Assembly (NCBI RefSeq): GCF_030012215.1
Contig: NZ_JASCXX010000002.1
Location: 62,001 to 126,000, forward strand
Length of the DNA: 64,000 nucleotides
Reading direction: 5' to 3'
Source: Anaerobaca lacustris
GTDB taxonomy: Bacteria; Planctomycetota; Phycisphaerae; Sedimentisphaerales; Anaerobacaceae
Program-made: the position numbers and the translations under genes
The notes under the pieces: model-generated
What the model saw: the letters and a program-made list of their open reading frames with translations, nothing else
Databases searched by the model: none
Told to the model about the DNA's origin: nothing
Shown here: piece after piece, positions 1 through 64,000 of the stretch
How the letters are laid out: each line of letters begins with the position of its first letter
Numbering within the stretch: the first letter of the stretch is position 1

Positions 1-765
1 ACGGCCGGCCTCGACGATGCGCTCGGGATCGACCTGTGCCGCGAACATGACGTTGGCGGTGAAGCCGAGCTTGTGGTGGTTGAGCACGCCGGCGATGCGC
101 CGGATCACCCCGGCCTCGATCAGCTCCGCCAGCAGGGCGAACATCTCCGGCTCGGCCATACCCGCCGGCCGAACGGTAGCGAATGGACGCGAGACGATCT
201 CCAGACCGTCGCGCAGACCGGTGAGCAAGTGCTTGTGCTCGTCGCGCAGTGTAACCGGTTCCGTTCCAGGCGTCCTTTCGACATCACGCAGAAGCACACT
301 GTCGTCGCTTTCGGCGTCGAAACGCACGTCGAGCTTGAAGACGCGCGTCACCGGCAGGCTGTGAAACGCGATGTCGAAACGCCCCTGAAGCTCGACCAGA
401 CTGAGCCGAAGCTGCTCGGGCGATTGGGCCTGGAGAGTGAACCAGAGATTGAACCTGTGGTTGCGCAGGTAGTTGTGCGAGACGCCGGAAAGGGCGTTGA
501 CCGCCGCTGTCACCGGCCGAATCTGTTCATCCGGCACGTGGGCGGTCACGAGCGTGCTGGCCATGCCCAGCGCCCGCTGATTGAGCACGGCGCAGATACG
601 CCGCAGCACGCCCGATGCCTTCAATTGCTGCGCCTGCTCCAGGACCTCCGCCTCAGTGCAGCCCAGGTCAGCCGCGATCTCGGCAAACGGCTGCGAAACG
701 AGCGGCAGGCCCCTCTGAAGGCGATTGCACAGGCGCTTCTCGAAATCGGTCAGCGAGACCGTCAT
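1..765 (-). CDS. Two-domain siroheme decarboxylase (AhbA/AhbB-like), partial
   Basis: Siroheme decarboxylases AhbA and AhbB convert siroheme to 12,18-didecarboxysiroheme in the alternative heme pathway; they are Lrp/AsnC-like proteins. The frame starts at ATG 765 and is open to the window edge. Two homologous units are visible, each a winged-helix start: the first around residues 9-30 (KRLCNRLQRGLPLVSQPFAEIA), the second from about residue 178 (KHLLTGLRDGLEIVSRPFA). This suggests AhbA and AhbB modules fused in one chain, as in NirD-L type proteins. The start codon overlaps the ahbD stop (ATGA), so the two are translationally coupled. The C-terminus is missing, so completeness of the second unit cannot be judged. 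The family assignment is from sequence recognition; the pathway is inferred from the neighbour. Confidence 0.82.
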   Translation of the reverse strand, partial: MTVSLTDFEKRLCNRLQRGLPLVSQPFAEIAADLGCTEAEVLEQAQQLKASGVLRRICAVLNQRALGMASTLVTAHVPDEQIRPVTAAVNALSGVSHNYLRNHRFNLWFTLQAQSPEQLRLSLVELQGRFDIAFHSLPVTRVFKLDVRFDAESDDSVLLRDVERTPGTEPVTLRDEHKHLLTGLRDGLEIVSRPFATVRPAGMAEPEMFALLAELIEAGVIRRIAGVLNHHKLGFTANVMFAAQVDPERIVEAGR

Positions 766-1802
766 GGTTTGCCCTTTGGCTCGTACCAGCAGACGGGGTC
801 TGCGGCGAGGTAGTCGCCCGTCATGGTGTACGCGCGGGCGCGGCAGCCGCCGCAGACGGTGACATAGGCGCATCGGCCGCACTTGCCTTTGTACGCCGGC
901 AGATCGCGAATCTCGGTGAGGAATGGCGAACGGTCCCAGATCGCAGCGAAGTCGTAGCCGTTCTCGACGAGATTTCCCGCCGAGACATCAAGGAAACCGC
1001 ACGTCTGGACGTCGCCTCGATGGCTGATGAAGCCGAAGCCGCGCCCGCCCATGCACCCGCTGATGTGCACCTTGGGTACTTCGGCGTTCATCTCGCGAAA
1101 GAGCCGGGCGTATTGCGGCCCGCAGGTCACGCGCAGTTCGATGCCAAGCTCGGCCCGCAGTTGCAGCAGCTCGGCCAGCAGCTCGGCGTATTGGCTCGGT
1201 TCGAGAATCTCTTCGCTGATCTGCTCGCCCCGCCCGGTGGGAACGAGGATGAACGGATTGTAGCAATAGGCCCCCAGCCGACGCGCCAGATCGGCGATGG
1301 CCGGCACCTCGTGCAGGTTGCTTCGCGTGATCGTCGTATTGATCTGGAATCGGACGCCGGTTCGCCGGGTGGTCTCGGCGGCCCGCAGGACCGTTTCGAA
1401 CGCGCCCTCGGTCCGCCGGAAGGCGTCGTGCGTTTCCGCTGTCGCGCCGTCGAGCGAGAACGACAGCGCCATCAGGCCGGCCTCTTTCAGCGTCGCCAGC
1501 GACGCGTCGTCGATGGCATAGCCGCACGTGGCCATCACCACGTACAGCCCAAGATCCTGCCCATGCCGCACGAGTTCGACAATGTCGGCGCGTTCGGTGG
1601 GTTCGCCCCCGGTCATGATGACGACGCACTTGCCGTAGGCGGCCACCGCGTCGAGGATCTTCTTCCACTGCTCCGTGCTCAATTCGTCGGCGACGGCACC
1701 ATCGGCATCGGCCCGACAGTGCCGACAATTGAACCGGCACCGCCGCGTCACCTCCAACGCCATCAATCGCGGCTTGTTGTTCTGTCCGTGTTTCGTCATC
1801 AC
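762..1802 (-). CDS. ahbD: Heme b synthase, radical SAM (AhbD-like)
   Basis: AhbD oxidatively decarboxylates Fe-coproporphyrin III to heme in the siroheme-dependent pathway of anaerobes. The radical SAM CxxxCxxC motif is at C22, C26 and C29 (TRRCRFNCRHCRA), followed by the GGEP motif. A C-terminal cysteine-rich, SPASM-like region (GCMGGRGF, QTCGF, CGRCAYVTVCGGCRARA) would hold an auxiliary 4Fe-4S cluster. The 346-residue length fits the family. ATG 1799 is an alternative start. It lies upstream of and overlaps the ahbA/B-like gene. AhbC, a related radical SAM enzyme of the same pathway, is the main alternative; the C-terminal motif favours AhbD. No ahbC is visible in the window. Confidence 0.8.
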   Translation of the reverse strand: MMTKHGQNNKPRLMALEVTRRCRFNCRHCRADADGAVADELSTEQWKKILDAVAAYGKCVVIMTGGEPTERADIVELVRHGQDLGLYVVMATCGYAIDDASLATLKEAGLMALSFSLDGATAETHDAFRRTEGAFETVLRAAETTRRTGVRFQINTTITRSNLHEVPAIADLARRLGAYCYNPFILVPTGRGEQISEEILEPSQYAELLAELLQLRAELGIELRVTCGPQYARLFREMNAEVPKVHISGCMGGRGFGFISHRGDVQTCGFLDVSAGNLVENGYDFAAIWDRSPFLTEIRDLPAYKGKCGRCAYVTVCGGCRARAYTMTGDYLAADPVCWYEPKGKP

Positions 1803-2066
1803 TTGCCACTCTATCGAAATCCGCTCTGTGCGTCAATTCCGGCCCGCTTTCAGCGACCGAGAGGATACTGCAAAGGGCGTCTGTCGAGGTGGATATCACA
1901 CGCTCCCTATGTGCAGCTCTGGCAAGGGTTTGTGGGAATGTGGAGAAAGTCGGCAATTGGGTCTTTCTTGCGGGGCGGGGGCGCTCGTATAATTGCATAC
2001 CAGAACACTCGGAATCGATTGCCGCGTGCTCGAAAAGCACAACCAGGATTTGTATGGGAGGTTGCC
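1803..2066. promoter_or_regulatory. Divergent intergenic region with candidate -10 box
   Basis: This gap separates the minus-strand heme genes from the plus-strand propeller gene, so it should carry promoters for both. A perfect TATAAT lies on the plus strand at 1988-1993, about 73 bases before the propeller start; the matching -35 is weak (TTTCTT, 18-base spacer). A GGGAGG ribosome binding site lies at 2055-2060. The promoter is inferred. Confidence 0.35.
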
Positions 2067-3299
2067 ATGGAATGGACGAATCGATCGAGGGTTGTCATGG
2101 TCGGCTGTGCGGTTCTCATTCTCGCCTGCGGTGCTCCGGCTCAGGACTGGCCGCAATGGCGGGGCCCCGCTCGCGACGGCAAAGTCAGCGGGTTCGCTGC
2201 GCCGTCACAATGGCCGACGGAATTGACGTCGCAATGGACGACGACGGTCGGGCAGGGCGACGCGACGCCCGCTCTCGTGGGCGGAAAGCTCTACGTCTTC
2301 GCTCGACAGGGCGGTGAGGAGGTCACGCTGTGCCTGAACGCCGCCGACGGCAAGGAGGTTTGGCGGGACGCCTACGCGGCCCAGGAGGTGACCGGCGCGC
2401 CCGCTCGACACCCCGGCCCCCGAAGCTCGCCTACGGTGGCTGATGGGAAGGTCATCACGCTGGGCGTCGGTGGAGTCCTCTCCTGCCTGGACGCCGCGAC
2501 CGGCAAGGTCCTCTGGCGTAAGGACCCGTTCCCCAGAGTCGTGCCGCGATTCTTCACGAGCACCTCGCCGATCGTCGTGGACGGCATGGCCATCGCGCAT
2601 CTCGGCGGGCAGGGCAACGGCGCTCTGATCGCGTTCGATCTGGCCGGCGGCGAAGAGAAATGGCGCTGGGGTGGCGAGGGGCCCGAGTACGCTTCGCCCG
2701 TGTTGCTGACGGTGGCGGGCACGAAGCAGATCGTCACGCTGACGGAAAAGAGCATCGTCGGGGTCGGCGCCGCCGACGGCAAGCTCCACTGGCAGTTGCC
2801 GTTCGCGCCGGCGGGGCGCGCCTACAATGCCGCGACGCCCATCGTCGATAGCCAGACGGTGATTTACACGGGCGCCGGCCGGGGCACCAAGGCGGTGAAG
2901 ATCGCCAGGCAGGGCGAGGGGTTCGTCGCCGAGGAGCTGTGGAGCAATCCCGACCTGGCGCCGCAGTATAACACGCCGGTGCTCAGGAACGGGCTTCTGT
3001 TTGGCCTGTCGAACAGCGGCAATCTGTTCTGCATCGATGCCCAGACGGGACGGACCGCCTGGACCGACGCGACCTCCCGCGACCGCAGCGGGTTTGGGGC
3101 GATCGTGGATGCCGGATCTTGTCTGATGGCGCTACCCAGCAGTTCCGAATTGATCGTCTTCAAGCCCACGGCTGAGAGATTCGAGCAGATCGTCCAGATC
3201 AAGGTCGCCCAGACGCCGAGCTATGCCCATCCGGTGGTTGCGGGCAATCGCATTGTCGTGAAGGACCAGGACGCCGTGACGATGTGGACGCTTCAGTGA
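2067..3299 (+). CDS. Exported PQQ-like beta-propeller repeat protein
   Basis: The 410-residue protein begins with a hydrophobic signal segment (residues about 8-24) ending near APAQ, then the DWPQWRGPARDG opening that is typical of planctomycete PQQ-like propellers. Propeller blades with A-x-D/N-G-K-x-x-W type repeats follow (LNAADGKEVW, LDAATGKVLW, GAADGKLHW, IDAQTGRTAW). These proteins usually sit outside the cytoplasm as BamB-like or dehydrogenase-like propellers, but the substrate cannot be read from sequence. ATG 2067 is chosen because GGGAGG precedes it by six bases and the signal peptide begins there; the same frame is open further upstream but without protein-like character. It converges with the DUF1080 gene, 12 bases apart. 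Confidence 0.85.
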   Translation: MEWTNRSRVVMVGCAVLILACGAPAQDWPQWRGPARDGKVSGFAAPSQWPTELTSQWTTTVGQGDATPALVGGKLYVFARQGGEEVTLCLNAADGKEVWRDAYAAQEVTGAPARHPGPRSSPTVADGKVITLGVGGVLSCLDAATGKVLWRKDPFPRVVPRFFTSTSPIVVDGMAIAHLGGQGNGALIAFDLAGGEEKWRWGGEGPEYASPVLLTVAGTKQIVTLTEKSIVGVGAADGKLHWQLPFAPAGRAYNAATPIVDSQTVIYTGAGRGTKAVKIARQGEGFVAEELWSNPDLAPQYNTPVLRNGLLFGLSNSGNLFCIDAQTGRTAWTDATSRDRSGFGAIVDAGSCLMALPSSSELIVFKPTAERFEQIVQIKVAQTPSYAHPVVAGNRIVVKDQDAVTMWTLQ

Positions 3300-3311
3300 T
3301 GTCTACAGCAC

Positions 3312-4040
3312 CTACGGCACGACCGGGGCCGTGTTCTCGGGGCTGGTGATGCCGGGCGGCAGTTCGAGAATCCAGATGTTGCGGAAGTGGATCTCGGCGC
3401 CCTCGGACTCCAGGCACAGATAGCCCTTCTTGACGGAGGAATTGCGGATGCTGTTGACGAACTTGCCGTTGACCGCCAGCTTGACCGTGCCGTCGACGCA
3501 GACGACGTCGTAGACGTTCCACTGGCCCTTGCCCTTGCAGCGGTTCTCCAGCGAAATGCTGCGGTTGCCGCGCGGGTTGTCCGGCGTGGCCTCCAGACCG
3601 CCGGCGCCGAACAATTCACCGTGGACGTACGCGATCGGCGGCAGCGAGCCGTCGGGGCGTTTGTGCTGGTTGACCCAGTCCAGTTCGAGCATCTGGACCT
3701 CCATGCCCTTGGGCAGCCGCTTGCCTTCGGGGACGGTGCCCTCGCTCCAGACGAAGACGCCCGAATTGCCGCCGGCCTCCATGTGCCGCCACTCGATGTG
3801 CAGGATGAAGTTCTCGTACTGTCGGTCGCTGCGCATCACGCCGATGGGGTGGCCGCTGCAGACGAGCAGGCCGTCCCGCACGCTCCAGGTGTCCTCGGCG
3901 GTGTTGACGTTGACCCAACCGGTCAGGTCCTTGCCGTTGAACAGCGAACGAAACTGCGGCAGTTCGACGCCCTCGGCCCTGGTCACGCCGGATTGTATCA
4001 ATGCCGCAGCACACAGCACAATCATCGCTTGCCTCTTCAT
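3312..4040 (-). CDS. Secreted DUF1080 / 3-keto-disaccharide hydrolase domain protein
   Basis: A 242-residue protein with a signal peptide ([20 protein letters not shown]) and one concanavalin-like DUF1080 domain. Landmarks are [13 protein letters not shown], the GVFVWSEG strand and the closing [12 protein letters not shown]. Members of the family are abundant in planctomycetes, and characterised ones cleave 3-keto-glycosides; the substrate here is unknown. ATG 4040 is preceded by GGAG at a good distance; an in-frame extension to 4142 lacks signal-like character. The gene stands alone. A terminator hairpin for the gene on its upstream side lies at 4163-4192. Confidence 0.85.
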
Positions 4041-4162
4041 GGTTCGATCTCCATTGGGGGTTTCTCGTTCCGGTCCTTGACCGTGCACGTGGACGGATCG
4101 TTCATTCAGACCCCACGGTAGCAGAATCTGAGCGAATCGCAAGGGGACGGACCGAAATGAAA

Positions 4163-4192
4163 AGGGGCTGCCCTTTCGGAAAGGCAGCCCCT
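4163..4192 (-). terminator. Intrinsic terminator of the sugar dehydrogenase/CHRD gene
   Basis: A perfect 10-bp stem (AGGGGCTGCC pairing with GGCAGCCCCT) with a 10-base loop. Read on the minus strand it is followed directly by TTTTCATTTC. It lies about 55 bases beyond the stop of the minus-strand gene at 4247, as expected for Rho-independent termination. Confidence 0.8.
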
Positions 4193-4246
4193 CGATGCGA
4201 CGGTTTACCGCAGCGGTTCATTGGAGGATCGTTGTGGTGTCTTCGT

Positions 4247-6829
4247 TCACTCCAGTGGCCCGCGAATCTCGCCGGCCGGGAATCGCTCCGTATGGACGTT
4301 GACGTACGCCCGGCCTTCCTCGATAGCCGAGAGCAGGTCGGCGACTGTCATTCCTGCCAGCGGCCCGACAAGGTCGGCGTCCGTGATGTCGCCGGCGCCG
4401 AGCCGGCCGGTGAACGTGCCCGGGATCAGCGCGGCCGGCGGCGCCGACGGATAGAGCCACACGGCCGGCGGACCGTCCCCGCCCGGTTCATTCGCGACGT
4501 GGATGTGCGCCTGGGTGACATTCTCAAGGGCCTGTACCTTGAGCTCGTACGACAGTGTGTCCTCCGCGCTCCACCTCAGAAGGGTCAGCCCCGTCGCGGT
4601 CGAATCGGTGCCGTCACCGGCTCCGGTCAGTACGGCGCCGATTGGGGGGGCGGCCCGGACCGCTTCCACCGCGCCGCGAATGGCGCCGCCCGGAAATGCG
4701 ATGGTATGGACGTTGACATAGGCCCGACCCTCGCGGATCGCGGTCAGCAAAGCGTCCATCGTCATCCCGGCCAGAGGACCGACGAAATCGGCGTCTGTGA
4801 TAGCGCCTTCGCCGAGCCGGCCGGAGAACTCGCCTGGGATCAGCGCGGTCGGCGGCGCCGACGGATAGAGCCACACGGCCGGCGGACCGTCCCCGCCCGG
4901 TTCATTCGCGACGTGGATGTGCGCCTGGGTGACATCCACGATGCCGTCTACATCCAGTTGGTACGACATCACCGCCGCATTCGGATCGAGTGTGAAGCGG
5001 GCCTGTCCGGTCGCCGTGACGTCGGCGCCGGCGGGCTCCGCGGACAAGTCAGCGGTGAATTCGGTCGGCGCCGCGACGATCTTCAGAACCACCCCGGTCT
5101 CTCCGGTCGGGCCGCCGTCGGTGTTGCCCAGCAGATAGACTTCACCCTCGGCATCCTGGCCGAACCCTTTGACGAACAGTCCCAACGGATCGCCCACAGA
5201 AGCGACCTGGAGATACTGAATCCTACCGGTGAACAGATCGGCCTCGAACAGGCGACCGCTCGGCGTCGAGAAGCTGAGCGACCAATCGCCGAAGAGGTAA
5301 TGCCCCCACAGTTCCGGAATTTCCGTCCCGTAGTACGCGTAGCCTCCAATCACGGCGATTCCATCATCGTGGTCGTACTGGGCCACCGGATCGATCAGCG
5401 TCGGATCGTCGAGAGGCAATCCGACATTCACGCCGGCCGGGTCGAACAGGAACGAACCTTCCTTGCGGTTCCAGCCGTAGTTGCCTCCCTTCTGGACGAA
5501 ATTGATCTCCTCGATGAAGCGTTGACCGACGTCGGCGACGATCAGAGCGCCGCTGCGGCGATCGAAGCTGAAGCGGTACGGATTGCGGAGCCCGTAGGCG
5601 TAGATCTCATCGACGCCGTCACCGCCGACGAACGGATTGTCCGCCGGCACACGGTAGGCGCCGTTGGCGCTGGTCGCATCGGGGCTGTCCGGCGTTCGGT
5701 CCGGGTCCAGCGGGTCGATGCGGACGATACTGCCGAGGATCGTATGGATGTTCTGTCCGTTGCCCTCGGGTCCATGGCCGGGCGAGGTGTCGTTGGCGCC
5801 GCCGCCGTCGCCCAAGGCGATGTAGAGATAGCCGTCCGGCCCGAACTCGATGTGGCCGCCGTCGTGATTGAATTGAGGCTGGTCGATTCGCAAGACCTCG
5901 CGCGAAACGGTCGGATCGATCGGCTGGCCGTAGGCCCCGGCTTGCCACTCCCGAATGACGCTCTGGTGGTCCATTTCCTCGGCGGGCCGATCCACCGTGA
6001 AGTCGGCCGGCCCGTGCAGCGGTTCGCTGGTGTACGTGTAGAACAGGCCGGATCCGGGGCTGTCTGCATCGGCGTAGCCAGGATGGAAGGCCAGACCCAG
6101 AAGCCCGCGCTCGTCGAAGTTCGTCCGTAGCGGCACGAGCAGATCGCTGACGTCCAGCAGTGGCGTCGCTGCCAGTACGCCGTCCTCGACGGTGTGGATT
6201 TGGCCGGTCTGATCCACGACGTACAATCGCGCCGGCACGCTCGGATCGGGCACCAGCAGGAGCGGCGCCGTCAAACCGGACGCCACCGGTTCCAATGCGA
6301 CCCGAACCGGTGATGGTGCGATGCGCTCGCCAATGGGCAGACCGGCGACCGTGAAATCACCGCGCATCGTGGTCGGGTGCGTCCGGCAGCGATAGCCGGG
6401 GTTGCGGCCGCCCTCGGCCATGGCCCGGTAGAGGGCTTCGGTGAGCGTGAACGCAACGGTGCCACGCCCGTCATCGGTCCAGGCCACCTCCGGATCGGAC
6501 TCGAACGGACCTGGAACGGTCATCGACAGAAGCACAGTGTCTTGCGATGCCGATGGGCCCTTGGCGATGACTTCAAATGGGTGAAATGTGTAATCGGTGA
6601 TGGTGACTTGATACCGCCTGCCCAGTTCCAGTGGCAGGGTGGGGTCTTCGCTGCCCAGCGGGGGAAATCCGACGTTGTCGGGGGCGAAGGCATCGAGTCG
6701 ATAGGATTCGAGACCCACGTCTCCGAACGTCCAGGCGACGTGAAGCGATTGGGCCGGCGCCAGCGTCGGCACCAATGCTGTGGCCGCCACCAGAAGGCAG
6801 ACCTTCCGCGCGATTCCAACTGCGTTCAT
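4247..6829 (-). CDS. Secreted glucose/sorbosone dehydrogenase-like protein with two CHRD domains
   Basis: An 860-residue exported protein with a signal peptide ending near LAPAQS. Residues about 25-165 resemble a cupredoxin-like region (FHPFEVIAKG, YRCRTHPTTMRGDF), though a full copper site is not certain. Residues about 180-580 form a GSDH-type six-bladed propeller (LLVPDPSVPARLYVVDQTGQI, GLLGLAFHPGY, NHDGGHIEFGPDGYLYIALGDGGG, YAYGLRNPYRFSFD, GGNYGWNRKEG). Two CHRD domains follow (about 595-720 and 735-860), each with ELKVQALENVTQAHIHV or a similar segment. GSDH domains oxidise sugars with PQQ; CHRD domains were first described in chordin and are of unclear function in bacteria. The ATG follows an AAAGGAGA site. 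It appears to be a single-gene transcript. Confidence 0.85.
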   Translation of the reverse strand: MNAVGIARKVCLLVAATALVPTLAPAQSLHVAWTFGDVGLESYRLDAFAPDNVGFPPLGSEDPTLPLELGRRYQVTITDYTFHPFEVIAKGPSASQDTVLLSMTVPGPFESDPEVAWTDDGRGTVAFTLTEALYRAMAEGGRNPGYRCRTHPTTMRGDFTVAGLPIGERIAPSPVRVALEPVASGLTAPLLLVPDPSVPARLYVVDQTGQIHTVEDGVLAATPLLDVSDLLVPLRTNFDERGLLGLAFHPGYADADSPGSGLFYTYTSEPLHGPADFTVDRPAEEMDHQSVIREWQAGAYGQPIDPTVSREVLRIDQPQFNHDGGHIEFGPDGYLYIALGDGGGANDTSPGHGPEGNGQNIHTILGSIVRIDPLDPDRTPDSPDATSANGAYRVPADNPFVGGDGVDEIYAYGLRNPYRFSFDRRSGALIVADVGQRFIEEINFVQKGGNYGWNRKEGSFLFDPAGVNVGLPLDDPTLIDPVAQYDHDDGIAVIGGYAYYGTEIPELWGHYLFGDWSLSFSTPSGRLFEADLFTGRIQYLQVASVGDPLGLFVKGFGQDAEGEVYLLGNTDGGPTGETGVVLKIVAAPTEFTADLSAEPAGADVTATGQARFTLDPNAAVMSYQLDVDGIVDVTQAHIHVANEPGGDGPPAVWLYPSAPPTALIPGEFSGRLGEGAITDADFVGPLAGMTMDALLTAIREGRAYVNVHTIAFPGGAIRGAVEAVRAAPPIGAVLTGAGDGTDSTATGLTLLRWSAEDTLSYELKVQALENVTQAHIHVANEPGGDGPPAVWLYPSAPPAALIPGTFTGRLGAGDITDADLVGPLAGMTVADLLSAIEEGRAYVNVHTERFPAGEIRGPLE
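4436..4521. repeat. 86-bp exact direct repeat, copy 1 (CHRD-coding)
   Basis: Bases 4436-4521 are identical to 4850-4935, offset 414 bases. The repeat encodes the AHIHVANEPGGDGPPAVWLYPSAPP core of the CHRD domains, so it arose by domain duplication and is recent or kept homogeneous. Confidence 0.9.
4850..4935. repeat. 86-bp exact direct repeat, copy 2 (CHRD-coding)
   Basis: Second copy of the repeat at 4436-4521, in the first of the two CHRD domains of the minus-strand protein. Confidence 0.9.
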
Positions 6830-7059
6830 GAGATGTCTCCTTTACCCAAGGTTTTTCAACTGTTTGCAGGACAACAAGCCCGACGGAGAGTCAGGTCATA
6901 TGGTGCAAGAGCTCAAGACATCGCGTTTACGGACGGCGGGTCGGCGCGGCTGTCATCCGATTGCTTGATGCCGCTCAGGGAATTGCCCACGGGGGACATA
7001 TATTGCGGAGCAGGCGGCGCCTCGGTGCGGAATGGTATCGCCACGAAGGCCGGACCGAT

Positions 7060-8265
7060 CTATGGTTGTCTGTTGCGGCGCTCGAGCATCGCGCGGATGC
7101 CGGCCAGGGGCAGGGCCGCGCTGGCGAGGTAGTTCGGAAGCTGACGTGTGGAGCCGAAGACCCATTCGCAGGCGCCGCCGGCCTTGAAGTCGTTGACCAT
7201 CTCGATCACGGTCCGGTCGGCCAGTTCCGGATCGACTCGATCGAGCGTGTAGACGAACCATCCGGTCGGTGTCGCCCAATAGGCGCCGTTCTGGTATGTG
7301 TCCCGATGGCTGACCGCCTTCTCCCAGTAGACGCCGCCGGGTAGGTGACGGACCTGGCCGGCCTGGACGATCCCAGTGTGGCGATCGCGGAAATAGGTCG
7401 CGACGGCCTGCGACTGCGCGGCATCGGCGACGCCGAGATATACGGCGAACGCCGAGCCCCAGATGTCGTGCTCGCGGCAGCACACCGTCGCCGCGCGGAA
7501 CAGCCCGACCTGCCTATCCCAGAAGACTCTGCAAACGCTCTGTGCCACTCGCTTGCCCTCGGCCGTCCAATGCCGGGCGTCGTCGTCGCGCCCGGCGACC
7601 TTTAGCAGGTCGGCAAGCTGACGGCACGCCTGAACGTACAGCAGCGAGCAGAACAGCACGTCCCCCTGTTTGCGAATCGTGTCGGTAAAGCCGTAGGGAC
7701 ATCGCTCCTGCGGCTCGCCCGGCACGATGTGGACCAGGCCGGTGGCGGGATTTCGCGGGACCGCGTTCATCGTTCTGGCGAGCGGCTCGGCAATCCCGCG
7801 AACGAGTTGCACGTCGCGGGTCTTGCGGTACGTGTGCCAGGCGACCGCCACGGTGAACGGCGAGCCGTCGGCGACCGGATGGACGCCCATCGAGCCGAAG
7901 CCGGGCTTGTAGATCGGCGTGCCGTCGAACTTGATGCAGTCGACGCCCGCGCCGTCGGCGTCGAGGCATCGCACGAAGAGCCGGCAGGCGTCGGTCAGTT
8001 CCTTGTCGGAATAGGAATCGATGGACCCTTCGAGCGTGTACGCATAGTCGCGCAGCCAGAACGCCTCGTAGCCGATCCCTACCTGAGGCGGAAACGCGGT
8101 CGTGCCGTCGGCCATCGTCCGCGCCGAGGCCCGGATGATGCGATGCGCCTCGCCTTCGAGCCACGTCACGGCCTCGGGCAGCGTAGTGACCGCATCGGGT
8201 GGATCGGCCGTCGCCTGCGGAACAGCGACGAGGGTCAACAACAGGATCATGCATTGTCGGAGCAT
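7060..8265 (-). CDS. Exported six-hairpin glycosidase-like protein
   Basis: A 401-residue protein with a short signal peptide (MLRQCMILLLTLVAVPQATA). The segment GYEAFWLRDYAYTLEG and repeated W/Y-rich helices (WHTYRKTRD, HDIWGSAFAVYLG, GGVYWEKAVSHRDTYQNGAYW) are typical of (alpha/alpha)6 six-hairpin glycoside hydrolases, a fold that includes glucosidases and mannosidases. The exact family and substrate are not recognised. ATG 8265 is chosen for the signal peptide and an AGAGG site; the same frame is open far upstream, antisense to nothing but overlapping another gene, and is not protein-like there. It is the last gene of a run with the kinase-CoA-disulfide reductase fusion (26-base gap) and the Gfo/Idh gene. 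Confidence 0.7.
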   Translation of the reverse strand: MLRQCMILLLTLVAVPQATADPPDAVTTLPEAVTWLEGEAHRIIRASARTMADGTTAFPPQVGIGYEAFWLRDYAYTLEGSIDSYSDKELTDACRLFVRCLDADGAGVDCIKFDGTPIYKPGFGSMGVHPVADGSPFTVAVAWHTYRKTRDVQLVRGIAEPLARTMNAVPRNPATGLVHIVPGEPQERCPYGFTDTIRKQGDVLFCSLLYVQACRQLADLLKVAGRDDDARHWTAEGKRVAQSVCRVFWDRQVGLFRAATVCCREHDIWGSAFAVYLGVADAAQSQAVATYFRDRHTGIVQAGQVRHLPGGVYWEKAVSHRDTYQNGAYWATPTGWFVYTLDRVDPELADRTVIEMVNDFKAGGACEWVFGSTRQLPNYLASAALPLAGIRAMLERRNRQP

Positions 8266-8291
8266 CGAATCGCCTCTCGCTTGTGTGTTGC

Positions 8292-10727
8292 TCACTGCAA
8301 TTTCTCGTAGGGCCACATCGCGATGCCCCCGTCCAGGACGCGGATGTCCTCGAAGCCCGACGCGCGGAGGATCAGCGCTGCTTCGTAGCCGCGCAGCGAG
8401 ATCTGGCCGAACGTCACGATCGGTTTGCCCTTCGGGATCTCCTCGATCCGTCCGCGCAACGTCGCCAGCGGGATCAGCGTCGCACCGGGCAGGCGGACCT
8501 GGTCGTGCTCGCCGGGCGTGCGGACGTCGAGAAAGACAAAGTCCTTCTTGTCCCGAAGCATCCGGTGCACTTCTTCGGCTGAGACGCCGACCATGTGACC
8601 GTCCAGCTTGTTGCGGGCGACGTTGGCGGCGGTAATCAGGTTGTCCATCGCCGGCGAGTAGGGCGGGGCGTAGCTGAGGTCGAGGCCCGCCACCTGATCG
8701 ACGGTCATGCCGGCGGCAATCGCGGTGGCGGCCACGTCGATTCGCTTGTCTCCCGCGCCGGGCCCGACGGCCTGGACGCCGAGGAGCCGTCGCGTGTCGC
8801 GATCGACCACGAGCTTGAGCAACAGCAGGCGCGCGGTGGACAGGTAGTTGGCCCGGTCCGGCGCCGGCGCCAGCGCGACGGTCACCGTGTAGCCCAGTTC
8901 CTTCGCGGCGCGCTCCGTCAGGCCGGTGCGGGCGACGCAATAGTCGAAGACCTTGCAGATCGTGCTGCCGAGGATGCCCGGAAACGCGTCCTCGCCCCCG
9001 CAGAGGTTGACGGCGGCGACGCGGCCCTGCTTGTTGGCGGTCGAGCCCAGCGGGACATAGGCCGGTCGGCCGGTAAGGATGTCGGTGCATTCGACGCAAT
9101 CGCCGGCCGCATAGATGTCCGGGTCCGACGTGCGCATCTGCTCGCTGACTTTGATCCCGCCGGTCTCGCCGATCTCCAGACCGGCCGCGCGGGCCAGAGC
9201 GGTGTTCGGGCGGACCCCGATGCCCATGATGACCAGATCGGCCGCCAGGGTCCCGCGGTCCGTCACGACGCGATGCACCTTGCCGTCGCCTTCGAACGCA
9301 CAGACCTTGGTGTTCGTCAGGACCTTGACGCCGTTGGATTCGAGATGCAATTCGACCAGTCGCGCCATTTCCGCGTCCAGGATGCCCAGGGTCTGCGGCT
9401 GCATCTCGACGATGGTCACGCGGCACCCGCTGCGGGCCAGGGCCTCGGTCGTCTCCATGCCGATCAGGCCGCCGCCGACGATGACCACGTCGCGCGCCCG
9501 GTCGCCGGAAAGGCCGGCTTTGATCCCTTCGGCGTCCTGGACGCCGTGCAGGCAGAAGATGTTGTCGAGGTCGTGGCCGGGAATCGACGGCCGGATCGGC
9601 GAAGCGCCCGTGGCGAGCACCAGCTTGTCGTACTCCAGGTCGAATTCCTTCCGGCTGCCAAGCTCCTTGACACGGACGCTCCTGGCGGCGCGGTCGATCT
9701 TGATGGCCTCCGTCCGGCTGAGGATGCGCACGTTCTTGACCTTCTGAAAGAACACCGCGTCGCGCAGCGCCCCCATCGGCGTGCTCATCAGCTCCGCATG
9801 GTTCTTGACCTGCCCCGAGATGTAATAGGGCAGCCCGCAGCCGGCGTACGAGAGAAACTGGCCTTTCTCGACCACCGTGACACTGGCGTGGGGCATCAGC
9901 CGAATCACCTTGGCGGCGACCTTGGGCCCCGCGGCCACGCCGCCGACGATCACCACCTTCATGGCGCTCGATCTGTCGCTGTCTGTGAGGCTGTCGATCT
10001 CGCTCGGGTCGGCCATCGGAAGCTGGATGTCGAGTCGGGCGCCGCCGAGATCGGCCTTGCCGGCCTGGACGGTGCCCCCCAGCGCCTCGACGACCGCTTT
10101 GACGAACGACAATCCCAGTCCGACCCCGCCGCGCGTCGAGCTGCGCGCCGATGCGGTCCGATGGAACGGCTCGAAGACCTTCTCTCGCATCCCTTCGGGG
10201 ATGCCCACGCCCGAATCGGCCACGCACAGATGGATGAGACGGTTCGCCGGTTCGGCGGTCAGCGTCAGCCGAACCTGGCCATGCGACGGGGTGTACTTGA
10301 AGGCGTTGTCAATCAGGGCATCCAGTGCTTCGGTCAGGGCCGGCTCCGTGCCATGGACGTACACTGGCTCGTCCTCCGCCTGCACCACGAAGGTCAGCCC
10401 GTATTCGATGGCCTTCTCTTCATAGCGCGTCCGGGTGCTGCGGACGATGCCCGCCACGTCCACGACGCCGTCGATATGCTCCTGACGTCCCAAGGCCGAG
10501 ACGATGGCCAGCATCCGCCGCACGGTGGCGACGCCCTCGTCGCATCGCAGATTCGCCCGGGCGATCAGGTCCTTCTGCTTCGGTGTCAGAGGCCCGGCCA
10601 CCTCGGTGGCCAGCACGTCCAGAAGGGTGCTGATGGTGCTGATCGGACTCTTGAGCTGATGCGCGATCAGCGAGGCGAATTGCAGGATCTCCGATTGACC
10701 GGGTTTGTTGTCGATCTCTTCCGCCAT
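8292..10727 (-). CDS. Histidine kinase / CoA-disulfide reductase-like flavoprotein / rhodanese fusion
   Basis: 811 residues in one uninterrupted frame. Residues 1-240 are a soluble histidine kinase core with phospho-acceptor H23 (LIAHQLKSPIS), N-box DNAFKYTPSHG (141-150), DSGVGIP and GGVGLGLS. Residues 256-700 are an FAD/NAD(P)H disulfide reductase of the CoA-disulfide reductase/NADH oxidase type, with GG-rich dinucleotide motifs (VVIVGGVAAG, VVIVGGGLIGMET), the single active cysteine C297 in SYAGCGLPYY and DIYAAGDCVE. Residues about 720-811 are a rhodanese domain whose cysteine position is Gly774. M256 (base 9962) could be an internal start, but no good ribosome site precedes it, so a true fusion is favoured. 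It is the middle gene of a three-gene run. Confidence 0.85.
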   Translation of the reverse strand: MAEEIDNKPGQSEILQFASLIAHQLKSPISTISTLLDVLATEVAGPLTPKQKDLIARANLRCDEGVATVRRMLAIVSALGRQEHIDGVVDVAGIVRSTRTRYEEKAIEYGLTFVVQAEDEPVYVHGTEPALTEALDALIDNAFKYTPSHGQVRLTLTAEPANRLIHLCVADSGVGIPEGMREKVFEPFHRTASARSSTRGGVGLGLSFVKAVVEALGGTVQAGKADLGGARLDIQLPMADPSEIDSLTDSDRSSAMKVVIVGGVAAGPKVAAKVIRLMPHASVTVVEKGQFLSYAGCGLPYYISGQVKNHAELMSTPMGALRDAVFFQKVKNVRILSRTEAIKIDRAARSVRVKELGSRKEFDLEYDKLVLATGASPIRPSIPGHDLDNIFCLHGVQDAEGIKAGLSGDRARDVVIVGGGLIGMETTEALARSGCRVTIVEMQPQTLGILDAEMARLVELHLESNGVKVLTNTKVCAFEGDGKVHRVVTDRGTLAADLVIMGIGVRPNTALARAAGLEIGETGGIKVSEQMRTSDPDIYAAGDCVECTDILTGRPAYVPLGSTANKQGRVAAVNLCGGEDAFPGILGSTICKVFDYCVARTGLTERAAKELGYTVTVALAPAPDRANYLSTARLLLLKLVVDRDTRRLLGVQAVGPGAGDKRIDVAATAIAAGMTVDQVAGLDLSYAPPYSPAMDNLITAANVARNKLDGHMVGVSAEEVHRMLRDKKDFVFLDVRTPGEHDQVRLPGATLIPLATLRGRIEEIPKGKPIVTFGQISLRGYEAALILRASGFEDIRVLDGGIAMWPYEKLQ

Positions 10728-10777
10728 CGTTTCGGTTTACCTCTATCGTGTTGTCACTTGCCGCCGTCGCGGAACGC

Positions 10778-12091
10778 TCAATAGGGTTTTGTCCGGCCGG
10801 GCATGGCACAGGCGTACAGTCCATCGGGGCCCGGCGTGACGGGAGGGGCGGCGTCCCAATGGTAACGATCCGGACCGAGGTCGGTCTCGGACTTCATGGC
10901 GTCGTCCCATGTCACGATCTGCCCGGAGTAGGTCGCCATACGCCCGAGGATCGCGGTCATCGTGCTGCTGACGCCGTAGTCGCCTTCGTTGTACGCCTTG
11001 CCCGCATCGAGCGCCGCAAACAGGTGGTCGTGTTCGGCCTGATGGCCCGCGACGCCCGGATCGAATCGAACGGGTTTCTCGCCTTGCACGGTCAGCACGC
11101 CGCCGCCCAGATCGGCCTGACCCTTCGTGCCGTGGGCGATGCCGCCGAAGCTGCTCCAGCAATTGGGAATATGCCCGCAGAACAGGAACATCTTGGTCCC
11201 GTCGCCATAGGTGTATTCGACCGCGTGGTGGTCGTAAATCTCGCCGTAGTCGGGCCCGACGCGCACCTGCCTTCCGCCCATGCCCTGGGCTTCCACCGGG
11301 TGGTCGCCTTTGGCCCAGTCGACCAGATCGAGCGCGTGGACGGTCTGCTCGACGATCAGATCGCCGCAGAGCCAGTTGAAGTAGTACCAGTTGCGCATCT
11401 GGTATTCCATTTCGCTCTCGGCACTCTGGCGTCGATGGACCCACACGCCGGCATTGGTGCCATAGGCGCGCAGGAACGTGATCCGGCCGATGGCGCCGTC
11501 GTGGACGCGGGCGATCACCTCGCGGGCGTTGTTCTGGTGGCGAATGTTCAGGCCCACCGCGACCGCCAGGCCCCTGGCCTTGGCCCGCTCGTTGGCGGCG
11601 GCCACCTTGCGGATGCCGGGCACGTCCACCGCCACGGGCTTTTCCATGAACACGTGCTTGCCCGCGGCCACCGCCGCCTCGAACTGCTGCGGGCGAAATC
11701 CGGGTGGGGTCGCCAGGATCACGAGGTCCACGTCCGAATCCATCACACGCGCGTAGCCGTCCATGCCGACGAAGCGGCGCTCGGCCGGTACGTCCACGCG
11801 ATCCGGGTGCGCCTCGGAAACACCCTGGCGGCTTCTATTGAGCCGATCCTCGAAGGCGTCGGCCATAGCGGTGAGCCTGGCGCGCGGACAGGCGTTGAGC
11901 GCCTGGACCGCGGCGCCGGCGCCGCGCCCGCCGCAGCCGATCAGGCCGATGCGCATGGCCCCGGTCCCGCCTGCATACGCCCGCGCCTGCAACGCAGCCG
12001 TCAGCGCCGTCACGGAGGCGGCGGTTACCGAACTGCGGAGGAACTGCCGGCGCGAAACCCGGCCTGCTCGTGATCTGTCTTGCGTCTCCAT
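10778..12091 (-). CDS. Tat-exported Gfo/Idh/MocA family oxidoreductase
   Basis: A 437-residue NAD(P)-dependent oxidoreductase of the Gfo/Idh/MocA family. A twin-arginine signal is at residues 13-19 (SRRQFLR) with a following hydrophobic stretch, so it acts in the periplasm. The Rossmann motif is GLIGCGGRGAGA, and the EKPVAVD motif with the family's catalytic lysine is present. The C-terminal sheet domain has HALDLVDWAKGDHP. Such exported members are numerous in planctomycetes and are linked to sugar metabolism; the substrate is unknown. The start at 12091 is fixed by AAAGGAGAGCCG before it. It is the first gene of the run that continues with the kinase-flavoprotein fusion, 50 bases away. Confidence 0.88.
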   Translation of the reverse strand: METQDRSRAGRVSRRQFLRSSVTAASVTALTAALQARAYAGGTGAMRIGLIGCGGRGAGAAVQALNACPRARLTAMADAFEDRLNRSRQGVSEAHPDRVDVPAERRFVGMDGYARVMDSDVDLVILATPPGFRPQQFEAAVAAGKHVFMEKPVAVDVPGIRKVAAANERAKARGLAVAVGLNIRHQNNAREVIARVHDGAIGRITFLRAYGTNAGVWVHRRQSAESEMEYQMRNWYYFNWLCGDLIVEQTVHALDLVDWAKGDHPVEAQGMGGRQVRVGPDYGEIYDHHAVEYTYGDGTKMFLFCGHIPNCWSSFGGIAHGTKGQADLGGGVLTVQGEKPVRFDPGVAGHQAEHDHLFAALDAGKAYNEGDYGVSSTMTAILGRMATYSGQIVTWDDAMKSETDLGPDRYHWDAAPPVTPGPDGLYACAMPGRTKPY

Positions 12092-12218
12092 CGGCTCTCC
12101 TTTCCCCTTTCGGTTGGGTGGCATGCCTCAAGGCGTAGTGAAACGGAGCCTTGGGGATGGCACTCGCCATTATAACTGATCGGACGCGAGGGCCATAGAT
12201 ACAACTGAGCTGATCCGC

Positions 12219-13073
12219 TCAGAAGCGAACGGCCAACTGGATTCCGGCGCCCGCCTCGACGGGAAATGCTGTCAAGCTGGCCCGGTCTGGGTCGGGAAGG
12301 TTCATGAAGGCGTCGTGAATGAAGGCGGTTACGAAGTGCGCAAGCGCGGCGCCGAAGAGGACGTCCGATGGGTAGTGCTTGCGTCCCTCGACTCGGGCCC
12401 ATGCGACGCCGCCGGCGAGGATGACGTTGCCGGTCTGCAGCACGGGTCGCACAGCAGCCGGAAGGTCGATGGAATCCAGGTTCCGATTGGAGGCGGTGGC
12501 GTAGGCGAAGGAAGTGGACGTGTGGCCCGACGGAAAACTGTGTTCATTGCTCTCGTTCGGTCGCTCCCGTCCGATCGCGCCTTGTAGCACGCCGGTCAGG
12601 CCTTGTGTGGCCACGACACCGGCCCCCTCCACCGCCATGCCCCTGACCTTGGCGGCGGCCCACGGGCCGGCCTGATCGCCGCTGGGGGTGGCCAGCGCCG
12701 TCGCCAGAGTCTCCAGGGCCAGGAACAGCCTGAGGCGGTCGCTGGCGTCTCGGGCGTCCTTCTCCGATCCGAAGACGGGGGTACGATCGGTCGCCCAGTC
12801 GGAGACTCTCTCATCGAAGTCGTCGATGGCGAACACCGCCGCTCCCGCCAGCGGGATGAGCGTGTGGGGACTGAGGAAGGCGTCCTTGGCCGCCTTGGCG
12901 ATGCGGTTTGAGTCGAAGCAGGCGAAGGCATGCTGGCCCCAGCGGCTGCCGTCCGGCAACGTGCCGCAGCCCGTCGCCGCCATCGCCACGCCGACGGCGA
13001 AGAGCAGCAGGCCAGGCGTTTCGCGCCTCGTCCGGAGCGGGCGCGGGTGCCGATGCAAGACGAATCTGGCCAT
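12219..13073 (-). CDS. PAP2-superfamily phosphatase, membrane-anchored or lipoprotein
   Basis: A 284-residue PAP2 (type 2 phosphatidic acid phosphatase) protein. The three family motifs are present: GAIGRERP, PSGHTSTSF and the late ARVEGRKHYPSDVLFG, which carries the catalytic histidine. The N-terminus has a basic stretch, a hydrophobic segment and ATGC near residue 36, a weak lipobox. PAP2 enzymes remove phosphate from lipid or isoprenoid phosphates at the membrane surface. It is last in a tight run after a GH5-like and a GH29 gene (1-base gap), an unexpected partner for glycosidases. Confidence 0.82.
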   Translation of the reverse strand: MARFVLHRHPRPLRTRRETPGLLLFAVGVAMAATGCGTLPDGSRWGQHAFACFDSNRIAKAAKDAFLSPHTLIPLAGAAVFAIDDFDERVSDWATDRTPVFGSEKDARDASDRLRLFLALETLATALATPSGDQAGPWAAAKVRGMAVEGAGVVATQGLTGVLQGAIGRERPNESNEHSFPSGHTSTSFAYATASNRNLDSIDLPAAVRPVLQTGNVILAGGVAWARVEGRKHYPSDVLFGAALAHFVTAFIHDAFMNLPDPDRASLTAFPVEAGAGIQLAVRF

Positions 13074-13074
13074 T

Positions 13075-14499
13075 CTACGGTCTCTCGATGCGCAGGACGA
13101 CGGAGCGGTGCAGCGATGGGATGGTGATGGCGTCGTCGCGCAAGACTACCTGCGATTGTGTGTCGGTCCAGGGATCGTAGAGCTGCACGCTTGCGCCGGC
13201 GGGAATTCGGATGTGGGACAGGTCGATGCGGACGTCGGTCAGCGTCTCGGGCTTGTGGCCCTCGACCAGTTCCGTTCGCCAGTCGTTGCGCGCGTCGCGG
13301 CACCAGGCGAGGAACGTTTTGCGGCCGGCTAGGCCGTAGATGCGCAGCCGGTCATGCGCGATCGTGACCGGTTTGAACGCCTCGGCGGGCGGGTCGAGCC
13401 CCTCGATCGCCCGGGCGAACCGTGCGAAGTGATGCCACAGGTTCGGCTGTTCGATGGCCTGTCGCCACCACCAGACGTGGCCGGGGCCGGCGGCCCCGCT
13501 GAAGAACGGCGCGAACAGCATGTCGTGCAGGAGCGTTCCGTCGGGGTCCTTGGCGTACAGTTCCGAGCAGCCCGTGTGTCGCGGCTTGACGGCCCCGGTC
13601 TCGGTCAGGATGATCGGCTTGCCCGCGTCGAACGCGATCAACTCATGGACCGACTGCGCGGCCAGGACATCGACCGGGCCGTGACAAATCTCCCAGCCGG
13701 CGCCTTCGTCGAGGTAGCGGTGGACCTGGGCGATGTCGTTGTCCTCCAGCAGGCACAGCGTGCGATAGCTGGCACGTTTGTTCTCCCAGTCGTAGCTGCC
13801 GAGGCTCTGGATGGCGAGGTTGTGCGGAAAGCGACGCTTCAGCTCGGGCAGCATCGCCCGCGTCCAGTCGAGCCACTCGGAATCGCGCACTGCGTTCATC
13901 TCGTTCCAGAGTTCCCACGCAAAGACCGCCGGCTCATCGCCATAGCGCTTGGCGTACCAGTCGAGTTTGGCCTTGAAGTGTTCGCGGCCCCGGCTCGACG
14001 AGAGGTACTCATGCATGCTCTCGTAGAAGCCGCCGTTGGCCTTGTGGTAGATCGTGTTGTCGGACCAGCGCTGCCGCTCGGCGCGGATGTCGCGGAAATG
14101 CTCCAGGCACATCTTGACGCGGACGCCGTTGGCCCTCGCCATCGCGAGGAAGCGGTCGATGACGCGGGCGCGCTCGGAATCGAATTGCAGGGGCTTGTCG
14201 CGCTCGACGTTCCAGTCGGCATGCCCCAGCCAGACGCGGACGTAGTTGATGCGATTGGCCGCCATGATCTGGAAAATCCAATCGAATTCGCTTTCTCTCG
14301 GTGGATTGACCAGATTGAATCCGATGGGGACGTAGGGGCGGCCGTTGGACAGCTCGAAATAGCGGCTGTCGCGCGGACTGATCACCACAAATGACGCCAG
14401 ATCGTCCGGTTTGGTCGCTGCATGGAGGGGCGAATCATGATTGGCCCCTACGAATAGGACACCAACGGCAATCAGGAGAATCGATTGTGTCTTTTTCAT
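13075..14499 (-). CDS. Secreted GH5-like (beta/alpha)8 glycoside hydrolase
   Basis: A 474-residue protein with a signal peptide (MKKTQSILLIAVGVLFVGAN). The TIM-barrel signatures are FAWELWNEMN, with the acid/base glutamate after Asn, and PIILTETGAV, with the nucleophile glutamate, as in clan GH-A (GH5 cellulase/mannanase). The C-terminal 90 residues look like a beta-sandwich (LYDPWTDTQSQVVL). The substrate is not determinable. It lies 3 bases after the fucosidase gene, so it is almost certainly co-transcribed with it and probably attacks the same polysaccharide. Confidence 0.8.
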   Translation of the reverse strand: MKKTQSILLIAVGVLFVGANHDSPLHAATKPDDLASFVVISPRDSRYFELSNGRPYVPIGFNLVNPPRESEFDWIFQIMAANRINYVRVWLGHADWNVERDKPLQFDSERARVIDRFLAMARANGVRVKMCLEHFRDIRAERQRWSDNTIYHKANGGFYESMHEYLSSSRGREHFKAKLDWYAKRYGDEPAVFAWELWNEMNAVRDSEWLDWTRAMLPELKRRFPHNLAIQSLGSYDWENKRASYRTLCLLEDNDIAQVHRYLDEGAGWEICHGPVDVLAAQSVHELIAFDAGKPIILTETGAVKPRHTGCSELYAKDPDGTLLHDMLFAPFFSGAAGPGHVWWWRQAIEQPNLWHHFARFARAIEGLDPPAEAFKPVTIAHDRLRIYGLAGRKTFLAWCRDARNDWRTELVEGHKPETLTDVRIDLSHIRIPAGASVQLYDPWTDTQSQVVLRDDAITIPSLHRSVVLRIERP

Positions 14500-14502
14500 C
14501 GG

Positions 14503-15900
14503 TCAGTACTCGATTGCGATCACGGAAGCGATGGCGTCGGGCGCCCGGCTGGGCAGTTGGATCGTCACGCCGTCCGAAGTGGTCTGGGTCTTGAGGGCGG
14601 TCCGGCCGGCATCGGCCAGCAGGTAGGCCTTGGCAACGCGCTGTCCTTTGAGCGGGATCGACAACTGGCCGTCGGCCGGCCATGCGAAGACGTGGGCGTA
14701 GAGCTTGCCGGGTTTTTTGGTGTAGCGGCCCCAGGCGGGCTGCTCGAACGGGCTGGCGCTCGTCGCGTAGATCGCCTCGCCGTTGACGGCCATCCAGTTG
14801 CCGATGGCGCGCATCGAATCGATGCTCTGCTGGGGGATCGAGCCGTCGCCCTTGGGGCCGATGTTGAGCAGGTAGTTGCCGCCTTTGGAGACGATATCGA
14901 CGAGGTTGCGAATCAGCGTCTCGTTTGATTTCCACGCATCGTCATGCTCGGAATAGCCCCAGGTGGTGTTCATCGTCATGCAGACTTCCCAATCGACGCC
15001 GGGGATGCCGGTCGAGGGGATGGTCTGCTCGGGCGTGGTGAAGTCGCCGTGCTCGGGTTTCCACTTGCGCAGCCGGTCCGAGGAGTCGTCGCGTTCGATA
15101 TCCGGGATGTGATAGAGGCGGTTGTTCGAGATGATCCCCGGCTGCAACTGCCGGGCCATCGCCATCAGCTCATCCGACCGCCAGAAGGGCCCCTCGTTGC
15201 CTTCCTTGGAATAGTCCCACCAGATGACGTCGAGCCTGCCGTAATTGCTGAACAGCTCGCGGGCCTGATGGTGCAGATAGTCCACGTAGATGTCGTGGTT
15301 GCGCGGGCCGTTCGGCGAAGGCCGGCCGCGAAGCGGGTGGGGCAACTGGTTGGCCTTGTCGTAGTCGTACTGCGGGTGGTGCCAGTCGATGACCGAGTGG
15401 TAATAGCCCACCTTCATCCCTTCGGCGCGGATCGCGTCGGTGATCTCCTTGCACAGGTCGCGGCCCACGAGGTCGTGCGCATCGTAGGTCGTATATTGCG
15501 AGTCGAACAGGCCGAAGCCGTCGTGGTGCTTGGTGGTGAAGACCACGTAGCGGCAGCCCGCCTCTTTGGCGAGCCTGGCCCACTCCTTGGCAAAGCCTTC
15601 GGCCGGCTGGAACTTCGGCACCGCCTGATGGGCATACTCCCACGTGTCGGCGCGGACCCGCTGCTGGAGCCATTCCATCCCGCCCCGCGTGCCTACGGGT
15701 TTGTCGTTCCACGTCCCGGCCAGCCCCGAATACAGGCCCCAGTGCACGAACATGCCGAACCGCGCCTCCCGCCACCACTGCATTCGAGCGTCCCGCTCTT
15801 CCTGGGTCTCGGCAACCGCTGTCGGGACAAACAGCGAACCGATCATTGCCAGGGCAATCGCCGCGACAAGGCCGGATCGGGGGGATATCTTTCGTCTCAT
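14503..15900 (-). CDS. Secreted alpha-L-fucosidase, GH29
   Basis: A 465-residue retaining alpha-L-fucosidase with a signal peptide ending near AVAETQ. Family landmarks are WWREARFGMFVHWGLYS, the FTTKHHDGFGLFDS block and DVIWWDYS, which contains the nucleophile aspartate. The start is supported by GAAGGAGAGCACC ahead of the ATG. It heads the run GH29-GH5-PAP2 and is divergent from argH. It would release fucose from algal or plant-type polysaccharides or mucin in the periplasm or outside. Confidence 0.9.
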   Translation of the reverse strand: MRRKISPRSGLVAAIALAMIGSLFVPTAVAETQEERDARMQWWREARFGMFVHWGLYSGLAGTWNDKPVGTRGGMEWLQQRVRADTWEYAHQAVPKFQPAEGFAKEWARLAKEAGCRYVVFTTKHHDGFGLFDSQYTTYDAHDLVGRDLCKEITDAIRAEGMKVGYYHSVIDWHHPQYDYDKANQLPHPLRGRPSPNGPRNHDIYVDYLHHQARELFSNYGRLDVIWWDYSKEGNEGPFWRSDELMAMARQLQPGIISNNRLYHIPDIERDDSSDRLRKWKPEHGDFTTPEQTIPSTGIPGVDWEVCMTMNTTWGYSEHDDAWKSNETLIRNLVDIVSKGGNYLLNIGPKGDGSIPQQSIDSMRAIGNWMAVNGEAIYATSASPFEQPAWGRYTKKPGKLYAHVFAWPADGQLSIPLKGQRVAKAYLLADAGRTALKTQTTSDGVTIQLPSRAPDAIASVIAIEY

Positions 15901-16144
15901 GGTGCTCTCCTTCGTTTCGGGTACGGGTGCGTCTGTGATGAGGATCGACTCATCGCGTTATGAGGCCATTGTGTTTCGCCCGGCTCCAAAGGGCAAGCAA
16001 AAACCGCCTGTCACCGGGAGTGTTGGGGACTGTGCGCGGTTTTGTTTGACGCTCCGGGGGGGGGACGCTATCGTGGCGTCCTGGGGATCGGCGGCACGTC
16101 GGTCCTCCTGTGGCTGTGAGCGGACCGGTGTTGGAGCAATCACG
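15901..16144. other. Divergent promoter region, fucosidase/argH
   Basis: 244 non-coding bases between divergent genes. A long-loop inverted repeat (AAAACCGC at 16000-16007 with GCGGTTTT at 16036-16043, followed by GTTTG) is visible. No clear promoter boxes were recognised. A GGAG ribosome site precedes argH. Confidence 0.4.
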
Positions 16145-17533
16145 ATGACAGACAAGCAACGGAGCTGGGAGAAGCGGCTCGCCGCCGGGCCCGACGAACT
16201 GACGGTCAACTACGTCGAGTCGCTGTCGTACGACACACGGCTCTACAAGTATGACATCGTCGGCTCCATCGCGCACGCCACGATGCTGGCCGAGCGCAAG
16301 CTGATTACCCAGACGGAGTTGAAAGCGATCAAGAACGGCCTGATCGAGATCAGCGAACAGATCGAGGCCGGACGCTTCCGTTTCGACAAGGCCCATGAAG
16401 ACGTTCACATGGCCATCGAGGCGGCCCTGATCGAGAAGATCGGCGAGCCGGGCAAGAAGCTCCACACCGCCCGCAGCCGAAACGATCAGGTGGCCACCGA
16501 CGTCCGCCTGTGGCTGCGCGACGAGATCGAGGGCCAGCAGGCCGCCATCGTCCAGCTCCAGAAGGCCTTCGTCCAACTGGCGGGCAAGCATACCAACGAC
16601 CTGATGCCCGCCTACACCCACTTGCAGCGGGCCCAGCCCATCGTCATCGGCGCGTATCTGCTGAGCTTCGTCGAACAGCTCGAACGCGACTTCATCCGCC
16701 TGACCAACTGCCGCAATCTGCTGAACGTCTCTCCGTTGGGCAGCGGGGCGATCGCCGGCTCGACGCTGGCCATCGACCGGCTCAGCACGGCCTGCCAGTT
16801 GGCCTTTGCCGACATCGCCCACAGCAGCATCGACGCGATCAGCGACCGCGACTTCTGCGCCGAGTTCATCTTCGATTGCGCCCTGACGGGCGCGCACCTG
16901 TCGAGGTTCGCCGAGGACTGGATCCTGTTTTCCTCGAACGAGTTCGACTTCATTCGGATCGACGACGCCTTCTGCACGTCGTCGAGCATGATGCCGCAGA
17001 AGCGCAACCCCGACGTGCTCGAACTGATGCGGGGCAAGACCGGCTCGCTCTACGGCGCCCTGATCGGAATGCTGACGATCCTCAAGGGTCAGCCGTCCGG
17101 CTACAATCGCGACCTGCAGGAGGACAAGATTCACCTGTTCGCGGCCGCCGACACGGTTCGGGCCTCGCTGGAGATGGCCCGTGCGGTAGTGGCCCATACG
17201 CAGTTCAAGACGGCCAGGATCGCCGCCGGCCTGGATGCGGGTTTCCTCGACGCTACGGCGCTGGCCGAATACCTCGTGGGCAAGGGCGTGCCGTTCCGTG
17301 CCGCCCATGGCGTTGTCGGGGCGCTCGTGTCGCTGTGCGAAAAGGACGGGCGTTCGCTGTCGCAGGTGTCGCTGGAGACGTTCAAAGAGCACACGCCGCA
17401 GATCGACGCCGACGTGTACGACTATCTTGGCGCGCGCCACGTGGTGCAGCGTTACGCCTCGGCCGGCGCCGCCGGACCGCAGCAGGTCAAGGAACGGATC
17501 GCGTACTGGAAGAAGCATCTGGCCGAGCGATGA
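16145..17533 (+). CDS. argH: Argininosuccinate lyase
   Basis: A 462-residue cytosolic enzyme of the fumarase/aspartase superfamily that splits argininosuccinate into arginine and fumarate, the last step of arginine synthesis. The signature loop SSSMMPQKRNPD with the catalytic serine is present, as are HTARSRNDQVATD and AYTHLQRAQP. Length is normal. ATG 16145 follows GGAG by six bases; upstream in-frame sequence lies in the intergenic region and is not protein-like. The stop overlaps the thiL start. Confidence 0.96.
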   Translation: MTDKQRSWEKRLAAGPDELTVNYVESLSYDTRLYKYDIVGSIAHATMLAERKLITQTELKAIKNGLIEISEQIEAGRFRFDKAHEDVHMAIEAALIEKIGEPGKKLHTARSRNDQVATDVRLWLRDEIEGQQAAIVQLQKAFVQLAGKHTNDLMPAYTHLQRAQPIVIGAYLLSFVEQLERDFIRLTNCRNLLNVSPLGSGAIAGSTLAIDRLSTACQLAFADIAHSSIDAISDRDFCAEFIFDCALTGAHLSRFAEDWILFSSNEFDFIRIDDAFCTSSSMMPQKRNPDVLELMRGKTGSLYGALIGMLTILKGQPSGYNRDLQEDKIHLFAAADTVRASLEMARAVVAHTQFKTARIAAGLDAGFLDATALAEYLVGKGVPFRAAHGVVGALVSLCEKDGRSLSQVSLETFKEHTPQIDADVYDYLGARHVVQRYASAGAAGPQQVKERIAYWKKHLAER

Positions 17534-18459
17534 GACCGCACGAAGACGACATCACCGCGTGGTTCCACCAGCAGAGCCGCATCGATCCATCACTGTTTCC
17601 CATTGGTATCGGGGACGACATGGCCGAAGTGTGCCTGGGCGATGCCGCATCGGTCCTGATCACCACCGACATGCTGCTCGACGGCTCGCACTTCGATCTG
17701 ACGACCGCGACGCTCGAACAGGTCGGCTACAAGGCCATGGTCGCCAGTCTGAGCGACTGCGCCGCGATGGCCACGGTCCCGCTGGCGGCGGTTGTGGCGG
17801 TGGCGCTGCCGCCTGGTTTCGGGCAAAGCCGGCTCAAGCAACTGTACGCCGGGATCGCCCTCGCGGCCGAGAAGTACGATTGTCCGCTCATTGGTGGGGA
17901 CATCACCTCGTGGCGGCAGAGCCATCCCTTTGCCGTCAACGTCACGATGCTGAGCCGACGGGCAGCAAACGCGCCGGTCCGGCGAAACGGCGCCAAAGCC
18001 GGCGACGCCGTCTGTGTGACCGGCTCGCTCGGCGGCTCGCTGCTGCGAAAGCACCTGGCGTTCGAGCCGCGCGTCCGCGAGGCGCTGAAGCTCGCGCAGA
18101 CGGTGACTCTCAACGCCATGATGGACATCAGCGACGGTCTGAGCACCGACCTCAACCGCATCTGCGAGCAGAGCGGCGTCGGCGCGATCCTCGATGCGGC
18201 GAGCATCCCGATCTCCGACGATGCCAGGACGCTGGCCGACCCGCTGGCGGCGGCGCTGCACGACGGGGAGGACTTCGAATTGCTTTTCACGCTGGCGTCC
18301 GAGCAGTGCACGCGGCTGATGCAGGCGTGGGACGACCCGACGCCGATCTCGCAGATCGGCCGGATCGCCGAAGGCAGCGGAATGAAGGTACGAATGCCTG
18401 ACGGACGGATGGCCGAGTTGACTCCCGGCGGATACGACCATTTGAACGAGCCCGAATGA
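17530..18459 (+). CDS. thiL: Thiamine-monophosphate kinase
   Basis: A 309-residue enzyme that phosphorylates thiamine monophosphate to thiamine diphosphate using ATP. PurM/ThiL-fold motifs are seen: GIGDDMAEV, TTDMLLDGSHF, GGDITS (metal and nucleotide binding) and MDISDGLSTDL in the second domain. The ATG overlaps the argH TGA, and the stop overlaps an ATG of the next gene, giving a tight three-gene unit of unrelated functions. Confidence 0.92.
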   Translation: MRPHEDDITAWFHQQSRIDPSLFPIGIGDDMAEVCLGDAASVLITTDMLLDGSHFDLTTATLEQVGYKAMVASLSDCAAMATVPLAAVVAVALPPGFGQSRLKQLYAGIALAAEKYDCPLIGGDITSWRQSHPFAVNVTMLSRRAANAPVRRNGAKAGDAVCVTGSLGGSLLRKHLAFEPRVREALKLAQTVTLNAMMDISDGLSTDLNRICEQSGVGAILDAASIPISDDARTLADPLAAALHDGEDFELLFTLASEQCTRLMQAWDDPTPISQIGRIAEGSGMKVRMPDGRMAELTPGGYDHLNEPE

Positions 18460-18482
18460 GGGCCCAGAATGGAGAGACCGAC

Positions 18483-20171
18483 ATGATGCACGCACGAAAG
18501 ATACGCCGAGCAGTTGTCGTGACAATGATCGTCTTGCCGGCCTGCCTGGTCTGCGCCGGCGCTGAACGCCTGGACCGGGGCCTGGTCGCCGTGCCGCGCG
18601 AGGATGGTTCGGTCTTTCTCAGTTGGCGTCTGCTGGCCCGCGATACGGAGCAGACGCGCTTCTCGCTCGTGCGCCGGGAGGGCTCGGGGGCGGAAGTTGT
18701 GCTGACCGCGTCGCCGTACCGATTGACGAACTTCGTCGACAAAGGCGCCTGGGGCTCGGACGGGGTCGCGCGCCGGTACGAGTTGCGCGTGCATCCGGCG
18801 GGCGACGCGGCCGTCTCAGAAACCGCGTACGCCACGGTCAAGCAGGACTCGCGCCCCTATATCCGCATCCCGCTTGCGGGCGATTACGATTTTCAGAAGG
18901 TGGGCATCGGCGATCTGACCGGGGACGGCGCGCTCGAATTCCTCATCAAGCAGCCCAACTTCAACACCGACCCGTATCAGCAGCCGGGTTATTGGAAGCC
19001 CAGCACGACCACCTACAAGATCGAAGCGTATCGTCTCGACGGTACGATGCTGTGGCACCACGACATGGGCTGGTCGATCGAGGCGGGCATCTGGTACTCG
19101 CCCTGGGTCGTCTACGACATGGACGGCGACGGCAAGGCCGAGGTCTACTGCAAGGCGGGCGAGGGCGATCCGCGCGATGAGAAGGGCCTCGTGCAGACGG
19201 GCCCCGAGTGGCTCGTCAAGCTCGACGGCGAGACCGGCCGCATCGTGGCGAAGACCGAGTGGCTCAGCCGGGACGGATACCCGAGCTACAATTACTACTG
19301 CCGCAATTTCCTCGCCGTCGCCTACCTCGACGGCAAGACCCCGTCCATCATCATGCAGCGGGGCACGTACAACCTGATCAAAACGCAGGCGATGGACAAG
19401 GACTTCAAGACCCTCTGGTACTGGGACTCGACCCAGGAAGAGCGCCGGTACGCGGGCCAGGGCTCGCACGGCCTGATCACGGCCGACGTGACCGGCGACG
19501 GACGCGATGAGCTGGTCATCGGCGCGGCCGTGCTCGACGGCCGGGGCAAGGGGCTCTGGTCGCTCGAGATGGGCCATCCGGATATCTGCTACGTCGCGGA
19601 TATCGATCCGTCCAATCCGGGCCTGGAGATCTACTACGGCTTCGAATCGCGACAGAAGACCGACGGGATGTGCGTGGTGGACGCCAAAACGGGCCGCAAG
19701 CTGTGGGGACATAAAGAGCCGACGTTTCACCTGCACGGCCAGGGCATGGCCGCCGACGTGCTCGCCGAGCATCCCGGCATGGAGGTGCTGGCGGGCGAAC
19801 GCGACTATCCGAAGCGATGGCTCTACAGCGCGACCGGTGAATTGATCGAGACTGACGGCGAGCTGCCGCTGTCGCCCCGCCCACTGTGGTGGGATGACGA
19901 CCCGCAGAAGGAGGTGCTCTTCGGGCGGACGATCCGCAAGTGGAACGGCCCGACGCTGGGAACGGTCGAGGGCCGCGTGATCGCCGTGATGGACTGCCTC
20001 GGCGACCATCGTGAAGAGATCGTCACGAGCCTGCCGGGCGAAATTCGCATCTACACCACGACGATCCCCTCGCAGCAGAGGCGCCTCTGCCTGCTCGAAG
20101 ATCGTCAGTATCGTCTGGGCGTCGTCGCCCAGACGATGGGATACTACTATCCCGCGCAGCTCGGGAAGTAG
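18483..20171 (+). CDS. Secreted rhamnogalacturonan lyase, PL11-like
   Basis: A 562-residue exported protein (signal peptide ending near VCAGAE). It resembles PL11 rhamnogalacturonan lyases of the YesW/YesX type: an eight-bladed propeller with calcium-binding loops (DLTGDGALEF, DMDGDGKAEVY, DVTGDGRDEL), PSTTTYKIEAYRLDGTMLWHHDMGWSIEAG and NYYCRNFLAVAYLDGK. These cleave the rhamnogalacturonan I backbone of pectin. ATG 18483 is preceded by GGAGAG (18471-18476); ATG 18456, overlapping the thiL stop, is an alternative that would add nine residues. It probably shares a transcript with argH and thiL, which is odd for a pectinase. Confidence 0.87.
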   Translation: MMHARKIRRAVVVTMIVLPACLVCAGAERLDRGLVAVPREDGSVFLSWRLLARDTEQTRFSLVRREGSGAEVVLTASPYRLTNFVDKGAWGSDGVARRYELRVHPAGDAAVSETAYATVKQDSRPYIRIPLAGDYDFQKVGIGDLTGDGALEFLIKQPNFNTDPYQQPGYWKPSTTTYKIEAYRLDGTMLWHHDMGWSIEAGIWYSPWVVYDMDGDGKAEVYCKAGEGDPRDEKGLVQTGPEWLVKLDGETGRIVAKTEWLSRDGYPSYNYYCRNFLAVAYLDGKTPSIIMQRGTYNLIKTQAMDKDFKTLWYWDSTQEERRYAGQGSHGLITADVTGDGRDELVIGAAVLDGRGKGLWSLEMGHPDICYVADIDPSNPGLEIYYGFESRQKTDGMCVVDAKTGRKLWGHKEPTFHLHGQGMAADVLAEHPGMEVLAGERDYPKRWLYSATGELIETDGELPLSPRPLWWDDDPQKEVLFGRTIRKWNGPTLGTVEGRVIAVMDCLGDHREEIVTSLPGEIRIYTTTIPSQQRRLCLLEDRQYRLGVVAQTMGYYYPAQLGK

Positions 20172-20508
20172 CGTGTTGCCAGGATGGTGGGGACTGCCTG
20201 TCCCGCACAAGGAGTGGAATGCATCACGGCCCGCGCATGTTTGTCATGCTGAGCGGAGCGCAGCGCAGTCGAAGCATCTGGCCAGAGATCGTGTATCGGC
20301 TTGGTTTGTAGCCGGATTTCTCCGCTCCGCTTCGCTCCGGTCGAAATGACAAGAAGGGGGGGGCTCCGGACGAAATGACAACACAACGGGACGCTCTGGT
20401 CGAGATGGCAGAAGAGGGGCGTATGCCAAGCCTCCGGGAAGGCCAGTGTTTGTCGAAGGGTGCTGGAGTATCCGTCGTTGGGATTCGATTCTTGTCAGGT
20501 GAAACACT
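20172..20508. repeat. Non-coding, repeat-bearing gap
   Basis: 337 bases without a gene. It contains a full copy of the dispersed element at about 20242-20352 (a GAGCGGAGCGCAGCGCAGTC arm and a TCCGCTCCGCTTCGCTCCGG arm), then about two degenerate units of a 28-30-base tandem repeat (20337-20420). An AGGTGA site precedes tsaE. Confidence 0.75.
20242..20352. repeat. Dispersed ~110-bp element, copy A
   Basis: Complete copy: left arm TGAGCGGAGCGCAGCGCAGT, middle with CTGGCCAGAGATCG and TTGGTTTGTAGC, right arm ending TCCGGTCGAAATGAC. The two arms are partly complementary (GGAGCG/CGCTCC), so the RNA could fold into a long hairpin. Related copies occur near 21002, 21187, 21691 and 41905. Confidence 0.8.
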
Positions 20509-20958
20509 GTGGAAGAGCTAATAACATCCCATTCAGCGGAACAGACGATGGCGCTGGGCCGGGCCCTGGGCGGGCGGCTGCGAGGCGGTGAGGTGCTCGC
20601 TATTGTCGGCCCGCTCGGCAGCGGCAAGACCCATCTGATCAAGGGCATCGCCGAGGGCGCCGGCGCGCCGAACGCCCGGCAGGTGAACAGTCCGACGTTC
20701 GTTCTCGTCAACGAGTACGCCGGGCGACTCGACCTGTACCACATCGACGCCTACCGTCTCGATTCGGTCGCCGAGTTCGAGATGCTCGGGTTCGACGATT
20801 TGTGTTACCCGGAATCGGTTGTATTGATCGAATGGGCTGACCGGGTCGAAGCGGCGGTCGCCGCTACAAACCCGATTCGCGTCATCCTGTCCCACGCCGG
20901 ACCGCACACCCGCACCATCCACATCACCGATGCCCCGGAGTATCTCCACGTCCTCTAA
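20509..20958 (+). CDS. tsaE: tRNA threonylcarbamoyladenosine biosynthesis ATPase TsaE
   Basis: A 149-residue P-loop ATPase of the TsaE family that works with TsaB and TsaD in making t6A37 in tRNA. Walker A GPLGSGKTHL is at residues 34-43; NSPTFVLVNEY and LYHIDAYRLD are family motifs. GTG 20509 is chosen because AGGTGA lies just before it and the length is standard. Its partner tsaB lies 33 kb away at 53770-54621. It is flanked on both sides by repeats. Confidence 0.92.
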   Translation: MEELITSHSAEQTMALGRALGGRLRGGEVLAIVGPLGSGKTHLIKGIAEGAGAPNARQVNSPTFVLVNEYAGRLDLYHIDAYRLDSVAEFEMLGFDDLCYPESVVLIEWADRVEAAVAATNPIRVILSHAGPHTRTIHITDAPEYLHVL

Positions 20959-20979
20959 TGCCATGCCGTGACACCGTAG

Positions 20980-20996
20980 GGTGGGCCATGCCCACC
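20980..20996. terminator. Hairpin after tsaE
   Basis: Perfect 7-bp stem GGTGGGC/GCCCACC with loop CAT, 22 bases past the tsaE stop, followed by ATTTGCC. There is no real T-run, so it may be a weak terminator or a small repeat. Confidence 0.4.
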
Positions 20997-21054
20997 ATTT
21001 GCCTATAGATTGTGCCTGGACTTGGTTTATGGCCAGATTTCTCCGCTCCGCTTC

Positions 21055-21175
21055 GCTCCGGTCGAAATGACAAGAAAGGGAGGGGGCTCCGGGGGGAATG
21101 ACACGAAGGGGGCGCTCCGCCGGCAACGACAAGGAAGGGGGGGCTCCAGTCGGAAGGACACGAAAAGGGGACCCT
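21055..21175. repeat. Degenerate 28-30-bp tandem repeat
   Basis: Four imperfect units, each with a GCTCCGG-type start, a GAAATGACA-type middle and a G-run end. The first unit is the tail of the dispersed element, as if that tail had been amplified. Similar two-unit arrays follow the element at 20337 and 21794. Confidence 0.65.
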
Positions 21176-21323
21176 ATGGCCACGGCTCTCTTTGTCACCC
21201 CGAGCGCCGTCGAGGAGCCTGTCCCGAGCCTGCCGAGGGAGTCTGGCCATAGATGCGGTGTACGTTGGGTCTCTTGAGGGCCACTTTGACGCGACCTGCT
21301 TCTGTTTGTGCAAACGTCGTAGC

Positions 21324-21617
21324 TCAGAACCATCCCTCGCTCAGGTCGTGCCAGTCGGGATTCTCGGTGGCGATGAGCGCAAGTTTCTTCTCCCGTCGCC
21401 AGTGTTTGATCTGTTTCTCGCGTCGAATGGCCGCGTAAACGTCGCCGAACGGCTCGAAGTACACAAGCGTACCGATGTGGTACCGACGCGTGAAGCCCTC
21501 GATTTCACCTGCTTTGTGCTCGGTGATTCGCCGTCGGATATTGTTCGTCACGCCCACATACAACGTCCGAGATTGGTTCGATGCGATGTAGACGTAGTAG
21601 ACTTTCCCCATCGGCAT
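21324..21617 (-). CDS. GIY-YIG nuclease domain protein
   Basis: A small single-domain GIY-YIG protein of about 97 residues. The motif reads VYYVYIASNQSRTLYVGVTNN (Y/YV-10-11-YVG), followed by the R..EHK segment and a late catalytic-type glutamate region. Small proteins of this UPF0213-like type are often called excinuclease subunit C-like; real substrates are mostly unknown. Start candidates are ATG 21635, 21617 and 21611; none has a strong ribosome site. It is boxed in by copies of the dispersed repeat on both sides, suggesting it moved with or between them. Confidence 0.78.
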   Translation of the reverse strand: MPMGKVYYVYIASNQSRTLYVGVTNNIRRRITEHKAGEIEGFTRRYHIGTLVYFEPFGDVYAAIRREKQIKHWRREKKLALIATENPDWHDLSEGWF

Positions 21618-21690
21618 GACACCATCGTACCGCATGTGCCCATGCGATGCCAGATTTTTCCACTGCGCCTTGGCTGTTCGCCAAGGCTCC

Positions 21691-21808
21691 GGCTCTCTTT
21701 GTCACCCCGAGTGAAGCGCAGCGCAGTCGAGGGGTCTGGCCATGGATCGTGCCGGGGCCTGGTCTGTGGCGGGATTTCTCCGCTCCGCTGCGCTCCGGTC
21801 GAAATGAC
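21691..21808. repeat. Dispersed ~110-bp element, copy D
   Basis: Copy with the left arm GAGTGAAGCGCAGCGCAGTC, middle GGTCTGGCCATGGATCG and right arm TCCGCTCCGCTGCGCTCCGG followed by TCGAAATGACAG. Same orientation as copy A. Confidence 0.8.
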
Positions 21809-22015
21809 AGAAACAGGGGGGAATCCGGTCGAAATGACAAAAAGGGGGCCGAGGGTCTCGGCTGGCATCGACAAGTCGGGAGAAGGCGAGCGGGAGCCTG
21901 TCCCTTCAGCGGGGTTCAGGGCGAGCTCTGAGCAACGCCGAATGGGCCGCACGACCTACAGCGTGCCGGAGAAGCTGGGCGCACCCTGTACGGTCTGCGA
22001 AGTCGAGCGGGACAA

Positions 22016-22049
22016 GGCGAGCGGGGACGCTCGCCCTACGCTTTTTTTT
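22016..22049 (+). terminator. Terminator-like hairpin with T-run
   Basis: Perfect 8-bp stem (GGCGAGCG/CGCTCGCC) with loop GGGA, then six bases and eight T residues. No plus-strand gene ends nearby, so it may insulate the pseudopilin locus or simply be another repeat family member. The six-base gap before the T-run weakens the terminator call. Confidence 0.45.
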
Positions 22050-22365
22050 GTCGGTCGTTTTGCATGTGCCCGGCGCGTTTTCTATGGTTTGGATGGACTG
22101 AGAGGGGCCGCAGATAACGCCGTCCGGCTTGTGTTCGGGCGACAAAGTTAAAGGCTCCGAAACCCATCGTCAGACGAAACAGATGTTGGATGTAAAACGG
22201 GCAAGTATCGGGTTCATCGGAACGGTTTCTGAAAGGGTCGGCGGCACAAAACGAAAGCGGCATCTCAAGTGGCCCGGCGATTCGGTCGATAGGGGCCATG
22301 GAACAAACGACACGTAACCTTACACCCATCCATCGAATACAACGTTCAACGAGGAGGACAACAAG

Positions 22366-22836
22366 ATGAAGGCACAAAAAGGCTTTACGTTGGTGGAAAT
22401 CCTGATCGTCGTGGTCATTCTCGGCATCCTGGCCGCGATCGTCGTCCCGCAGTTCACCCAGGCCAGCACCGAGGCCAAGACCAACAGTCTGTGCAGCAAT
22501 CTCCAGTCGATGCGTTCGCAGATCGAGCTGTACAAGGTGCAGCACAATGACACAGCGCCTGCCCAGGCTACATTCGAGGATCAGATGATCTACTGCACCG
22601 ATATCAACGGCAATATCGAGGGTGGCGGGAGCAAAGCGCGGAATGCAGCGGCTGGTTTCATCTATGGTCCCTATCTGGAGAGGATTCCCCAGAACCCGTT
22701 CAACAACCTGGCTACTCTCGGTGATTTTGGTACCGTCGATAACAGCGTGGGCTGGGGATACAACGAAGCCACTGGCGAGATCCACGCGGCGGACGGCGGG
22801 ACTACGGCTGGCGGCACGGCACATGCAGATCTCTAA
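22366..22836 (+). CDS. GspG-like major pseudopilin 1
   Basis: A 156-residue type II secretion/type IV pilin-like protein. It has a very short leader (MKAQKG), prepilin peptidase site G|FTLVE with Glu at +5, and a hydrophobic helix (ILIVVVILGILAAIVVPQF). The globular part shows SQIELYKVQHND and IYGPYLERIPQNPFN, the GspG pattern. The first gene of the 17-kb machine locus, it has the strongest ribosome site (GAGGAGGAC). Strong hairpins follow it, so it is likely the most abundant subunit. Confidence 0.9.
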   Translation: MKAQKGFTLVEILIVVVILGILAAIVVPQFTQASTEAKTNSLCSNLQSMRSQIELYKVQHNDTAPAQATFEDQMIYCTDINGNIEGGGSKARNAAAGFIYGPYLERIPQNPFNNLATLGDFGTVDNSVGWGYNEATGEIHAADGGTTAGGTAHADL

Positions 22837-22906
22837 CACAGACGCAAGGCGCATCCGGATGAGCTGATCGAGCAGCCACTGTTCCGGGTGCGAGGACTGA
22901 ACAACC

Positions 22907-22953
22907 AGGCTGACCGGGCGAAGGCCGTTGCCGAAAACCGGTCAGCCTTTCTT
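22907..22953 (+). terminator. Strong hairpin after pseudopilin 1
   Basis: A perfect 11-bp stem (AGGCTGACCGG at 22907-22917 with CCGGTCAGCCT at 22938-22948) followed by TTCTTG. It lies 71 bases past the stop of pseudopilin 1 and before pseudopilin 2. It probably ends or thins the transcript, or protects the pilin mRNA 3' end. Confidence 0.65.
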
Positions 22954-22963
22954 GTAACGACGG

Positions 22964-22992
22964 AAACGACGCGTGGCGCAGCGGCGTCGTTT
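22964..22992 (+). promoter_or_regulatory. Second hairpin in the pseudopilin 1-2 gap
   Basis: A perfect 9-bp stem (AAACGACGC with GCGTCGTTT) with an 11-base loop, placed between the terminator-like hairpin and the ribosome site of pseudopilin 2. Function unknown; it could be an RNA-processing or translation-control element. Confidence 0.5.
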
Positions 22993-23015
22993 CGATGGAA
23001 CCGGGAGGCAGGGGG

Positions 23016-23507
23016 ATGAAGAGGAGCAGGGGCTTTACGTTGGTCGAGCTGGCGATCGTGGTGATCGTGCTGGCGGTGGTGGCGGCCATTGTGGTGCCGC
23101 GGTTCAGCGCCGCCGGGGTTGCCGAGAGCCGGATGGACGATCTGTGCAACCACCTCCAGTTGCTGCGTTCGCAGATCGAATTGTACAAGGTCCAGCACGG
23201 CGGGCTGCCACCGATGCGGACCGCCGACGGCGAGATCGACTTCGACCCGACCTTCGAGCAGATGCGCTACTGCACCGACACCGACGGCAACGTCAAATCC
23301 GACCGACCCAAAACGAAGCGGGACGACGTGCACATCTACGGTCCCTATCTCGACCGCGTCCCGCGCAACCCCTTCAACGGCAGCGACAGTCTCGTCCGGG
23401 CCCGTAGCCGGGACGAGGTCCCCGTAGCGGGCGGCGCCGGATGGGCCTACGTGCCCGAGACCGGCGAAATCTACGCCAACCACAGCGCCCACCATGCGGG
23501 GTTGTGA
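23016..23507 (+). CDS. GspG-like pseudopilin 2
   Basis: A 163-residue pseudopilin with leader MKRSRG, cleavage site G|FTLVE and helix LAIVVIVLAVVAAIVVPRF. It shares QLLRSQIELYKVQHGG, MRYCTDTDGN and IYGPYLDRVPRNPFNG with its neighbours and is clearly a tandem paralogue. ATG 23016 follows a purine-rich GGGAGGCAGGGGG; ATG 22995 would add seven residues before the leader and is less likely. Hairpins lie on both sides. Confidence 0.88.
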   Translation: MKRSRGFTLVELAIVVIVLAVVAAIVVPRFSAAGVAESRMDDLCNHLQLLRSQIELYKVQHGGLPPMRTADGEIDFDPTFEQMRYCTDTDGNVKSDRPKTKRDDVHIYGPYLDRVPRNPFNGSDSLVRARSRDEVPVAGGAGWAYVPETGEIYANHSAHHAGL

Positions 23508-23530
23508 GGCACGGAAACATAGAAAACTCT

Positions 23531-23560
23531 CCGATGGGCCTCGTGCCCGTCGGTTCATTT
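23531..23560 (+). terminator. Hairpin after pseudopilin 2
   Basis: A 9-bp stem with one G-T pair (CCGATGGGC with GCCCGTCGG, 5-base loop, 23531-23553) followed by TTCATTT, 23 bases past the stop. It resembles a leaky intrinsic terminator. Confidence 0.55.
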
Positions 23561-23563
23561 GAG

Positions 23564-23582
23564 ACACGGCGAAACGCCGTGT
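23564..23582 (+). promoter_or_regulatory. Second hairpin in the pseudopilin 2-3 gap
   Basis: A perfect 8-bp stem ACACGGCG/CGCCGTGT with loop AAA, ending 18 bases before the ATG of pseudopilin 3 and just before its AAAGGGAG ribosome site. It repeats the arrangement of the previous gap: terminator-like hairpin, then a second hairpin close to the ribosome site. Confidence 0.5.
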
Positions 23583-23600
23583 GAATAGAAAGGGAGAACC

Positions 23601-24104
23601 ATGCGTAGGACAAGAGGCTTCACGCTGGTCGAGATCCTGATCGTTGTGGTGCTGCTCGGCGTCCTGGCGGCCATCGTGATCCCGTCGTTTGCCAACAGCG
23701 CCACCGTCGCCAAGGCCGGCTCGATGGCGACGAACCTGAACATGCTTCGGCGGTTCGTGCTGGTCTACACCAGTCAGCACCAGGAGGTCGCGCCAGGCTA
23801 TACGGCCGGCCCCGGCTCGGCGCTCAGCGCCGATGTGTTTGCGGACCAGGCATTGCTGGCAAGCAACGTCCAGGGCGACACCGCCGTGCGGGGGACCGCC
23901 GGCTATGGATACGGACCTTACCTGTCGAAGATCCCGACGAACCCGTTCAACCAACTGGCGACGATCCAGATGCTGGGTGACGGGGACGACTTCCCGGCCG
24001 AGGCGGACAACAGTCACGGCTGGATCTACAAGGCTGCCACGGGCGAGATCCGTCCGGGCAACAGCGGGACCGACGACGCGGGGACCGCGTACTATGACTA
24101 CTGA
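23601..24104 (+). CDS. GspG-like pseudopilin 3
   Basis: A 167-residue pseudopilin with leader MRRTRG, site G|FTLVE and helix ILIVVVLLGVLAAIVIPSF. It keeps GYGPYLSKIPTNPFNQ but is more diverged in the middle (VLVYTSQHQEVAPGY). AAAGGGAG precedes the ATG. Its end overlaps the next gene by 11 bases, so from here on the genes are tightly coupled. Confidence 0.88.
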   Translation: MRRTRGFTLVEILIVVVLLGVLAAIVIPSFANSATVAKAGSMATNLNMLRRFVLVYTSQHQEVAPGYTAGPGSALSADVFADQALLASNVQGDTAVRGTAGYGYGPYLSKIPTNPFNQLATIQMLGDGDDFPAEADNSHGWIYKAATGEIRPGNSGTDDAGTAYYDY

Positions 24105-24504
24105 TCGAACCAGACGAACCAAAACGGTCCGGCCGGGCTTCACGCTGGCCGAAGCGACGTTGGCGATGGTGCTGCTCGGAATAGCCGCCGCCGGCGTCCT
24201 GCTGCCATTTTCGGGCGGCGCCGCCGCACAAGCCGAGGGCGCACGCCGCACCTTGGGCGCGGTGCTGGCCAACGACCTGATCGAGCGGATCGCAGGCACC
24301 CCGTTCGATCTGATCGTCGATACGTATGACGGCTGGGACGAGGCCGAAGGGCAGCAGGGCACGGGTGATTCGCAGTACGCCCATTTCAGCCGCGAAGCGA
24401 CGTGCGCATGGGACCCGGACCAGGACTTCTTCATCCTGGCCACTGTGACCGTCCGGTATCAGGGACGGCCCGTCGCCACCATCCAACGTTTGATCGGCAA
24501 ATGA
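24094..24504 (+). CDS. GspI-like minor pseudopilin
   Basis: A 136-residue prepilin-type protein. The leader is longer than in the major pseudopilins (about 17 residues), then PG|FTLAEATLAMVLLGIAAAGVLLPF. The family's minor pseudopilins GspI/PilV share this length and TLxEx-hydrophobic pattern. ATG 24094 lies inside the end of pseudopilin 3, suggesting translational coupling. Minor pseudopilins prime pseudopilus assembly at the tip. The I versus V assignment is by position and size only. Confidence 0.75.
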   Translation: MTTDRTRRTKTVRPGFTLAEATLAMVLLGIAAAGVLLPFSGGAAAQAEGARRTLGAVLANDLIERIAGTPFDLIVDTYDGWDEAEGQQGTGDSQYAHFSREATCAWDPDQDFFILATVTVRYQGRPVATIQRLIGK

Positions 24505-24545
24505 CCATCCGGCAATGACGTAAAGCGAACGGCGCGTTGAACGAC

Positions 24546-25235
24546 ATGAAACCAGAGACGGCAATTCGACATCAAAGGCGTGGTTTCACACTGGCCGAGC
24601 TGCTCGTGACGCTGGTCGTCACCGCGATCGTTCTGTCGGCGGTGGCGACGCTGGCCTTTGCGCTGAGAAGCGGCGTGCAGGCCGGCAGCGACGCAGCCGA
24701 GGCGCAGGCCCAGCTTCGCCTGGCGACGTTGCACATCACCGAATCGGTCCGCCTGGCGCGCATGGTCTGCGCGGCGCCCGGCAACGACCTGGTCCTCTGG
24801 GTGCATACCGAGCGCGACAACAGCGACCATCGGATCAACGTCAACGAGCTGGTGTACATCGAACGGGGCGACGACCTGGACATCGTCGGCCTGTGCTGGT
24901 TCGACGCCGCCGAGGGCAGCAACGCCGAGGTCTCGCTGGCCGACCTGGCGCTGGCCCAGACCAAGGCGAACCTTCTGTCCAATCACGACCACACGCAGGT
25001 GACGCTGGTCGAGCCGTGTCGGAACGTGCAATTCGGTCTCTGGGACGGGGACGGTCTGATGCTGAATCCGGCGACGGATGCCGTCTGGAAGACGCGCCGG
25101 CTGGCGATCGCGTTCGAGCGGATCGAGAACGGGGCGGCCGGGCAGTATCAGATCGGCGCGACGCTGCTGGCCTCGGCCGAGCACCTGATCAACGACGCCG
25201 GCGACGGCCTCGTGAGCGAGGACGACGATGTGTAA
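24546..25235 (+). CDS. GspJ/PilW-like minor pseudopilin
   Basis: A 229-residue prepilin-type protein: RRG|FTLAELLVTLVVTAIVLSAVATLAF, then a region rich in beta strands. Size and position before the GspK-like gene suggest GspJ or PilW. TTG 24537 is an alternative start three codons earlier; no strong ribosome site is seen for either. The stop overlaps the next ATG by eight bases. Confidence 0.75.
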   Translation: MKPETAIRHQRRGFTLAELLVTLVVTAIVLSAVATLAFALRSGVQAGSDAAEAQAQLRLATLHITESVRLARMVCAAPGNDLVLWVHTERDNSDHRINVNELVYIERGDDLDIVGLCWFDAAEGSNAEVSLADLALAQTKANLLSNHDHTQVTLVEPCRNVQFGLWDGDGLMLNPATDAVWKTRRLAIAFERIENGAAGQYQIGATLLASAEHLINDAGDGLVSEDDDV

Positions 25236-26982
25236 ACGAATGCGGACAACGCGGTCTTCTCCCAAGGGCATTGCCCTGCTGCTGGTCCTGGGCATGATCA
25301 TGGCGATCACGGTTCTGGCGCTGGGTTTCATCGCCCGCTGCGATACGGAGCTGGCGGTGGGCCAGAATATGGCGGTCCGCGTGCAGATGGACCAGTTGGC
25401 GACCTCGGGCCTGGAGCACGCCCGCGGGCTGCTGCTGAATCCCCAGGAGGTCCCGGCCGGCTGGAGCGGCGACGGTGCACTTCAGCTCGACCCCGGTACG
25501 AACGACTTCTATGACATCAGCGTCGTGGCGGCCGCGACGAATCCGGACGATTATTGCACATACGAGATTACGAGCACGGCCTATCGCGAGCGGAACGGCC
25601 GGCGGACCGGCGAGAGCCGCCTGGAAGCCACGCTCCGCTTCGATCCGGCCATCGCCCTCTGGGCGGGAGCAACCGACGAGGCCTTGGTCGTTCGCGAGCG
25701 TTGGGCCATCCACGGCGACGTTCGCTCTGCCGCCAGCGTGACGAACGACGGCACAATCCGCGGCGACGTCTTCGCGACGGGCCTGACGGGCGACATCACA
25801 GGCGCTTCCAGGAGCACAGGGGATTTGACGCTGCTCTGGCCGCCGCTGACAGCGAGCTACAGCCACCCGGATTACGTGGTTTCGAACATCGGTCCTGGGT
25901 CTGTCTCGGGCAACTATTCCCTCGAACGGATCTGGCAGTGCGGCACCGACCTGATCGTCGAGGGGCCCGCCGTCATCTGCGGCATGCTGCGGATCGATGG
26001 CGACCTGGTCATTCGGGGCGATGGTGTGCGGCTCACGGCCGCCAAGAACCTGCCGGCCGCCTACATCACGGGCAACCTGGTCCTTGACCGCGCGACCGAC
26101 CTGCAGATCGTGGGCCTCGTCGTCGTGGACGGCCACGTTCTCGTCGGGCACGACACGGACGTTCGGGTTGTCGGCGGGCTGTTTGCCCAGGGCGAGATCG
26201 TCGAGGCGACGATCGACTCCTCCGGCTACGCCAACGGCGCCATCCTTCGGAACATGCCGACATGGTCCGGTGGCGGGGTCCTGGCCCTCGACGGTGTGAA
26301 CCAGTACGTGCAGACGGCGGACCACGATGTCCGCCTGCAACTGACTGACCAGTATACCTTGTCGGTCCGGCTCAGACCCGCCGCCGCCCAGAAGCCCTGG
26401 GCGGGCATCCTCAGCAAGACCGATCCGGCCGGCGATGGTAACCACTGGGTCCTCCAGTTCGATCCGAATGCCGAATCCTCCAGCGCCGACGCGAGGCAAC
26501 TCATTGTGTTGCACGGGACCACCGCTCATCGGTGGGATACGGGCATTACGCTTGATGATCTCCTGGTGGATGGGCAGTGGCACCACGTTGTTGTGGTCCG
26601 CCAAGCCGACGGGACAATGTCGTCCTATCTGGACGGCGTCCTGCACAAGCCGCTCGATCCCAATGCGCCGGAGGTGTTGGTGCGTCAGCCGGGCAAGGAG
26701 CCTGGCCACCTGAACATCGGCGCCGACCGCGAGGGTCGGCAGGTCTACCGAGGCTCGCTGGCGGATGTCCGCGTGTACGACCGCGCGCTAAGCGACGCCG
26801 AGGTGATCGCTCTGCCGGATGATCCAGGGTTGATCGGACACTGGACGTTCGACGGGACCGGTGAATCGCGGATCCATGTGGCGGTCGATCCGCTTCGGGC
26901 GTCGATTATCGATGAGAACGGGTCAAACTGGAGTCCGGCGGCGGATGCGTTCTTCAAGAGCATTCGTCGCCCGCAGCCGTGA
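25228..26982 (+). CDS. GspK/PilX-like tip protein with C-terminal LamG domain
   Basis: 584 residues. The N-terminus (KGIALLLVLGMIMAITVLALGFIARCDTEL) is a PilX/GspK-type hydrophobic helix: like other K/X proteins it lacks the FTLxE signature. The middle (about 150-370) has short strand repeats with runs such as GTIRGDVFATG and GNLVLDRATDLQIVGLVVVDGHV, like polymer-forming or beta-helix segments. Residues about 375-560 form a LamG/concanavalin-like domain (LALDGVNQYVQTADH, LSVRLRPA, WHHVVVVRQADGTMSSYLDG, GSLADVRVYDRALSDAEV). A carbohydrate-binding domain at a pilus tip would suit adhesion to polysaccharide; this is inference. It starts inside the end of the previous gene. Confidence 0.8.
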   Translation: MCKRMRTTRSSPKGIALLLVLGMIMAITVLALGFIARCDTELAVGQNMAVRVQMDQLATSGLEHARGLLLNPQEVPAGWSGDGALQLDPGTNDFYDISVVAAATNPDDYCTYEITSTAYRERNGRRTGESRLEATLRFDPAIALWAGATDEALVVRERWAIHGDVRSAASVTNDGTIRGDVFATGLTGDITGASRSTGDLTLLWPPLTASYSHPDYVVSNIGPGSVSGNYSLERIWQCGTDLIVEGPAVICGMLRIDGDLVIRGDGVRLTAAKNLPAAYITGNLVLDRATDLQIVGLVVVDGHVLVGHDTDVRVVGGLFAQGEIVEATIDSSGYANGAILRNMPTWSGGGVLALDGVNQYVQTADHDVRLQLTDQYTLSVRLRPAAAQKPWAGILSKTDPAGDGNHWVLQFDPNAESSSADARQLIVLHGTTAHRWDTGITLDDLLVDGQWHHVVVVRQADGTMSSYLDGVLHKPLDPNAPEVLVRQPGKEPGHLNIGADREGRQVYRGSLADVRVYDRALSDAEVIALPDDPGLIGHWTFDGTGESRIHVAVDPLRASIIDENGSNWSPAADAFFKSIRRPQP

Positions 26983-27344
26983 GGAGGCCGACCGAGTGAT
27001 TGCGTCCCAGAATGCTGCTTCTGTTATCGGCCCCTCGTCGTGCCGTGCGAAAAAATCGCATCACACGTGGGCCTGTGGAATGGGGCGGTGCTGTCCGGGC
27101 CGATCGGCGCCCGACGGTACGCCGCCGACGCGGCCGATGGACGGGAGCGTGTTTTTCCGGACGTTGAACATGGGATCTGTCAGCTGTGAGGGTTGTACGC
27201 CCTGGGGGGCCGCTTGCGACGACAACGACGTCTGCGCTGTGCGGGTCGTCTCCGCTGACGCAGGCGATGGCGGCGTCCCGGCCGGGGCCGCAGGTTAAGC
27301 CGGACCCGGGACGGGCCGAAGAGAAAACGGAGGCAGGGTGGACA
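26983..27344. other. Unassigned gap inside the machine locus
   Basis: 362 bases between the LamG protein and the GspH-like gene, the longest break in this locus. No open frame in it looks protein-like, and no promoter, terminator or known riboswitch was recognised. It may hold an internal promoter, since the genes after it (GspH to secretin) form a separate tight block. Confidence 0.4.
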
Positions 27345-27860
27345 ATGAGTAAGAAGATGAAAGCACAACGTGGTAGGCAAACGACGCAGCTCGACAGAGG
27401 GTTTACGCTGATCGAGTTGATGATTGTGATCGTGATCATCGGGATCACGGCGGCGATCGCCGTGCCCCTCATGTCCTCGGCGGCCAGCGTGCAGATTCGC
27501 GCCGCCGGAGGCATCGTGGCGGCCGACCTCGAATACGCCAAGAGCCGCGCCATCGCCACGGGCCAACAACACAAGGTGGTGTTCGACGTGGGCAACGACA
27601 GCTACGAGATTCTGGATTCCGGCAACAACTCGATCGAGCATCCGGTCACGAAGAAGAACGCATACGTGGTCGATTTCGCCGCCGACGGCCGGCTCGACCG
27701 TGTGAGCATTCAAAGTGCTGTTTTCGGCGCAGGCAGTACCGTGACGTTCGATTCGCTCGGCAGCCCGGACAATGGGGGCAGCGTGGTTTTGCAGGCCGGC
27801 GGCATCGGCCGGACGGTAACCGTCGAGCCGGTGACAGGATTCATCTCTGTTTCGGATTGA
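27345..27860 (+). CDS. GspH/FimT-like minor pseudopilin
   Basis: A 171-residue prepilin-type protein with leader to RG|FTLIELMIVIVIIGITAAIAVPL, then DLEYAKSRAIATGQQHKVVFD, the typical GspH/FimT segment. ATG 27345 is preceded by AGGCAGGGTGG. It sits 10 bases before pilM and so belongs with the PilMNOP block rather than the other pseudopilins. Confidence 0.85.
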   Translation: MSKKMKAQRGRQTTQLDRGFTLIELMIVIVIIGITAAIAVPLMSSAASVQIRAAGGIVAADLEYAKSRAIATGQQHKVVFDVGNDSYEILDSGNNSIEHPVTKKNAYVVDFAADGRLDRVSIQSAVFGAGSTVTFDSLGSPDNGGSVVLQAGGIGRTVTVEPVTGFISVSD

Positions 27861-27870
27861 GTGATTTGAC

Positions 27871-29022
27871 ATGCAGATCGGCCATTGGATAACAAGACGA
27901 CAGCGCATCCTGCCCATCGGGCTGGATATCGGACACCATGCGGTCAAGATGGTGCAGTTGGCCATCCGCGACGATGGGGTCCGCGTGGTCGCGGCCGGAC
28001 GGGAGACCGTCGATCTCAGCGACGTCTGCGACGAGGATTCGTGGCGCCAGCAGGTGGCCCCGGCGATCCGTCGTCTGTTGGCGGCCGGCGATTTCAAGGG
28101 ACGCGACGTGGTCTCGGCCCTGCCGGCCGGCAGGCTGCGCATCACGTCGCTGCGTCTGGCCGAGACGGAGGCGGGCGACGTGGACAAGGCGCTGCGCAAG
28201 GAAGCGGCCCATCGATTCGCCCTGGACCCCAGGACGGATTCGGTGCATTACGTCTCGGCCGGCAGCGTCCGGCAGGGCGACGAGGTCAAGAACGAATACA
28301 TCCTGTTCGCCAGCGACGATGAGACGATTCGCCGGCATATCGCGCAACTGGAAGGCGTCGGCCTGCGTCTGGTGGGGATCGACGCGGCGCCGTGCGCGCT
28401 GTTCCGGAACTTCGAGCGCGTGATGCGGCGTCAGGAAGACAAGGAACGGACCATCATGCTCCTCGACGTCGGGCACCGGTACACCACCGTCGTGCTCGGA
28501 CGCACCGGGGAGATGTGTTTTGTCAAGCAAATGGCGTTCGGGGCCGCCCGGTTCGACGAGCGCGTGGCCGAGAAGCTGTCGGTCTCGATCGAGGACGCGC
28601 GCGTGCTGCGCCGCCGGATGCCGTCGGACGAGACGGTCGATCCGACGACGCGACGGCTCGTGGCCGACGCTCTGCATGGGACCGCCGAGCAGTTGGCGGC
28701 CGAGATCGCCCTGTGCCTGCGGTATTACACCGTGACGTTTCGCGGCAAGCGCGTCGAGCGGGCCATCGTCGCGGGCGCGGGGGTCTACGAGCCGGCGTTG
28801 CTCAACGTGCTGCGGCACCATCTGGCGGTGGAAGCCGACGTGGCCGAGCCGCTTCGCGGTTTCGATCTGGGACTGGTCGGGAGCAAGATCGAGGATTTCG
28901 GTCCGGCGGCGGATTTCGCGCTGGCGGTGGGGCTGACGCTCAAGGGATGGGGCGCCTCCACGACGGCCCTGGTGAAATCGGACGTCGGACTCGAATCGAT
29001 TCTGGAAGGGGCCCCCTCATGA
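27871..29022 (+). CDS. pilM: Type IV pilus assembly protein PilM-like
   Basis: A 383-residue actin-like cytoplasmic ATPase of the PilM family. Motifs are PIGLDIGHHAVKMVQL (phosphate-1 region), IMLLDVGHRYTTVVL (phosphate-2) and AIVAGAGVYEPALL (adenosine region). PilM binds the N-terminal tail of PilN on the inner membrane and links it to the motor. It overlaps the pilN-like start by ATGA. Confidence 0.88.
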   Translation: MQIGHWITRRQRILPIGLDIGHHAVKMVQLAIRDDGVRVVAAGRETVDLSDVCDEDSWRQQVAPAIRRLLAAGDFKGRDVVSALPAGRLRITSLRLAETEAGDVDKALRKEAAHRFALDPRTDSVHYVSAGSVRQGDEVKNEYILFASDDETIRRHIAQLEGVGLRLVGIDAAPCALFRNFERVMRRQEDKERTIMLLDVGHRYTTVVLGRTGEMCFVKQMAFGAARFDERVAEKLSVSIEDARVLRRRMPSDETVDPTTRRLVADALHGTAEQLAAEIALCLRYYTVTFRGKRVERAIVAGAGVYEPALLNVLRHHLAVEADVAEPLRGFDLGLVGSKIEDFGPAADFALAVGLTLKGWGASTTALVKSDVGLESILEGAPS

Positions 29023-29738
29023 AAGAGATCGACTTTCTTCCGGAATGGCACAAAGAAGGGCGTCGTCGCCGGGTCCACATGAGGCGGCAGTACATCGTGC
29101 TGGCCGCGTTCTTCTTCGCGATGGTGACGTACAACACGATTGCGGCCCGCCGGATCGCAAGCGTCAACGCGGAGCTGAACAGGCTGGACGATCGACGCTA
29201 CTGGGCCGAGACCATCCTGCGCGAATACGACGCCGTCAGCAAGCAGCTCGGGGCGCATCAGGCCAAGGTCGTATCCATCGAGCAGGTCGACGCGCGGATT
29301 GACGTGGCGGCGGTCCTGGCCGAGATCAGTCACGTCATCGGCGACCTCGTGGTCCTGAGCCGTGTGGAATTTCTCTCGGAGCCGCTCTCGGCCGGTCCGC
29401 GGTCCACCGATCGCGGCGGCTCGGCGGTGCGCGCGGCGGGGGCCTCGCGCAGTGCGGCCAAGCCGGTGTCTCTGGGCGACGTTCGATTTCGTGTGGCCCT
29501 GACGGGCATTGCCGCCAGTTCGGCCGAGGTGGGGGCCCTGGTCTGTCGTCTGGAGGACTCGCCCTATTTCCAGCAGGCCCACCCGCTGTTTCGGGAGAAC
29601 ACCATTCAGGTGACGGCCGCAGCGCCCCAGACGCCGCCCGCGCAGCAGACCCAGCGGAAGGAGACGCAGTCCGTCAATGTCACCGAGTTCGAGATCGTGT
29701 GTTATCTGGCCAACTATGAGGAGATCGACAGGCGATGA
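29019..29738 (+). CDS. PilN-like inner-membrane alignment protein
   Basis: A 239-residue protein starting MKEIDFLPEWHKE, which matches the conserved PilN tail (xNLLP type) that PilM binds. One membrane segment (YIVLAAFFFAMVTYNTIAA, about 24-42) is followed by a coiled coil and a ferredoxin-like domain. A low-complexity linker (about 120-145) and a Gln/Pro-rich stretch near the end are unusual additions. The start overlaps pilM and the end overlaps the pilO-like gene. Confidence 0.78.
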   Translation: MKEIDFLPEWHKEGRRRRVHMRRQYIVLAAFFFAMVTYNTIAARRIASVNAELNRLDDRRYWAETILREYDAVSKQLGAHQAKVVSIEQVDARIDVAAVLAEISHVIGDLVVLSRVEFLSEPLSAGPRSTDRGGSAVRAAGASRSAAKPVSLGDVRFRVALTGIAASSAEVGALVCRLEDSPYFQQAHPLFRENTIQVTAAAPQTPPAQQTQRKETQSVNVTEFEIVCYLANYEEIDRR

Positions 29739-30349
29739 GCGAGAGCCGGTCCAGTTCGTTGCTGCAACGGCAGCAGATATGGGTCCTTGCCGTCGGTGCG
29801 CTCTTCCTGGCGGATTTCGTATTGTATGGGTATCTGCCGTCGCGCAGTCGGCTGCGGTTCGTGACGGAGGCGCGGGACCGACAGATGCAGATGATCCACA
29901 TGGCCGAATCGCGGAGCGAGGTGCTCGGATCTCTCAAGGCGCGTCTGGAGCAGACGAACCGGCGTGTCGCGAATTACCAGGACCGGATTCCGGACGACAG
30001 CGCCCTGGGACCGTTTCTGCGACAGGTCGCCGGCGCGATGACGAAGAACGGCCTGCTCGATCAGGATGTGGTGTTCGGCCGGGAGGTCGCGTCGAACGGC
30101 CTGGTCTGCATTCCGGTCCACATGAAGTGCTCGGGGGACCTGGCCGGCGTTTTCGGCTTCTTCACGGACCTTCAGAATCTCGGCCGGTTCGTCCGCATCG
30201 AACGGACCACGCTGGCCAATGCACGGGAATTCACCGGCGCCGTGGTGATGGAGGCCGACGCCGTCATATTCTATCGCCCGCAGAAGGCGCCGGAGACAAA
30301 GCGGTCTGCGAGCACTCAATCGTGGGACGTTGTGTACGATGACGCGTGA
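29735..30349 (+). CDS. PilO-like inner-membrane alignment protein
   Basis: A 204-residue bitopic protein with a membrane segment (WVLAVGALFLADFVLYGYL, about 16-34), then a coiled coil and a compact domain with FLRQVAGAMTKNGLLDQDV and GDLAGVFGFFTDLQNLGRFVRIE, a recognisable PilO pattern. PilN and PilO pair in the periplasm. The end overlaps the next gene by 11 bases. Confidence 0.8.
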   Translation: MSESRSSSLLQRQQIWVLAVGALFLADFVLYGYLPSRSRLRFVTEARDRQMQMIHMAESRSEVLGSLKARLEQTNRRVANYQDRIPDDSALGPFLRQVAGAMTKNGLLDQDVVFGREVASNGLVCIPVHMKCSGDLAGVFGFFTDLQNLGRFVRIERTTLANAREFTGAVVMEADAVIFYRPQKAPETKRSASTQSWDVVYDDA

Positions 30350-30947
30350 TCCGAAACACATGTTTGGCTCGGCCGGCCGGTTGGCCGGCTATCTGGTCCG
30401 GGACGGCCGGAAGACGGGCATTGCCGTGGCCCTGGTCGCCGTCATGGCGGTGATGTGGCTGCGCGTTCTGACCGGCCAGAAGCCGCAGTCGGCGGGCGCC
30501 GGGCCGTCGTCGCCGCAGCGGATCGAAGCCGTGGCCGACGACCAACCGTCGATGCGGTTCGTCGAATTACCGGTCCAGCCGGGGCGAAACGACCGCATTC
30601 ACCGAGATTTTTTCACTGCACACAACTGGAGCGATTTCTCCAGTGGATCCCGATCACAAGGCACGGGCCCGAAACCAGACGTAGGAACGGTACCCACCGA
30701 TCGAACCGAAGAAGTGGTCGCCAAACTGGCCAGGACACTCCAACTGGAAGCCGTATTATGGAGCGCGGACCCGCAGGCGTTCGTCAACGACCGACTCGTT
30801 CGGATCGGCGACACGCTCGCGCTGCGCGACGGGGCGGACTTCTACCCATTCGAAGTAGTCGAGATTCAGAAAGACGCCGTGCTTGTGACCTGCGGAGACA
30901 GCCGGTTCACGCTGAAGCTGTCGCCGTCTACTGACGTAAGAAAGTAA
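30339..30947 (+). CDS. PilP/GspC-like periplasmic connector
   Basis: A 202-residue protein with one membrane segment (about 25-44), a low-complexity Gly/Ser/Pro region, then a small beta domain (FVNDRLVRIGDTL, YPFEVVEIQKDAVLVTCGDSRFTL) of the kind that links PilNO or the inner-membrane ring to the secretin. ATG 30339 is used; TTG 30330 is an in-frame alternative. Position between pilO-like and secretin genes supports the role. Confidence 0.72.
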   Translation: MTRDPKHMFGSAGRLAGYLVRDGRKTGIAVALVAVMAVMWLRVLTGQKPQSAGAGPSSPQRIEAVADDQPSMRFVELPVQPGRNDRIHRDFFTAHNWSDFSSGSRSQGTGPKPDVGTVPTDRTEEVVAKLARTLQLEAVLWSADPQAFVNDRLVRIGDTLALRDGADFYPFEVVEIQKDAVLVTCGDSRFTLKLSPSTDVRK

Positions 30948-31016
30948 CCGATAGGCTTTAGAACGATAATGAAATCAGTACAACGAAGCAGGATGTGGAA
31001 GAACAGGAGCAATCTC

Positions 31017-32735
31017 ATGTACGATGACAGGACATTCACGAAACCTCGTTGGGGTCGATGGCTGGTGGCCGTGGCCCTGCTGACCGGACTGGCTGCCACG
31101 GCGGCCGCGGTCGAAAGTGATGCGAACAGTGTAGAGACTGTCGCGATCGAGGCCGACCAGGCCTGGGTCGAGGGCAATCTGATCAAGTACATCGCGTTCC
31201 GCAAGGACAGCGACGTGCGCGACGGGCTGCGGCTGCTCGCCAAGCGGTGCGAGAAGAACATCGTGCCGTCGCCGGGCGTCACCGGGCCGCTGAACTGCCC
31301 GGAACTGCGGGATGTGACCTTCGAGCAGGCGCTGGCCGCCATGCTGGGCGACAAGTTCGTCGCCGTGCAGGAAGGGAATCTGATTCACATTCGGACCAAG
31401 GACGAGGACAAGAAGATCCGGCAGGACCCGGACCGGATGGTCTTCAGGGTCATCACGCTGTACTACACGACGGCCCAGGAGGCCGAGAAGCTGGTCCGAC
31501 CCGTGCTCAGCGCTGCGGCGCAGATCACCACGACCACGGCGGCCGAGAGCAGCATTTCCTCGGCCGGCGGGTCCGGCGGCGGTTCGCTCAGCGGCGGCGG
31601 GGGCGGTGACAAGATGGCCCTGAACGACATGATCGTGGTCTTCGACTATCCGGAGAACATCGAGAGAGCCGAGCAGGTCATTCGCCAGATTGACACCCGG
31701 CCCCTGCAGGTGCTGGTCGAGGCGACGATCCTGGCGGTGGATCTGACGGAAACCATGCAGTTCGGCATCGATTGGAACCTGCTCACCGGCGTGGCCGTCA
31801 GCGATTTCCCCGCGAACATTGTCGGGGGCAAGGGCACGCCGTGGGAGACCTTCGGTTTCGCCGATAACCCGGGCTCCAAAGGGCTGACGGTGGGGTTCTC
31901 GGCCGACAATGTCCAGGCCATTATCACGGCCCTGGAGAGTGTCACGGATACGACCTTGCTGGCCAATCCGAAGATTCTGGCCGTCAACAAGCAGGAAGGC
32001 TCGGTGCTGATCGGTAAGAAGATCGGCTACATCAATCAGAGCACGCAGACCCAGACCTCGACCACGCAATCAGTGGACTTCCTGGAGACGGGTACGCGTC
32101 TGGTCTTCCGGCCCTATATCGGCAACGACGGGTACATCCGGATGGATATCTATCCGAAGGACAGTGACGGCGTGCTGAAGGAGAACAACATCCCGGATGA
32201 AACGACCACGGAATTGCGGACCAACGTGATCGTCAAGGACGGTGAGACGGTCGTCATCGGCGGCCTGTTCCGCGACAGCATCCAGACAACACGGTCGCAG
32301 GTCCCGGTTCTCGGCAATCTGCCGCTGCTGGGTGCGGCGTTCCGAGGCACCAAAGACACCGCGCGTCGCGAAGAGGTGATCATCATGCTGACGCCGCACA
32401 TCATCGAGGAGCCGTCGCAGACGGGCGGGGCCGATCGGGCCGACGACGTCCGGATGAAGATGGACGGCGCCAAGCGCGGCATGCAGGCGATCGATCGCGC
32501 CCGGCTGGCCGAGGACGCGTATGCCCGCGCCGCCCAGTACTACCTCGAAGGCGACGTCGATAGCGCGATGTACAACGTCAAGGTCGCGCTGATGATGCGT
32601 CCGACCTATCTCGAGGCCCTGCGGCTTCGCGAGCGGATCGTCGTCGAAACCGATCCGGAGGAACTCAAGCGGATCGACAGCATCGTTCAGCAGGCGATCG
32701 ACCAGCAAGAGGCCAGCTACTGGAAGAGACGCTAG
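31017..32735 (+). CDS. Secretin (PilQ/GspD-like) with C-terminal TPR extension
   Basis: A 572-residue outer-membrane secretin with a signal peptide (about 12-32). The N-domain region (FRVITLYYTTAQEAEKLVRPVL, VVFDYPENIERAEQVIRQID) is followed by the secretin core (ALESVTDTTLLANPKILAVN, DGETVVIGGLFRDS, VPVLGNLPLLGAAFRG, EEVIIMLTPHIIE). A Gly/Ser loop (about 185-200) interrupts the N-domain. After the core, about 80 residues with a TPR-like helical repeat (AEDAYARAAQYYLEGDVDSA) are appended. AGGAG lies eight bases before ATG 31017; ATG 30969 would add 16 residues with no ribosome site. Confidence 0.9.
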   Translation: MYDDRTFTKPRWGRWLVAVALLTGLAATAAAVESDANSVETVAIEADQAWVEGNLIKYIAFRKDSDVRDGLRLLAKRCEKNIVPSPGVTGPLNCPELRDVTFEQALAAMLGDKFVAVQEGNLIHIRTKDEDKKIRQDPDRMVFRVITLYYTTAQEAEKLVRPVLSAAAQITTTTAAESSISSAGGSGGGSLSGGGGGDKMALNDMIVVFDYPENIERAEQVIRQIDTRPLQVLVEATILAVDLTETMQFGIDWNLLTGVAVSDFPANIVGGKGTPWETFGFADNPGSKGLTVGFSADNVQAIITALESVTDTTLLANPKILAVNKQEGSVLIGKKIGYINQSTQTQTSTTQSVDFLETGTRLVFRPYIGNDGYIRMDIYPKDSDGVLKENNIPDETTTELRTNVIVKDGETVVIGGLFRDSIQTTRSQVPVLGNLPLLGAAFRGTKDTARREEVIIMLTPHIIEEPSQTGGADRADDVRMKMDGAKRGMQAIDRARLAEDAYARAAQYYLEGDVDSAMYNVKVALMMRPTYLEALRLRERIVVETDPEELKRIDSIVQQAIDQQEASYWKRR

Positions 32736-32761
32736 CGCGTGCTTCCATGATCGAAGACAAG

Positions 32762-32778
32762 ACCCGGATTCGCCGGGT
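32762..32778 (+). promoter_or_regulatory. Hairpin between secretin and kinase genes
   Basis: A 6-bp perfect stem ACCCGG/CCGGGT with loop ATTCG, ending three bases before the GGAGGAG ribosome site of the kinase gene. There is no T-run, so it is more likely a translation or RNA-processing element than a terminator. Confidence 0.4.
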
Positions 32779-32792
32779 TCGGAGGAGTTGCT

Positions 32793-34241
32793 GTGAGACG
32801 TCAAAGACGCTTGGTGTGGGCCGCGATGGGCACGGTGATGGCCTCGCTGTGCATCGCGGCCCTGACCGGGCTGTACGATTCTGGCATCGGAGAAGGGTGG
32901 CGCAACGGGTTCGTTGCGTGGCGTCTCATCGCGTGCTGCCTTGGGGCTGTGGGCGCGATCGTCCTCGGTCTGGCCTACCATCGGTTGGCCCGGACGGTTG
33001 CGTCCATCGCCCGGCAGCTTTCGTGTGATTTGGTCCTGCCAACCGATCTTCGCGCGGTCGAGCGGGCCGCCGAGGCGGTCCAGGCGCGCCTTCAGGAAGG
33101 GCGTGAGGCCGTCGACGAGCTGGAAGCCGAACTGACGGACCTCCGGCTGCGGTCCGAGCTGGCCGATCGGCAGAAGCAGCACACCGAGGCGATCATCTAC
33201 AGTCTGCGCGACGCCGTCGTGGTCGTGGACGAGTCCGATCGGCTGCTGATGGCCAATACGGCCGCGGCGCGGCTTCTGGAGTTCGATCCGGAGCAGGCGC
33301 GCTATCTGCCGCTGGATCGGAGCCTCGCGGCCCAATACAAGGAGTTCGTCCAGTTGATCCAGCGCAGCCGGCAGAGCGCCACGGAAGCCACGCGGCGCGA
33401 GATGGTGTTTGCCCGACCCGACGGCCCGCACACGTTCGATACGATCGTCTCGTGCGTGCAGGAGCGGGACAAGGTCTCCGGCGTCGTCGCCGTGCTGCAC
33501 GACATCACGCGAGAGAAGGAAGTGGCGCAGATGAAGAACGACTTCGTCAGCCACGTCTCGCACGAGCTGAAGACGCCGCTGGCGTCGATCACGGCGTATT
33601 CCGAGATGCTGGCCGACGGCGAGGCCGACGACGAGGAGACGCGCAAGGAGTTCTACCACGTGATTCAGAGTCAGGCGCAGCGTCTCAACCGCCTGATCGA
33701 GGACATTCTCAACATCTCACGAATCGAATCGGGACTGATCAAAGTCCAGAAAGAGCCGGTCAGTCTGACGATTCTGATCGAGCAGCAGATGCAGATGATC
33801 AAGGGCTTCGCCGAGGAGAAGGGCATCACCGTCACGGGACGCGCCCCCATCGTGTACGATCAGGTCCTGGCGGACAAGGACATGATCAGCCAGGTCATCG
33901 TGAACCTGCTGAGCAATGCGGTCAAGTACACGCCGTCCGGCGGGACGGTGCGGATCGAGACGGACGTGAACGAGGCCGATGCGCTGGCGCGCGTGACGGT
34001 CACCGACACCGGCGTCGGCATCCCGGCCGACGAGATCGATCACGTCTTCGACAAGTTCTACCGAGTGGGCGCCAACAACAAGCAGGCGAAAGGGACGGGC
34101 CTCGGCCTGAACCTCGTCCGCCAGATCGTCGAAACCGTGCACAAGGGCCGTGTGTTCGTCACCAGTCAGGTTGGCGTCGGCAGCACCTTCGGGTTCGAGC
34201 TGCCTCTGGCCGCCGCCGAGATGGCCGGCGCGACCCGGTGA
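32793..34241 (+). CDS. Membrane histidine kinase with PAS domain
   Basis: A 482-residue sensor kinase with two membrane segments (about 8-28 and 45-63), a coiled-coil linker, a PAS domain (about 130-240, VVVVDESDRLLMANTAAARLL), HisKA with H257 in FVSHVSHELKTPL, and HATPase_c (NLLSNAVKYTPSGG, DTGVGIPADE, GTGLGLNLV). The periplasmic loop is very short, so it probably senses an internal or membrane signal. GTG 32793 is fixed by a perfect GGAGGAG five bases ahead. Placed between the secretin and ATPase genes, it likely drives the receiver protein that follows. Confidence 0.92.
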   Translation: MRRQRRLVWAAMGTVMASLCIAALTGLYDSGIGEGWRNGFVAWRLIACCLGAVGAIVLGLAYHRLARTVASIARQLSCDLVLPTDLRAVERAAEAVQARLQEGREAVDELEAELTDLRLRSELADRQKQHTEAIIYSLRDAVVVVDESDRLLMANTAAARLLEFDPEQARYLPLDRSLAAQYKEFVQLIQRSRQSATEATRREMVFARPDGPHTFDTIVSCVQERDKVSGVVAVLHDITREKEVAQMKNDFVSHVSHELKTPLASITAYSEMLADGEADDEETRKEFYHVIQSQAQRLNRLIEDILNISRIESGLIKVQKEPVSLTILIEQQMQMIKGFAEEKGITVTGRAPIVYDQVLADKDMISQVIVNLLSNAVKYTPSGGTVRIETDVNEADALARVTVTDTGVGIPADEIDHVFDKFYRVGANNKQAKGTGLGLNLVRQIVETVHKGRVFVTSQVGVGSTFGFELPLAAAEMAGATR

Positions 34242-34300
34242 TCGACGGCCTTGGGCCTCTCCGCGGAGAGGATCGTAGCGAAACCCCGTTTTTGGAGTGG

Positions 34301-34699
34301 ATGAAAATGACAGGCAAGAAAGTGCTGATCGCCGACGACGAGATTCACATCATTCACGTCGTCGCCATCAAGCTGCGGAACAACGGATACGAGGTCGTCG
34401 CGGCCAACAACGGCGCCGAGGCGTACGAACTGGCGTGCAGCGAGAAGCCCGACCTCATCGTAACCGACTATCAGATGCCGTTCGTCACCGGGATCGAGCT
34501 GGTCGAGAAGGTGCGGAGCAATGAAGAGACCAGGCACATCCCGGTCGTCCTGCTGACGGCGCGCAGCTTCGCCATCGCGCAGGAGATGCAGCAATCGCTC
34601 GGGATCGAGGAGTGCCTCAGCAAGCCGTTCAGCCCGAAGGAGCTGCTCAAGACGATCCAGGACATTCTGTATCAGAGGGCCGTCGCCGTTCGGGGCTGA
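34301..34699 (+). CDS. CheY-like single-domain response regulator
   Basis: A 132-residue stand-alone receiver. The acidic pair is ADDE, the phospho-acceptor D56 is in IVTDYQMP, the switch Thr is in LLTARS and the Lys is in LSKPFSP. There is no output domain, so it must act by protein contact. GGAG precedes ATG 34301; ATG 34307 is an alternative. The likely partner kinase is the gene just upstream (59-base gap). Confidence 0.92.
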   Translation: MKMTGKKVLIADDEIHIIHVVAIKLRNNGYEVVAANNGAEAYELACSEKPDLIVTDYQMPFVTGIELVEKVRSNEETRHIPVVLLTARSFAIAQEMQQSLGIEECLSKPFSPKELLKTIQDILYQRAVAVRG

Positions 34700-34758
34700 C
34701 CCGGCCGGCGCGACGAGCGCCCGCACACTCTGGAATCTGCTGGACCGCGAGGAGGGCC

Positions 34759-36435
34759 ATGCCGAACATCATGACACACGGACTGACGTGTCTGCAACGA
34801 CGCGACCTGGAACGATTCGGCGCGCGCATCGGGCACTTTGGCGCCCACTTCGCCGTGGTGGACGCGGAGGGTCAGATTCTGCTCCGCCACGACGCCGGGC
34901 GGTTCGCCAGCGACACGGAGGCCGTCGTCGAAGCCGGGCGTGCCGTCTGCGAGGCCGTCCGCGACCGCGCCGAGACGGATGACGAAGGGCGCGTCTGGCG
35001 GTTCTGCGACGGCCACGTGCTTCTGGCCGCTGCGTTGTGTCTGCCCTGCAACGGCCCCGGCTGCGTTCGTCTGGCGGGCGCGATGGTGGTCGATCTGGGC
35101 GCCGAGGCGCCGTCGGCGGACGCCGACGCCATGCGCGTGGCGTATCTGAGCGAAATGATGCGGCTGGCCGCACAGGGGCTCCGCGATGCCGTGCGGAACG
35201 ACGAGCAGATGGAGAAGATGGGCCTGGAGCTGGCCCAGGTGTACGAAGAGCTTGTCCTGTTGCACAAGATCAACACGCACATGAAGGTCACCGAATCGGA
35301 CGGCACGTTCCTGCAGTTGGCCTGCGACAGCCTGACCGACATCGTGCCGGTCGAGGGGATCGCCATCGTGCTGGAGCGGATGGTCGAAGGCGAGCGGCGG
35401 TTCATGGTGGCCGCCGGGTCGGGACTCATCGACCTGTCGCCTCACATGACGGCCGTGCTGCACAGCCGGCTCGCCGAGGACATCCGGCGAGGCCAGGAGG
35501 CCCTGCTGGACAGCGAGGTCGATACGGCGTTTCGCTTCGAGTGGCCGCAGAGCGTTCGGAACATCATCGCCGTGCCGCTCTGCGCCAAGGGGCCGCAGGA
35601 GGCGCGCAGCGCCGGCCGCGTGCAGAATGCGGTGGCGATCATCGGGTACATGGTCGCGATCAATCGAATCGACAAGCCGGATTTCGACAGCACGGACATG
35701 AAGCTGTTCGCCTCCGTGGCCAGCGGCTGCGCGGTGTTCATCGAGAACGGACGTCTGTTCAACGATCTCAAGGAACTCTTCGTCGGGTCGCTGAAGGCCC
35801 TGACCAACAGCATCGACGCCAAAGACCAGTATACGCGAGGGCATTCCGAGCGGGTCGCCATCATCTCACAGTGGCTGGCCGAACGCGTCGCCGAACGGGA
35901 ACGGCTCGATAGCGAGCAGATTCACCGCATCTATCTGGCGGGGCTTCTGCACGACATCGGCAAGATCGGTGTGGACGAGAACGTCCTGCGCAAGAACGGC
36001 AAACTCACGCCGGAAGAACGCGAATGCATCCAACGCCATCCATCCGTGGGAGCGGGCATCCTGCGCGGCATCAAACAGATGCAGGACATCGTGCCTGGCG
36101 TGCTCCACCATCACGAACGCGTCGACGGGAAGGGCTATCCGGAAGGTCTGACGGGACGCGAAATGTCGCTCACCGCCAAGATCGTCGGACTGGCCGACAG
36201 CTTCGATGCGATGACCTCGAAGCGGGTCTACCGGGACGCCATGACCGTGGACCAGGCGCTCGACGAGATCCGAAAGGGCCTGGGCACGCAGTTCGACGAG
36301 AAGGTCGGGACGATCTTCCTCGAAAGCGACATTTATCATCTGTGGGACCGGATCCAGGGGAATGGCCCGTCTGCGTACGGAGGCCGCCATCTCGCCGACT
36401 ATGGGACCACCGCTGTGGGGACTCTGTTGCGATGA
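34759..36435 (+). CDS. GAF and HD-GYP domain protein (predicted c-di-GMP phosphodiesterase)
   Basis: 558 residues. An N-terminal sensory region (about 1-140, with a cysteine cluster ALCLPCNGPGC) and a coiled-coil linker are followed by a GAF domain (about 175-335) and an HD-GYP domain (about 345-535). The HD pair is in LLHDIGKIGVDE, and HHERVDGKGYPEGL carries the GYP signature. HD-GYP enzymes hydrolyse c-di-GMP to pGpG or GMP. ATG 34759 follows GGAGGG. The stop overlaps the STAS gene start (ATGA). Sitting two genes before the ATPase, it is a likely regulator of the machine. Confidence 0.9.
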   Translation: MPNIMTHGLTCLQRRDLERFGARIGHFGAHFAVVDAEGQILLRHDAGRFASDTEAVVEAGRAVCEAVRDRAETDDEGRVWRFCDGHVLLAAALCLPCNGPGCVRLAGAMVVDLGAEAPSADADAMRVAYLSEMMRLAAQGLRDAVRNDEQMEKMGLELAQVYEELVLLHKINTHMKVTESDGTFLQLACDSLTDIVPVEGIAIVLERMVEGERRFMVAAGSGLIDLSPHMTAVLHSRLAEDIRRGQEALLDSEVDTAFRFEWPQSVRNIIAVPLCAKGPQEARSAGRVQNAVAIIGYMVAINRIDKPDFDSTDMKLFASVASGCAVFIENGRLFNDLKELFVGSLKALTNSIDAKDQYTRGHSERVAIISQWLAERVAERERLDSEQIHRIYLAGLLHDIGKIGVDENVLRKNGKLTPEERECIQRHPSVGAGILRGIKQMQDIVPGVLHHHERVDGKGYPEGLTGREMSLTAKIVGLADSFDAMTSKRVYRDAMTVDQALDEIRKGLGTQFDEKVGTIFLESDIYHLWDRIQGNGPSAYGGRHLADYGTTAVGTLLR

Positions 36436-36767
36436 AGATCAACACGCAGAACTACAACGACGTCACCGTGATCGAGCTGCAGGGCGAGATCGACGGGGAC
36501 ATCGCCGACGCGCTGAAAGACACCGTCGTCGAAACCGTCACGATCGGCCGCACGCGGGTCGTCATCGACATGAGCAACGTCAGCTCCATCGACGGCCAGG
36601 GGCTGGAGCTGCTGCTCTGGGCGCGGGAATACGGCCGCCGGAACCGGACGCAGCTCAAGCTGGCGGGTCTCGACGAGACCCTCGACAAGATTCTCGAAAT
36701 CACGGGGCTGCAAACCGAATTCGATCGTCACACGGAACTGGCCGAAGCGGTCCGGAGCTTCGCCTGA
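36432..36767 (+). CDS. STAS-domain protein without the usual phospho-serine
   Basis: A 111-residue anti-sigma-factor-antagonist fold: VTVIELQGEIDGDIADAL at the start and VVIDMSNVSSIDGQGLELL at the switch loop. In SpoIIAA-type proteins the loop reads DSSG with a phosphorylated serine; here it is DGQG, so that site is lost (S51 and S52 lie just before). It may act as a fixed binding partner rather than a phospho-switch. It is translationally coupled to the HD-GYP gene and precedes the ATPase gene by 33 bases. Confidence 0.85.
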   Translation: MKINTQNYNDVTVIELQGEIDGDIADALKDTVVETVTIGRTRVVIDMSNVSSIDGQGLELLLWAREYGRRNRTQLKLAGLDETLDKILEITGLQTEFDRHTELAEAVRSFA

Positions 36768-36800
36768 GTGCGGTCCGCGTGACACAGACAGAGGTGCGCT

Positions 36801-38537
36801 ATGAGTCAGATTCTGCTTGAGAACAAGATGCAGCTCGGTCAGCTCCTGCTGGCGCGAGGTGTGGTCACTCAGGAGCAGATCGACCATGCGCTGGCCGAGC
36901 AACAGGACAAGGGCCACCGCAAGCTGCTCGGCGAGCTGTTCGTCGAGATGGGCTACTGCACGGAGAACCAGATCGCCGCCGCCCTGGCCGAGGCCTATGG
37001 CGTTCCGTACGCGCAGGTCAGCCCGAAGCTGTGCGATCCGAAGGCGGTGGAGCTGCTGCCGCGCGAGTTCCTCGAAGCCCACATCGTCCTGCCCCTGTTC
37101 AAGGTGCACGACGTCCTGACCGTGGCGGTCAACGAGCCGACGAACGTCTTTCTGCTCGACGAGATCGCGCGGATCAGCGGGTGCCGGGTGCGGGTCGTCT
37201 GCTCGACCAGCAAGGACATCAAGGCCACGCTCCAGTCCTATCTGCCGGCGGCCAACGTCTTCGTGATCGACGACATCATCGACGACGAAGGGCTCGAAGA
37301 GTTCACCCTGATCGAGAGCATCACGCAGGACATCAGCAATCTCGAAGAGGTGGCCGGCCAGTCGCCGGTGGTCAAGCTGGTCAACTATCTGCTGTACAAC
37401 GCGGTCCGGGAGAACGCCAGCGACATCCACGTCGAGTGCGACGAGAAGCGGCTGCGCGTCCGCTACCGCGTCGACGGCAAGCTGTACGAGAAGATGCGTC
37501 CGCCGCATCAGATGCACGCGGCGGTGGTCTCGCGCATCAAGATCATGGCCGAGCTGGACATCGCCCAGCGCCGTCTGCCGCAGGATGGCGGCATTCACGT
37601 CCTGGTCGAGGGCCGTCCCATCGACCTGCGCGTCTCGGTCATGCCGGGCAACTTCGGCGAGAAGGTCGTCATTCGCGTCATCGACCCGCAGAAGATCCTG
37701 TACAACCTCGAGTCGCTCGGGTTCACCTACGACAATCTCCTGCGCTTTCGCGAAGTGATTCAGGTGCCCAACGGCATCGTTCTCGTCACCGGACCGACCG
37801 GATCGGGCAAGAACACCACGCTCTATGCGGCGCTGTCGGAGCTCAACAGCGAAGAGGTGAACATCTGCACCGTGGAAGACCCGGTCGAGTGCAACATCTC
37901 GGGCATCAACCAGTTCCAGGTCAACACCGGCGTGGGGTTCGAGTTCTCGACCGCTCTGCGGAGCCTGTTGCGACAGGACCCCGACATCATCATGGTCGGC
38001 GAGATCCGCGATCAGGCCACGGCCAACATCGCGGTCCAGGCCGCCCTGACCGGGCACCTGGTGCTCTCGACCCTGCACACGAACGATGCGCCGGGCGCGG
38101 TGACGCGTCTGCTCGACCTGGGCGTGGCCCCGTATCTGGTCAGCGCGTCGCTGAAGGGGGTGCTGGCCCAGCGTCTGGTCCGAAAGATCTGCCCGAACTG
38201 CAAGACCGAGTACGATCCGCCGCCGAGTCTCAAGAGAAGCGTTCCGTCCCAGGACGGGGAGGCCTGCAAGTTCTACCGGGGTCTTGGGTGCAAGAAATGC
38301 CGCAACACCGGGTACGCCGGACGCATCGCCATTCACGAGCTGCTCGTACCCGATGACGAGATGATGGAAATGATCAACGAGCGCGTCAGTGCCAAGAGAC
38401 TGCGGGCGGCCGCCCTGGCCAAGGGCATGACCCCGCTGCACTTCGACGGGATCGAGAAGGTCAAGGCAGGCATCGTGTCGATCGAAGAGGTCCTGCGGAT
38501 CGCCGCATTCGAGGCGCCCGCAACGGTCGAATCCTGA
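36801..38537 (+). CDS. GspE/PilB-type assembly ATPase with MshEN-like N-terminus
   Basis: 578 residues. Residues about 10-70 show the MshEN-type duplicated helix pattern (QLGQLLLARGVVTQEQIDHAL, then KLLGELFVEMGYCTENQIAAAL), which binds c-di-GMP in MshE and related ATPases. The motor domain has Asp box (CTVEDPVE), Walker B region (DPDIIMVGEIRD) and His box (TGHLVLSTLHTN), plus a four-cysteine zinc module (CPNC, CKKC). Walker A reads GPTGSGKNTTL: after K337 the expected Ser/Thr is N338. GspE and PilB power pseudopilus or pilus assembly. A CCAG-free weak AGAGG precedes the ATG. Confidence 0.92.
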   Translation: MSQILLENKMQLGQLLLARGVVTQEQIDHALAEQQDKGHRKLLGELFVEMGYCTENQIAAALAEAYGVPYAQVSPKLCDPKAVELLPREFLEAHIVLPLFKVHDVLTVAVNEPTNVFLLDEIARISGCRVRVVCSTSKDIKATLQSYLPAANVFVIDDIIDDEGLEEFTLIESITQDISNLEEVAGQSPVVKLVNYLLYNAVRENASDIHVECDEKRLRVRYRVDGKLYEKMRPPHQMHAAVVSRIKIMAELDIAQRRLPQDGGIHVLVEGRPIDLRVSVMPGNFGEKVVIRVIDPQKILYNLESLGFTYDNLLRFREVIQVPNGIVLVTGPTGSGKNTTLYAALSELNSEEVNICTVEDPVECNISGINQFQVNTGVGFEFSTALRSLLRQDPDIIMVGEIRDQATANIAVQAALTGHLVLSTLHTNDAPGAVTRLLDLGVAPYLVSASLKGVLAQRLVRKICPNCKTEYDPPPSLKRSVPSQDGEACKFYRGLGCKKCRNTGYAGRIAIHELLVPDDEMMEMINERVSAKRLRAAALAKGMTPLHFDGIEKVKAGIVSIEEVLRIAAFEAPATVES

Positions 38538-38563
38538 TGCCCATGTTGTAGCGACGTGGACGT

Positions 38564-39751
38564 ATGGCAATGTTGACAGCAGAGATGCGACAGACCGCTC
38601 CGGGGGCGACGGCGCCGCCGGATCCGACCGGGGAACAGAAGCCCGATCTCGCCGGCGCTCTGCGCCGCGCGCAGGACGCTCGGCCGTTCCAGAAGGTGCG
38701 GGTCCGCAGCGCCGACCTGATCCTGTTCACGACGCAGTTGGCCGTCATGCTCGACAGCGGGGTGATTCTCAGCGACGCGCTCGACGCCATCGGCGAGCAG
38801 GCGGGCGATCCGCGATTCAAAGCCATGATCCTCGACGTGTCCGAACGCGTCAAGAGCGGCGAGACGTTCTCGAAGGCCCTGGCCGCCTATCCGAACACCT
38901 TCAACCGGATGTTCATCAGCATGGTCAAGGCCTCGGAAGCCTCGGGAAAAATGGTCGAGATGCTCAGCGTCCTGACGGGGTATCTCACCTTCGAGGCCGA
39001 TACGCGCAAACGCGTCCTGGGGGCCCTGACGTATCCGCTGATCATGGTCCTGATGGCGATCGCCGCCACGGGCACGTTGATGTTCTTCGTCCTGCCGCGC
39101 TTCATGCGGATCTACGAGACCCGCGGGGCGGCGCTGCCCAGGCTGACCCAGGTACTCGTTCATTTCAGCCGGGTTCTCGGCAATGCGGAACTCATGGCCG
39201 TGCTCATCACCAGTGCGATCCTGCTGGGCGTGGGCCTGCACTTCTGGTCCCACACGACGGCGGGACGGCGCATCCTCGACGGGCTGAAGATCCGCATCCC
39301 GGTCATCGGCACGATGTTCGTGGACATGGTCGTGACGCGGAGCATGCGGATCATGGCCACGATGGTCAACACGGGCGTTCGCCTGCTCGACGCGATCCAT
39401 GTGATCCAGGGCTGCGTGGACAACCATGAGTTCGAGCAACTCTGGGCGGAAGTGGACGACAAGATTCAGGACGGCTACCAGCTCTCCGAAGCGATCCTCG
39501 TCTCCGAGCGATCGAAGCTGATCTCGCCGAGCATCATCCAGATGCTCCGGGCCGGCGAGAAAGCCGGGCAGCTCGGCACGGTCTGCGACAAGGTCTCGAT
39601 CTTCTATGAGAAGAAGCTGGCGGCGTCCATTCAGAACGTCATGACCGTGATCGAGCCGCTGATGATCACGATCCTCGGCGTGGTCATCGGGACCATCGCC
39701 ATCGCACTGCTGCTGCCGGTCTTCCGGGTCTCCAGCGTCATCGCTCACTGA
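38564..39751 (+). CDS. GspF/PilC-type inner-membrane platform protein
   Basis: A 395-residue protein with two T2SSF domains. The first starts LILFTTQLAVMLDSGVILSDALDAI, the second IMATMVNTGVRLLDAIHVI. Membrane segments lie at about 160-185, 205-225 and 365-390. The first 45 residues are Pro/Ala-rich and unlike other platform proteins. It follows the ATPase gene by 26 bases and ends the machine locus. It converges with and overlaps by seven bases the gene on the minus strand. Confidence 0.92.
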   Translation: MAMLTAEMRQTAPGATAPPDPTGEQKPDLAGALRRAQDARPFQKVRVRSADLILFTTQLAVMLDSGVILSDALDAIGEQAGDPRFKAMILDVSERVKSGETFSKALAAYPNTFNRMFISMVKASEASGKMVEMLSVLTGYLTFEADTRKRVLGALTYPLIMVLMAIAATGTLMFFVLPRFMRIYETRGAALPRLTQVLVHFSRVLGNAELMAVLITSAILLGVGLHFWSHTTAGRRILDGLKIRIPVIGTMFVDMVVTRSMRIMATMVNTGVRLLDAIHVIQGCVDNHEFEQLWAEVDDKIQDGYQLSEAILVSERSKLISPSIIQMLRAGEKAGQLGTVCDKVSIFYEKKLAASIQNVMTVIEPLMITILGVVIGTIAIALLLPVFRVSSVIAH

Positions 39752-40356
39752 CGGGCCGTCGGGGTCGAGGCGAGCACCTCTCGGCACGTGCAGTGGTTGC
39801 CCAGGTGACAGAGCGCCAGTTGCGGCGTCCTGAAACGAATCGGGAACGTCATCGGCTCCGCTACGGTCCCATACCCGATCGTAATGTGCGGAAAGAACGC
39901 GGCAAAGGCGGCCTTGTCCCGATAATTCCGAATCCAGGCCAGCGTGCTCTGAGCCGGCTCTTCGTCGCCGCGGATCATCTCGGCGGTCACCTCACGGCTG
40001 ACGAACGGTTCCATCGCCTCCATGATCCGCTCGTGCAGCGTTTGCAGGGCGCCGGTCTTGGCGATTGCGAACAGCGAGTTCGGCTCGTTCCGCGCGTTCA
40101 GCACGGTGACGATCCCCGTGAGGGTCAATTCTCCGATGGGGCAGTCGCGCGCCACGTCAGCCATCGCCGTCCCGATGGCGTCGATCCGCCCGGCCTCGAT
40201 GCAGCCCATCGCCAGTGAGATGTGCGGCAGGCACGTGGCCTCGTCCAGGACGATCTCGCCGGCCTGGGCCCCGAGCAGCCGGCGGTTGGTCGCGATGGCA
40301 AGCCGGGTGATTCTTTCCTCGGGCAACAGTGCGACGTCGATAGCGATCCGGCTCAT
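39745..40356 (-). CDS. 2H phosphoesterase superfamily protein (2'-5' RNA ligase-like)
   Basis: A 203-residue protein with the two HxTx-type motifs of 2H phosphoesterases, HISLAM (about residue 45) and HITIGYG (about residue 158), spaced as in the 2'-5' RNA ligase/cyclic phosphodiesterase group. It probably acts on a 2',3'-cyclic phosphate or a similar RNA-derived ester; the true substrate is unknown. It is translationally coupled to the upstream symporter gene (4-base overlap). Confidence 0.78.
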   Translation of the reverse strand: MSRIAIDVALLPEERITRLAIATNRRLLGAQAGEIVLDEATCLPHISLAMGCIEAGRIDAIGTAMADVARDCPIGELTLTGIVTVLNARNEPNSLFAIAKTGALQTLHERIMEAMEPFVSREVTAEMIRGDEEPAQSTLAWIRNYRDKAAFAAFFPHITIGYGTVAEPMTFPIRFRTPQLALCHLGNHCTCREVLASTPTARQ

Positions 40357-41825
40357 GGCGTTCTCCCTTGCACGCGGGCGAAGACTTCGTCGAACTGCCG
40401 CAGGACGACTTCGTTGGTTTGGGGAAAGAACCGGTTCACCAGGACGATGGTCAGGTTGTTGGCGACGAATCCCGGGACGATCTCGTACAGGTGCGCGCCG
40501 AGGCCCATCTGTTTCCAGACGACCAGCACGACCGTGCCGACGACCATGCCCGCCAGCGCCGCCTGCCAGCCCGTACGCTTCGAGAACAGAGCGAAGAGGA
40601 CCAACGGTCCGAAGGCGGCGCCGAATCCGCCCCAGGCGTACGCGACGATGTTCAGAATCGTGTCGCTCGGACGCAGCGCCAGCAGCAGGGCGACCACGGA
40701 AATCACAACGACGCAGATCCGGCCGACGAGGACCACCTCACGCTGTTCGGCGGTTCGCTGGATCGTCTTCTGATAGAAGTCCTCCGTCAGCGCCGACGAC
40801 GAGACGAGCAGTTGCGAGTCGATGGTGGACATGATCGCTGAGAGGATCGCCGCCAGCATGACGCCCCCGATCCAGGGATGTGTGACTTCGGCGATCATAT
40901 AGATGAAGACCTTCTCCGGGTCGCCGCCGGGCACGGTCCGAAACAGTCCGATACCGATCAGGCCGATGGCGACCGCTCCGGCCAGTGACAGGAACACCCA
41001 GACGATGGCGATCCCCATCGACCGCGAGAGTTTGGCGAGCGATCCGGCGCTCATGAAACGCACGAGGATATGGGGCTGGCCGAAATAGCCGAGCCCCCAG
41101 GCCGTCGCCGAGACGACAACGAGCAGGGCCGTCGGTCCGCCGGCCGGACGCAGGCTCTGCGCGATGTCTCTGAGCGTCATGGCCTCCCGGATCCCGGCGG
41201 CGCCTCCGGCCTGGCCGTAGGCCAGCAGCGGGACGAACACCAGCGCCACGACCATCAGCGCGCCCTGGAACAGGTCCGTCCAGCAGACCGCCAGAAAGCC
41301 CCCCAGGAACGTGTAGACGATGATGATCGCGCCGCCGAGGACGACGGCCGCCTCGTAGGAGACGCCGAAGGTGGACTCGAACAGCTTGCCCGCCGCGACC
41401 AGGCCGCTGGAGGCGTAGATCGTGAAGAAGATCAGAACGACGATGGCCGAAACGATTCGCAGCAGCCCCGTCGGGTCGCCGAAGCGCGCCTCGAAGAAGC
41501 AGGGCAGCGTGATCGAGCCGGTCGTCTCCGTGTAGACGCGCAGCCGGCGCGAGACGAGCAGCCAGTTCAGCACCGTGCCGACGAACAGCCCGACCGCGAT
41601 CCAGGCGTTGACCAGGCCGCCGAGGTAGATCGCCCCCGGCAGGCCCATCAGCAGCCAGCCGCTCATGTCGCTGGCCTGGGCCGACAACGCCGTGACCCAC
41701 GCACCCATCCTGCGCCCGCCGAGCAGGTACTCCTCGATGCTCTCGTTGCGCCGGTAGAAGTAGAACCCGATCCCCAGCAGCAGCACGAAATACAAAACAA
41801 ACGTCACCACCGTCGCCGTCGTCAT
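40353..41825 (-). CDS. Sodium:solute symporter, PutP-like
   Basis: A 490-residue integral membrane protein with about 13 hydrophobic segments. Sodium/solute symporter family landmarks are FYRRNESIEEYLLGGRRMGAW, ASDMSGWLLMGLPGAIY, SSGLVAAGKLFE and GGFLAVCWTDLFQG; the serines match the sodium-binding region of PutP. Proline is the most likely substrate, but related symporters carry other organic solutes. It lies upstream of the 2H phosphoesterase gene. Confidence 0.88.
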   Translation of the reverse strand: MTTATVVTFVLYFVLLLGIGFYFYRRNESIEEYLLGGRRMGAWVTALSAQASDMSGWLLMGLPGAIYLGGLVNAWIAVGLFVGTVLNWLLVSRRLRVYTETTGSITLPCFFEARFGDPTGLLRIVSAIVVLIFFTIYASSGLVAAGKLFESTFGVSYEAAVVLGGAIIIVYTFLGGFLAVCWTDLFQGALMVVALVFVPLLAYGQAGGAAGIREAMTLRDIAQSLRPAGGPTALLVVVSATAWGLGYFGQPHILVRFMSAGSLAKLSRSMGIAIVWVFLSLAGAVAIGLIGIGLFRTVPGGDPEKVFIYMIAEVTHPWIGGVMLAAILSAIMSTIDSQLLVSSSALTEDFYQKTIQRTAEQREVVLVGRICVVVISVVALLLALRPSDTILNIVAYAWGGFGAAFGPLVLFALFSKRTGWQAALAGMVVGTVVLVVWKQMGLGAHLYEIVPGFVANNLTIVLVNRFFPQTNEVVLRQFDEVFARVQGRTP

Positions 41826-42147
41826 CGGTCAACCTGCTCCTCCCTCCACACCGCACCCCGGCAAGACGGCGTGCTCCATTCTTTCGCTGATCGGCGCGTC
41901 GTCCGTCGTGTCATCCTGAGCGAAGCGCAGCGCAGTCGAAGGATCTGGCCAAAGACTGGACATGAGTCCAATTCGCGACCAGATTCCTCGACTGCGCTCG
42001 GAATGACATGGTCGTGCGCTATGCGTTCTTGGGAGGGCCGCAACATAGATTCGTATCGAAACATCTTCTAACATACTGGACGCGCTCTCTGTCTTCGACA
42101 AGTCCTCGCGATGAGCTTCAAGTCGCATATCAGTTGGTACAGTGACC
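41826..42147. repeat. Non-coding, repeat-bearing gap
   Basis: 322 bases between the symporter and the channel gene. It contains copy E of the dispersed element at about 41905-42010, about 20 kb from the other copies. The remaining bases are noticeably richer in A and T toward the channel gene. No promoter was assigned. Confidence 0.7.
41905..42010. repeat. Dispersed ~110-bp element, copy E
   Basis: Left arm TGAGCGAAGCGCAGCGCAGT, middle GGATCTGGCCAAAGACTGG, right arm CCTCGACTGCGCTCGGAATG. The right arm is complementary to the left (GAGCGCAGTCGA-type), so the element can fold into a long hairpin. Confidence 0.8.
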
Positions 42148-43308
42148 TCACTTCGCTGCCCTTCGCCCGAATCGCCTTGTCACGAATCTGCGCACTCGAT
42201 CGATGATACCTTTCTCATCAGCGAATTGCCCCGCCGGCCCACCCGCTGTAAACAACACCGCGAACCGCGTCACCAGAGCACCGAGCAAAACATATCCAAG
42301 AATCACCTGGAACATCAAGAGCAACTGCCCACACGTGCTGTCTGGATTCGCGGCGATGTCTCCGAACCCCAGCGTCGTCATCGTTACGACCGAGAAGTAC
42401 AACGCGTACACAAACTCACGCACGTCACCGACCTTCCCATTGACCATAACACATCGTGGCCACAGCCAATAGATAATGGCGAAGACGAATGCCAGACCCG
42501 CGAAGCTGAATAGAACTCGGCCCGTGGACAAGCCGTAGTCGCTGAACCACCAGAACGACCTCACCACCGCCGAGTGAAGTACGTTGTGCTCCCTATACCA
42601 TTGTTCCCAGTTCTTTCGGCGGATGTTGTATTCGACGAGCAGTTTTGTGCCTGGATCGATCTTCACGGTGTCGAGTGCTACCCCGCTGAGATCAGTACCC
42701 ATGCATACCTTCGAGTGCCGATTCACCGTGCATCCCCAGAGGATCGTCGCCCCATCGACACTCGCAATGTGCAGGATCGTTCCTTTGAGTTCCGCGCAGT
42801 TGAGCATCGCGCCCTCAAGGTGGGCGTCTTGAAGATTCGCCCTGTTCAAGATGGCTTCCTTCATGCCCGCCTTCTCGAAATGAGCGTTCCAAGCGCAAAC
42901 GGACTGCAAACACGTGCCACGCAGGTTGGCTCTTTCGAGATGAGTCTCTATCAGACTCGCGCCGGTCAGGTCTGCGTTGGACAGGTTTGCCCCTTCCAGG
43001 TTGGCTCCATCGAGGACGACTCCTTTCAGGTACACTCGGGCGCGGGCGATGTCTTCGACGTTGCCAGAGCCAGAGCGGGGTTTCAATTGGCCGAGATTTA
43101 TGCCCTTAAGAGGCCAGTGGGATAGGCAAAGCTCACCTTCAAGCATTACATCCTCGTGTGGGTGCTCGCGTCGCCACTTGTTCCATTCAGTTACGTCTTC
43201 TGCGTCAGCACAGCGTTTGAGCCTGTCATATTGCTCCTGACTGAAGCGGGGTTCTCGCTGATCTTCTCCCTCGTTTGGCTCTGCCATTGCACTATGCCTC
43301 ACTGCCAC
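42148..43308 (-). CDS. Pentapeptide-repeat / two-TM potassium-channel-like fusion
   Basis: 386 residues. Residues about 90-205 are pentapeptide repeats of the A(D/N)LxG kind (LDGANLEGANLSNADLTGASL). Two membrane segments (about 270-290 and 340-362) enclose a pore loop MTTLGFGDI, a variant of the potassium filter TVGYGD, as in ion_trans_2 channels. The repeats form a beta-helix and may be a cytosolic sensing or docking part. ATG 43287 is an alternative start. The base composition is clearly lower in GC than neighbouring genes, and a repeat copy borders it, both hints of transfer. Confidence 0.85.
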   Translation of the reverse strand: MAVRHSAMAEPNEGEDQREPRFSQEQYDRLKRCADAEDVTEWNKWRREHPHEDVMLEGELCLSHWPLKGINLGQLKPRSGSGNVEDIARARVYLKGVVLDGANLEGANLSNADLTGASLIETHLERANLRGTCLQSVCAWNAHFEKAGMKEAILNRANLQDAHLEGAMLNCAELKGTILHIASVDGATILWGCTVNRHSKVCMGTDLSGVALDTVKIDPGTKLLVEYNIRRKNWEQWYREHNVLHSAVVRSFWWFSDYGLSTGRVLFSFAGLAFVFAIIYWLWPRCVMVNGKVGDVREFVYALYFSVVTMTTLGFGDIAANPDSTCGQLLLMFQVILGYVLLGALVTRFAVLFTAGGPAGQFADEKGIIDRVRRFVTRRFGRRAAK

Positions 43309-43401
43309 GCATCTGTATCAGAAATCCATCGCAGGGCGTCTGCTACCCGCCTGCGAAGATATTCTCACACGCACCCATGATAGTCCATAATCATTCATCC
43401 A

Positions 43402-43770
43402 TCATCCATCCTCGATGATCTCTTCGTCCTGGGGCTGCCAGGCGGGGTCGACGATGCAGAGGAAGACGAGTTCGTGGTCGCCGGTGTTCTCGATGGATTG
43501 CGTGGCGCCGGGCGGGATGTAGACGGTGCTGCCGGGCTCGACGGGCTCGGATTCGTCGTCGATGCACATCGTGCCGAACCCTTCGATGATATAGTACACC
43601 TCGGCCGTGGTCAGCCGGTGCGGCTTGGTCGCCTGGCCGAAGGGCACGGTGGCGTGGGCCAGGCTGTAGCGAATCTGCACGTCCGCCTTGTCCGGGTGCA
43701 GCAGCTCGCGCAGGAGCGAGCCGTCACCCGCGATGAATTCTCTGCAATCATCCACCAGCTTGATGAGCAT
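43402..43770 (-). CDS. Small cupin-domain protein
   Basis: A 122-residue single cupin: ATVPFGQATKPHRLTTAEVYYIIEGFGTM and the second motif PGSTVYIPPGATQSIENTG. The metal-binding His and Glu of motif 1 are present (H..E), while motif 2 lacks the usual histidine (GATQSIEN). ATG 43770 follows GGGAGG. It overlaps the transporter stop (TAATG) and so is translated with it. The ligand is unknown. Confidence 0.85.
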   Translation of the reverse strand: MLIKLVDDCREFIAGDGSLLRELLHPDKADVQIRYSLAHATVPFGQATKPHRLTTAEVYYIIEGFGTMCIDDESEPVEPGSTVYIPPGATQSIENTGDHELVFLCIVDPAWQPQDEEIIEDG

Positions 43771-45083
43771 TACGATCCTCCCAATAGTATCGATCCTTCG
43801 GTGAAAAACGTCCCGGCGACGCAGCCGGTCATCAGGCAGGCCAGCGTCGCCGCGATCAGGGCCCGCACCGCGATCGGCCCGATGTCCTTCGACCGCTGCG
43901 GCGCCAGCGCGCAGAAGCTGCCGACGAAGATGGCCATCGACGCGATATGGGCGAACCCGCACAGGGCGTACGTCGCGATGACCGCCGAGCGCGGGTGCTG
44001 CAAGAGGCCCTCTTTCATCGCGGTCGCCAGGTCGTTGTAGGCCGCCACTTCAGTGACGATCAGCCGTTCTCCGACGATCCGCGAGATCGCGCTCGCGTCG
44101 GCGATCGGCACGCCCAGGACCAGCGTCACGGGGTAGAACAGGATGCCGAACAGGGCCTTGAGCGACCACGGCCCTTCCCAGCCGAAGAGGGGATTGATCC
44201 AGTCGCCGAGGCCGCCGAGGACGAGATCGACCAGGGCCACGAGGCCGAGGACGGCGATCAGCAGGGCGGCGATCCCGACGATCATCCGCACGCCGGCGTT
44301 AGCGCCGTTGATGATCGCCTCGAACAGATTGCTGTCCCGCTCATAGTACGGCTCGACGCGCACGCCCAGCGTCTCCGGCTGTTCGCCTTCCGGCAGCAGG
44401 ATCTTCGACATGAGCAAAGCCGCCGGCGCCGACAGCAGCGACGCCGAAACCAGATGCCCGGCGATCATCGGGAACTGTTCGCGCAGGCTGAAGACATACA
44501 GCGCCAGCACGTTCGATGCGACCGTGGCCATGCCCGCCGTCAAAACGGTGCAGGTCTCCGACCGCGTCATACGAGCCAGGTGGGGCTTGACGGTCAGCAT
44601 GGATTCGACGCCGACGAAGATGTTGCTGGCCGCGACCAGCGACTCGGCGCCGGAGATCCGCATCAGACGGGTGAAGACCCGGGCGAACGCCTTGATCAGC
44701 AGGGGCATCACCCGCAGGTAGTACAGGATGGCGATCAGGGCCGAGAAGAAGATGATCGTCGGAAAGCCCTGGAACGCCAGGATGAAACCGAGCGATTCGG
44801 CTCCGTCATCCCCGGTCTGGCCCGGGCCCAAGGCCAGGCGTCCGAAGACGAACCGCGCGCCGGCGCCGGCCGAGTCGATCACGCGGACGACGACGTCGTT
44901 GACAACGAGAAACACTCTGGCCCCGGCCGGCACCATGAAGATGACCGAGGCGACGGCCAGTTGCAGCGCCACGCCCCAGACGATCAGCCGGAAGTTCATG
45001 TTTCGCCGTTCGGCCGAGAGGACCCACGCAACGCCGATCAGAACGAAGATGCCCGCGAAGCTGACGAGGTTATAGATATCCAT
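43770..45083 (-). CDS. Concentrative nucleoside transporter, CNT family
   Basis: A 437-residue membrane protein of the NupC/CNT family that carries nucleosides with sodium or protons. Landmarks are SLGFILAFQGFPTIIFFSALIAILYYL, GAESLVAASNIFVGVESMLTVKP, TVLTAGMATVASNVLALYV and YALCGFAHIASMAIFVGS. ATG 45083 (MDIYNLVSFAGIFVLIG) starts the first hydrophobic segment; the upstream in-frame extension is Ser/Arg-rich and not protein-like. It is followed by the coupled cupin gene. Confidence 0.9.
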   Translation of the reverse strand: MDIYNLVSFAGIFVLIGVAWVLSAERRNMNFRLIVWGVALQLAVASVIFMVPAGARVFLVVNDVVVRVIDSAGAGARFVFGRLALGPGQTGDDGAESLGFILAFQGFPTIIFFSALIAILYYLRVMPLLIKAFARVFTRLMRISGAESLVAASNIFVGVESMLTVKPHLARMTRSETCTVLTAGMATVASNVLALYVFSLREQFPMIAGHLVSASLLSAPAALLMSKILLPEGEQPETLGVRVEPYYERDSNLFEAIINGANAGVRMIVGIAALLIAVLGLVALVDLVLGGLGDWINPLFGWEGPWSLKALFGILFYPVTLVLGVPIADASAISRIVGERLIVTEVAAYNDLATAMKEGLLQHPRSAVIATYALCGFAHIASMAIFVGSFCALAPQRSKDIGPIAVRALIAATLACLMTGCVAGTFFTEGSILLGGS

Positions 45084-45144
45084 GACGTGGGATTGTACAA
45101 AGGCCGGGCCGATGTGGAAATGCTGGATCGAGCGGACAGGGAAA

Positions 45145-45918
45145 TTACGATGCGATCTCGCTGACGTCCTTGAGGATGTAGTGCGGGCGATAGGCGTAGG
45201 CGTCCAGGTCGGATTCTTTCGTGATGCCGCTGAGGACCAGGACGGTGTCGATGCCCGCTTCGATGCCCGCGACGACATCGGTGTCCATCCGATCGCCGAT
45301 GATCACGGTCTCTTCTCGCTGGCAGCTCAGCAGCGTCAGGGCGTGGCGCATGATGAGCGGGTTGGGCTTGCCGATGAAATAGGCCTGTCGTCCGGTGGCC
45401 AGTTCGATCGGCGCCGCCAGGGCCCGGCACGCCGGAGCGATCCCTTTCTCCGTCGGTCCCGTCAGATCCGGATTGGTCCCTACCAGCCTAGCCCCGCCCA
45501 GGACGAGCTGGATGGCCATCTCGATCTTCTCGTAGCTGTAACTCCGCGTCTCGCCCACGATCACGTAGTCGGGATGGCTCTCATCGACCGAAAGTCCCGC
45601 CTCGTACAGGGCCTGGTAGAGCCCCGAATCGCCGATGGCGAAGACCCGTCCGCCAGGGCATTGCGAGGCGATGAAATGGGCGGTCGCCATGCCGGAGGTG
45701 ATAAAATGCTCCTCGCCGACCTCGATGCCCATGTGCCGCAGTTTCTGATGCAGCTCGCGCGGCGAGCGAGCGGAGCTGTTGGTCAGGAACAAAAATCGCT
45801 TGCCCTCGCTCTGGAGCCAGTCGACGAACGCCTTCGAGCCTTCCAACAGGCGCGAGCCGTGATAGATCACCCCGTCCATGTCGCAGATGAACCCGCGTTT
45901 GTCTCTCAACCGTTCCAT
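45145..45918 (-). CDS. HAD-IIA phosphatase, NagD-like
   Basis: A 257-residue HAD hydrolase of subfamily IIA (NagD, 4-nitrophenylphosphatase, phosphoglycolate phosphatase). Motif I is CDMDGVIYHG, motif II LFLTNSSARSP, motif III lysine in GKPNPLIM and motif IV GDRMDTDVVAGIEAG. ATG 45918 has GGAG five bases ahead and gives the normal length; ATG 45936 and 45996 are alternatives. The physiological substrate is unknown. It lies 61 bases upstream of the nucleoside transporter gene, so a nucleotide-type substrate is possible. Confidence 0.88.
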   Translation of the reverse strand: MERLRDKRGFICDMDGVIYHGSRLLEGSKAFVDWLQSEGKRFLFLTNSSARSPRELHQKLRHMGIEVGEEHFITSGMATAHFIASQCPGGRVFAIGDSGLYQALYEAGLSVDESHPDYVIVGETRSYSYEKIEMAIQLVLGGARLVGTNPDLTGPTEKGIAPACRALAAPIELATGRQAYFIGKPNPLIMRHALTLLSCQREETVIIGDRMDTDVVAGIEAGIDTVLVLSGITKESDLDAYAYRPHYILKDVSEIAS

Positions 45919-46066
45919 CGATTCTCCGGAAGCCATAAAGATACCCCAATCATCGTGTGACAGAGGCAGACTACCGGATACGTCTCGACGCGTCAATCCC
46001 GACCTCGGGTACGACGTTGCGGAGGGTGCGATGTGTCTTTGCAGGTGGATTCGCAGGGGAGGTCGG

Positions 46067-46501
46067 TCACAGTCCGCCGGGCGGGAAGTCCAGGGGGAAG
46101 GGCTTGCCTGGATACCAGCCGATATAGCAGCGCAGCCTCTGCACCCAGGTCAGGCTCCGCCTCCATTGCCGAGTCGCCTGGAGCAGTTGCCTGACGTAGG
46201 GGTTGCCATCTTCGTGAAGATGTTCGAGCAGAGGGATGGCCGCTTCGAGGTTCCGTTTCAGGAGCATGGCGGTGATGAAATTGGCGACGTGGAGGGGCGG
46301 TACGTCCTCGGCGACAACGATGCGGCCGCCCGGAAAGACCAACTCGCGAAAGGTCCGCACAGCTTCGTCGTATCTGCCCAGACGCAGCAGGCACACACCT
46401 CGGGCATTGCGCCATGGAGGTGAATCCTGACCGCAATGAGCAATCGAAGCCAATGCCTTCTCGGCCTCACCTCTGTCGAGCAACTCGACGATGTCCGTCA
46501 T
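46067..46501 (-). CDS. Small TPR-like protein of unknown function
   Basis: About 144 residues (from ATG 46501; ATG 46534 adds 11). The sequence has helical pairs like TPR units: VELLDRGEAEKALASIAHCG and NARGVCLLRLGRYDEAVRTFREL, then a single further pair. The end is Pro/aromatic rich (CYIGWYPGKPFPLDFPPGG). No signal peptide. Not recognised beyond the TPR-like repeats; no strong ribosome site. Confidence 0.6.
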   Translation of the reverse strand: MTDIVELLDRGEAEKALASIAHCGQDSPPWRNARGVCLLRLGRYDEAVRTFRELVFPGGRIVVAEDVPPLHVANFITAMLLKRNLEAAIPLLEHLHEDGNPYVRQLLQATRQWRRSLTWVQRLRCYIGWYPGKPFPLDFPPGGL

Positions 46502-46711
46502 CGTCGCATGGGGTTTGATTCTGGTGTTGAGCATGATTCTGCTCTGCCGTTCTCGGATCGATCAGGTGGACGGAGAGTCCAGGTGGCAAGAGGCGAAGAC
46601 CGACCTGCATCCGGTCGGCCTCCGCCTCGGCTTTGCGTCTCTGTCCGCCACGCGTCCGTCACACGACGTTGAAACTGCGGGGTCTATATGCGGCCGACGC
46701 CGCCCGTACCG

Positions 46712-46843
46712 TTAATAGCAGGGCCTGTCGCCAGACTTGCCGGCGGGTTTCTGCGGCGGGGTGCCCTTGGGCTGACCCGCGGGTTTGGGTTGGCTGGCCG
46801 GCTTCTGCTGTGGCTTGGGGGCTTGACCTTTCCTGTCTTCCAT
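46712..46843 (-). CDS. Small Lys/Pro/Gln-rich protein (candidate)
   Basis: A 43-residue frame starting at ATG 46843 with AAAGGA upstream. The product (MEDRKGQAPKPQQKPASQPK...) is almost entirely K, P, Q, G, A and S, with PKP/QKP repeats and a terminal Cys-Tyr. It would be basic and unfolded. It lies divergent from the sigma-54 activator gene with a shared 257-base gap. Coding is plausible but rests on start context and composition only. Confidence 0.4.
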   Translation of the reverse strand: MEDRKGQAPKPQQKPASQPKPAGQPKGTPPQKPAGKSGDRPCY

Positions 46844-47042
46844 GTTGCTCACGTCCTTTTCTTGATTCGTTGTTCCTGAAGGTTGGGTGCGCGCTCGCAC
46901 CCTTTGGGACTCTCTCTATGCAAAGGGCGTTCCCTCGTCGATAAAATGATGCCTGTGTGTTCGTAACCGATTTGCAGAAAGGATCTTAGGTTTATTGTAG
47001 ACACGAGGGCTCCCGGGCGAGACAATGAGATCGGATATCAAG

Positions 47043-47085
47043 CCTCCGATAGAACGGAGTCTTTAGGTCTGAAACGTGGTTTCAG
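47043..47085 (+). promoter_or_regulatory. Two leader hairpins at the sigma-54 activator gene
   Basis: Hairpin 1: CTCCG/CGGAG (47044-47059, 6-base loop), followed by TCTTT. Hairpin 2: CTGAAA/TTTCAG (47069-47085, 5-base loop); its 3' arm overlaps the first two bases of the AGGAG ribosome site at 47084-47088. Folding would partly hide the site, so translation could be controlled by structure. Inferred from sequence only. Confidence 0.5.
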
Positions 47086-47100
47086 GAGTTTATTCTTCCG

Positions 47101-48519
47101 ATGTTGATTCGTATTCTGCTGGCGATTCGCTCGACCGCATTGCGTCGTCGTCTTCGCGAATCGCTGAACATGCCGGACGTGATGGTGCAGGCGGTCGATC
47201 TCAAAAACGGTTTGTGGGAACGCCTGGGGGTGCTCAACGCTGATTGCGTGGTCATCGACAAGACGCTGATCCCCGAGCCGGTGGCTCAGAGCATGGCTTT
47301 TCTCGCCCAAGTGCCCGATGCGCCCGCCACGGTCGTCCTTGCCAACCATGAGGATGCCCAGGAGAGGGCGAAGTTCCTGGCCCTTGGCTGTGAAGCCGTC
47401 CTCAATTCCACCTTGCCGATCGCGACGCTGCGCGATGCGCTTCTGGCGATCGTGAATCGGATGCGCGCCAGGAGCGTCGGGGACCTCATGCAGCGGGGCT
47501 CTGCGCAGGCCCGTCTCTCGGATTTCGTCTCGCGCAGTCCTCGCATGCAGGCCTTCATGAGCGTGGTCACGCGCGTCGCCAACAGCGATGCGTCTCTGCT
47601 GATCCAGGGTGAGACGGGCGTGGGAAAGGAACGGCTGGCGCGAGCGATCCATGCCGAAGGGACGCGGGCCGGCGGGCCCTTCATCGCGGTCAACTGCGGT
47701 GCGCTGCCCGAATCGCTGCTCGAAAGCGAGTTGTTCGGCCACGAGCAGGGGGCGTTCACCGGCGCCTTGCGCGGCCGGCGCGGGTGCTTCGAGCTGGCCC
47801 ATCGGGGCACGATCTTTCTCGATGAGATCAGCGAGATGCCCTTTCACCTTCAGGTCAAGCTGCTTCGCGTGCTGCAGGAGTATGAGATCCAGCCGATCGG
47901 CTCGGAGAAGACGATCAAGGTCGACGTGCGCGTGATGGCGTCCACGAACCGGAACCTGGAAGAGGAGGTCAAGAGCGGGCGATTTCGCAAGGACCTGTAT
48001 TACCGCCTCAGCGTGGTCAGTCTGGCGATTCCGCCTCTGCGCGAACGCCGCGAGGACATCGGCGCCCTGGTCGACGGCTACATCGCGTATCTGCGTCTGC
48101 GCATCGGCGGCGGGGCGTATGCCATCGAGCCGGACGCGATGAGGGCGTTGTGTGAGTACGGCTGGCCGGGCAACGTCCGAGAGTTGATCAACGTGATCGA
48201 GCGGGCCATGCTGCTGTGCAATCGCGAGACCATCGCGATGAACGACCTTCCCGATTCGATCAGTGGTCCGGTTGCGGCATCGCCTGCGTCGGCCGATGGG
48301 ACCTTTGGCGAGGGGGATCCCGAAACACTCTTCTGCCGTCCCTGGCACGACGTTCGGCGGATCGTCGTGGATCGGGCCGAGCGGGAGTATTTCGCCCACC
48401 TCCTGAGGTTGTCGGGAGGACGCATCGGCGAGACGGCGAAGCGCGCGGGGATGAGGTCCCGGTCGCTCTTCGAGAAGATGAAGAAGCACGGGCTGCGGAA
48501 AGAGGACTTCAAGCCGTGA
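47101..48519 (+). CDS. Sigma-54-dependent transcriptional activator with degenerate receiver
   Basis: 472 residues. The N-terminal 115 residues have a receiver-like layout (ADCVVIDKTL at the usual Asp strand) but lack the paired acidic residues near the start, so it is likely a pseudo-receiver. The AAA+ domain has Walker A GETGVGKE, the sigma-54 contact loop EQGAFTGAL, Walker B TIFLDEISEMP and the R-finger region. A short Fis-type helix-turn-helix ends the protein (GRIGETAKRAGMRSRSLFEKMKKHGL). It would activate sigma-54 promoters; target genes are unknown, and none of the window's promoters has a clear -24/-12 match. Confidence 0.92.
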   Translation: MLIRILLAIRSTALRRRLRESLNMPDVMVQAVDLKNGLWERLGVLNADCVVIDKTLIPEPVAQSMAFLAQVPDAPATVVLANHEDAQERAKFLALGCEAVLNSTLPIATLRDALLAIVNRMRARSVGDLMQRGSAQARLSDFVSRSPRMQAFMSVVTRVANSDASLLIQGETGVGKERLARAIHAEGTRAGGPFIAVNCGALPESLLESELFGHEQGAFTGALRGRRGCFELAHRGTIFLDEISEMPFHLQVKLLRVLQEYEIQPIGSEKTIKVDVRVMASTNRNLEEEVKSGRFRKDLYYRLSVVSLAIPPLRERREDIGALVDGYIAYLRLRIGGGAYAIEPDAMRALCEYGWPGNVRELINVIERAMLLCNRETIAMNDLPDSISGPVAASPASADGTFGEGDPETLFCRPWHDVRRIVVDRAEREYFAHLLRLSGGRIGETAKRAGMRSRSLFEKMKKHGLRKEDFKP

Positions 48520-48595
48520 GCGTCGATCGCAGCGACCTCTTCGCTCTTTGGCCCAGGGGCGGTCGGGGCCGGCGGATGTCTTCCACGGGCACGTT

Positions 48596-49675
48596 TCAGT
48601 CTTTCGTCAGCCGCGTCTGCGTCGATTCGTCCTGGACGATGCGCCAGAGGTTTCTCAGGTTGCGGTGGTGCATGCCGTAGGCCCAGTGGCCGGGCGGCGG
48701 TTCCAGGAACGTGCGGAAGGCCCTGCGCTGAGCGAGGCGCTCGGCGGCCTGCTCGAAGCTCAGGCCCTCTCGCTGCGCCGCCCGGACACCGGTCAGCATC
48801 TTTTCGTAATAGTTGCGGATCGGGACCAGGTCGCTCCTGCGCAACGGCGGGCTGTGCGACGGAATCACGCGGTCGATCGGCACGTTCGGATCGAGGAATT
48901 CATCGAGCACCGCAAGGTGACGCTGCACATCCTCCATGTGCGCCTGTTCGCCGATCTCCGGTAGCTGGGCCCGCTGGTAGGCCACCGCGCCTGTGAACAG
49001 CAGCCGCTCCTGCGGGATGTAGACCAAGGTATCGCTGTGGCTGTGGCCTTTGCCGAAGAAGACCAGTTCCAACGTCAGGTCGCCCAGGTCCAGCGTGTAG
49101 CGGTCGGAGAACGTCAGCGTAGGTTTGACGACCTCGTAGCCTTCTTCAAGGTCCTCGATATACAACTCCCAGAATCGGATCTCGCCGCGCATCAATTGCG
49201 CGTGCGCGCGATTGCCGCCGAATTGGCGCAGGTTGGTCCGCAGGGTTGCCAGGACGTGTGCGGCGTCTTCGATGGTCCTGCGCCTGCGTTGTGGATCGGT
49301 CTGGCCGTCGATCCGCCATTGGATCTCCGCTGCGAGGTTCTCGTGGGCGACGACCGGAAGGTTCGCAAAGGTGCCGTTGCCGCCGGCGTGGTGGCCGTGT
49401 GTGTTGACGAGATAGGCCCAGTCCGTTCGTCCGAACGCCCGTTCGACTCGCTCCTTGATCGGGGTGGTGATCCGGGGCGACATCTCCGTGTCGATAAGCA
49501 CGAGACCTCTCTGCGACTGGATGCCGACGAGATGACACAAACGGTCGGGCCCGATCCAATGAACCAGCACCACGCGTTCGCTGAGCCGCTGGAGGCGAAC
49601 GTAGTCGGCCGGATCGCGCCCGGCGCCGGCGGCCAGCAGCGGCAGCAACCACACGAGAGAAATCGTCTGGACCAT
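48596..49675 (-). CDS. Secreted metallo-beta-lactamase-fold protein 1
   Basis: A 359-residue exported MBL-fold protein (short signal segment ISLVWLLPLLAAGAG). The fold motifs are LVLIDTEMSP, NTHGHHAGGN at residues 91-100, GKGHSHSDTLVY and IPSHSPPL. The first metal motif is normally HxHxDH; here two residues are missing, giving H93-G-H95-H96, so metal binding may be altered. The last 60 residues (ERLAQRRAFRTFLEPPPGHW) are shared with its neighbour. It is the downstream copy of a tandem pair. Substrate unknown. Confidence 0.82.
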   Translation of the reverse strand: MVQTISLVWLLPLLAAGAGRDPADYVRLQRLSERVVLVHWIGPDRLCHLVGIQSQRGLVLIDTEMSPRITTPIKERVERAFGRTDWAYLVNTHGHHAGGNGTFANLPVVAHENLAAEIQWRIDGQTDPQRRRRTIEDAAHVLATLRTNLRQFGGNRAHAQLMRGEIRFWELYIEDLEEGYEVVKPTLTFSDRYTLDLGDLTLELVFFGKGHSHSDTLVYIPQERLLFTGAVAYQRAQLPEIGEQAHMEDVQRHLAVLDEFLDPNVPIDRVIPSHSPPLRRSDLVPIRNYYEKMLTGVRAAQREGLSFEQAAERLAQRRAFRTFLEPPPGHWAYGMHHRNLRNLWRIVQDESTQTRLTKD

Positions 49676-49733
49676 TTTGAGTCTCCATCGTTAGAAGAAC
49701 GACAATATCGACCTCGTTCGCAAGGCGCACGCA

Positions 49734-50822
49734 TCAATCTTGCGCTTGCGCCGCATGCGCCGGCGACGATTCGTCCTGGACGATGCGCCAGAGGTTTCTC
49801 AGGTTGCGGCGGTGCATGCCGTGGGCCCAGTGGCCCGGCGGCGGTTCCAGATAGCCGGCAAACGCCCTTCGCTGGGCGAGACGCTCGGCGGCCTGCTCGA
49901 AGCTCAGGCCCTCTCGCTGCGCCGCCCGAACGCCGGTGAGCATCTTCTCATAGTAGGCCCGGACCGGGACCAGGTCGCTCTTGCGCAACGGCGGGCTGTG
50001 CGACGGGACCACGCGGTCGATCTGCATGGCGGGATCGAGCAACTCGTCGAGGACCGCAAAGAACCGTTGGACGTCCTGCATCTCAGTCCGCTCGCCGATC
50101 TCGGGCAGGTGGGCCCGCTGATAGGCGATCGCACCGGTGACCAGCAGCCGCTCCTGCGGGATGTAGATCAGGATGTCGGAGAGACTGTGGCCCTTGCCGA
50201 AAAAGATCAATTCCAGCGTCAGATCCCCGAGGTCCAGCGTGTGCCGGTCGGCGAACGTCAGCGACGGCCTGACCAGTTCGTAGCCGGCCTGAAGGTCCTC
50301 GATATACAGCTCGCAGAACCTGATCTCGCCCTGGATCATTCGGGTGTACGTGCGGTTGCCTGCGAGCTGGTGCAGGTTGGCCCCCAGGGTCTGGAGGGTC
50401 CGCGCGGCGCCGTCGAGGTCCATGCGCCTGCGGCTGGGGTCGGTCTGCTTGTCGATCAGCCACTGCATGTCCTGGGCGAGATTCTCGTGTCCGACGACGA
50501 CGGCCTCTCTGAAGAGGCTGTTGCCGCCGGCGTGCTGCAGGTGGGCGTGCGTGTTGATGACGTACGCCCAGTCGGTGCGTCCGAACTGGCGCTCGATCCG
50601 CTCCTTGATCGGCGCCATGATGCGAGGCGATATCTCCGTGTCGATGATGACCAGGCCCTTCTCCGACCGGATCGCGGTGAGGTTGCACCGGCCGGTCCCG
50701 ACCCACCAGGCCAGGAGCACGCGTTGGCTGAGCGGCTCGATGCGAACGTAGTCGGCCGGATCGCGCCCGGCGCCGGCGGCCAGCAGCGGCAACAGCAATA
50801 CGATCGAGATCGTCCTGAGCAT
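49734..50822 (-). CDS. Secreted metallo-beta-lactamase-fold protein 2
   Basis: A 362-residue paralogue of the gene downstream, with a matching signal segment (LRTISIVLLLPLLAAGAG). The metal motif is intact in spacing, NTHAHLQHAGG (H92, H94, H97), with Gln in place of the usual Asp; GKGHSLSDILIY and VPSHSPPL follow. ATG 50822 begins the signal peptide; the frame is open upstream to 50972 but that part is not protein-like. The two copies are 58 bases apart and nearly identical in long stretches, such as the last 60 residues. Confidence 0.82.
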   Translation of the reverse strand: MLRTISIVLLLPLLAAGAGRDPADYVRIEPLSQRVLLAWWVGTGRCNLTAIRSEKGLVIIDTEISPRIMAPIKERIERQFGRTDWAYVINTHAHLQHAGGNSLFREAVVVGHENLAQDMQWLIDKQTDPSRRRMDLDGAARTLQTLGANLHQLAGNRTYTRMIQGEIRFCELYIEDLQAGYELVRPSLTFADRHTLDLGDLTLELIFFGKGHSLSDILIYIPQERLLVTGAIAYQRAHLPEIGERTEMQDVQRFFAVLDELLDPAMQIDRVVPSHSPPLRKSDLVPVRAYYEKMLTGVRAAQREGLSFEQAAERLAQRRAFAGYLEPPPGHWAHGMHRRNLRNLWRIVQDESSPAHAAQAQD

Positions 50823-51030
50823 CCTGACTCTCCATAAATGCCGGGATGTGGTTCGACCCGGCCGATTCTTGTGGTCTGCTGTAGGGACCGTCATTCTGGA
50901 AGACGGCCGGAACCATCCCGCGTTACGCGAAAACCAGTCGGCCGAACCCAGGGCGGATTCAGGCGTATTCACAGGGGAACACTATGCAATTATGTGGCCG
51001 CTGATGAGACAATTGACGAAAGGATGACCG

Positions 51031-51618
51031 ATGACTATGCGGATTGGCATTGTGATACTGTCCATGTTGGTGCTGGCCGGCTGCGGCAAGAGGGATGACG
51101 ACACTCAGGCGAACCAGCCGGGCAATCCAAACCCTGCGATGTTGGAGGCGGCGGGAGCAGTCGCCGCGGCCGTTCCCACGAAGCTGGGCGACGCGGCGTA
51201 TCCGTTGACCGGGCTGACCTGGGTCAAGGGCGATCCGGTGACGATCACGCCGGGCACGGTTTATGTGGTGGAATTCTGGGCGACGTGGTGCCCGCCATGC
51301 GTCAAGAGCATTCCTCACCTGACGGAACTACAGGCCAAGTACGGCGATCGCGTCGTGTTCGTCGGCGTTTCGAATGAGGACGTCGCCACAGTCCGGCCGT
51401 TTGTGGCCGCCAAGGGCGATCAGATGGACTATGCGGTGGCCGTCGATCCGGCAGGCAACGTCGTCGACGGCTATATGACGGCCTTCCAGCAACGTACGAT
51501 TCCCGCCGCCTTCATCGTCGACACCGAAGGCCGGATCATCTGGCGCGGCAATCCGTTGGTCGATCTCGAAGCTGTGCTCGATCGCGTCCTGGCCGGCACG
51601 TATACACTTCCCGGCTGA
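51031..51618 (+). CDS. TlpA-like thioredoxin-fold lipoprotein
   Basis: A 195-residue lipoprotein with lipobox LAGC (Cys18), a spacer, and a TlpA/ResA-type thioredoxin domain with redox motif WCPPC (C87, C90) and the cis-proline segment TIPAAFIVD. Such proteins reduce or shuffle disulfides, often for cytochrome c or metalloprotein maturation, on the outer face of the membrane. The ribosome site is AAAGGATG-type just before ATG 51031. Confidence 0.9.
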   Translation: MTMRIGIVILSMLVLAGCGKRDDDTQANQPGNPNPAMLEAAGAVAAAVPTKLGDAAYPLTGLTWVKGDPVTITPGTVYVVEFWATWCPPCVKSIPHLTELQAKYGDRVVFVGVSNEDVATVRPFVAAKGDQMDYAVAVDPAGNVVDGYMTAFQQRTIPAAFIVDTEGRIIWRGNPLVDLEAVLDRVLAGTYTLPG

Positions 51619-51991
51619 GCGACCGGGACAATTACCGGACCGTTCACCCCATCCCATTGACGATACCGCACCGATCCACGGCTGCGGCGCCGTGAGGTGT
51701 ATGTCTGCCCCGGCACCGGCGGTCAGTCAAGTGATCATTCATCCGAGCAATTTCCGCTGTCGGCATAGGTGAATTGCCCATGAAAAGTGGATTATGCCTG
51801 TTGGGTCACCCCGGTGAAATGACGATAGTGTTAAAAGGAGCAGGGGTGGTGTGGAACGAGCCGGCAGACAGACCGTGGCTTGGAGCATGCCGAGCGGCGG
51901 GCTGGATCACCGCAAACCAGATGTGAGAGATCGGCTGTTGTGCTTGACGGGGCCAGGCAGTCCGTGCGATTGTTTGGAGGGAAGAATTGCC
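51619..51991. other. Intergenic region between two thioredoxin-fold genes
   Basis: 373 bases. No gene, terminator or promoter was recognised with confidence. It ends with GGAGGGAAG (51976-51984) before ATG 51992. The frame of the next gene is open from 51851, but that extension has no signal-like or domain-like content. Confidence 0.4.
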
Positions 51992-53155
51992 ATGAATGGG
52001 AGGCGGTCCGTTGATCTTGCCGCTATGGTTGCGGTGTTGCTTGCGGCTCTGTTGCACGTGCAGGCAGCCCGGGCGCAGTCGGATGCGGCGGGCGCCGAAC
52101 GCCGGCTCGTGCTGCGTGTCGTCGGGCCCGACGGCGTCCCGGTCGCCGGGGCCAAGGTGGGTACCGGTCTGAACGTCTTCGAGCAGAGCCAGGGCCATCC
52201 CCCGCAGACAATCGTGATGTGGCTGCGCGGGGAGAAACGATCGTGGCCCTTCCGTTCGGACGCCGAGGGGCAGATCACACTGGTCGGCGAGGATGCGGAG
52301 CATCGGAACTTCTATGCCCTGTCCGAGTCGCGTGGGTGGGTCGGCTACAAACAGGTGCTCGAGGGCAGCACGGGCAGCCGGGTGGACGTTCGCATGGAGC
52401 CGGCGTGTCGAGTGCATGGGCGGCTGACCAGCAGCGGCATGGACCGGCTGGGGCATCCGCTTCGCAAGACCGTCGTCTTCCTCTACGATTCGCGGGACCG
52501 CCTGATGATGTACTTCGTCTCGGAGCAGGCCCGTTACGAATTCCTGGTGCCGGGCGGCCGTTATGAGCTGGAGTGCTCTGGTGAAGGACCGGCCGGCATC
52601 GAGACCCGGCGGCTGCGCTGGCCGGTGTTGATCGAGGCCGGTCGGGAAGACTTCGACGCCGGCCTTGTCGATCTCGAGCCGACCCGCCTGGCCGAAATGC
52701 ACGGCACCCCGGCCCCTCCACTGGACGCCATCACCCAGTGGCGAGGAACCCAACGAGCCGACCTGAGGCGGCTGGCCGGAAACGTCGTGGTCCTGGTGTT
52801 CTGGGGCAGTTGGAGCCGGCCTTGCCTCAAAACGATGCCGCAACTGATGCAACTGCACGATCTGTGGGCCGAGCAGGGAGTCGTCATCATCGGGATACAC
52901 GACAACTCGGTGACGACCGTGGCCGAGTTGGACACGAAGCTGGTCGAAGCACACCACCTCTATTGGGGCCGTCTGGACCTGCCGTTCCCCGTCGGGATCG
53001 ACCAGGGGCCGGGCTGGGGAGCCGTGCACCAAGCGTACGGCATCGATCAGTGGCCGGCGGTCGTGGTGATCGATCCTCTGGGCAACATTGCGGGCACATT
53101 CAGTCCCTGGGGAGCGCTCCAGGACGAACTGTCGCGTCTGCTCTCCCAGAGATAG
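51992..53155 (+). CDS. Exported thioredoxin-fold protein with altered active site
   Basis: 387 residues. Signal peptide (about 8-28), then a carboxypeptidase-regulatory-like beta domain (RLVLRVVGPDGVPVAGAKV) and other beta regions, then a TlpA/AhpC-type thioredoxin domain from about residue 250 (FWGSWSRPCLKTMPQLMQL). The usual WCxPC is WSRPC: Ser275 replaces the attacking cysteine and C278 remains. The cis-Pro segment QWPAVVVID is kept. It may bind rather than reduce its partner. The start follows GGAGGGAAG. Confidence 0.82.
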   Translation: MNGRRSVDLAAMVAVLLAALLHVQAARAQSDAAGAERRLVLRVVGPDGVPVAGAKVGTGLNVFEQSQGHPPQTIVMWLRGEKRSWPFRSDAEGQITLVGEDAEHRNFYALSESRGWVGYKQVLEGSTGSRVDVRMEPACRVHGRLTSSGMDRLGHPLRKTVVFLYDSRDRLMMYFVSEQARYEFLVPGGRYELECSGEGPAGIETRRLRWPVLIEAGREDFDAGLVDLEPTRLAEMHGTPAPPLDAITQWRGTQRADLRRLAGNVVVLVFWGSWSRPCLKTMPQLMQLHDLWAEQGVVIIGIHDNSVTTVAELDTKLVEAHHLYWGRLDLPFPVGIDQGPGWGAVHQAYGIDQWPAVVVIDPLGNIAGTFSPWGALQDELSRLLSQR

Positions 53156-53174
53156 ACATCTCCCACACGACCTC

Positions 53175-53579
53175 TTAGAGTGGACCGCGTCCTCTGCCGG
53201 GGCCTCTTCCCGGACCGCCGGGACGACCACCGCCGGGCCGTCCACCAGGTCTGCCGCCTGGGCGGCCACCGCCGGGTCTTCCGCCAGGTCGGCCGCCACC
53301 GCCACCGGGGCGCCGCTCGCCGAATCCGGTCGAGGCGGCGCGACTGCGGCCCGGCTCGACTTTGAGGGTTTCACCTTGCAGGTCGTGACCGTTCATCTCC
53401 TGCACGGCCGCCTTGGCCTGATCCTCGTTGGGCATGGTGACGAAGCCGAACCCACGGGATTCGCGGGTGACTCCGTCCCGAACGATCTTCACGGATGCGA
53501 CTTCGCCCAAGGCGGCAAATGCCTCGCGCAGTTCATCTTCTGTGACGCTGGTGGCCAGATTCCCCACGTAGATGTTCAT
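53175..53579 (-). CDS. RRM RNA-binding protein with Gly/Arg/Pro tail
   Basis: A 134-residue protein with one RNA-recognition motif: RNP2 is NIYVGNLA (residues 2-9) and RNP1 is SRGFGFVTM. The last ~50 residues are a repeated GRPGG tail like an RGG box. Bacterial RRM proteins of this type (Rbp in cyanobacteria, many planctomycetes) bind RNA and are often cold-induced. ATG 53579 follows AAAGGA; upstream in-frame sequence is not part of the domain. Confidence 0.92.
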   Translation of the reverse strand: MNIYVGNLATSVTEDELREAFAALGEVASVKIVRDGVTRESRGFGFVTMPNEDQAKAAVQEMNGHDLQGETLKVEPGRSRAASTGFGERRPGGGGGRPGGRPGGGRPGGRPGGRPGGGRPGGPGRGPGRGRGPL

Positions 53580-53769
53580 GTACCTGTCCTTTCTGGTGAC
53601 CCACAAGAACCCATTTGGGGGCATTCCGGCCGACGGTGGCCTTTGGCGAAACTGCTGCTTTCTGTACAAGGGATGCCCATCTTCGTTCGGCGAGATATAC
53701 CACGAAATGGAGGATATGGAAAGGGATATCTCGGTTTTTTCGCGTCGGCGTCCATTCCGCTCCGGCCGG

Positions 53770-54621
53770 TCAGGCTCGCTTGCGCAGCGTCACCTCGGGT
53801 CCTCGCAGGTAGAACGGCACAAGTGTCAGCGGGTCGGAGAATCGGTCGGACGCCGCTTTCTGACGGCCGAGCAGCAGGACGCCGGTCGCCTGCGGGCTCC
53901 AAAGGGCGGGATCGAGAATCTGGATTCCCTCGACCTCGAATTGGCTTCGGTGGTGCAGCAGACCGTCCCCGGCGACGAGAATCGGTTCGTCTGGATTCGC
54001 GAAGCGGTCCCGGAGATCCGCTGCCGACAGCAGGCAATCCGGCAGCGTCTTGCGCCAGTCTCCATCGGCGGGGGCGGGAATGCGGTAGCCGGGGCCGTCG
54101 GGTGTCGGCTCGGATGCGGGCCCGTGGATGTCGCGGCTGTACTCGTAGACCGCCGTGAAGAACTGGCCCCGTTTGGCATCGAGGACCGTCGCCAGACGAC
54201 GCGGGGCCGGGGAATCTTCGGAATTCCATTGAAACGCCGTCGCTGAGGGTACGTCTTTGGCGTTGGCGGCGATCACATCGAGGCAGTCGACTGCGACGAT
54301 TCGCACGCCGCCTGCCAGATGCATTGCCTTGGCCGCTGCGACCGCGATGCGCAGCCCCGTGAAGCTGCCGGGACCGGCCGAGATGTGCACCTGGCGCAGA
54401 TCCGACGGACCGTAGCCCGCTCGGCTCAGCAGCCCGGCAATGGCGCCGAAGATCTCGGCGCTATGCCGCAGGGGGGCCGAAAACGTGGCTTGGCCGAGCA
54501 GTTCGGCGCCCAGCGCCAGTGCGACCGAGCCCACACGGCTCGACGTTTCTATGGCCAGAATGAGCGGTTGGAGAGCACGGTTTGGTTCGTTCGTATTGCG
54601 TATTTGGTTCATCATGTTCAT
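53770..54621 (-). CDS. tsaB: tRNA threonylcarbamoyladenosine biosynthesis protein TsaB
   Basis: A 283-residue protein of the TsaB family, an inactive ASKHA paralogue of TsaD that acts with TsaD and TsaE in t6A synthesis. Motifs are ILAIETSSRVGSVAL and ISAGPGSFTGLRIAVAAAKAM. ATG 54621 is taken; ATG 54615 is close, and the frame continues to 54699 without support. It is divergent from the large secretin gene. Confidence 0.88.
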   Translation of the reverse strand: MNMMNQIRNTNEPNRALQPLILAIETSSRVGSVALALGAELLGQATFSAPLRHSAEIFGAIAGLLSRAGYGPSDLRQVHISAGPGSFTGLRIAVAAAKAMHLAGGVRIVAVDCLDVIAANAKDVPSATAFQWNSEDSPAPRRLATVLDAKRGQFFTAVYEYSRDIHGPASEPTPDGPGYRIPAPADGDWRKTLPDCLLSAADLRDRFANPDEPILVAGDGLLHHRSQFEVEGIQILDPALWSPQATGVLLLGRQKAASDRFSDPLTLVPFYLRGPEVTLRKRA

Positions 54622-54699
54622 GTTGCCCACAGTCCCCCACTTTTCGTGTCGGCCAATTTGGCGGCCGCCGGTCCAAACCTGCGGGTTCTGCCTGCGCAA

Positions 54700-54879
54700 G
54701 ACCGGATTTTATCGGCCAAAGAGACTGGGGGGCAATTTTTCCCTTGCAAAAAATTGGCTATTTTAATAGATTACAGGTGTCATTTTGGCCTATATCCTTC
54801 AACTGGAGGTTTGAATAACCAACGATTGTAGCAGGTTTTCCGTAAGAGGGTGATGTTTTTACAGGCAGGAGGTTAGGTT
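54700..54879. promoter_or_regulatory. AT-rich promoter region of the large secretin gene
   Basis: This 180-base gap is clearly AT-rich against its surroundings. A candidate sigma-70-like promoter is TTGCAA (54744-54749), 17 bases, TAGATT (54767-54772), giving a leader of about 100 bases. A perfect AGGAGG (54867-54872) stands seven bases before the TTG start. Confidence 0.5.
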
Positions 54880-57800
54880 TTGGACAGGCCAAGTGTATTC
54901 GCTAAGTCTCTGCGGGGGGGGTCCGTGTCAATCGTCCTGGCATCGGTCTTGCTTTCCGTGACGGTTTTCGCCCAGGTGGGCCCATCGCAGAGCGGACAAG
55001 GCAGCGATGACGCCATGATGCGCCAGTTGGTGCAGTACTTCATGCGCGTCGGGACCGAGCAATACGAACGAGGCTACTACATCGAAGCCGAGAAGACCTT
55101 CCAAATGGCCCAGGGGTACGGGGAGTTTCTGGAACCACTGGAACGTCGCAAGCTGGATTCGATGTTGGAGAGATCCGGCCTGGCCGCCATCGAGCGCAAG
55201 CGTGCCCTCGCAGCCAAGGAAGCGGGCGAGCAACTGCTGGCCGGCGGCCAGACGGCTGCGGCGCGCGAGAGCCTGGCCGGCCTGAAGGACAGCGAGTTCC
55301 TGACCGAGCGGGAGCGTGCGGAGATTGCCGCATCGCTTCGGCAGATGGCGGCGGCTCCTGTCAGGGCCGCGGCCCCGGCGCGCGCACCTGATGCGCCGGC
55401 GGACCCTGCCGCCGAACAGCCCGCCGAGGCGCAGCCCGGCGAGGCCCTCGACCGGTTCAAGACCCGAATCGCCGATCTGTACTACGAGAGCGTCAAGGCG
55501 TATCACGCCGGTGACTTCGACACGGCCAGGGCCGGGTTCGCGCAGGCCCTGGACAGCGGTCTGATGCCCGCGCCGATGGTACAGACGATTCAGGGGTATC
55601 TCCAGGACATGGACGGCGCGGCGCCGAGCGCCGGGACATCGCAGCCGATCACGCTGTCTCATGCGCGATCGTCGGACGCGGTGCGACCGGCTTCCCACGA
55701 CCTGGCGGGCATGCCGACGGTGTATCCCGCGGCCGGCACGCCGGCGGCGAGGCCCCCGCAGAGCGAGCGGCAGCGCATCGAGCAACTGTACAACCAGAGC
55801 TGGGAGCTGTACTCCGAAGGCGAGCTGGAAGCGGCGCGCGAGGGGTTCGTGGAAGTGGCCAAGAGCGGTCTGTTCACCGCGCCGGAAGGCCGGCGACCGG
55901 AGGACTACATTGCGACGATCGACAGGCTGCTGGCGGTCTCCCGCAACCTGGCGTCTTCGCCGCAGAGACAGGGCGTCGCGGAGGCGGGGGCGGCCGAGGG
56001 GCAGGGCGGCTTCATCGAGGTCATCAATCGGCGAAGAAACATCATTCGAAGTCACATGCAGGCGGTCGTCAACGACGCCGCCGATCGCGCCCAGACGTTC
56101 ATGGCCCAGGGCGAGTTCGAGAACGCCCGCGAGCCGGTCGACGACGCGCAGCGTCTGATCAATCAGAATCAGCTCCACCTGGGCGACGATCTGTATCGGC
56201 AGCACAGCAGTCGGCTCAGCAGCGTCCTGGAAGCGATTGCCGAGGCCGAGGCGGCCCGCGACAGGCAACTGGCCGAGCAGAAGCGCCTCGAGGCCGTCGA
56301 GGCCCAGCGGCGTCTGCGTCAGGAGGCCGAGACGGATCGCCAGCAGAAGATCGACGAACTGCTGACGCGGACCAAGGCCTACTGGAAGCAGCAGCGCTAC
56401 GAAGCGGCGCTGGGGCAGATCGAGAGCCTGCTGGCCATCGATCCGCTGCACGACGACGCGCTGACGCTCAAGCAGCAGTTGGAAGACATGATCTATATGC
56501 GCAAGCAGATTGCGCTGGACCGGGAATACGACAAGCAGAGAACGCAGGTCTTCATGGATACGGCCGAGGCCGGGATTCCGTATGCCGACGAGGTGACGTA
56601 TCCGAAGAACTGGCGCGAGATCTCGGCGCGGCGCAAGCCGGACGAACCGATCGGGCTGGACCCGGAGAGCATGCGGGTCTACCAGCAGCTTGATACCCTT
56701 GTGGATCTGTCGGCGCTGACACCCGAAATGCCGTTGAGTCAGGCGATCGAAATCGTTCGCGCCTCCGTCGAGCCTCCGTTGAGCATCGTCGTCCTTTGGC
56801 GCGATCTCTACGACAACGCGGAGGTCCAACCGAGCACGAACATCGACATGGACGGGCTGCGCAACGTCAAGCTGAGCATCGCGCTGGAGAACCTGCTTCG
56901 CGCGGTGACGCCTGTCACGGCCTTTTCGCCGATTTCCTATGTGGTCAACAAGGGCGTGGTGACGGTCGGCACGCAGGAGTCCCTGCCCACCCAGAAGCTG
57001 GAGACCCGTGTCTATGACATCACCGACCTCGTCGGCGAGCCGGCCAACTACGGCGGCATGCAGGGCCTGATGATGGGCATGATGATGGGCATGATGGGCA
57101 CGAGCATGAGCATGCCCCAGGGCGGCGGCTCGGGCGACCAGGGCGGCGGCGGCGGCATGGGCGGCGGCATGATGGGCGGCGGCGGCATGGGCGGCGGCAT
57201 GATGGGCGGCGGCGGCATGGGTGGCGGCATGATGGGTGGCGGCATGGGTGGCATGGGCATGGGTGGCATGGGTGGCGGCATGATGGGCGGCGGCATGGGC
57301 GGCGGCATGGGCGGCGGCATGATGGGTGGCGGCATGGGCGGCGGCATGGGCGGCGGCATGATGGGCGGCGGCGGCATGGGCGGCGGCATGGGCGGCGGCG
57401 GCATGATGGGCGGCGGCGGCATGGGCATGATGGGCGGCACGATGAGCGTGATGATCGCCCAGAACCTCCGACAGCTCATTCAGGAGAGCATCGAGCCGGA
57501 AAGCTGGTATGAGCTCAGCGAGTTGGGTGAGGGCACCATTATGGTGTACCCGACCCAGCAGCCCAAGAAGCTGGCCATCTACCAGACGCCGGAAGTGCAC
57601 CAGCAGATCAACACCTTGCTCGACCAACTCCGTACGGCGCTCGGCCATCAGGTCTCGATCGAGGCGAGGTTCCTCGTCGTCAGTGAGAACTTCCTGGAGG
57701 AAGTGGGGCTCGACGTCGATTTCAGCTACAACTTCGGCGGCAAGTGGGGTCTGATGACGGTTTCGCAGACGTCGTATGACACCGCCAGACCGGACGCCTC

Positions 57801-58572
57801 CACGAAGGTCCCCGGCAGTCTGGGCTCGCTGGTCAACTCGCCGGCCGCCAGTGCGACCGGAGGATACGGCTCCGTCCTGGACGATCTGCAGGTCAGTCTC
57901 CTGCTCAGGGCGACCCAGGGCCGGACCGATTCCAAGGCGCTGGTGGCTCCCAAGGTGACGGTGCTCAGCGGCGAGTCGGCGAACTTCGCGCTGAACAACA
58001 CCGTGACCTACGCGCTGCCGCCGGACGTGACGCAGAGCTCCGCCGTCGGTGGGACGGGTGCGACGAGCACCACGCAGGGCATCTATCAGAACATCGGTAT
58101 GGTCATGGTCGGGAGCAATCTGAGCGTCAGCCCGACGATCACCAAGGACAAGAAGAACGTCCTGCTGAACATCGTCACGCTCCAGAACGACCTGCTTCGA
58201 TTCCGAACGCACCAGGTCGAGGCCCTGGTGGATACCGATGCCCAGGAGGGCACGACGGTGCAGACCCTGCCCTACGAAGTGACGGTCCCGGAGACGGAGG
58301 CGTCCACCGTGATGACGCGCGTCAGCGTTCCGGACGGTGGCACGCTGCTGCTGGGCGGACACAAGGTCACTGCGGAAGTCGACAAAGAGGTGGGGGTCCC
58401 GGTCCTCAGCAAGATTCCGGTCCTGGGTCGCTTGTTCTCGAATCGCAGCAAGATCCGGGACAACAAGATCCTGCTGATCCTGGTCAAGCCGACGATCATC
58501 TTGCAGGAAGAGCGTGAAGAGGATGCGTTGGCCGCGCTGGAAGCTGGCATCGGCAACGAGTTCCGATACTGA
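54880..58572 (+). CDS. Giant secretin with TPR-like N-terminus and Gly/Met stretch
   Basis: 1230 residues. A signal segment (about 15-32) is followed by TPR-like helical repeats (AEKTFQMAQGYGEF, FDTARAGFAQALDSG, LEAAREGFVEVAKSG) and a long charged coiled coil (about 380-560). An STN/N0-like region (about 605-715) comes next. Residues about 726-855 are almost only Gly and Met, in GGGMGGG/MMGGG units. The C-terminal 350 residues are a secretin core (LLLRATQGRTDSKALVAPKVTVLSG, DGGTLLLGGHKV, VPVLSKIPVLGRLFSNRS, ILLILVKPTII). The TTG start has a perfect AGGAGG seven bases ahead. It precedes the giant exported protein by 108 bases. Confidence 0.9.
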   Translation: MDRPSVFAKSLRGGSVSIVLASVLLSVTVFAQVGPSQSGQGSDDAMMRQLVQYFMRVGTEQYERGYYIEAEKTFQMAQGYGEFLEPLERRKLDSMLERSGLAAIERKRALAAKEAGEQLLAGGQTAAARESLAGLKDSEFLTERERAEIAASLRQMAAAPVRAAAPARAPDAPADPAAEQPAEAQPGEALDRFKTRIADLYYESVKAYHAGDFDTARAGFAQALDSGLMPAPMVQTIQGYLQDMDGAAPSAGTSQPITLSHARSSDAVRPASHDLAGMPTVYPAAGTPAARPPQSERQRIEQLYNQSWELYSEGELEAAREGFVEVAKSGLFTAPEGRRPEDYIATIDRLLAVSRNLASSPQRQGVAEAGAAEGQGGFIEVINRRRNIIRSHMQAVVNDAADRAQTFMAQGEFENAREPVDDAQRLINQNQLHLGDDLYRQHSSRLSSVLEAIAEAEAARDRQLAEQKRLEAVEAQRRLRQEAETDRQQKIDELLTRTKAYWKQQRYEAALGQIESLLAIDPLHDDALTLKQQLEDMIYMRKQIALDREYDKQRTQVFMDTAEAGIPYADEVTYPKNWREISARRKPDEPIGLDPESMRVYQQLDTLVDLSALTPEMPLSQAIEIVRASVEPPLSIVVLWRDLYDNAEVQPSTNIDMDGLRNVKLSIALENLLRAVTPVTAFSPISYVVNKGVVTVGTQESLPTQKLETRVYDITDLVGEPANYGGMQGLMMGMMMGMMGTSMSMPQGGGSGDQGGGGGMGGGMMGGGGMGGGMMGGGGMGGGMMGGGMGGMGMGGMGGGMMGGGMGGGMGGGMMGGGMGGGMGGGMMGGGGMGGGMGGGGMMGGGGMGMMGGTMSVMIAQNLRQLIQESIEPESWYELSELGEGTIMVYPTQQPKKLAIYQTPEVHQQINTLLDQLRTALGHQVSIEARFLVVSENFLEEVGLDVDFSYNFGGKWGLMTVSQTSYDTARPDASTKVPGSLGSLVNSPAASATGGYGSVLDDLQVSLLLRATQGRTDSKALVAPKVTVLSGESANFALNNTVTYALPPDVTQSSAVGGTGATSTTQGIYQNIGMVMVGSNLSVSPTITKDKKNVLLNIVTLQNDLLRFRTHQVEALVDTDAQEGTTVQTLPYEVTVPETEASTVMTRVSVPDGGTLLLGGHKVTAEVDKEVGVPVLSKIPVLGRLFSNRSKIRDNKILLILVKPTIILQEEREEDALAALEAGIGNEFRY
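57055..57445 (+). repeat. Gly/Met-coding tandem repeat
   Basis: About 390 bases of imperfect repeats built from GGCGGCATGATGGGC and GGCGGCGGCATG units, inside the secretin frame. Length is likely to vary between strains by slippage. Confidence 0.9.
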
Positions 58573-58680
58573 CAGCTCCATGTCGGAGAGTCGGTTGTAC
58601 GTGGGGTCTACGACGCGCGAGGGATTCCCTACACGATGATGTTCTACGGATTCAGGCACAGCAAAGACGGAAGTGGACAT

Positions 58681-61600
58681 ATGAGAAAGCAGATGCAGGA
58701 GCGACCAGGCACCTGGCGATTGCTGATTGGCTCGGTGCTTATTCTCTGCGCCGGGGCGGGGTTGGCGACGGCAAACGACGTGTCATTTTCCTTCTCGAAC
58801 GCGATCGACGGCGGTCTGACCGCGGACGGACCGCAGGAGTTCCTGGTTCGTTTTGTCGATCGGAACGGGCCGCCCGTGAGCTGCCCGGATCTGACCGGTC
58901 CGCTGACGACGCGGACCGTGCGTGACGCGATTTCCAACGTTGTGGTGGAAGGTGCGTCCGTTCAGAGCGAGTTCGATGGCGTTGTGCCTGGTCTGGCGAC
59001 GGTGTCGCTTCCCGGCCACGTGGGTCTGGCCGATGCGCTGGCGCGTTTCGCCGCCTGCGACGACGTGCTGTACGTGGAGCCGAACTATCGTTATACCCTC
59101 TGGGGCGTGCCGACAGGGACGACCCTCGACGGTGGGGCGGCCGAGGCGGACGTTCGCCTGGTGTCTCTGGACGTCGCCGATTCCGACGGAGTGAACCTCG
59201 ACGCGGCGGTGGCCGCCATCGAGCGCGCCGTGGCGGCCGGGGCCAGAGTGATCGTGATCTCCTGGACCGGCCCCGATTACAGCGAGAGCCTGAGGAACGC
59301 TATCGAGGCCGCCGGGGAGAAGGGCGTGCTGGTTGTGGCGGCGGCGGGGGACGAGTCCAGAAACACCGATCTGTCACCGGTCTATCCGGCCGGCTACGAT
59401 GCATCCAATCTGATCACGGTCCTGGCGACCAACGAAAATGACGAGCTGGTCTGGTCGTCCAACTACGGACGCACGTCCGTGGACCTGGGGCAGACGGCCG
59501 ACGGCGGCACGGCATCGGCCGCCTCGCAGGTCGCCGGCGCCGGGGCCATGTTGTTCGCCCAGCATCCGGGGCTTTCCCCGATCCAGGTCAAGCACGTGCT
59601 GATGCAGACGGCCGACAGGGTCCTGCCGGGCCTGACGGCCTCGCAAGGGACGCTCAACCTCGCGGCAGCCCTGGCCGCCGTGCCGAGCGGACAGCCCGGA
59701 CGCGTGGTCAATACACGCGACGTCGAGACCGTCTATCCGTCGATTCAGGCGGCCATCGACGATGCCAACAACGGCGACGTGATCATCGCCGAGACCCGTG
59801 CCTCCGGCAACACCGTCTACAGCGAACGGATCGATTTCAACGGCAAGGCCATCACGCTTCGCAGCGGAAGTGTCGAGGATCCCGACGATCCGAACGTCTA
59901 TCCGGAAACCACGTTCATTGCCGGCGTCTCGGGCCAGCAAGGGTCGATCGTGACCTTCGCCAACGGCGAAGGCTCCGACAGCGTCCTGAGAGGTCTGACA
60001 ATCGGCTGGGGCGTCGCCGAATACGGCGGCGGCATTCGCATTGAGGAATCGTCCCCCACGATCGATCGCTGCATCATCACGGACAACCAGGCCCAATACT
60101 ACGGCGGCGGCATCGACTGCTTCGGCGGCTCGCCCGAGATCGTCAACTGCGTGATCCAGAACAACCGGGTGCTGGCCCAGGACGGCCTGGGCGGCGGCAT
60201 CAATTGTGAAGACGGTGCGCCGACGATCACCCATACCACCATTCGCAATAATACCTCCATGAATCTCGGTGGCGGCGTCGCCTGCTACAACGCCAGTCCG
60301 ATGCTGTTCAACTGCTTCGTGATCAACAACTCGGCGACCAGCGGAAGCGGCCAGTTCGACCTGGAAGATTCCTCCCCGTCGATCACGAACTGCACGATCG
60401 TCGTCGATGAAAACCCGCCCGGCAACGGCGGCATCGTCTGCTCGGGACGATCCGACCCGACGATCGTCAACTGTATCCTCTGGGGCAATGGGGACGATCT
60501 GGTCAACTGCTTTGCCTCCTACTCCTGTATCGAAGACGGCGACGCGGGCGAAGGCAACATCTCCGACGATCCGCTCCTGATCGCCGGGCCGCTCGGCCGA
60601 TACTACCTCAGCCAGATCGCAGCCGGGCAGTTGATCGACAGCCCGTGCGTCGATGCGGGCGATCCCACCGTCGGCGTTTCGCTGGCGGCCAGAACCACGC
60701 GCACCGACGGCGTCGAGGACGCCGACACGATCGACGTGGGGGCCCACTATGACGTTGCCTCGGCGAACCTGTTCCCGCTGAACCTCACGCTGATGACGGT
60801 TGACGCCGACGGCGCGCCCATTGAAGGGGAAGTCGGCGGCACAGTCGATCCGAACGGCGGCTTGTTCCGCGAGTTCTCCGTGCTCGAACTGACCGCCGAG
60901 TCGGCCGAGGGATATCGTCTCAAGCAGTGGCTGCTGACGACCGGCGAGATGATCGAGCCCGACGCCACGATTGCCAGGACGGTGCTCGGACCGATCAACA
61001 TGATCGCGGTCTTCGAGAAGGTCCCGCTGTACGAGCTTCGGATCACGGTGGCCGGCGGCAACGGGTCCGTCAGCCCGGAACACCGTCGCGGCCAGATCTA
61101 TCCCGACGGCACGGTTATCCATCTGGTCGCTTCGCCTGCGTCCGGCTATATCGTGGACGCATGGCAAGGGACCGACAACGACGCGCTGTGGACCAACGCC
61201 AATACGGTGACGGTCGATGCGAGCAAAGAGGTTCTCGTCAGCTTCCGCCAGCCCAAGACCTTGCACGTGCCGGGGCAGTACCGCTCGATTCACGAGGCGG
61301 TCCGGGCGGCCAGCAACCACGGCGACAAGATCGTCGTGGGCACCGGTATTCACCGTGTCCATTCGATCGACTTCGAGGGCAAGGCCATCACCCTGGCCAG
61401 CGAGAATCCGGACGATCCGGAATGCGTCGCCTCGACGATCCTCGACGCCAGACAGTTGGGGCGTCTGTTCGTCTTCCAGAGCGGTGAAGGCCCTGATTCG
61501 GTTGTCGACGGCTTCACCCTGCGCAACGGCTCGGCCGTGTTCGATCCGGAGACGCCGAACGACAGTGGCGGCAATGGCGCCGATGGCGACGACGCTCTCG

Positions 61601-64000
61601 GCGGGGCCATAGCGTGTTTCGAAGGCAGCAGCCCGACCTTGTCGAATTTGATTATCGAGAACTGTATCGCGCAAGGCCGTAACGGCGAGGACGCCAGCGC
61701 TCCGCCGACTCCGCCAGCGGCGCCGGATGCACCGGCCGATCCGGCCGATCCGGCCGATCCGCTGGATCCCCCGGCCGAGCCCGCGCCTAATCCGAGAGAT
61801 CCGAACGAGCCGGTCAACGGCGTCAACGGCCAGGCCGGCGCCGACGGCGCGGCTGGTGCCGACGGCGCCCCAGGGGCCGACGGCGCACCAGGCTTCCCCG
61901 GCGGTCGCGGCGGCCATGGCTACGGCGGCGCATTCTACTTCGACCCGAACTGCGCACCGACGATCCTGCATGTCACCATTCGCGGCTGCCAGGCGATCGG
62001 TGGCACCGGTGGCTTCGGTGGCACCGGTCAGGACGGACAGGACGGCCAGGATGGTGGAGACGGCCAGGCCGGCCAGGACGGCCAGGACGGCGGGCCGGGC
62101 CTGAACGACGGCCCGGACGGCAACGGCGGCGCGGGCGGCGCCGGTGGCGCGGGCGGCAATGGTGGCCCCGGTGGCGCCGGTGGTGACGGCGGCAAGGGCG
62201 GCGACGGCGGCGAGGCCCTCGGCGGCGCCATCTACTTCGGCGCCAACTGCCGACCGACGATTCGATTCCTTACCGTCACCGGTTGTGAAACCCTTCAGGG
62301 CCTTGGAAATGCCGGCGGTCCGGCCGGCGCCGGTGGCGCCGGGGGCAACGGCGGCGTGGGCGCTGAGGGTGGCGCCGGGGGCACGGGCGAAACCGACGGC
62401 GCCGAGGGCGCTGCCGGTGGCGACGGTGTCGGCGCCGATGGCGGCGCCGGTGGCGCCGGTGGCGAGATGGGGATCAACGGGCTGCGTTCGTGGGCCGGAG
62501 CGATCTTCTTCGCCGAAGACTGCCACGTGGAAATGCACGACACGGCGATCAGCGGCAACTCGGCCCTCTGGACCGTGCCGACGATCTCGTATATCGGCGG
62601 TGACGGTGGCGCCGGTGGCGCCGGCGGCAGCCCGGGCGGCAACGGGGGCGCCGGGGGCCCGGGTGGCAACGGCGAACCGGCTGGTGCCGGTGGTGCAGGC
62701 GGTGCCGCAGGGGCCGATGGCGGGCCCGGTGGCGCCGGGGCAGCGGGCGTGATCCTTCGCAGCTTCACGACCAACTTCGGCGGCGCCAATGCCTATCTGT
62801 CCAACTGTACCGTGGCCCTGACCAACACCACGATCAGCGGCAACCTCATCGAGGCCGACAGCGGCGGCGGCGAGTACTACGCCAACGACTGCACGGTCGA
62901 GATGACGCGCTGTACCATCGAGGGCAACACGGCCGGCGTCCACGGCGGCGGCCAGGCATTCGAGGCAGGCGCCTCGATCGTCCTGGATCGAAGCAGCTAC
63001 TTCGACAACGAGGCCGGCGCCAACGGTGGCGGTCTGTTCCTCAGCTACAACGGCCGGCTCGAAGTCCGCGACAGCATGTTCATGGGCAACCGCACGGTGG
63101 CCTTGGGTGGCTACGGCGGCGGCATCTACGGCGGCGGCGTCTGGGACGAAGATCGTCTGGACTACTTCAACGGCGGCGCCCTGGACATTCGCAACAGCGA
63201 GTTCTCGAACAACGAGGCCGGCTACGGTGGCGGGCTCTACTGGTACGGACAGGACGCCAGCGTTCGGGTCGCCACCTCCGTGATCCGCGACAATACGGCC
63301 GCCGAAGGCGGTGGTCTCTACTGGAGTCGGGGCACGCCTGTGATCGAGAATTGCAGCATTCGAGGAAACCAGGCGACCGGGCCGCGGTACAACGTGTTCA
63401 CGCCGGCGCCCACGCCCGATCCGAACGATCCGACCACGTGGCCTCCTTCGAACGTCTGGCCCGATCCGGACGACCCGAACTCGATGTTCGATCCGAACGA
63501 TCCGTTCACTCCGCCGGACATCGTCGAAGTCAGGAGCACCGGGCTGGGGCTCGGTGGCGGTCTGGTTTGCTGGTCGTCCAATGCCCTGATCCAGAACTGC
63601 TTCATCAATGAGAACGCGGCACAGGGGACCGGCGGCGGTGTCTTCTTCGGCGGCGACCCCTACACCCCGAGGTTGAAGAACTGCCTGATCAAGGGCAACA
63701 GCGCCACGGTCGACGGCGGTGGCATCGCCTCGCACTGGTTCGCAGCGCCGATGATCGAGAACTGCACGATCGCCGAAAACCGGGCCCTGGGGACCGGCGG
63801 CACCGGCCGCGGCAAGGGCGGCGGCATGGCCTGCTCGCACAGCAGCAATACGGTGCTGATCAACAGCATTCTGTGGGCCAATCAGGCCGCGCAGGGTTCG
63901 CAGATCTCGATCGGCAGCGAAAGCGATCCGGTGTACATCCAGCGTCCCGCGACGCTGACCGTCTCTTACAGCGCCATTCAGTACGGACGGCCGGGCGTGC
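58681..64000 (+). CDS. Giant exported beta-helix protein with inactive subtilase domain, partial
   Basis: The frame is open from ATG 58681 to the window edge (1773 codons so far). Signal peptide (about 12-32). Residues about 160-345 match the C-terminal half of a subtilase, but the catalytic Ser is Ala278 (GTASAASQVAG) and no Asp or His motif is seen. Then come parallel beta-helix repeats (about 345-690; GGGIRIEESSPTIDRCIITDN type), two InlB-B-like units (about 690-860), and a second beta-helix region. The latter is broken by Pro/Asp runs and collagen- or PGRS-like Gly inserts (about 1050-1085, 1120-1180, 1220-1260, 1300-1360). It is likely a cell-surface or secreted adhesin or matrix protein. 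ATG 58639 is an alternative start. Confidence 0.85.
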   Translation, partial: MRKQMQERPGTWRLLIGSVLILCAGAGLATANDVSFSFSNAIDGGLTADGPQEFLVRFVDRNGPPVSCPDLTGPLTTRTVRDAISNVVVEGASVQSEFDGVVPGLATVSLPGHVGLADALARFAACDDVLYVEPNYRYTLWGVPTGTTLDGGAAEADVRLVSLDVADSDGVNLDAAVAAIERAVAAGARVIVISWTGPDYSESLRNAIEAAGEKGVLVVAAAGDESRNTDLSPVYPAGYDASNLITVLATNENDELVWSSNYGRTSVDLGQTADGGTASAASQVAGAGAMLFAQHPGLSPIQVKHVLMQTADRVLPGLTASQGTLNLAAALAAVPSGQPGRVVNTRDVETVYPSIQAAIDDANNGDVIIAETRASGNTVYSERIDFNGKAITLRSGSVEDPDDPNVYPETTFIAGVSGQQGSIVTFANGEGSDSVLRGLTIGWGVAEYGGGIRIEESSPTIDRCIITDNQAQYYGGGIDCFGGSPEIVNCVIQNNRVLAQDGLGGGINCEDGAPTITHTTIRNNTSMNLGGGVACYNASPMLFNCFVINNSATSGSGQFDLEDSSPSITNCTIVVDENPPGNGGIVCSGRSDPTIVNCILWGNGDDLVNCFASYSCIEDGDAGEGNISDDPLLIAGPLGRYYLSQIAAGQLIDSPCVDAGDPTVGVSLAARTTRTDGVEDADTIDVGAHYDVASANLFPLNLTLMTVDADGAPIEGEVGGTVDPNGGLFREFSVLELTAESAEGYRLKQWLLTTGEMIEPDATIARTVLGPINMIAVFEKVPLYELRITVAGGNGSVSPEHRRGQIYPDGTVIHLVASPASGYIVDAWQGTDNDALWTNANTVTVDASKEVLVSFRQPKTLHVPGQYRSIHEAVRAASNHGDKIVVGTGIHRVHSIDFEGKAITLASENPDDPECVASTILDARQLGRLFVFQSGEGPDSVVDGFTLRNGSAVFDPETPNDSGGNGADGDDALGGAIACFEGSSPTLSNLIIENCIAQGRNGEDASAPPTPPAAPDAPADPADPADPLDPPAEPAPNPRDPNEPVNGVNGQAGADGAAGADGAPGADGAPGFPGGRGGHGYGGAFYFDPNCAPTILHVTIRGCQAIGGTGGFGGTGQDGQDGQDGGDGQAGQDGQDGGPGLNDGPDGNGGAGGAGGAGGNGGPGGAGGDGGKGGDGGEALGGAIYFGANCRPTIRFLTVTGCETLQGLGNAGGPAGAGGAGGNGGVGAEGGAGGTGETDGAEGAAGGDGVGADGGAGGAGGEMGINGLRSWAGAIFFAEDCHVEMHDTAISGNSALWTVPTISYIGGDGGAGGAGGSPGGNGGAGGPGGNGEPAGAGGAGGAAGADGGPGGAGAAGVILRSFTTNFGGANAYLSNCTVALTNTTISGNLIEADSGGGEYYANDCTVEMTRCTIEGNTAGVHGGGQAFEAGASIVLDRSSYFDNEAGANGGGLFLSYNGRLEVRDSMFMGNRTVALGGYGGGIYGGGVWDEDRLDYFNGGALDIRNSEFSNNEAGYGGGLYWYGQDASVRVATSVIRDNTAAEGGGLYWSRGTPVIENCSIRGNQATGPRYNVFTPAPTPDPNDPTTWPPSNVWPDPDDPNSMFDPNDPFTPPDIVEVRSTGLGLGGGLVCWSSNALIQNCFINENAAQGTGGGVFFGGDPYTPRLKNCLIKGNSATVDGGGIASHWFAAPMIENCTIAENRALGTGGTGRGKGGGMACSHSSNTVLINSILWANQAAQGSQISIGSESDPVYIQRPATLTVSYSAIQYGRPGV

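Follow-up and report, generated by a model that had tools for sequence, protein, structure and literature searches.

Histidine kinases normally signal to receivers, and the known redox kinases sense via quinones, hemes, Fe-S clusters, PAS-bound flavins or lone cysteines. In MmoS, NifL and Aer, the redox state of FAD is the signal, and it is read via PAS-FAD domains. A sensor at the C-terminus is unusual in histidine kinases. CheA is a soluble kinase whose regulatory domain follows its ATPase domain towards the C-terminus, and an internal start in the E. coli cheA gene gives a short product. In RegB of R. capsulatus, the kinase carrying an oxidised Cys265 is inactive (PMC9147068). Among the persulfide reductases, the loop TTYGAVR of the A. 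fulgidus enzyme (AfNpsr) closes over CoA (PMC7969121), and the Cys of the rhodanese domain is the sulfur-accepting residue, which is important for turnover in Npsr/CoAPR (PMC7969121, PMC9405070).

The window analysed here, a stretch of 64,000 nucleotides from Anaerobaca lacustris, carries a gene in which both types of protein are joined. The frame at 8292-10727 of the minus strand runs from ATG to stop through 811 codons without an internal stop; the kinase and the reductase thus share one frame, as the preliminary description had stated. Its domain list was incomplete, since it omitted a C-terminal rhodanese domain at residues 716-805. The features are as follows.

8292..10727, minus strand: fused gene, histidine kinase, FAD/NADH persulfide (CoA-disulfide type) reductase and rhodanese, 811 amino acids
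10488..10697, minus strand: DHp (HisKA) helices, residues 11-80, with the phospho-acceptor H23 (HQLKSP) and Cys62; HisKA match at 15-74
10011..10349, minus strand: HATPase_c ATP-binding domain, residues 127-239 (Pfam E=1.4e-22)
9960..10010, minus strand: linker, residues 240-256, the last residue being Met256
8640..9962, minus strand: FAD/NAD(P)H reductase and dimerisation domains, residues 256-696 (Pyr_redox_2, Pyr_redox_dim)
8313..8582, minus strand: rhodanese domain, residues 716-805 (Pfam Rhodanese E=7.5e-14), the Cys of the catalytic loop being replaced by Gly774

The HisKA match scored 26.4 bits, slightly below the Pfam cut-off of 26.9. In the reductase part, the Pfam limits were 256-552 for Pyr_redox_2 and 591-696 for Pyr_redox_dim, and the landmarks are Cys297, the active-site loop STPMGALRD (315-323) and Tyr686/Tyr690. 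The AlphaFold2 model of the monomer (mean pLDDT 87, pTM 0.68) contained the DHp hairpin (11-40/49-80), the ATPase domain, the reductase and the rhodanese; the least confident stretches were 1-10, 249-253 in the linker, and 687-692. When this genome was compared with relatives, omega was 0.05-0.13 in the kinase, the reductase and the rhodanese and 0.5-0.8 in the linker: purifying selection acts on all domains of the fusion.

The fusion is genuine and conserved. Full-length orthologs in frame were found in approximately 32 genomes, in addition to several interrupted by contig ends, and neither a stop nor a frame change occurs between the halves in any intact relative. Relatives having two genes separated by a stop were looked for and none was found. 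The carriers are mostly uncultured anaerobic bacteria of the Planctomycetota and Hydrogenedentes. Identity to the orthologs was 98% and 90% within the genus, 73% within the family and 53-67% within the order and class; farther away, it was 54% in G761 (a more distant member of the same phylum) and 57% in G883 (phylum Hydrogenedentes). In the Hydrogenedentes loci L005/L103 (G814), there is a frameshift within the kinase, with the reductase frame open and its GGAG-ATG start kept; this frameshift is either a sequencing error or the mark of a decaying kinase.

In the kinase tree, all fused sequences fall into a single clade (SH-aLRT 99). When a kinase-only profile was run against 397 genomes of the class, all matches from this clade (277-354 bits) were fused or lay at a contig end, and no free-standing member was found in these genomes. 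The next-best matches, at 180-186 bits, were kinases of 450-466 amino acids, which in this genome are RegB-like membrane proteins. The reductase is often encoded alone, without the kinase, and no similar kinase was found in the 1.5-5 kb flanks of the unfused reductases. In a quick tree, on which the grouping of the reductases rests, fused and unfused members were partly interleaved, with six label changes, at least three of them forced. Taken with the monophyly of the kinase, this interleaving suggests from the sequences a single fusion event, after which the kinase was lost in some lineages.

The same genome probably contains a second kinase-reductase fusion, broken by a contig gap. A kinase fragment lies at the edge of C71 (1-727, minus strand; L218) and a reductase fragment at the edge of C38 (1-1718, plus strand; L219). 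The two ends share TAAGAC and, judged by eye, could continue in one frame, although six bases are weak evidence. Both halves have the same relative in their respective trees: the fused protein of G102 is paired with the C71 half among the kinases, and among the reductases it clusters with the C38 half, together with an unfused copy from G087. The rhodanese Cys is intact in this copy, the internal ATG is accompanied by a Shine-Dalgarno (SD) sequence, and an OsmC-like gene comes next.

The kinase part is of the HisKA type: H23 is located in the two-helix hairpin of DHp, and the N, G1, F and G2 boxes are present. No variation was seen among 28 fused proteins at H23, N141, D171, G173, G175, G201, G203 and G205, nor at Q24, P28 and C62. 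The kinase core recognised in the preliminary description (H23, the N box and the G boxes) is thus present and conserved, with the N box at N141, the G1 box at D171-G175 and the G2 box at G201-L206. The residue at H+1 is Gln, and that at H+4 is Ser, Gly or Glu in the fused kinases. HisKA phosphatases usually carry Thr/Asn at H+4; therefore, the fused kinase is expected, on these residues, to have weak phosphatase activity.

Cys62 is invariant in the planctomycete fusions and also present in the second copy (C71); it is replaced by Ser in two Hydrogenedentes copies. It aligns with the redox-box Cys of the protein L221 (H+39 vs H+40), a true ActS/RegB that scored 594 bits with NF033792. A Cys in this column is also found in about a third of the unrelated kinases compared, and the closest non-fused kinases do not have it. 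The nearest non-fused relatives are RegB-like membrane kinases with the quinone heptapeptide GG(V/I)ENPF. Membership of the fused protein in the RegB family was considered and rejected: NF033792 was absent from the best 25 matches of the kinase domain, and the fusion has no membrane domain with the GGxxNPF quinone motif of RegB/ActS.

The reductase part has the PNDOR fold with the single redox Cys297 and, at the dimer interface, the paired Tyr686/Tyr690 that characterise the CoADR/Npsr active site. This active site is invariant in the relatives compared; Cys297, already pointed out from the sequence, lies in SYAGCGLPYY. The CoA-disulfide reductase model TIGR03385 gave 423.6 bits, below its curated cut-off of 578.8 bits, and a plain CoA-disulfide reductase was rejected on this ground. 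The best PDB match, by both sequence and fold, was instead 6pfz, the NADH-dependent persulfide reductase (Npsr) of A. fulgidus, with 45% identity and a target TM-score of 0.97. The earlier assignment to the FAD/NAD(P)H flavoproteins of the CoA-disulfide family is therefore kept, but the enzyme type is changed to a putative persulfide reductase of the Npsr/CoAPR type with a rhodanese tail.

The rhodanese domain is present, and Gly774 occupies the position of the sulfur-accepting Cys. The loop reads IVTFGQISLRGYE, and this position is Cys in every unfused homolog covering it. Most fused proteins also have Cys; the exceptions include G002, G005, G035 and G231/G265 with Gly, L003 (the G001 copy) with Ala, and G373/G441/G043 with Ser. 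The Cys was thus lost several times among fused members, and never among the unfused members covering the position. The low omega indicates that the domain is kept even without its Cys.

We regard the protein as a soluble sensor histidine kinase, the sensor of which is a complete NADH-dependent persulfide (CoA-persulfide/disulfide) reductase placed behind the ATPase domain; in our estimate, this assignment has an even chance of being right. The redox-sensing kinase design put forward initially remains the best reading, the fusion itself being conserved, and the function, signal and output are what we infer. The state of the centre formed by the flavin, Cys297 and bound CoA would be set by the NADH supply against the load of sulfane sulfur/persulfide or disulfide. 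Since both halves work as dimers, the state of the reductase dimer behind the ATPase domain might bias the DHp dimer and thereby alter autophosphorylation of H23; the AlphaFold2 model is of a monomer, which cannot show coupling between the halves. Oxidation, persulfidation or reduction of Cys62 possibly mediates the control of H23, and the attached reductase could reset Cys62. The phosphate would then pass to a member of the CheY-like receiver family that adjoins the fusion in relatives and also occurs in hydrogenase operons, so that hydrogen and electron metabolism might be tuned. A more detailed proposal is that of a new class of one-protein redox sensor, in which the kinase reads the turnover of the attached NADH-dependent persulfide reductase, the reductase can reset a thiol switch (Cys62) in the DHp domain, and in other lineages the single gene yields both the sensor and a free enzyme; it is tentative and seems to us rather unlikely.

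The gene neighbourhood bears on the output. In the genus of the window, the fusion is flanked on one side by a gene for a Gfo/Idh/MocA-type oxidoreductase and on the other by one for which Pfam gave no match, and no receiver was found next to it. The initial statement that no receiver is adjacent holds for this genus but not for five relatives (G035, G062, G309, G178 and G049) among about 28 fused loci with flanks. The distance between the fusion and a CheY-like receiver on the same strand is 43-161 bases in G035, G309 and G062. In G049, the receiver is 14 bases upstream of the fusion, beside a second kinase. In G178, it is 49 bases downstream on the opposite strand and adjoins a hydrogenase maturation protease-like gene and the gene for a [NiFe] hydrogenase large subunit. 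The gene order in G062 is fusion, receiver and membrane-type hydrogenase operon; in the C39 operon of this genome, the position of the G062 fusion is held by a RegB-like membrane kinase. Redox genes recur near the fusions (Rex, [NiFe] hydrogenase and HypC): in G043 they are a Rex-like repressor and a membrane-type hydrogenase operon; in G041, HypC, adjoined by a HypD-like gene.

The receiver family of these neighbours is otherwise located in hydrogenase operons, and three homologous receivers are encoded elsewhere in this genome (C18, C39 and C6). In the alignment of the receivers, the acidic pair, the phospho-Asp and the Lys are conserved. The [NiFe] hydrogenase operon on C18 (L215:2724-6518) closes with the genes for a maturation protease and for a single-domain receiver, and no kinase was found among the neighbouring genes read. 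This orphan receiver is a plausible partner of the fusion; since none is adjacent in the window genus, the choice of partner for this fusion is a guess. On C39 (L217), a membrane-type hydrogenase operon is grouped with a receiver and with a RegB-like membrane kinase (GGVENPF), a combination that possibly represents quinone-sensing control of a hydrogenase in planctomycetes. Since receivers and hydrogenase genes adjoin the fusion in relatives, the output is testable.

Other genes of the window were also inspected. An ordinary two-component cluster at 32793-36435 (plus strand), comprising a PAS-histidine kinase and, after it, a receiver and an HD-type domain protein, is about 22 kb away and unrelated to the fused gene. 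The 860-residue product of 4247-6829 (minus strand) combines two CHRD domains with one resembling glucose/sorbosone dehydrogenases. A frame of 1250 amino acids at 54928-58680 (minus strand) had no Pfam match at E<=1e-5, and a similarly long open frame lies opposite, at 54880-58572 on the other strand.

The direction of control could also be the reverse. ATP binding or phosphorylation of the kinase half, or an outside input, may gate the persulfide reductase, in which case the protein would be a regulated enzyme and no sensor. Full conservation of the enzyme active site is consistent with this; so are the fact that only 14 residues precede the HisKA match, with no other sensory domain in the protein, and the adjacency of a receiver in only about 5 of 28 loci. 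However, those five genomes do place a receiver, the usual target of a histidine kinase, beside the fusion, and the repeated loss of the rhodanese Cys was confined to fused members. We consider reverse control fairly unlikely.

The translation starts were compared as well. In this gene, the predicted pairing with the anti-SD sequence is -7.1 kcal/mol at the kinase start and -2.2 kcal/mol at the internal Met256. In most lineages outside the clade of the window, GGAG is found a few bases 5' of an in-frame ATG (L042, L043, L045-L049, L069, L070, L072, L086, L088, L093 and others), and this ATG sits six or seven codons upstream of the first strand of the reductase. The preliminary remark that Met256 lacks a good ribosome site is thus correct for this gene but does not extend to many of its relatives. 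GGAG occurs at the reductase-start ATG in 14 of the 23 fused genes having an ATG there, compared with 5.3% of 588 other internal ATGs (binomial P 7e-13, relatedness among the genes being ignored). L086, L088 and L089 are three further cases beyond the 14; in L084 and L107, the reductase start is a GTG that a strong SD accompanies. The Gly codon forming the SD is GGA, which otherwise accounts for 5-31% of the Gly codons in those genes; its use in spite of this scarcity points to selection on the nucleotides. In addition, several genes with the internal GGAG have a kinase start without any SD. Many relatives therefore probably make, as far as these motifs indicate, both the full fusion and a free reductase.

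In the clade of the window, the internal start is eroded, and G002 has GTG at that position. In L040, L067 and L082 (G035, G062 and G343), Phe or Leu stands at the reductase N-terminus; with no start codon there, the fusion is obligate. Loss of the internal start and, in most cases, of the rhodanese Cys in the window's clade would be expected if the enzyme had moved from bulk catalysis to sensing. A general tie between the two losses was rejected, since L046, L088 and L089 have Ser at the Cys position and yet a strong internal SD. Set side by side, the relatives that have the internal start and those that lack it show a natural progression, from a gene with two products to an obligate fusion.

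These starts raise the question of whether a kinase and a reductase gene have been compacted into one frame, with internal initiation making most of the reductase and the full fusion being a minor, uncoupled product. The GGAG enrichment, the choice of GGA at that spot and the kinase starts without SD in several relatives are what such a pair might look like. On the other hand, the internal site is gone in the window's clade, three loci have no start codon to use, the better SD of this gene lies at the kinase start, and the halves are never separated in an intact relative. Taken together, a compacted pair with a minor, uncoupled fusion is unlikely.

The fusion could also be a scaffold, the kinase being an orphan hub that is stabilised or localised by the abundant enzyme fused to it while the halves exchange no signal; this might explain the variable, fast-evolving linker and the low model confidence at 249-253. 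It is quite unlikely, since no free-standing member of the kinase clade was found in the 397 class genomes, the active site is invariant and shows no decay, and redox genes recur in the context. An assembly or frame artefact merging two genes has a negligible probability and was rejected: although the relatives' data are mostly metagenome assemblies, the identical junction is found in approximately 32 independent genomes of at least 20 genera.

If the sensor kinase reading is true, NADH and sulfane-sulfur metabolism would be coupled directly to phosphorylation in one protein, and the fusion would offer an experimentally accessible case of a signal that consists in the turnover of an enzyme. 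It suggests a previously undescribed route from redox or sulfur state to a phosphorylation signal. No description of a kinase-persulfide reductase architecture was found in the open-access literature searched, an absence that carries little weight given this scope.

In comparison with the known systems, residues 256-805 match the Npsr/CoADR-RHD/CoAPR enzymes (6pfz; 3nta from S. loihica; 3icr from B. anthracis; 8a56 from E. faecalis) over their full length, and the loop STPMGALR at 315 resembles TTYGAVR of AfNpsr. Unlike Npsr/CoAPR, the fusion has an N-terminal histidine kinase, and Gly774 replaces the sulfur-accepting Cys of the rhodanese. With RegB/PrrB/ActS (NF033792), it has in common a HisKA-type kinase and a Cys at the aligned position, whereas it lacks a membrane or quinone domain and its putative sensor is a C-terminal enzyme. 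Unlike MmoS, NifL and Aer, it carries a complete pyridine nucleotide-disulfide reductase with the catalytic Cys and the CoA site. CheA shares with it the C-terminal position of the regulatory domain, but phosphotransfer in CheA involves HPt, and CheA has no enzyme domain. The component families are known; their combination, with a complete redox enzyme as the C-terminal sensor, appears to be new.
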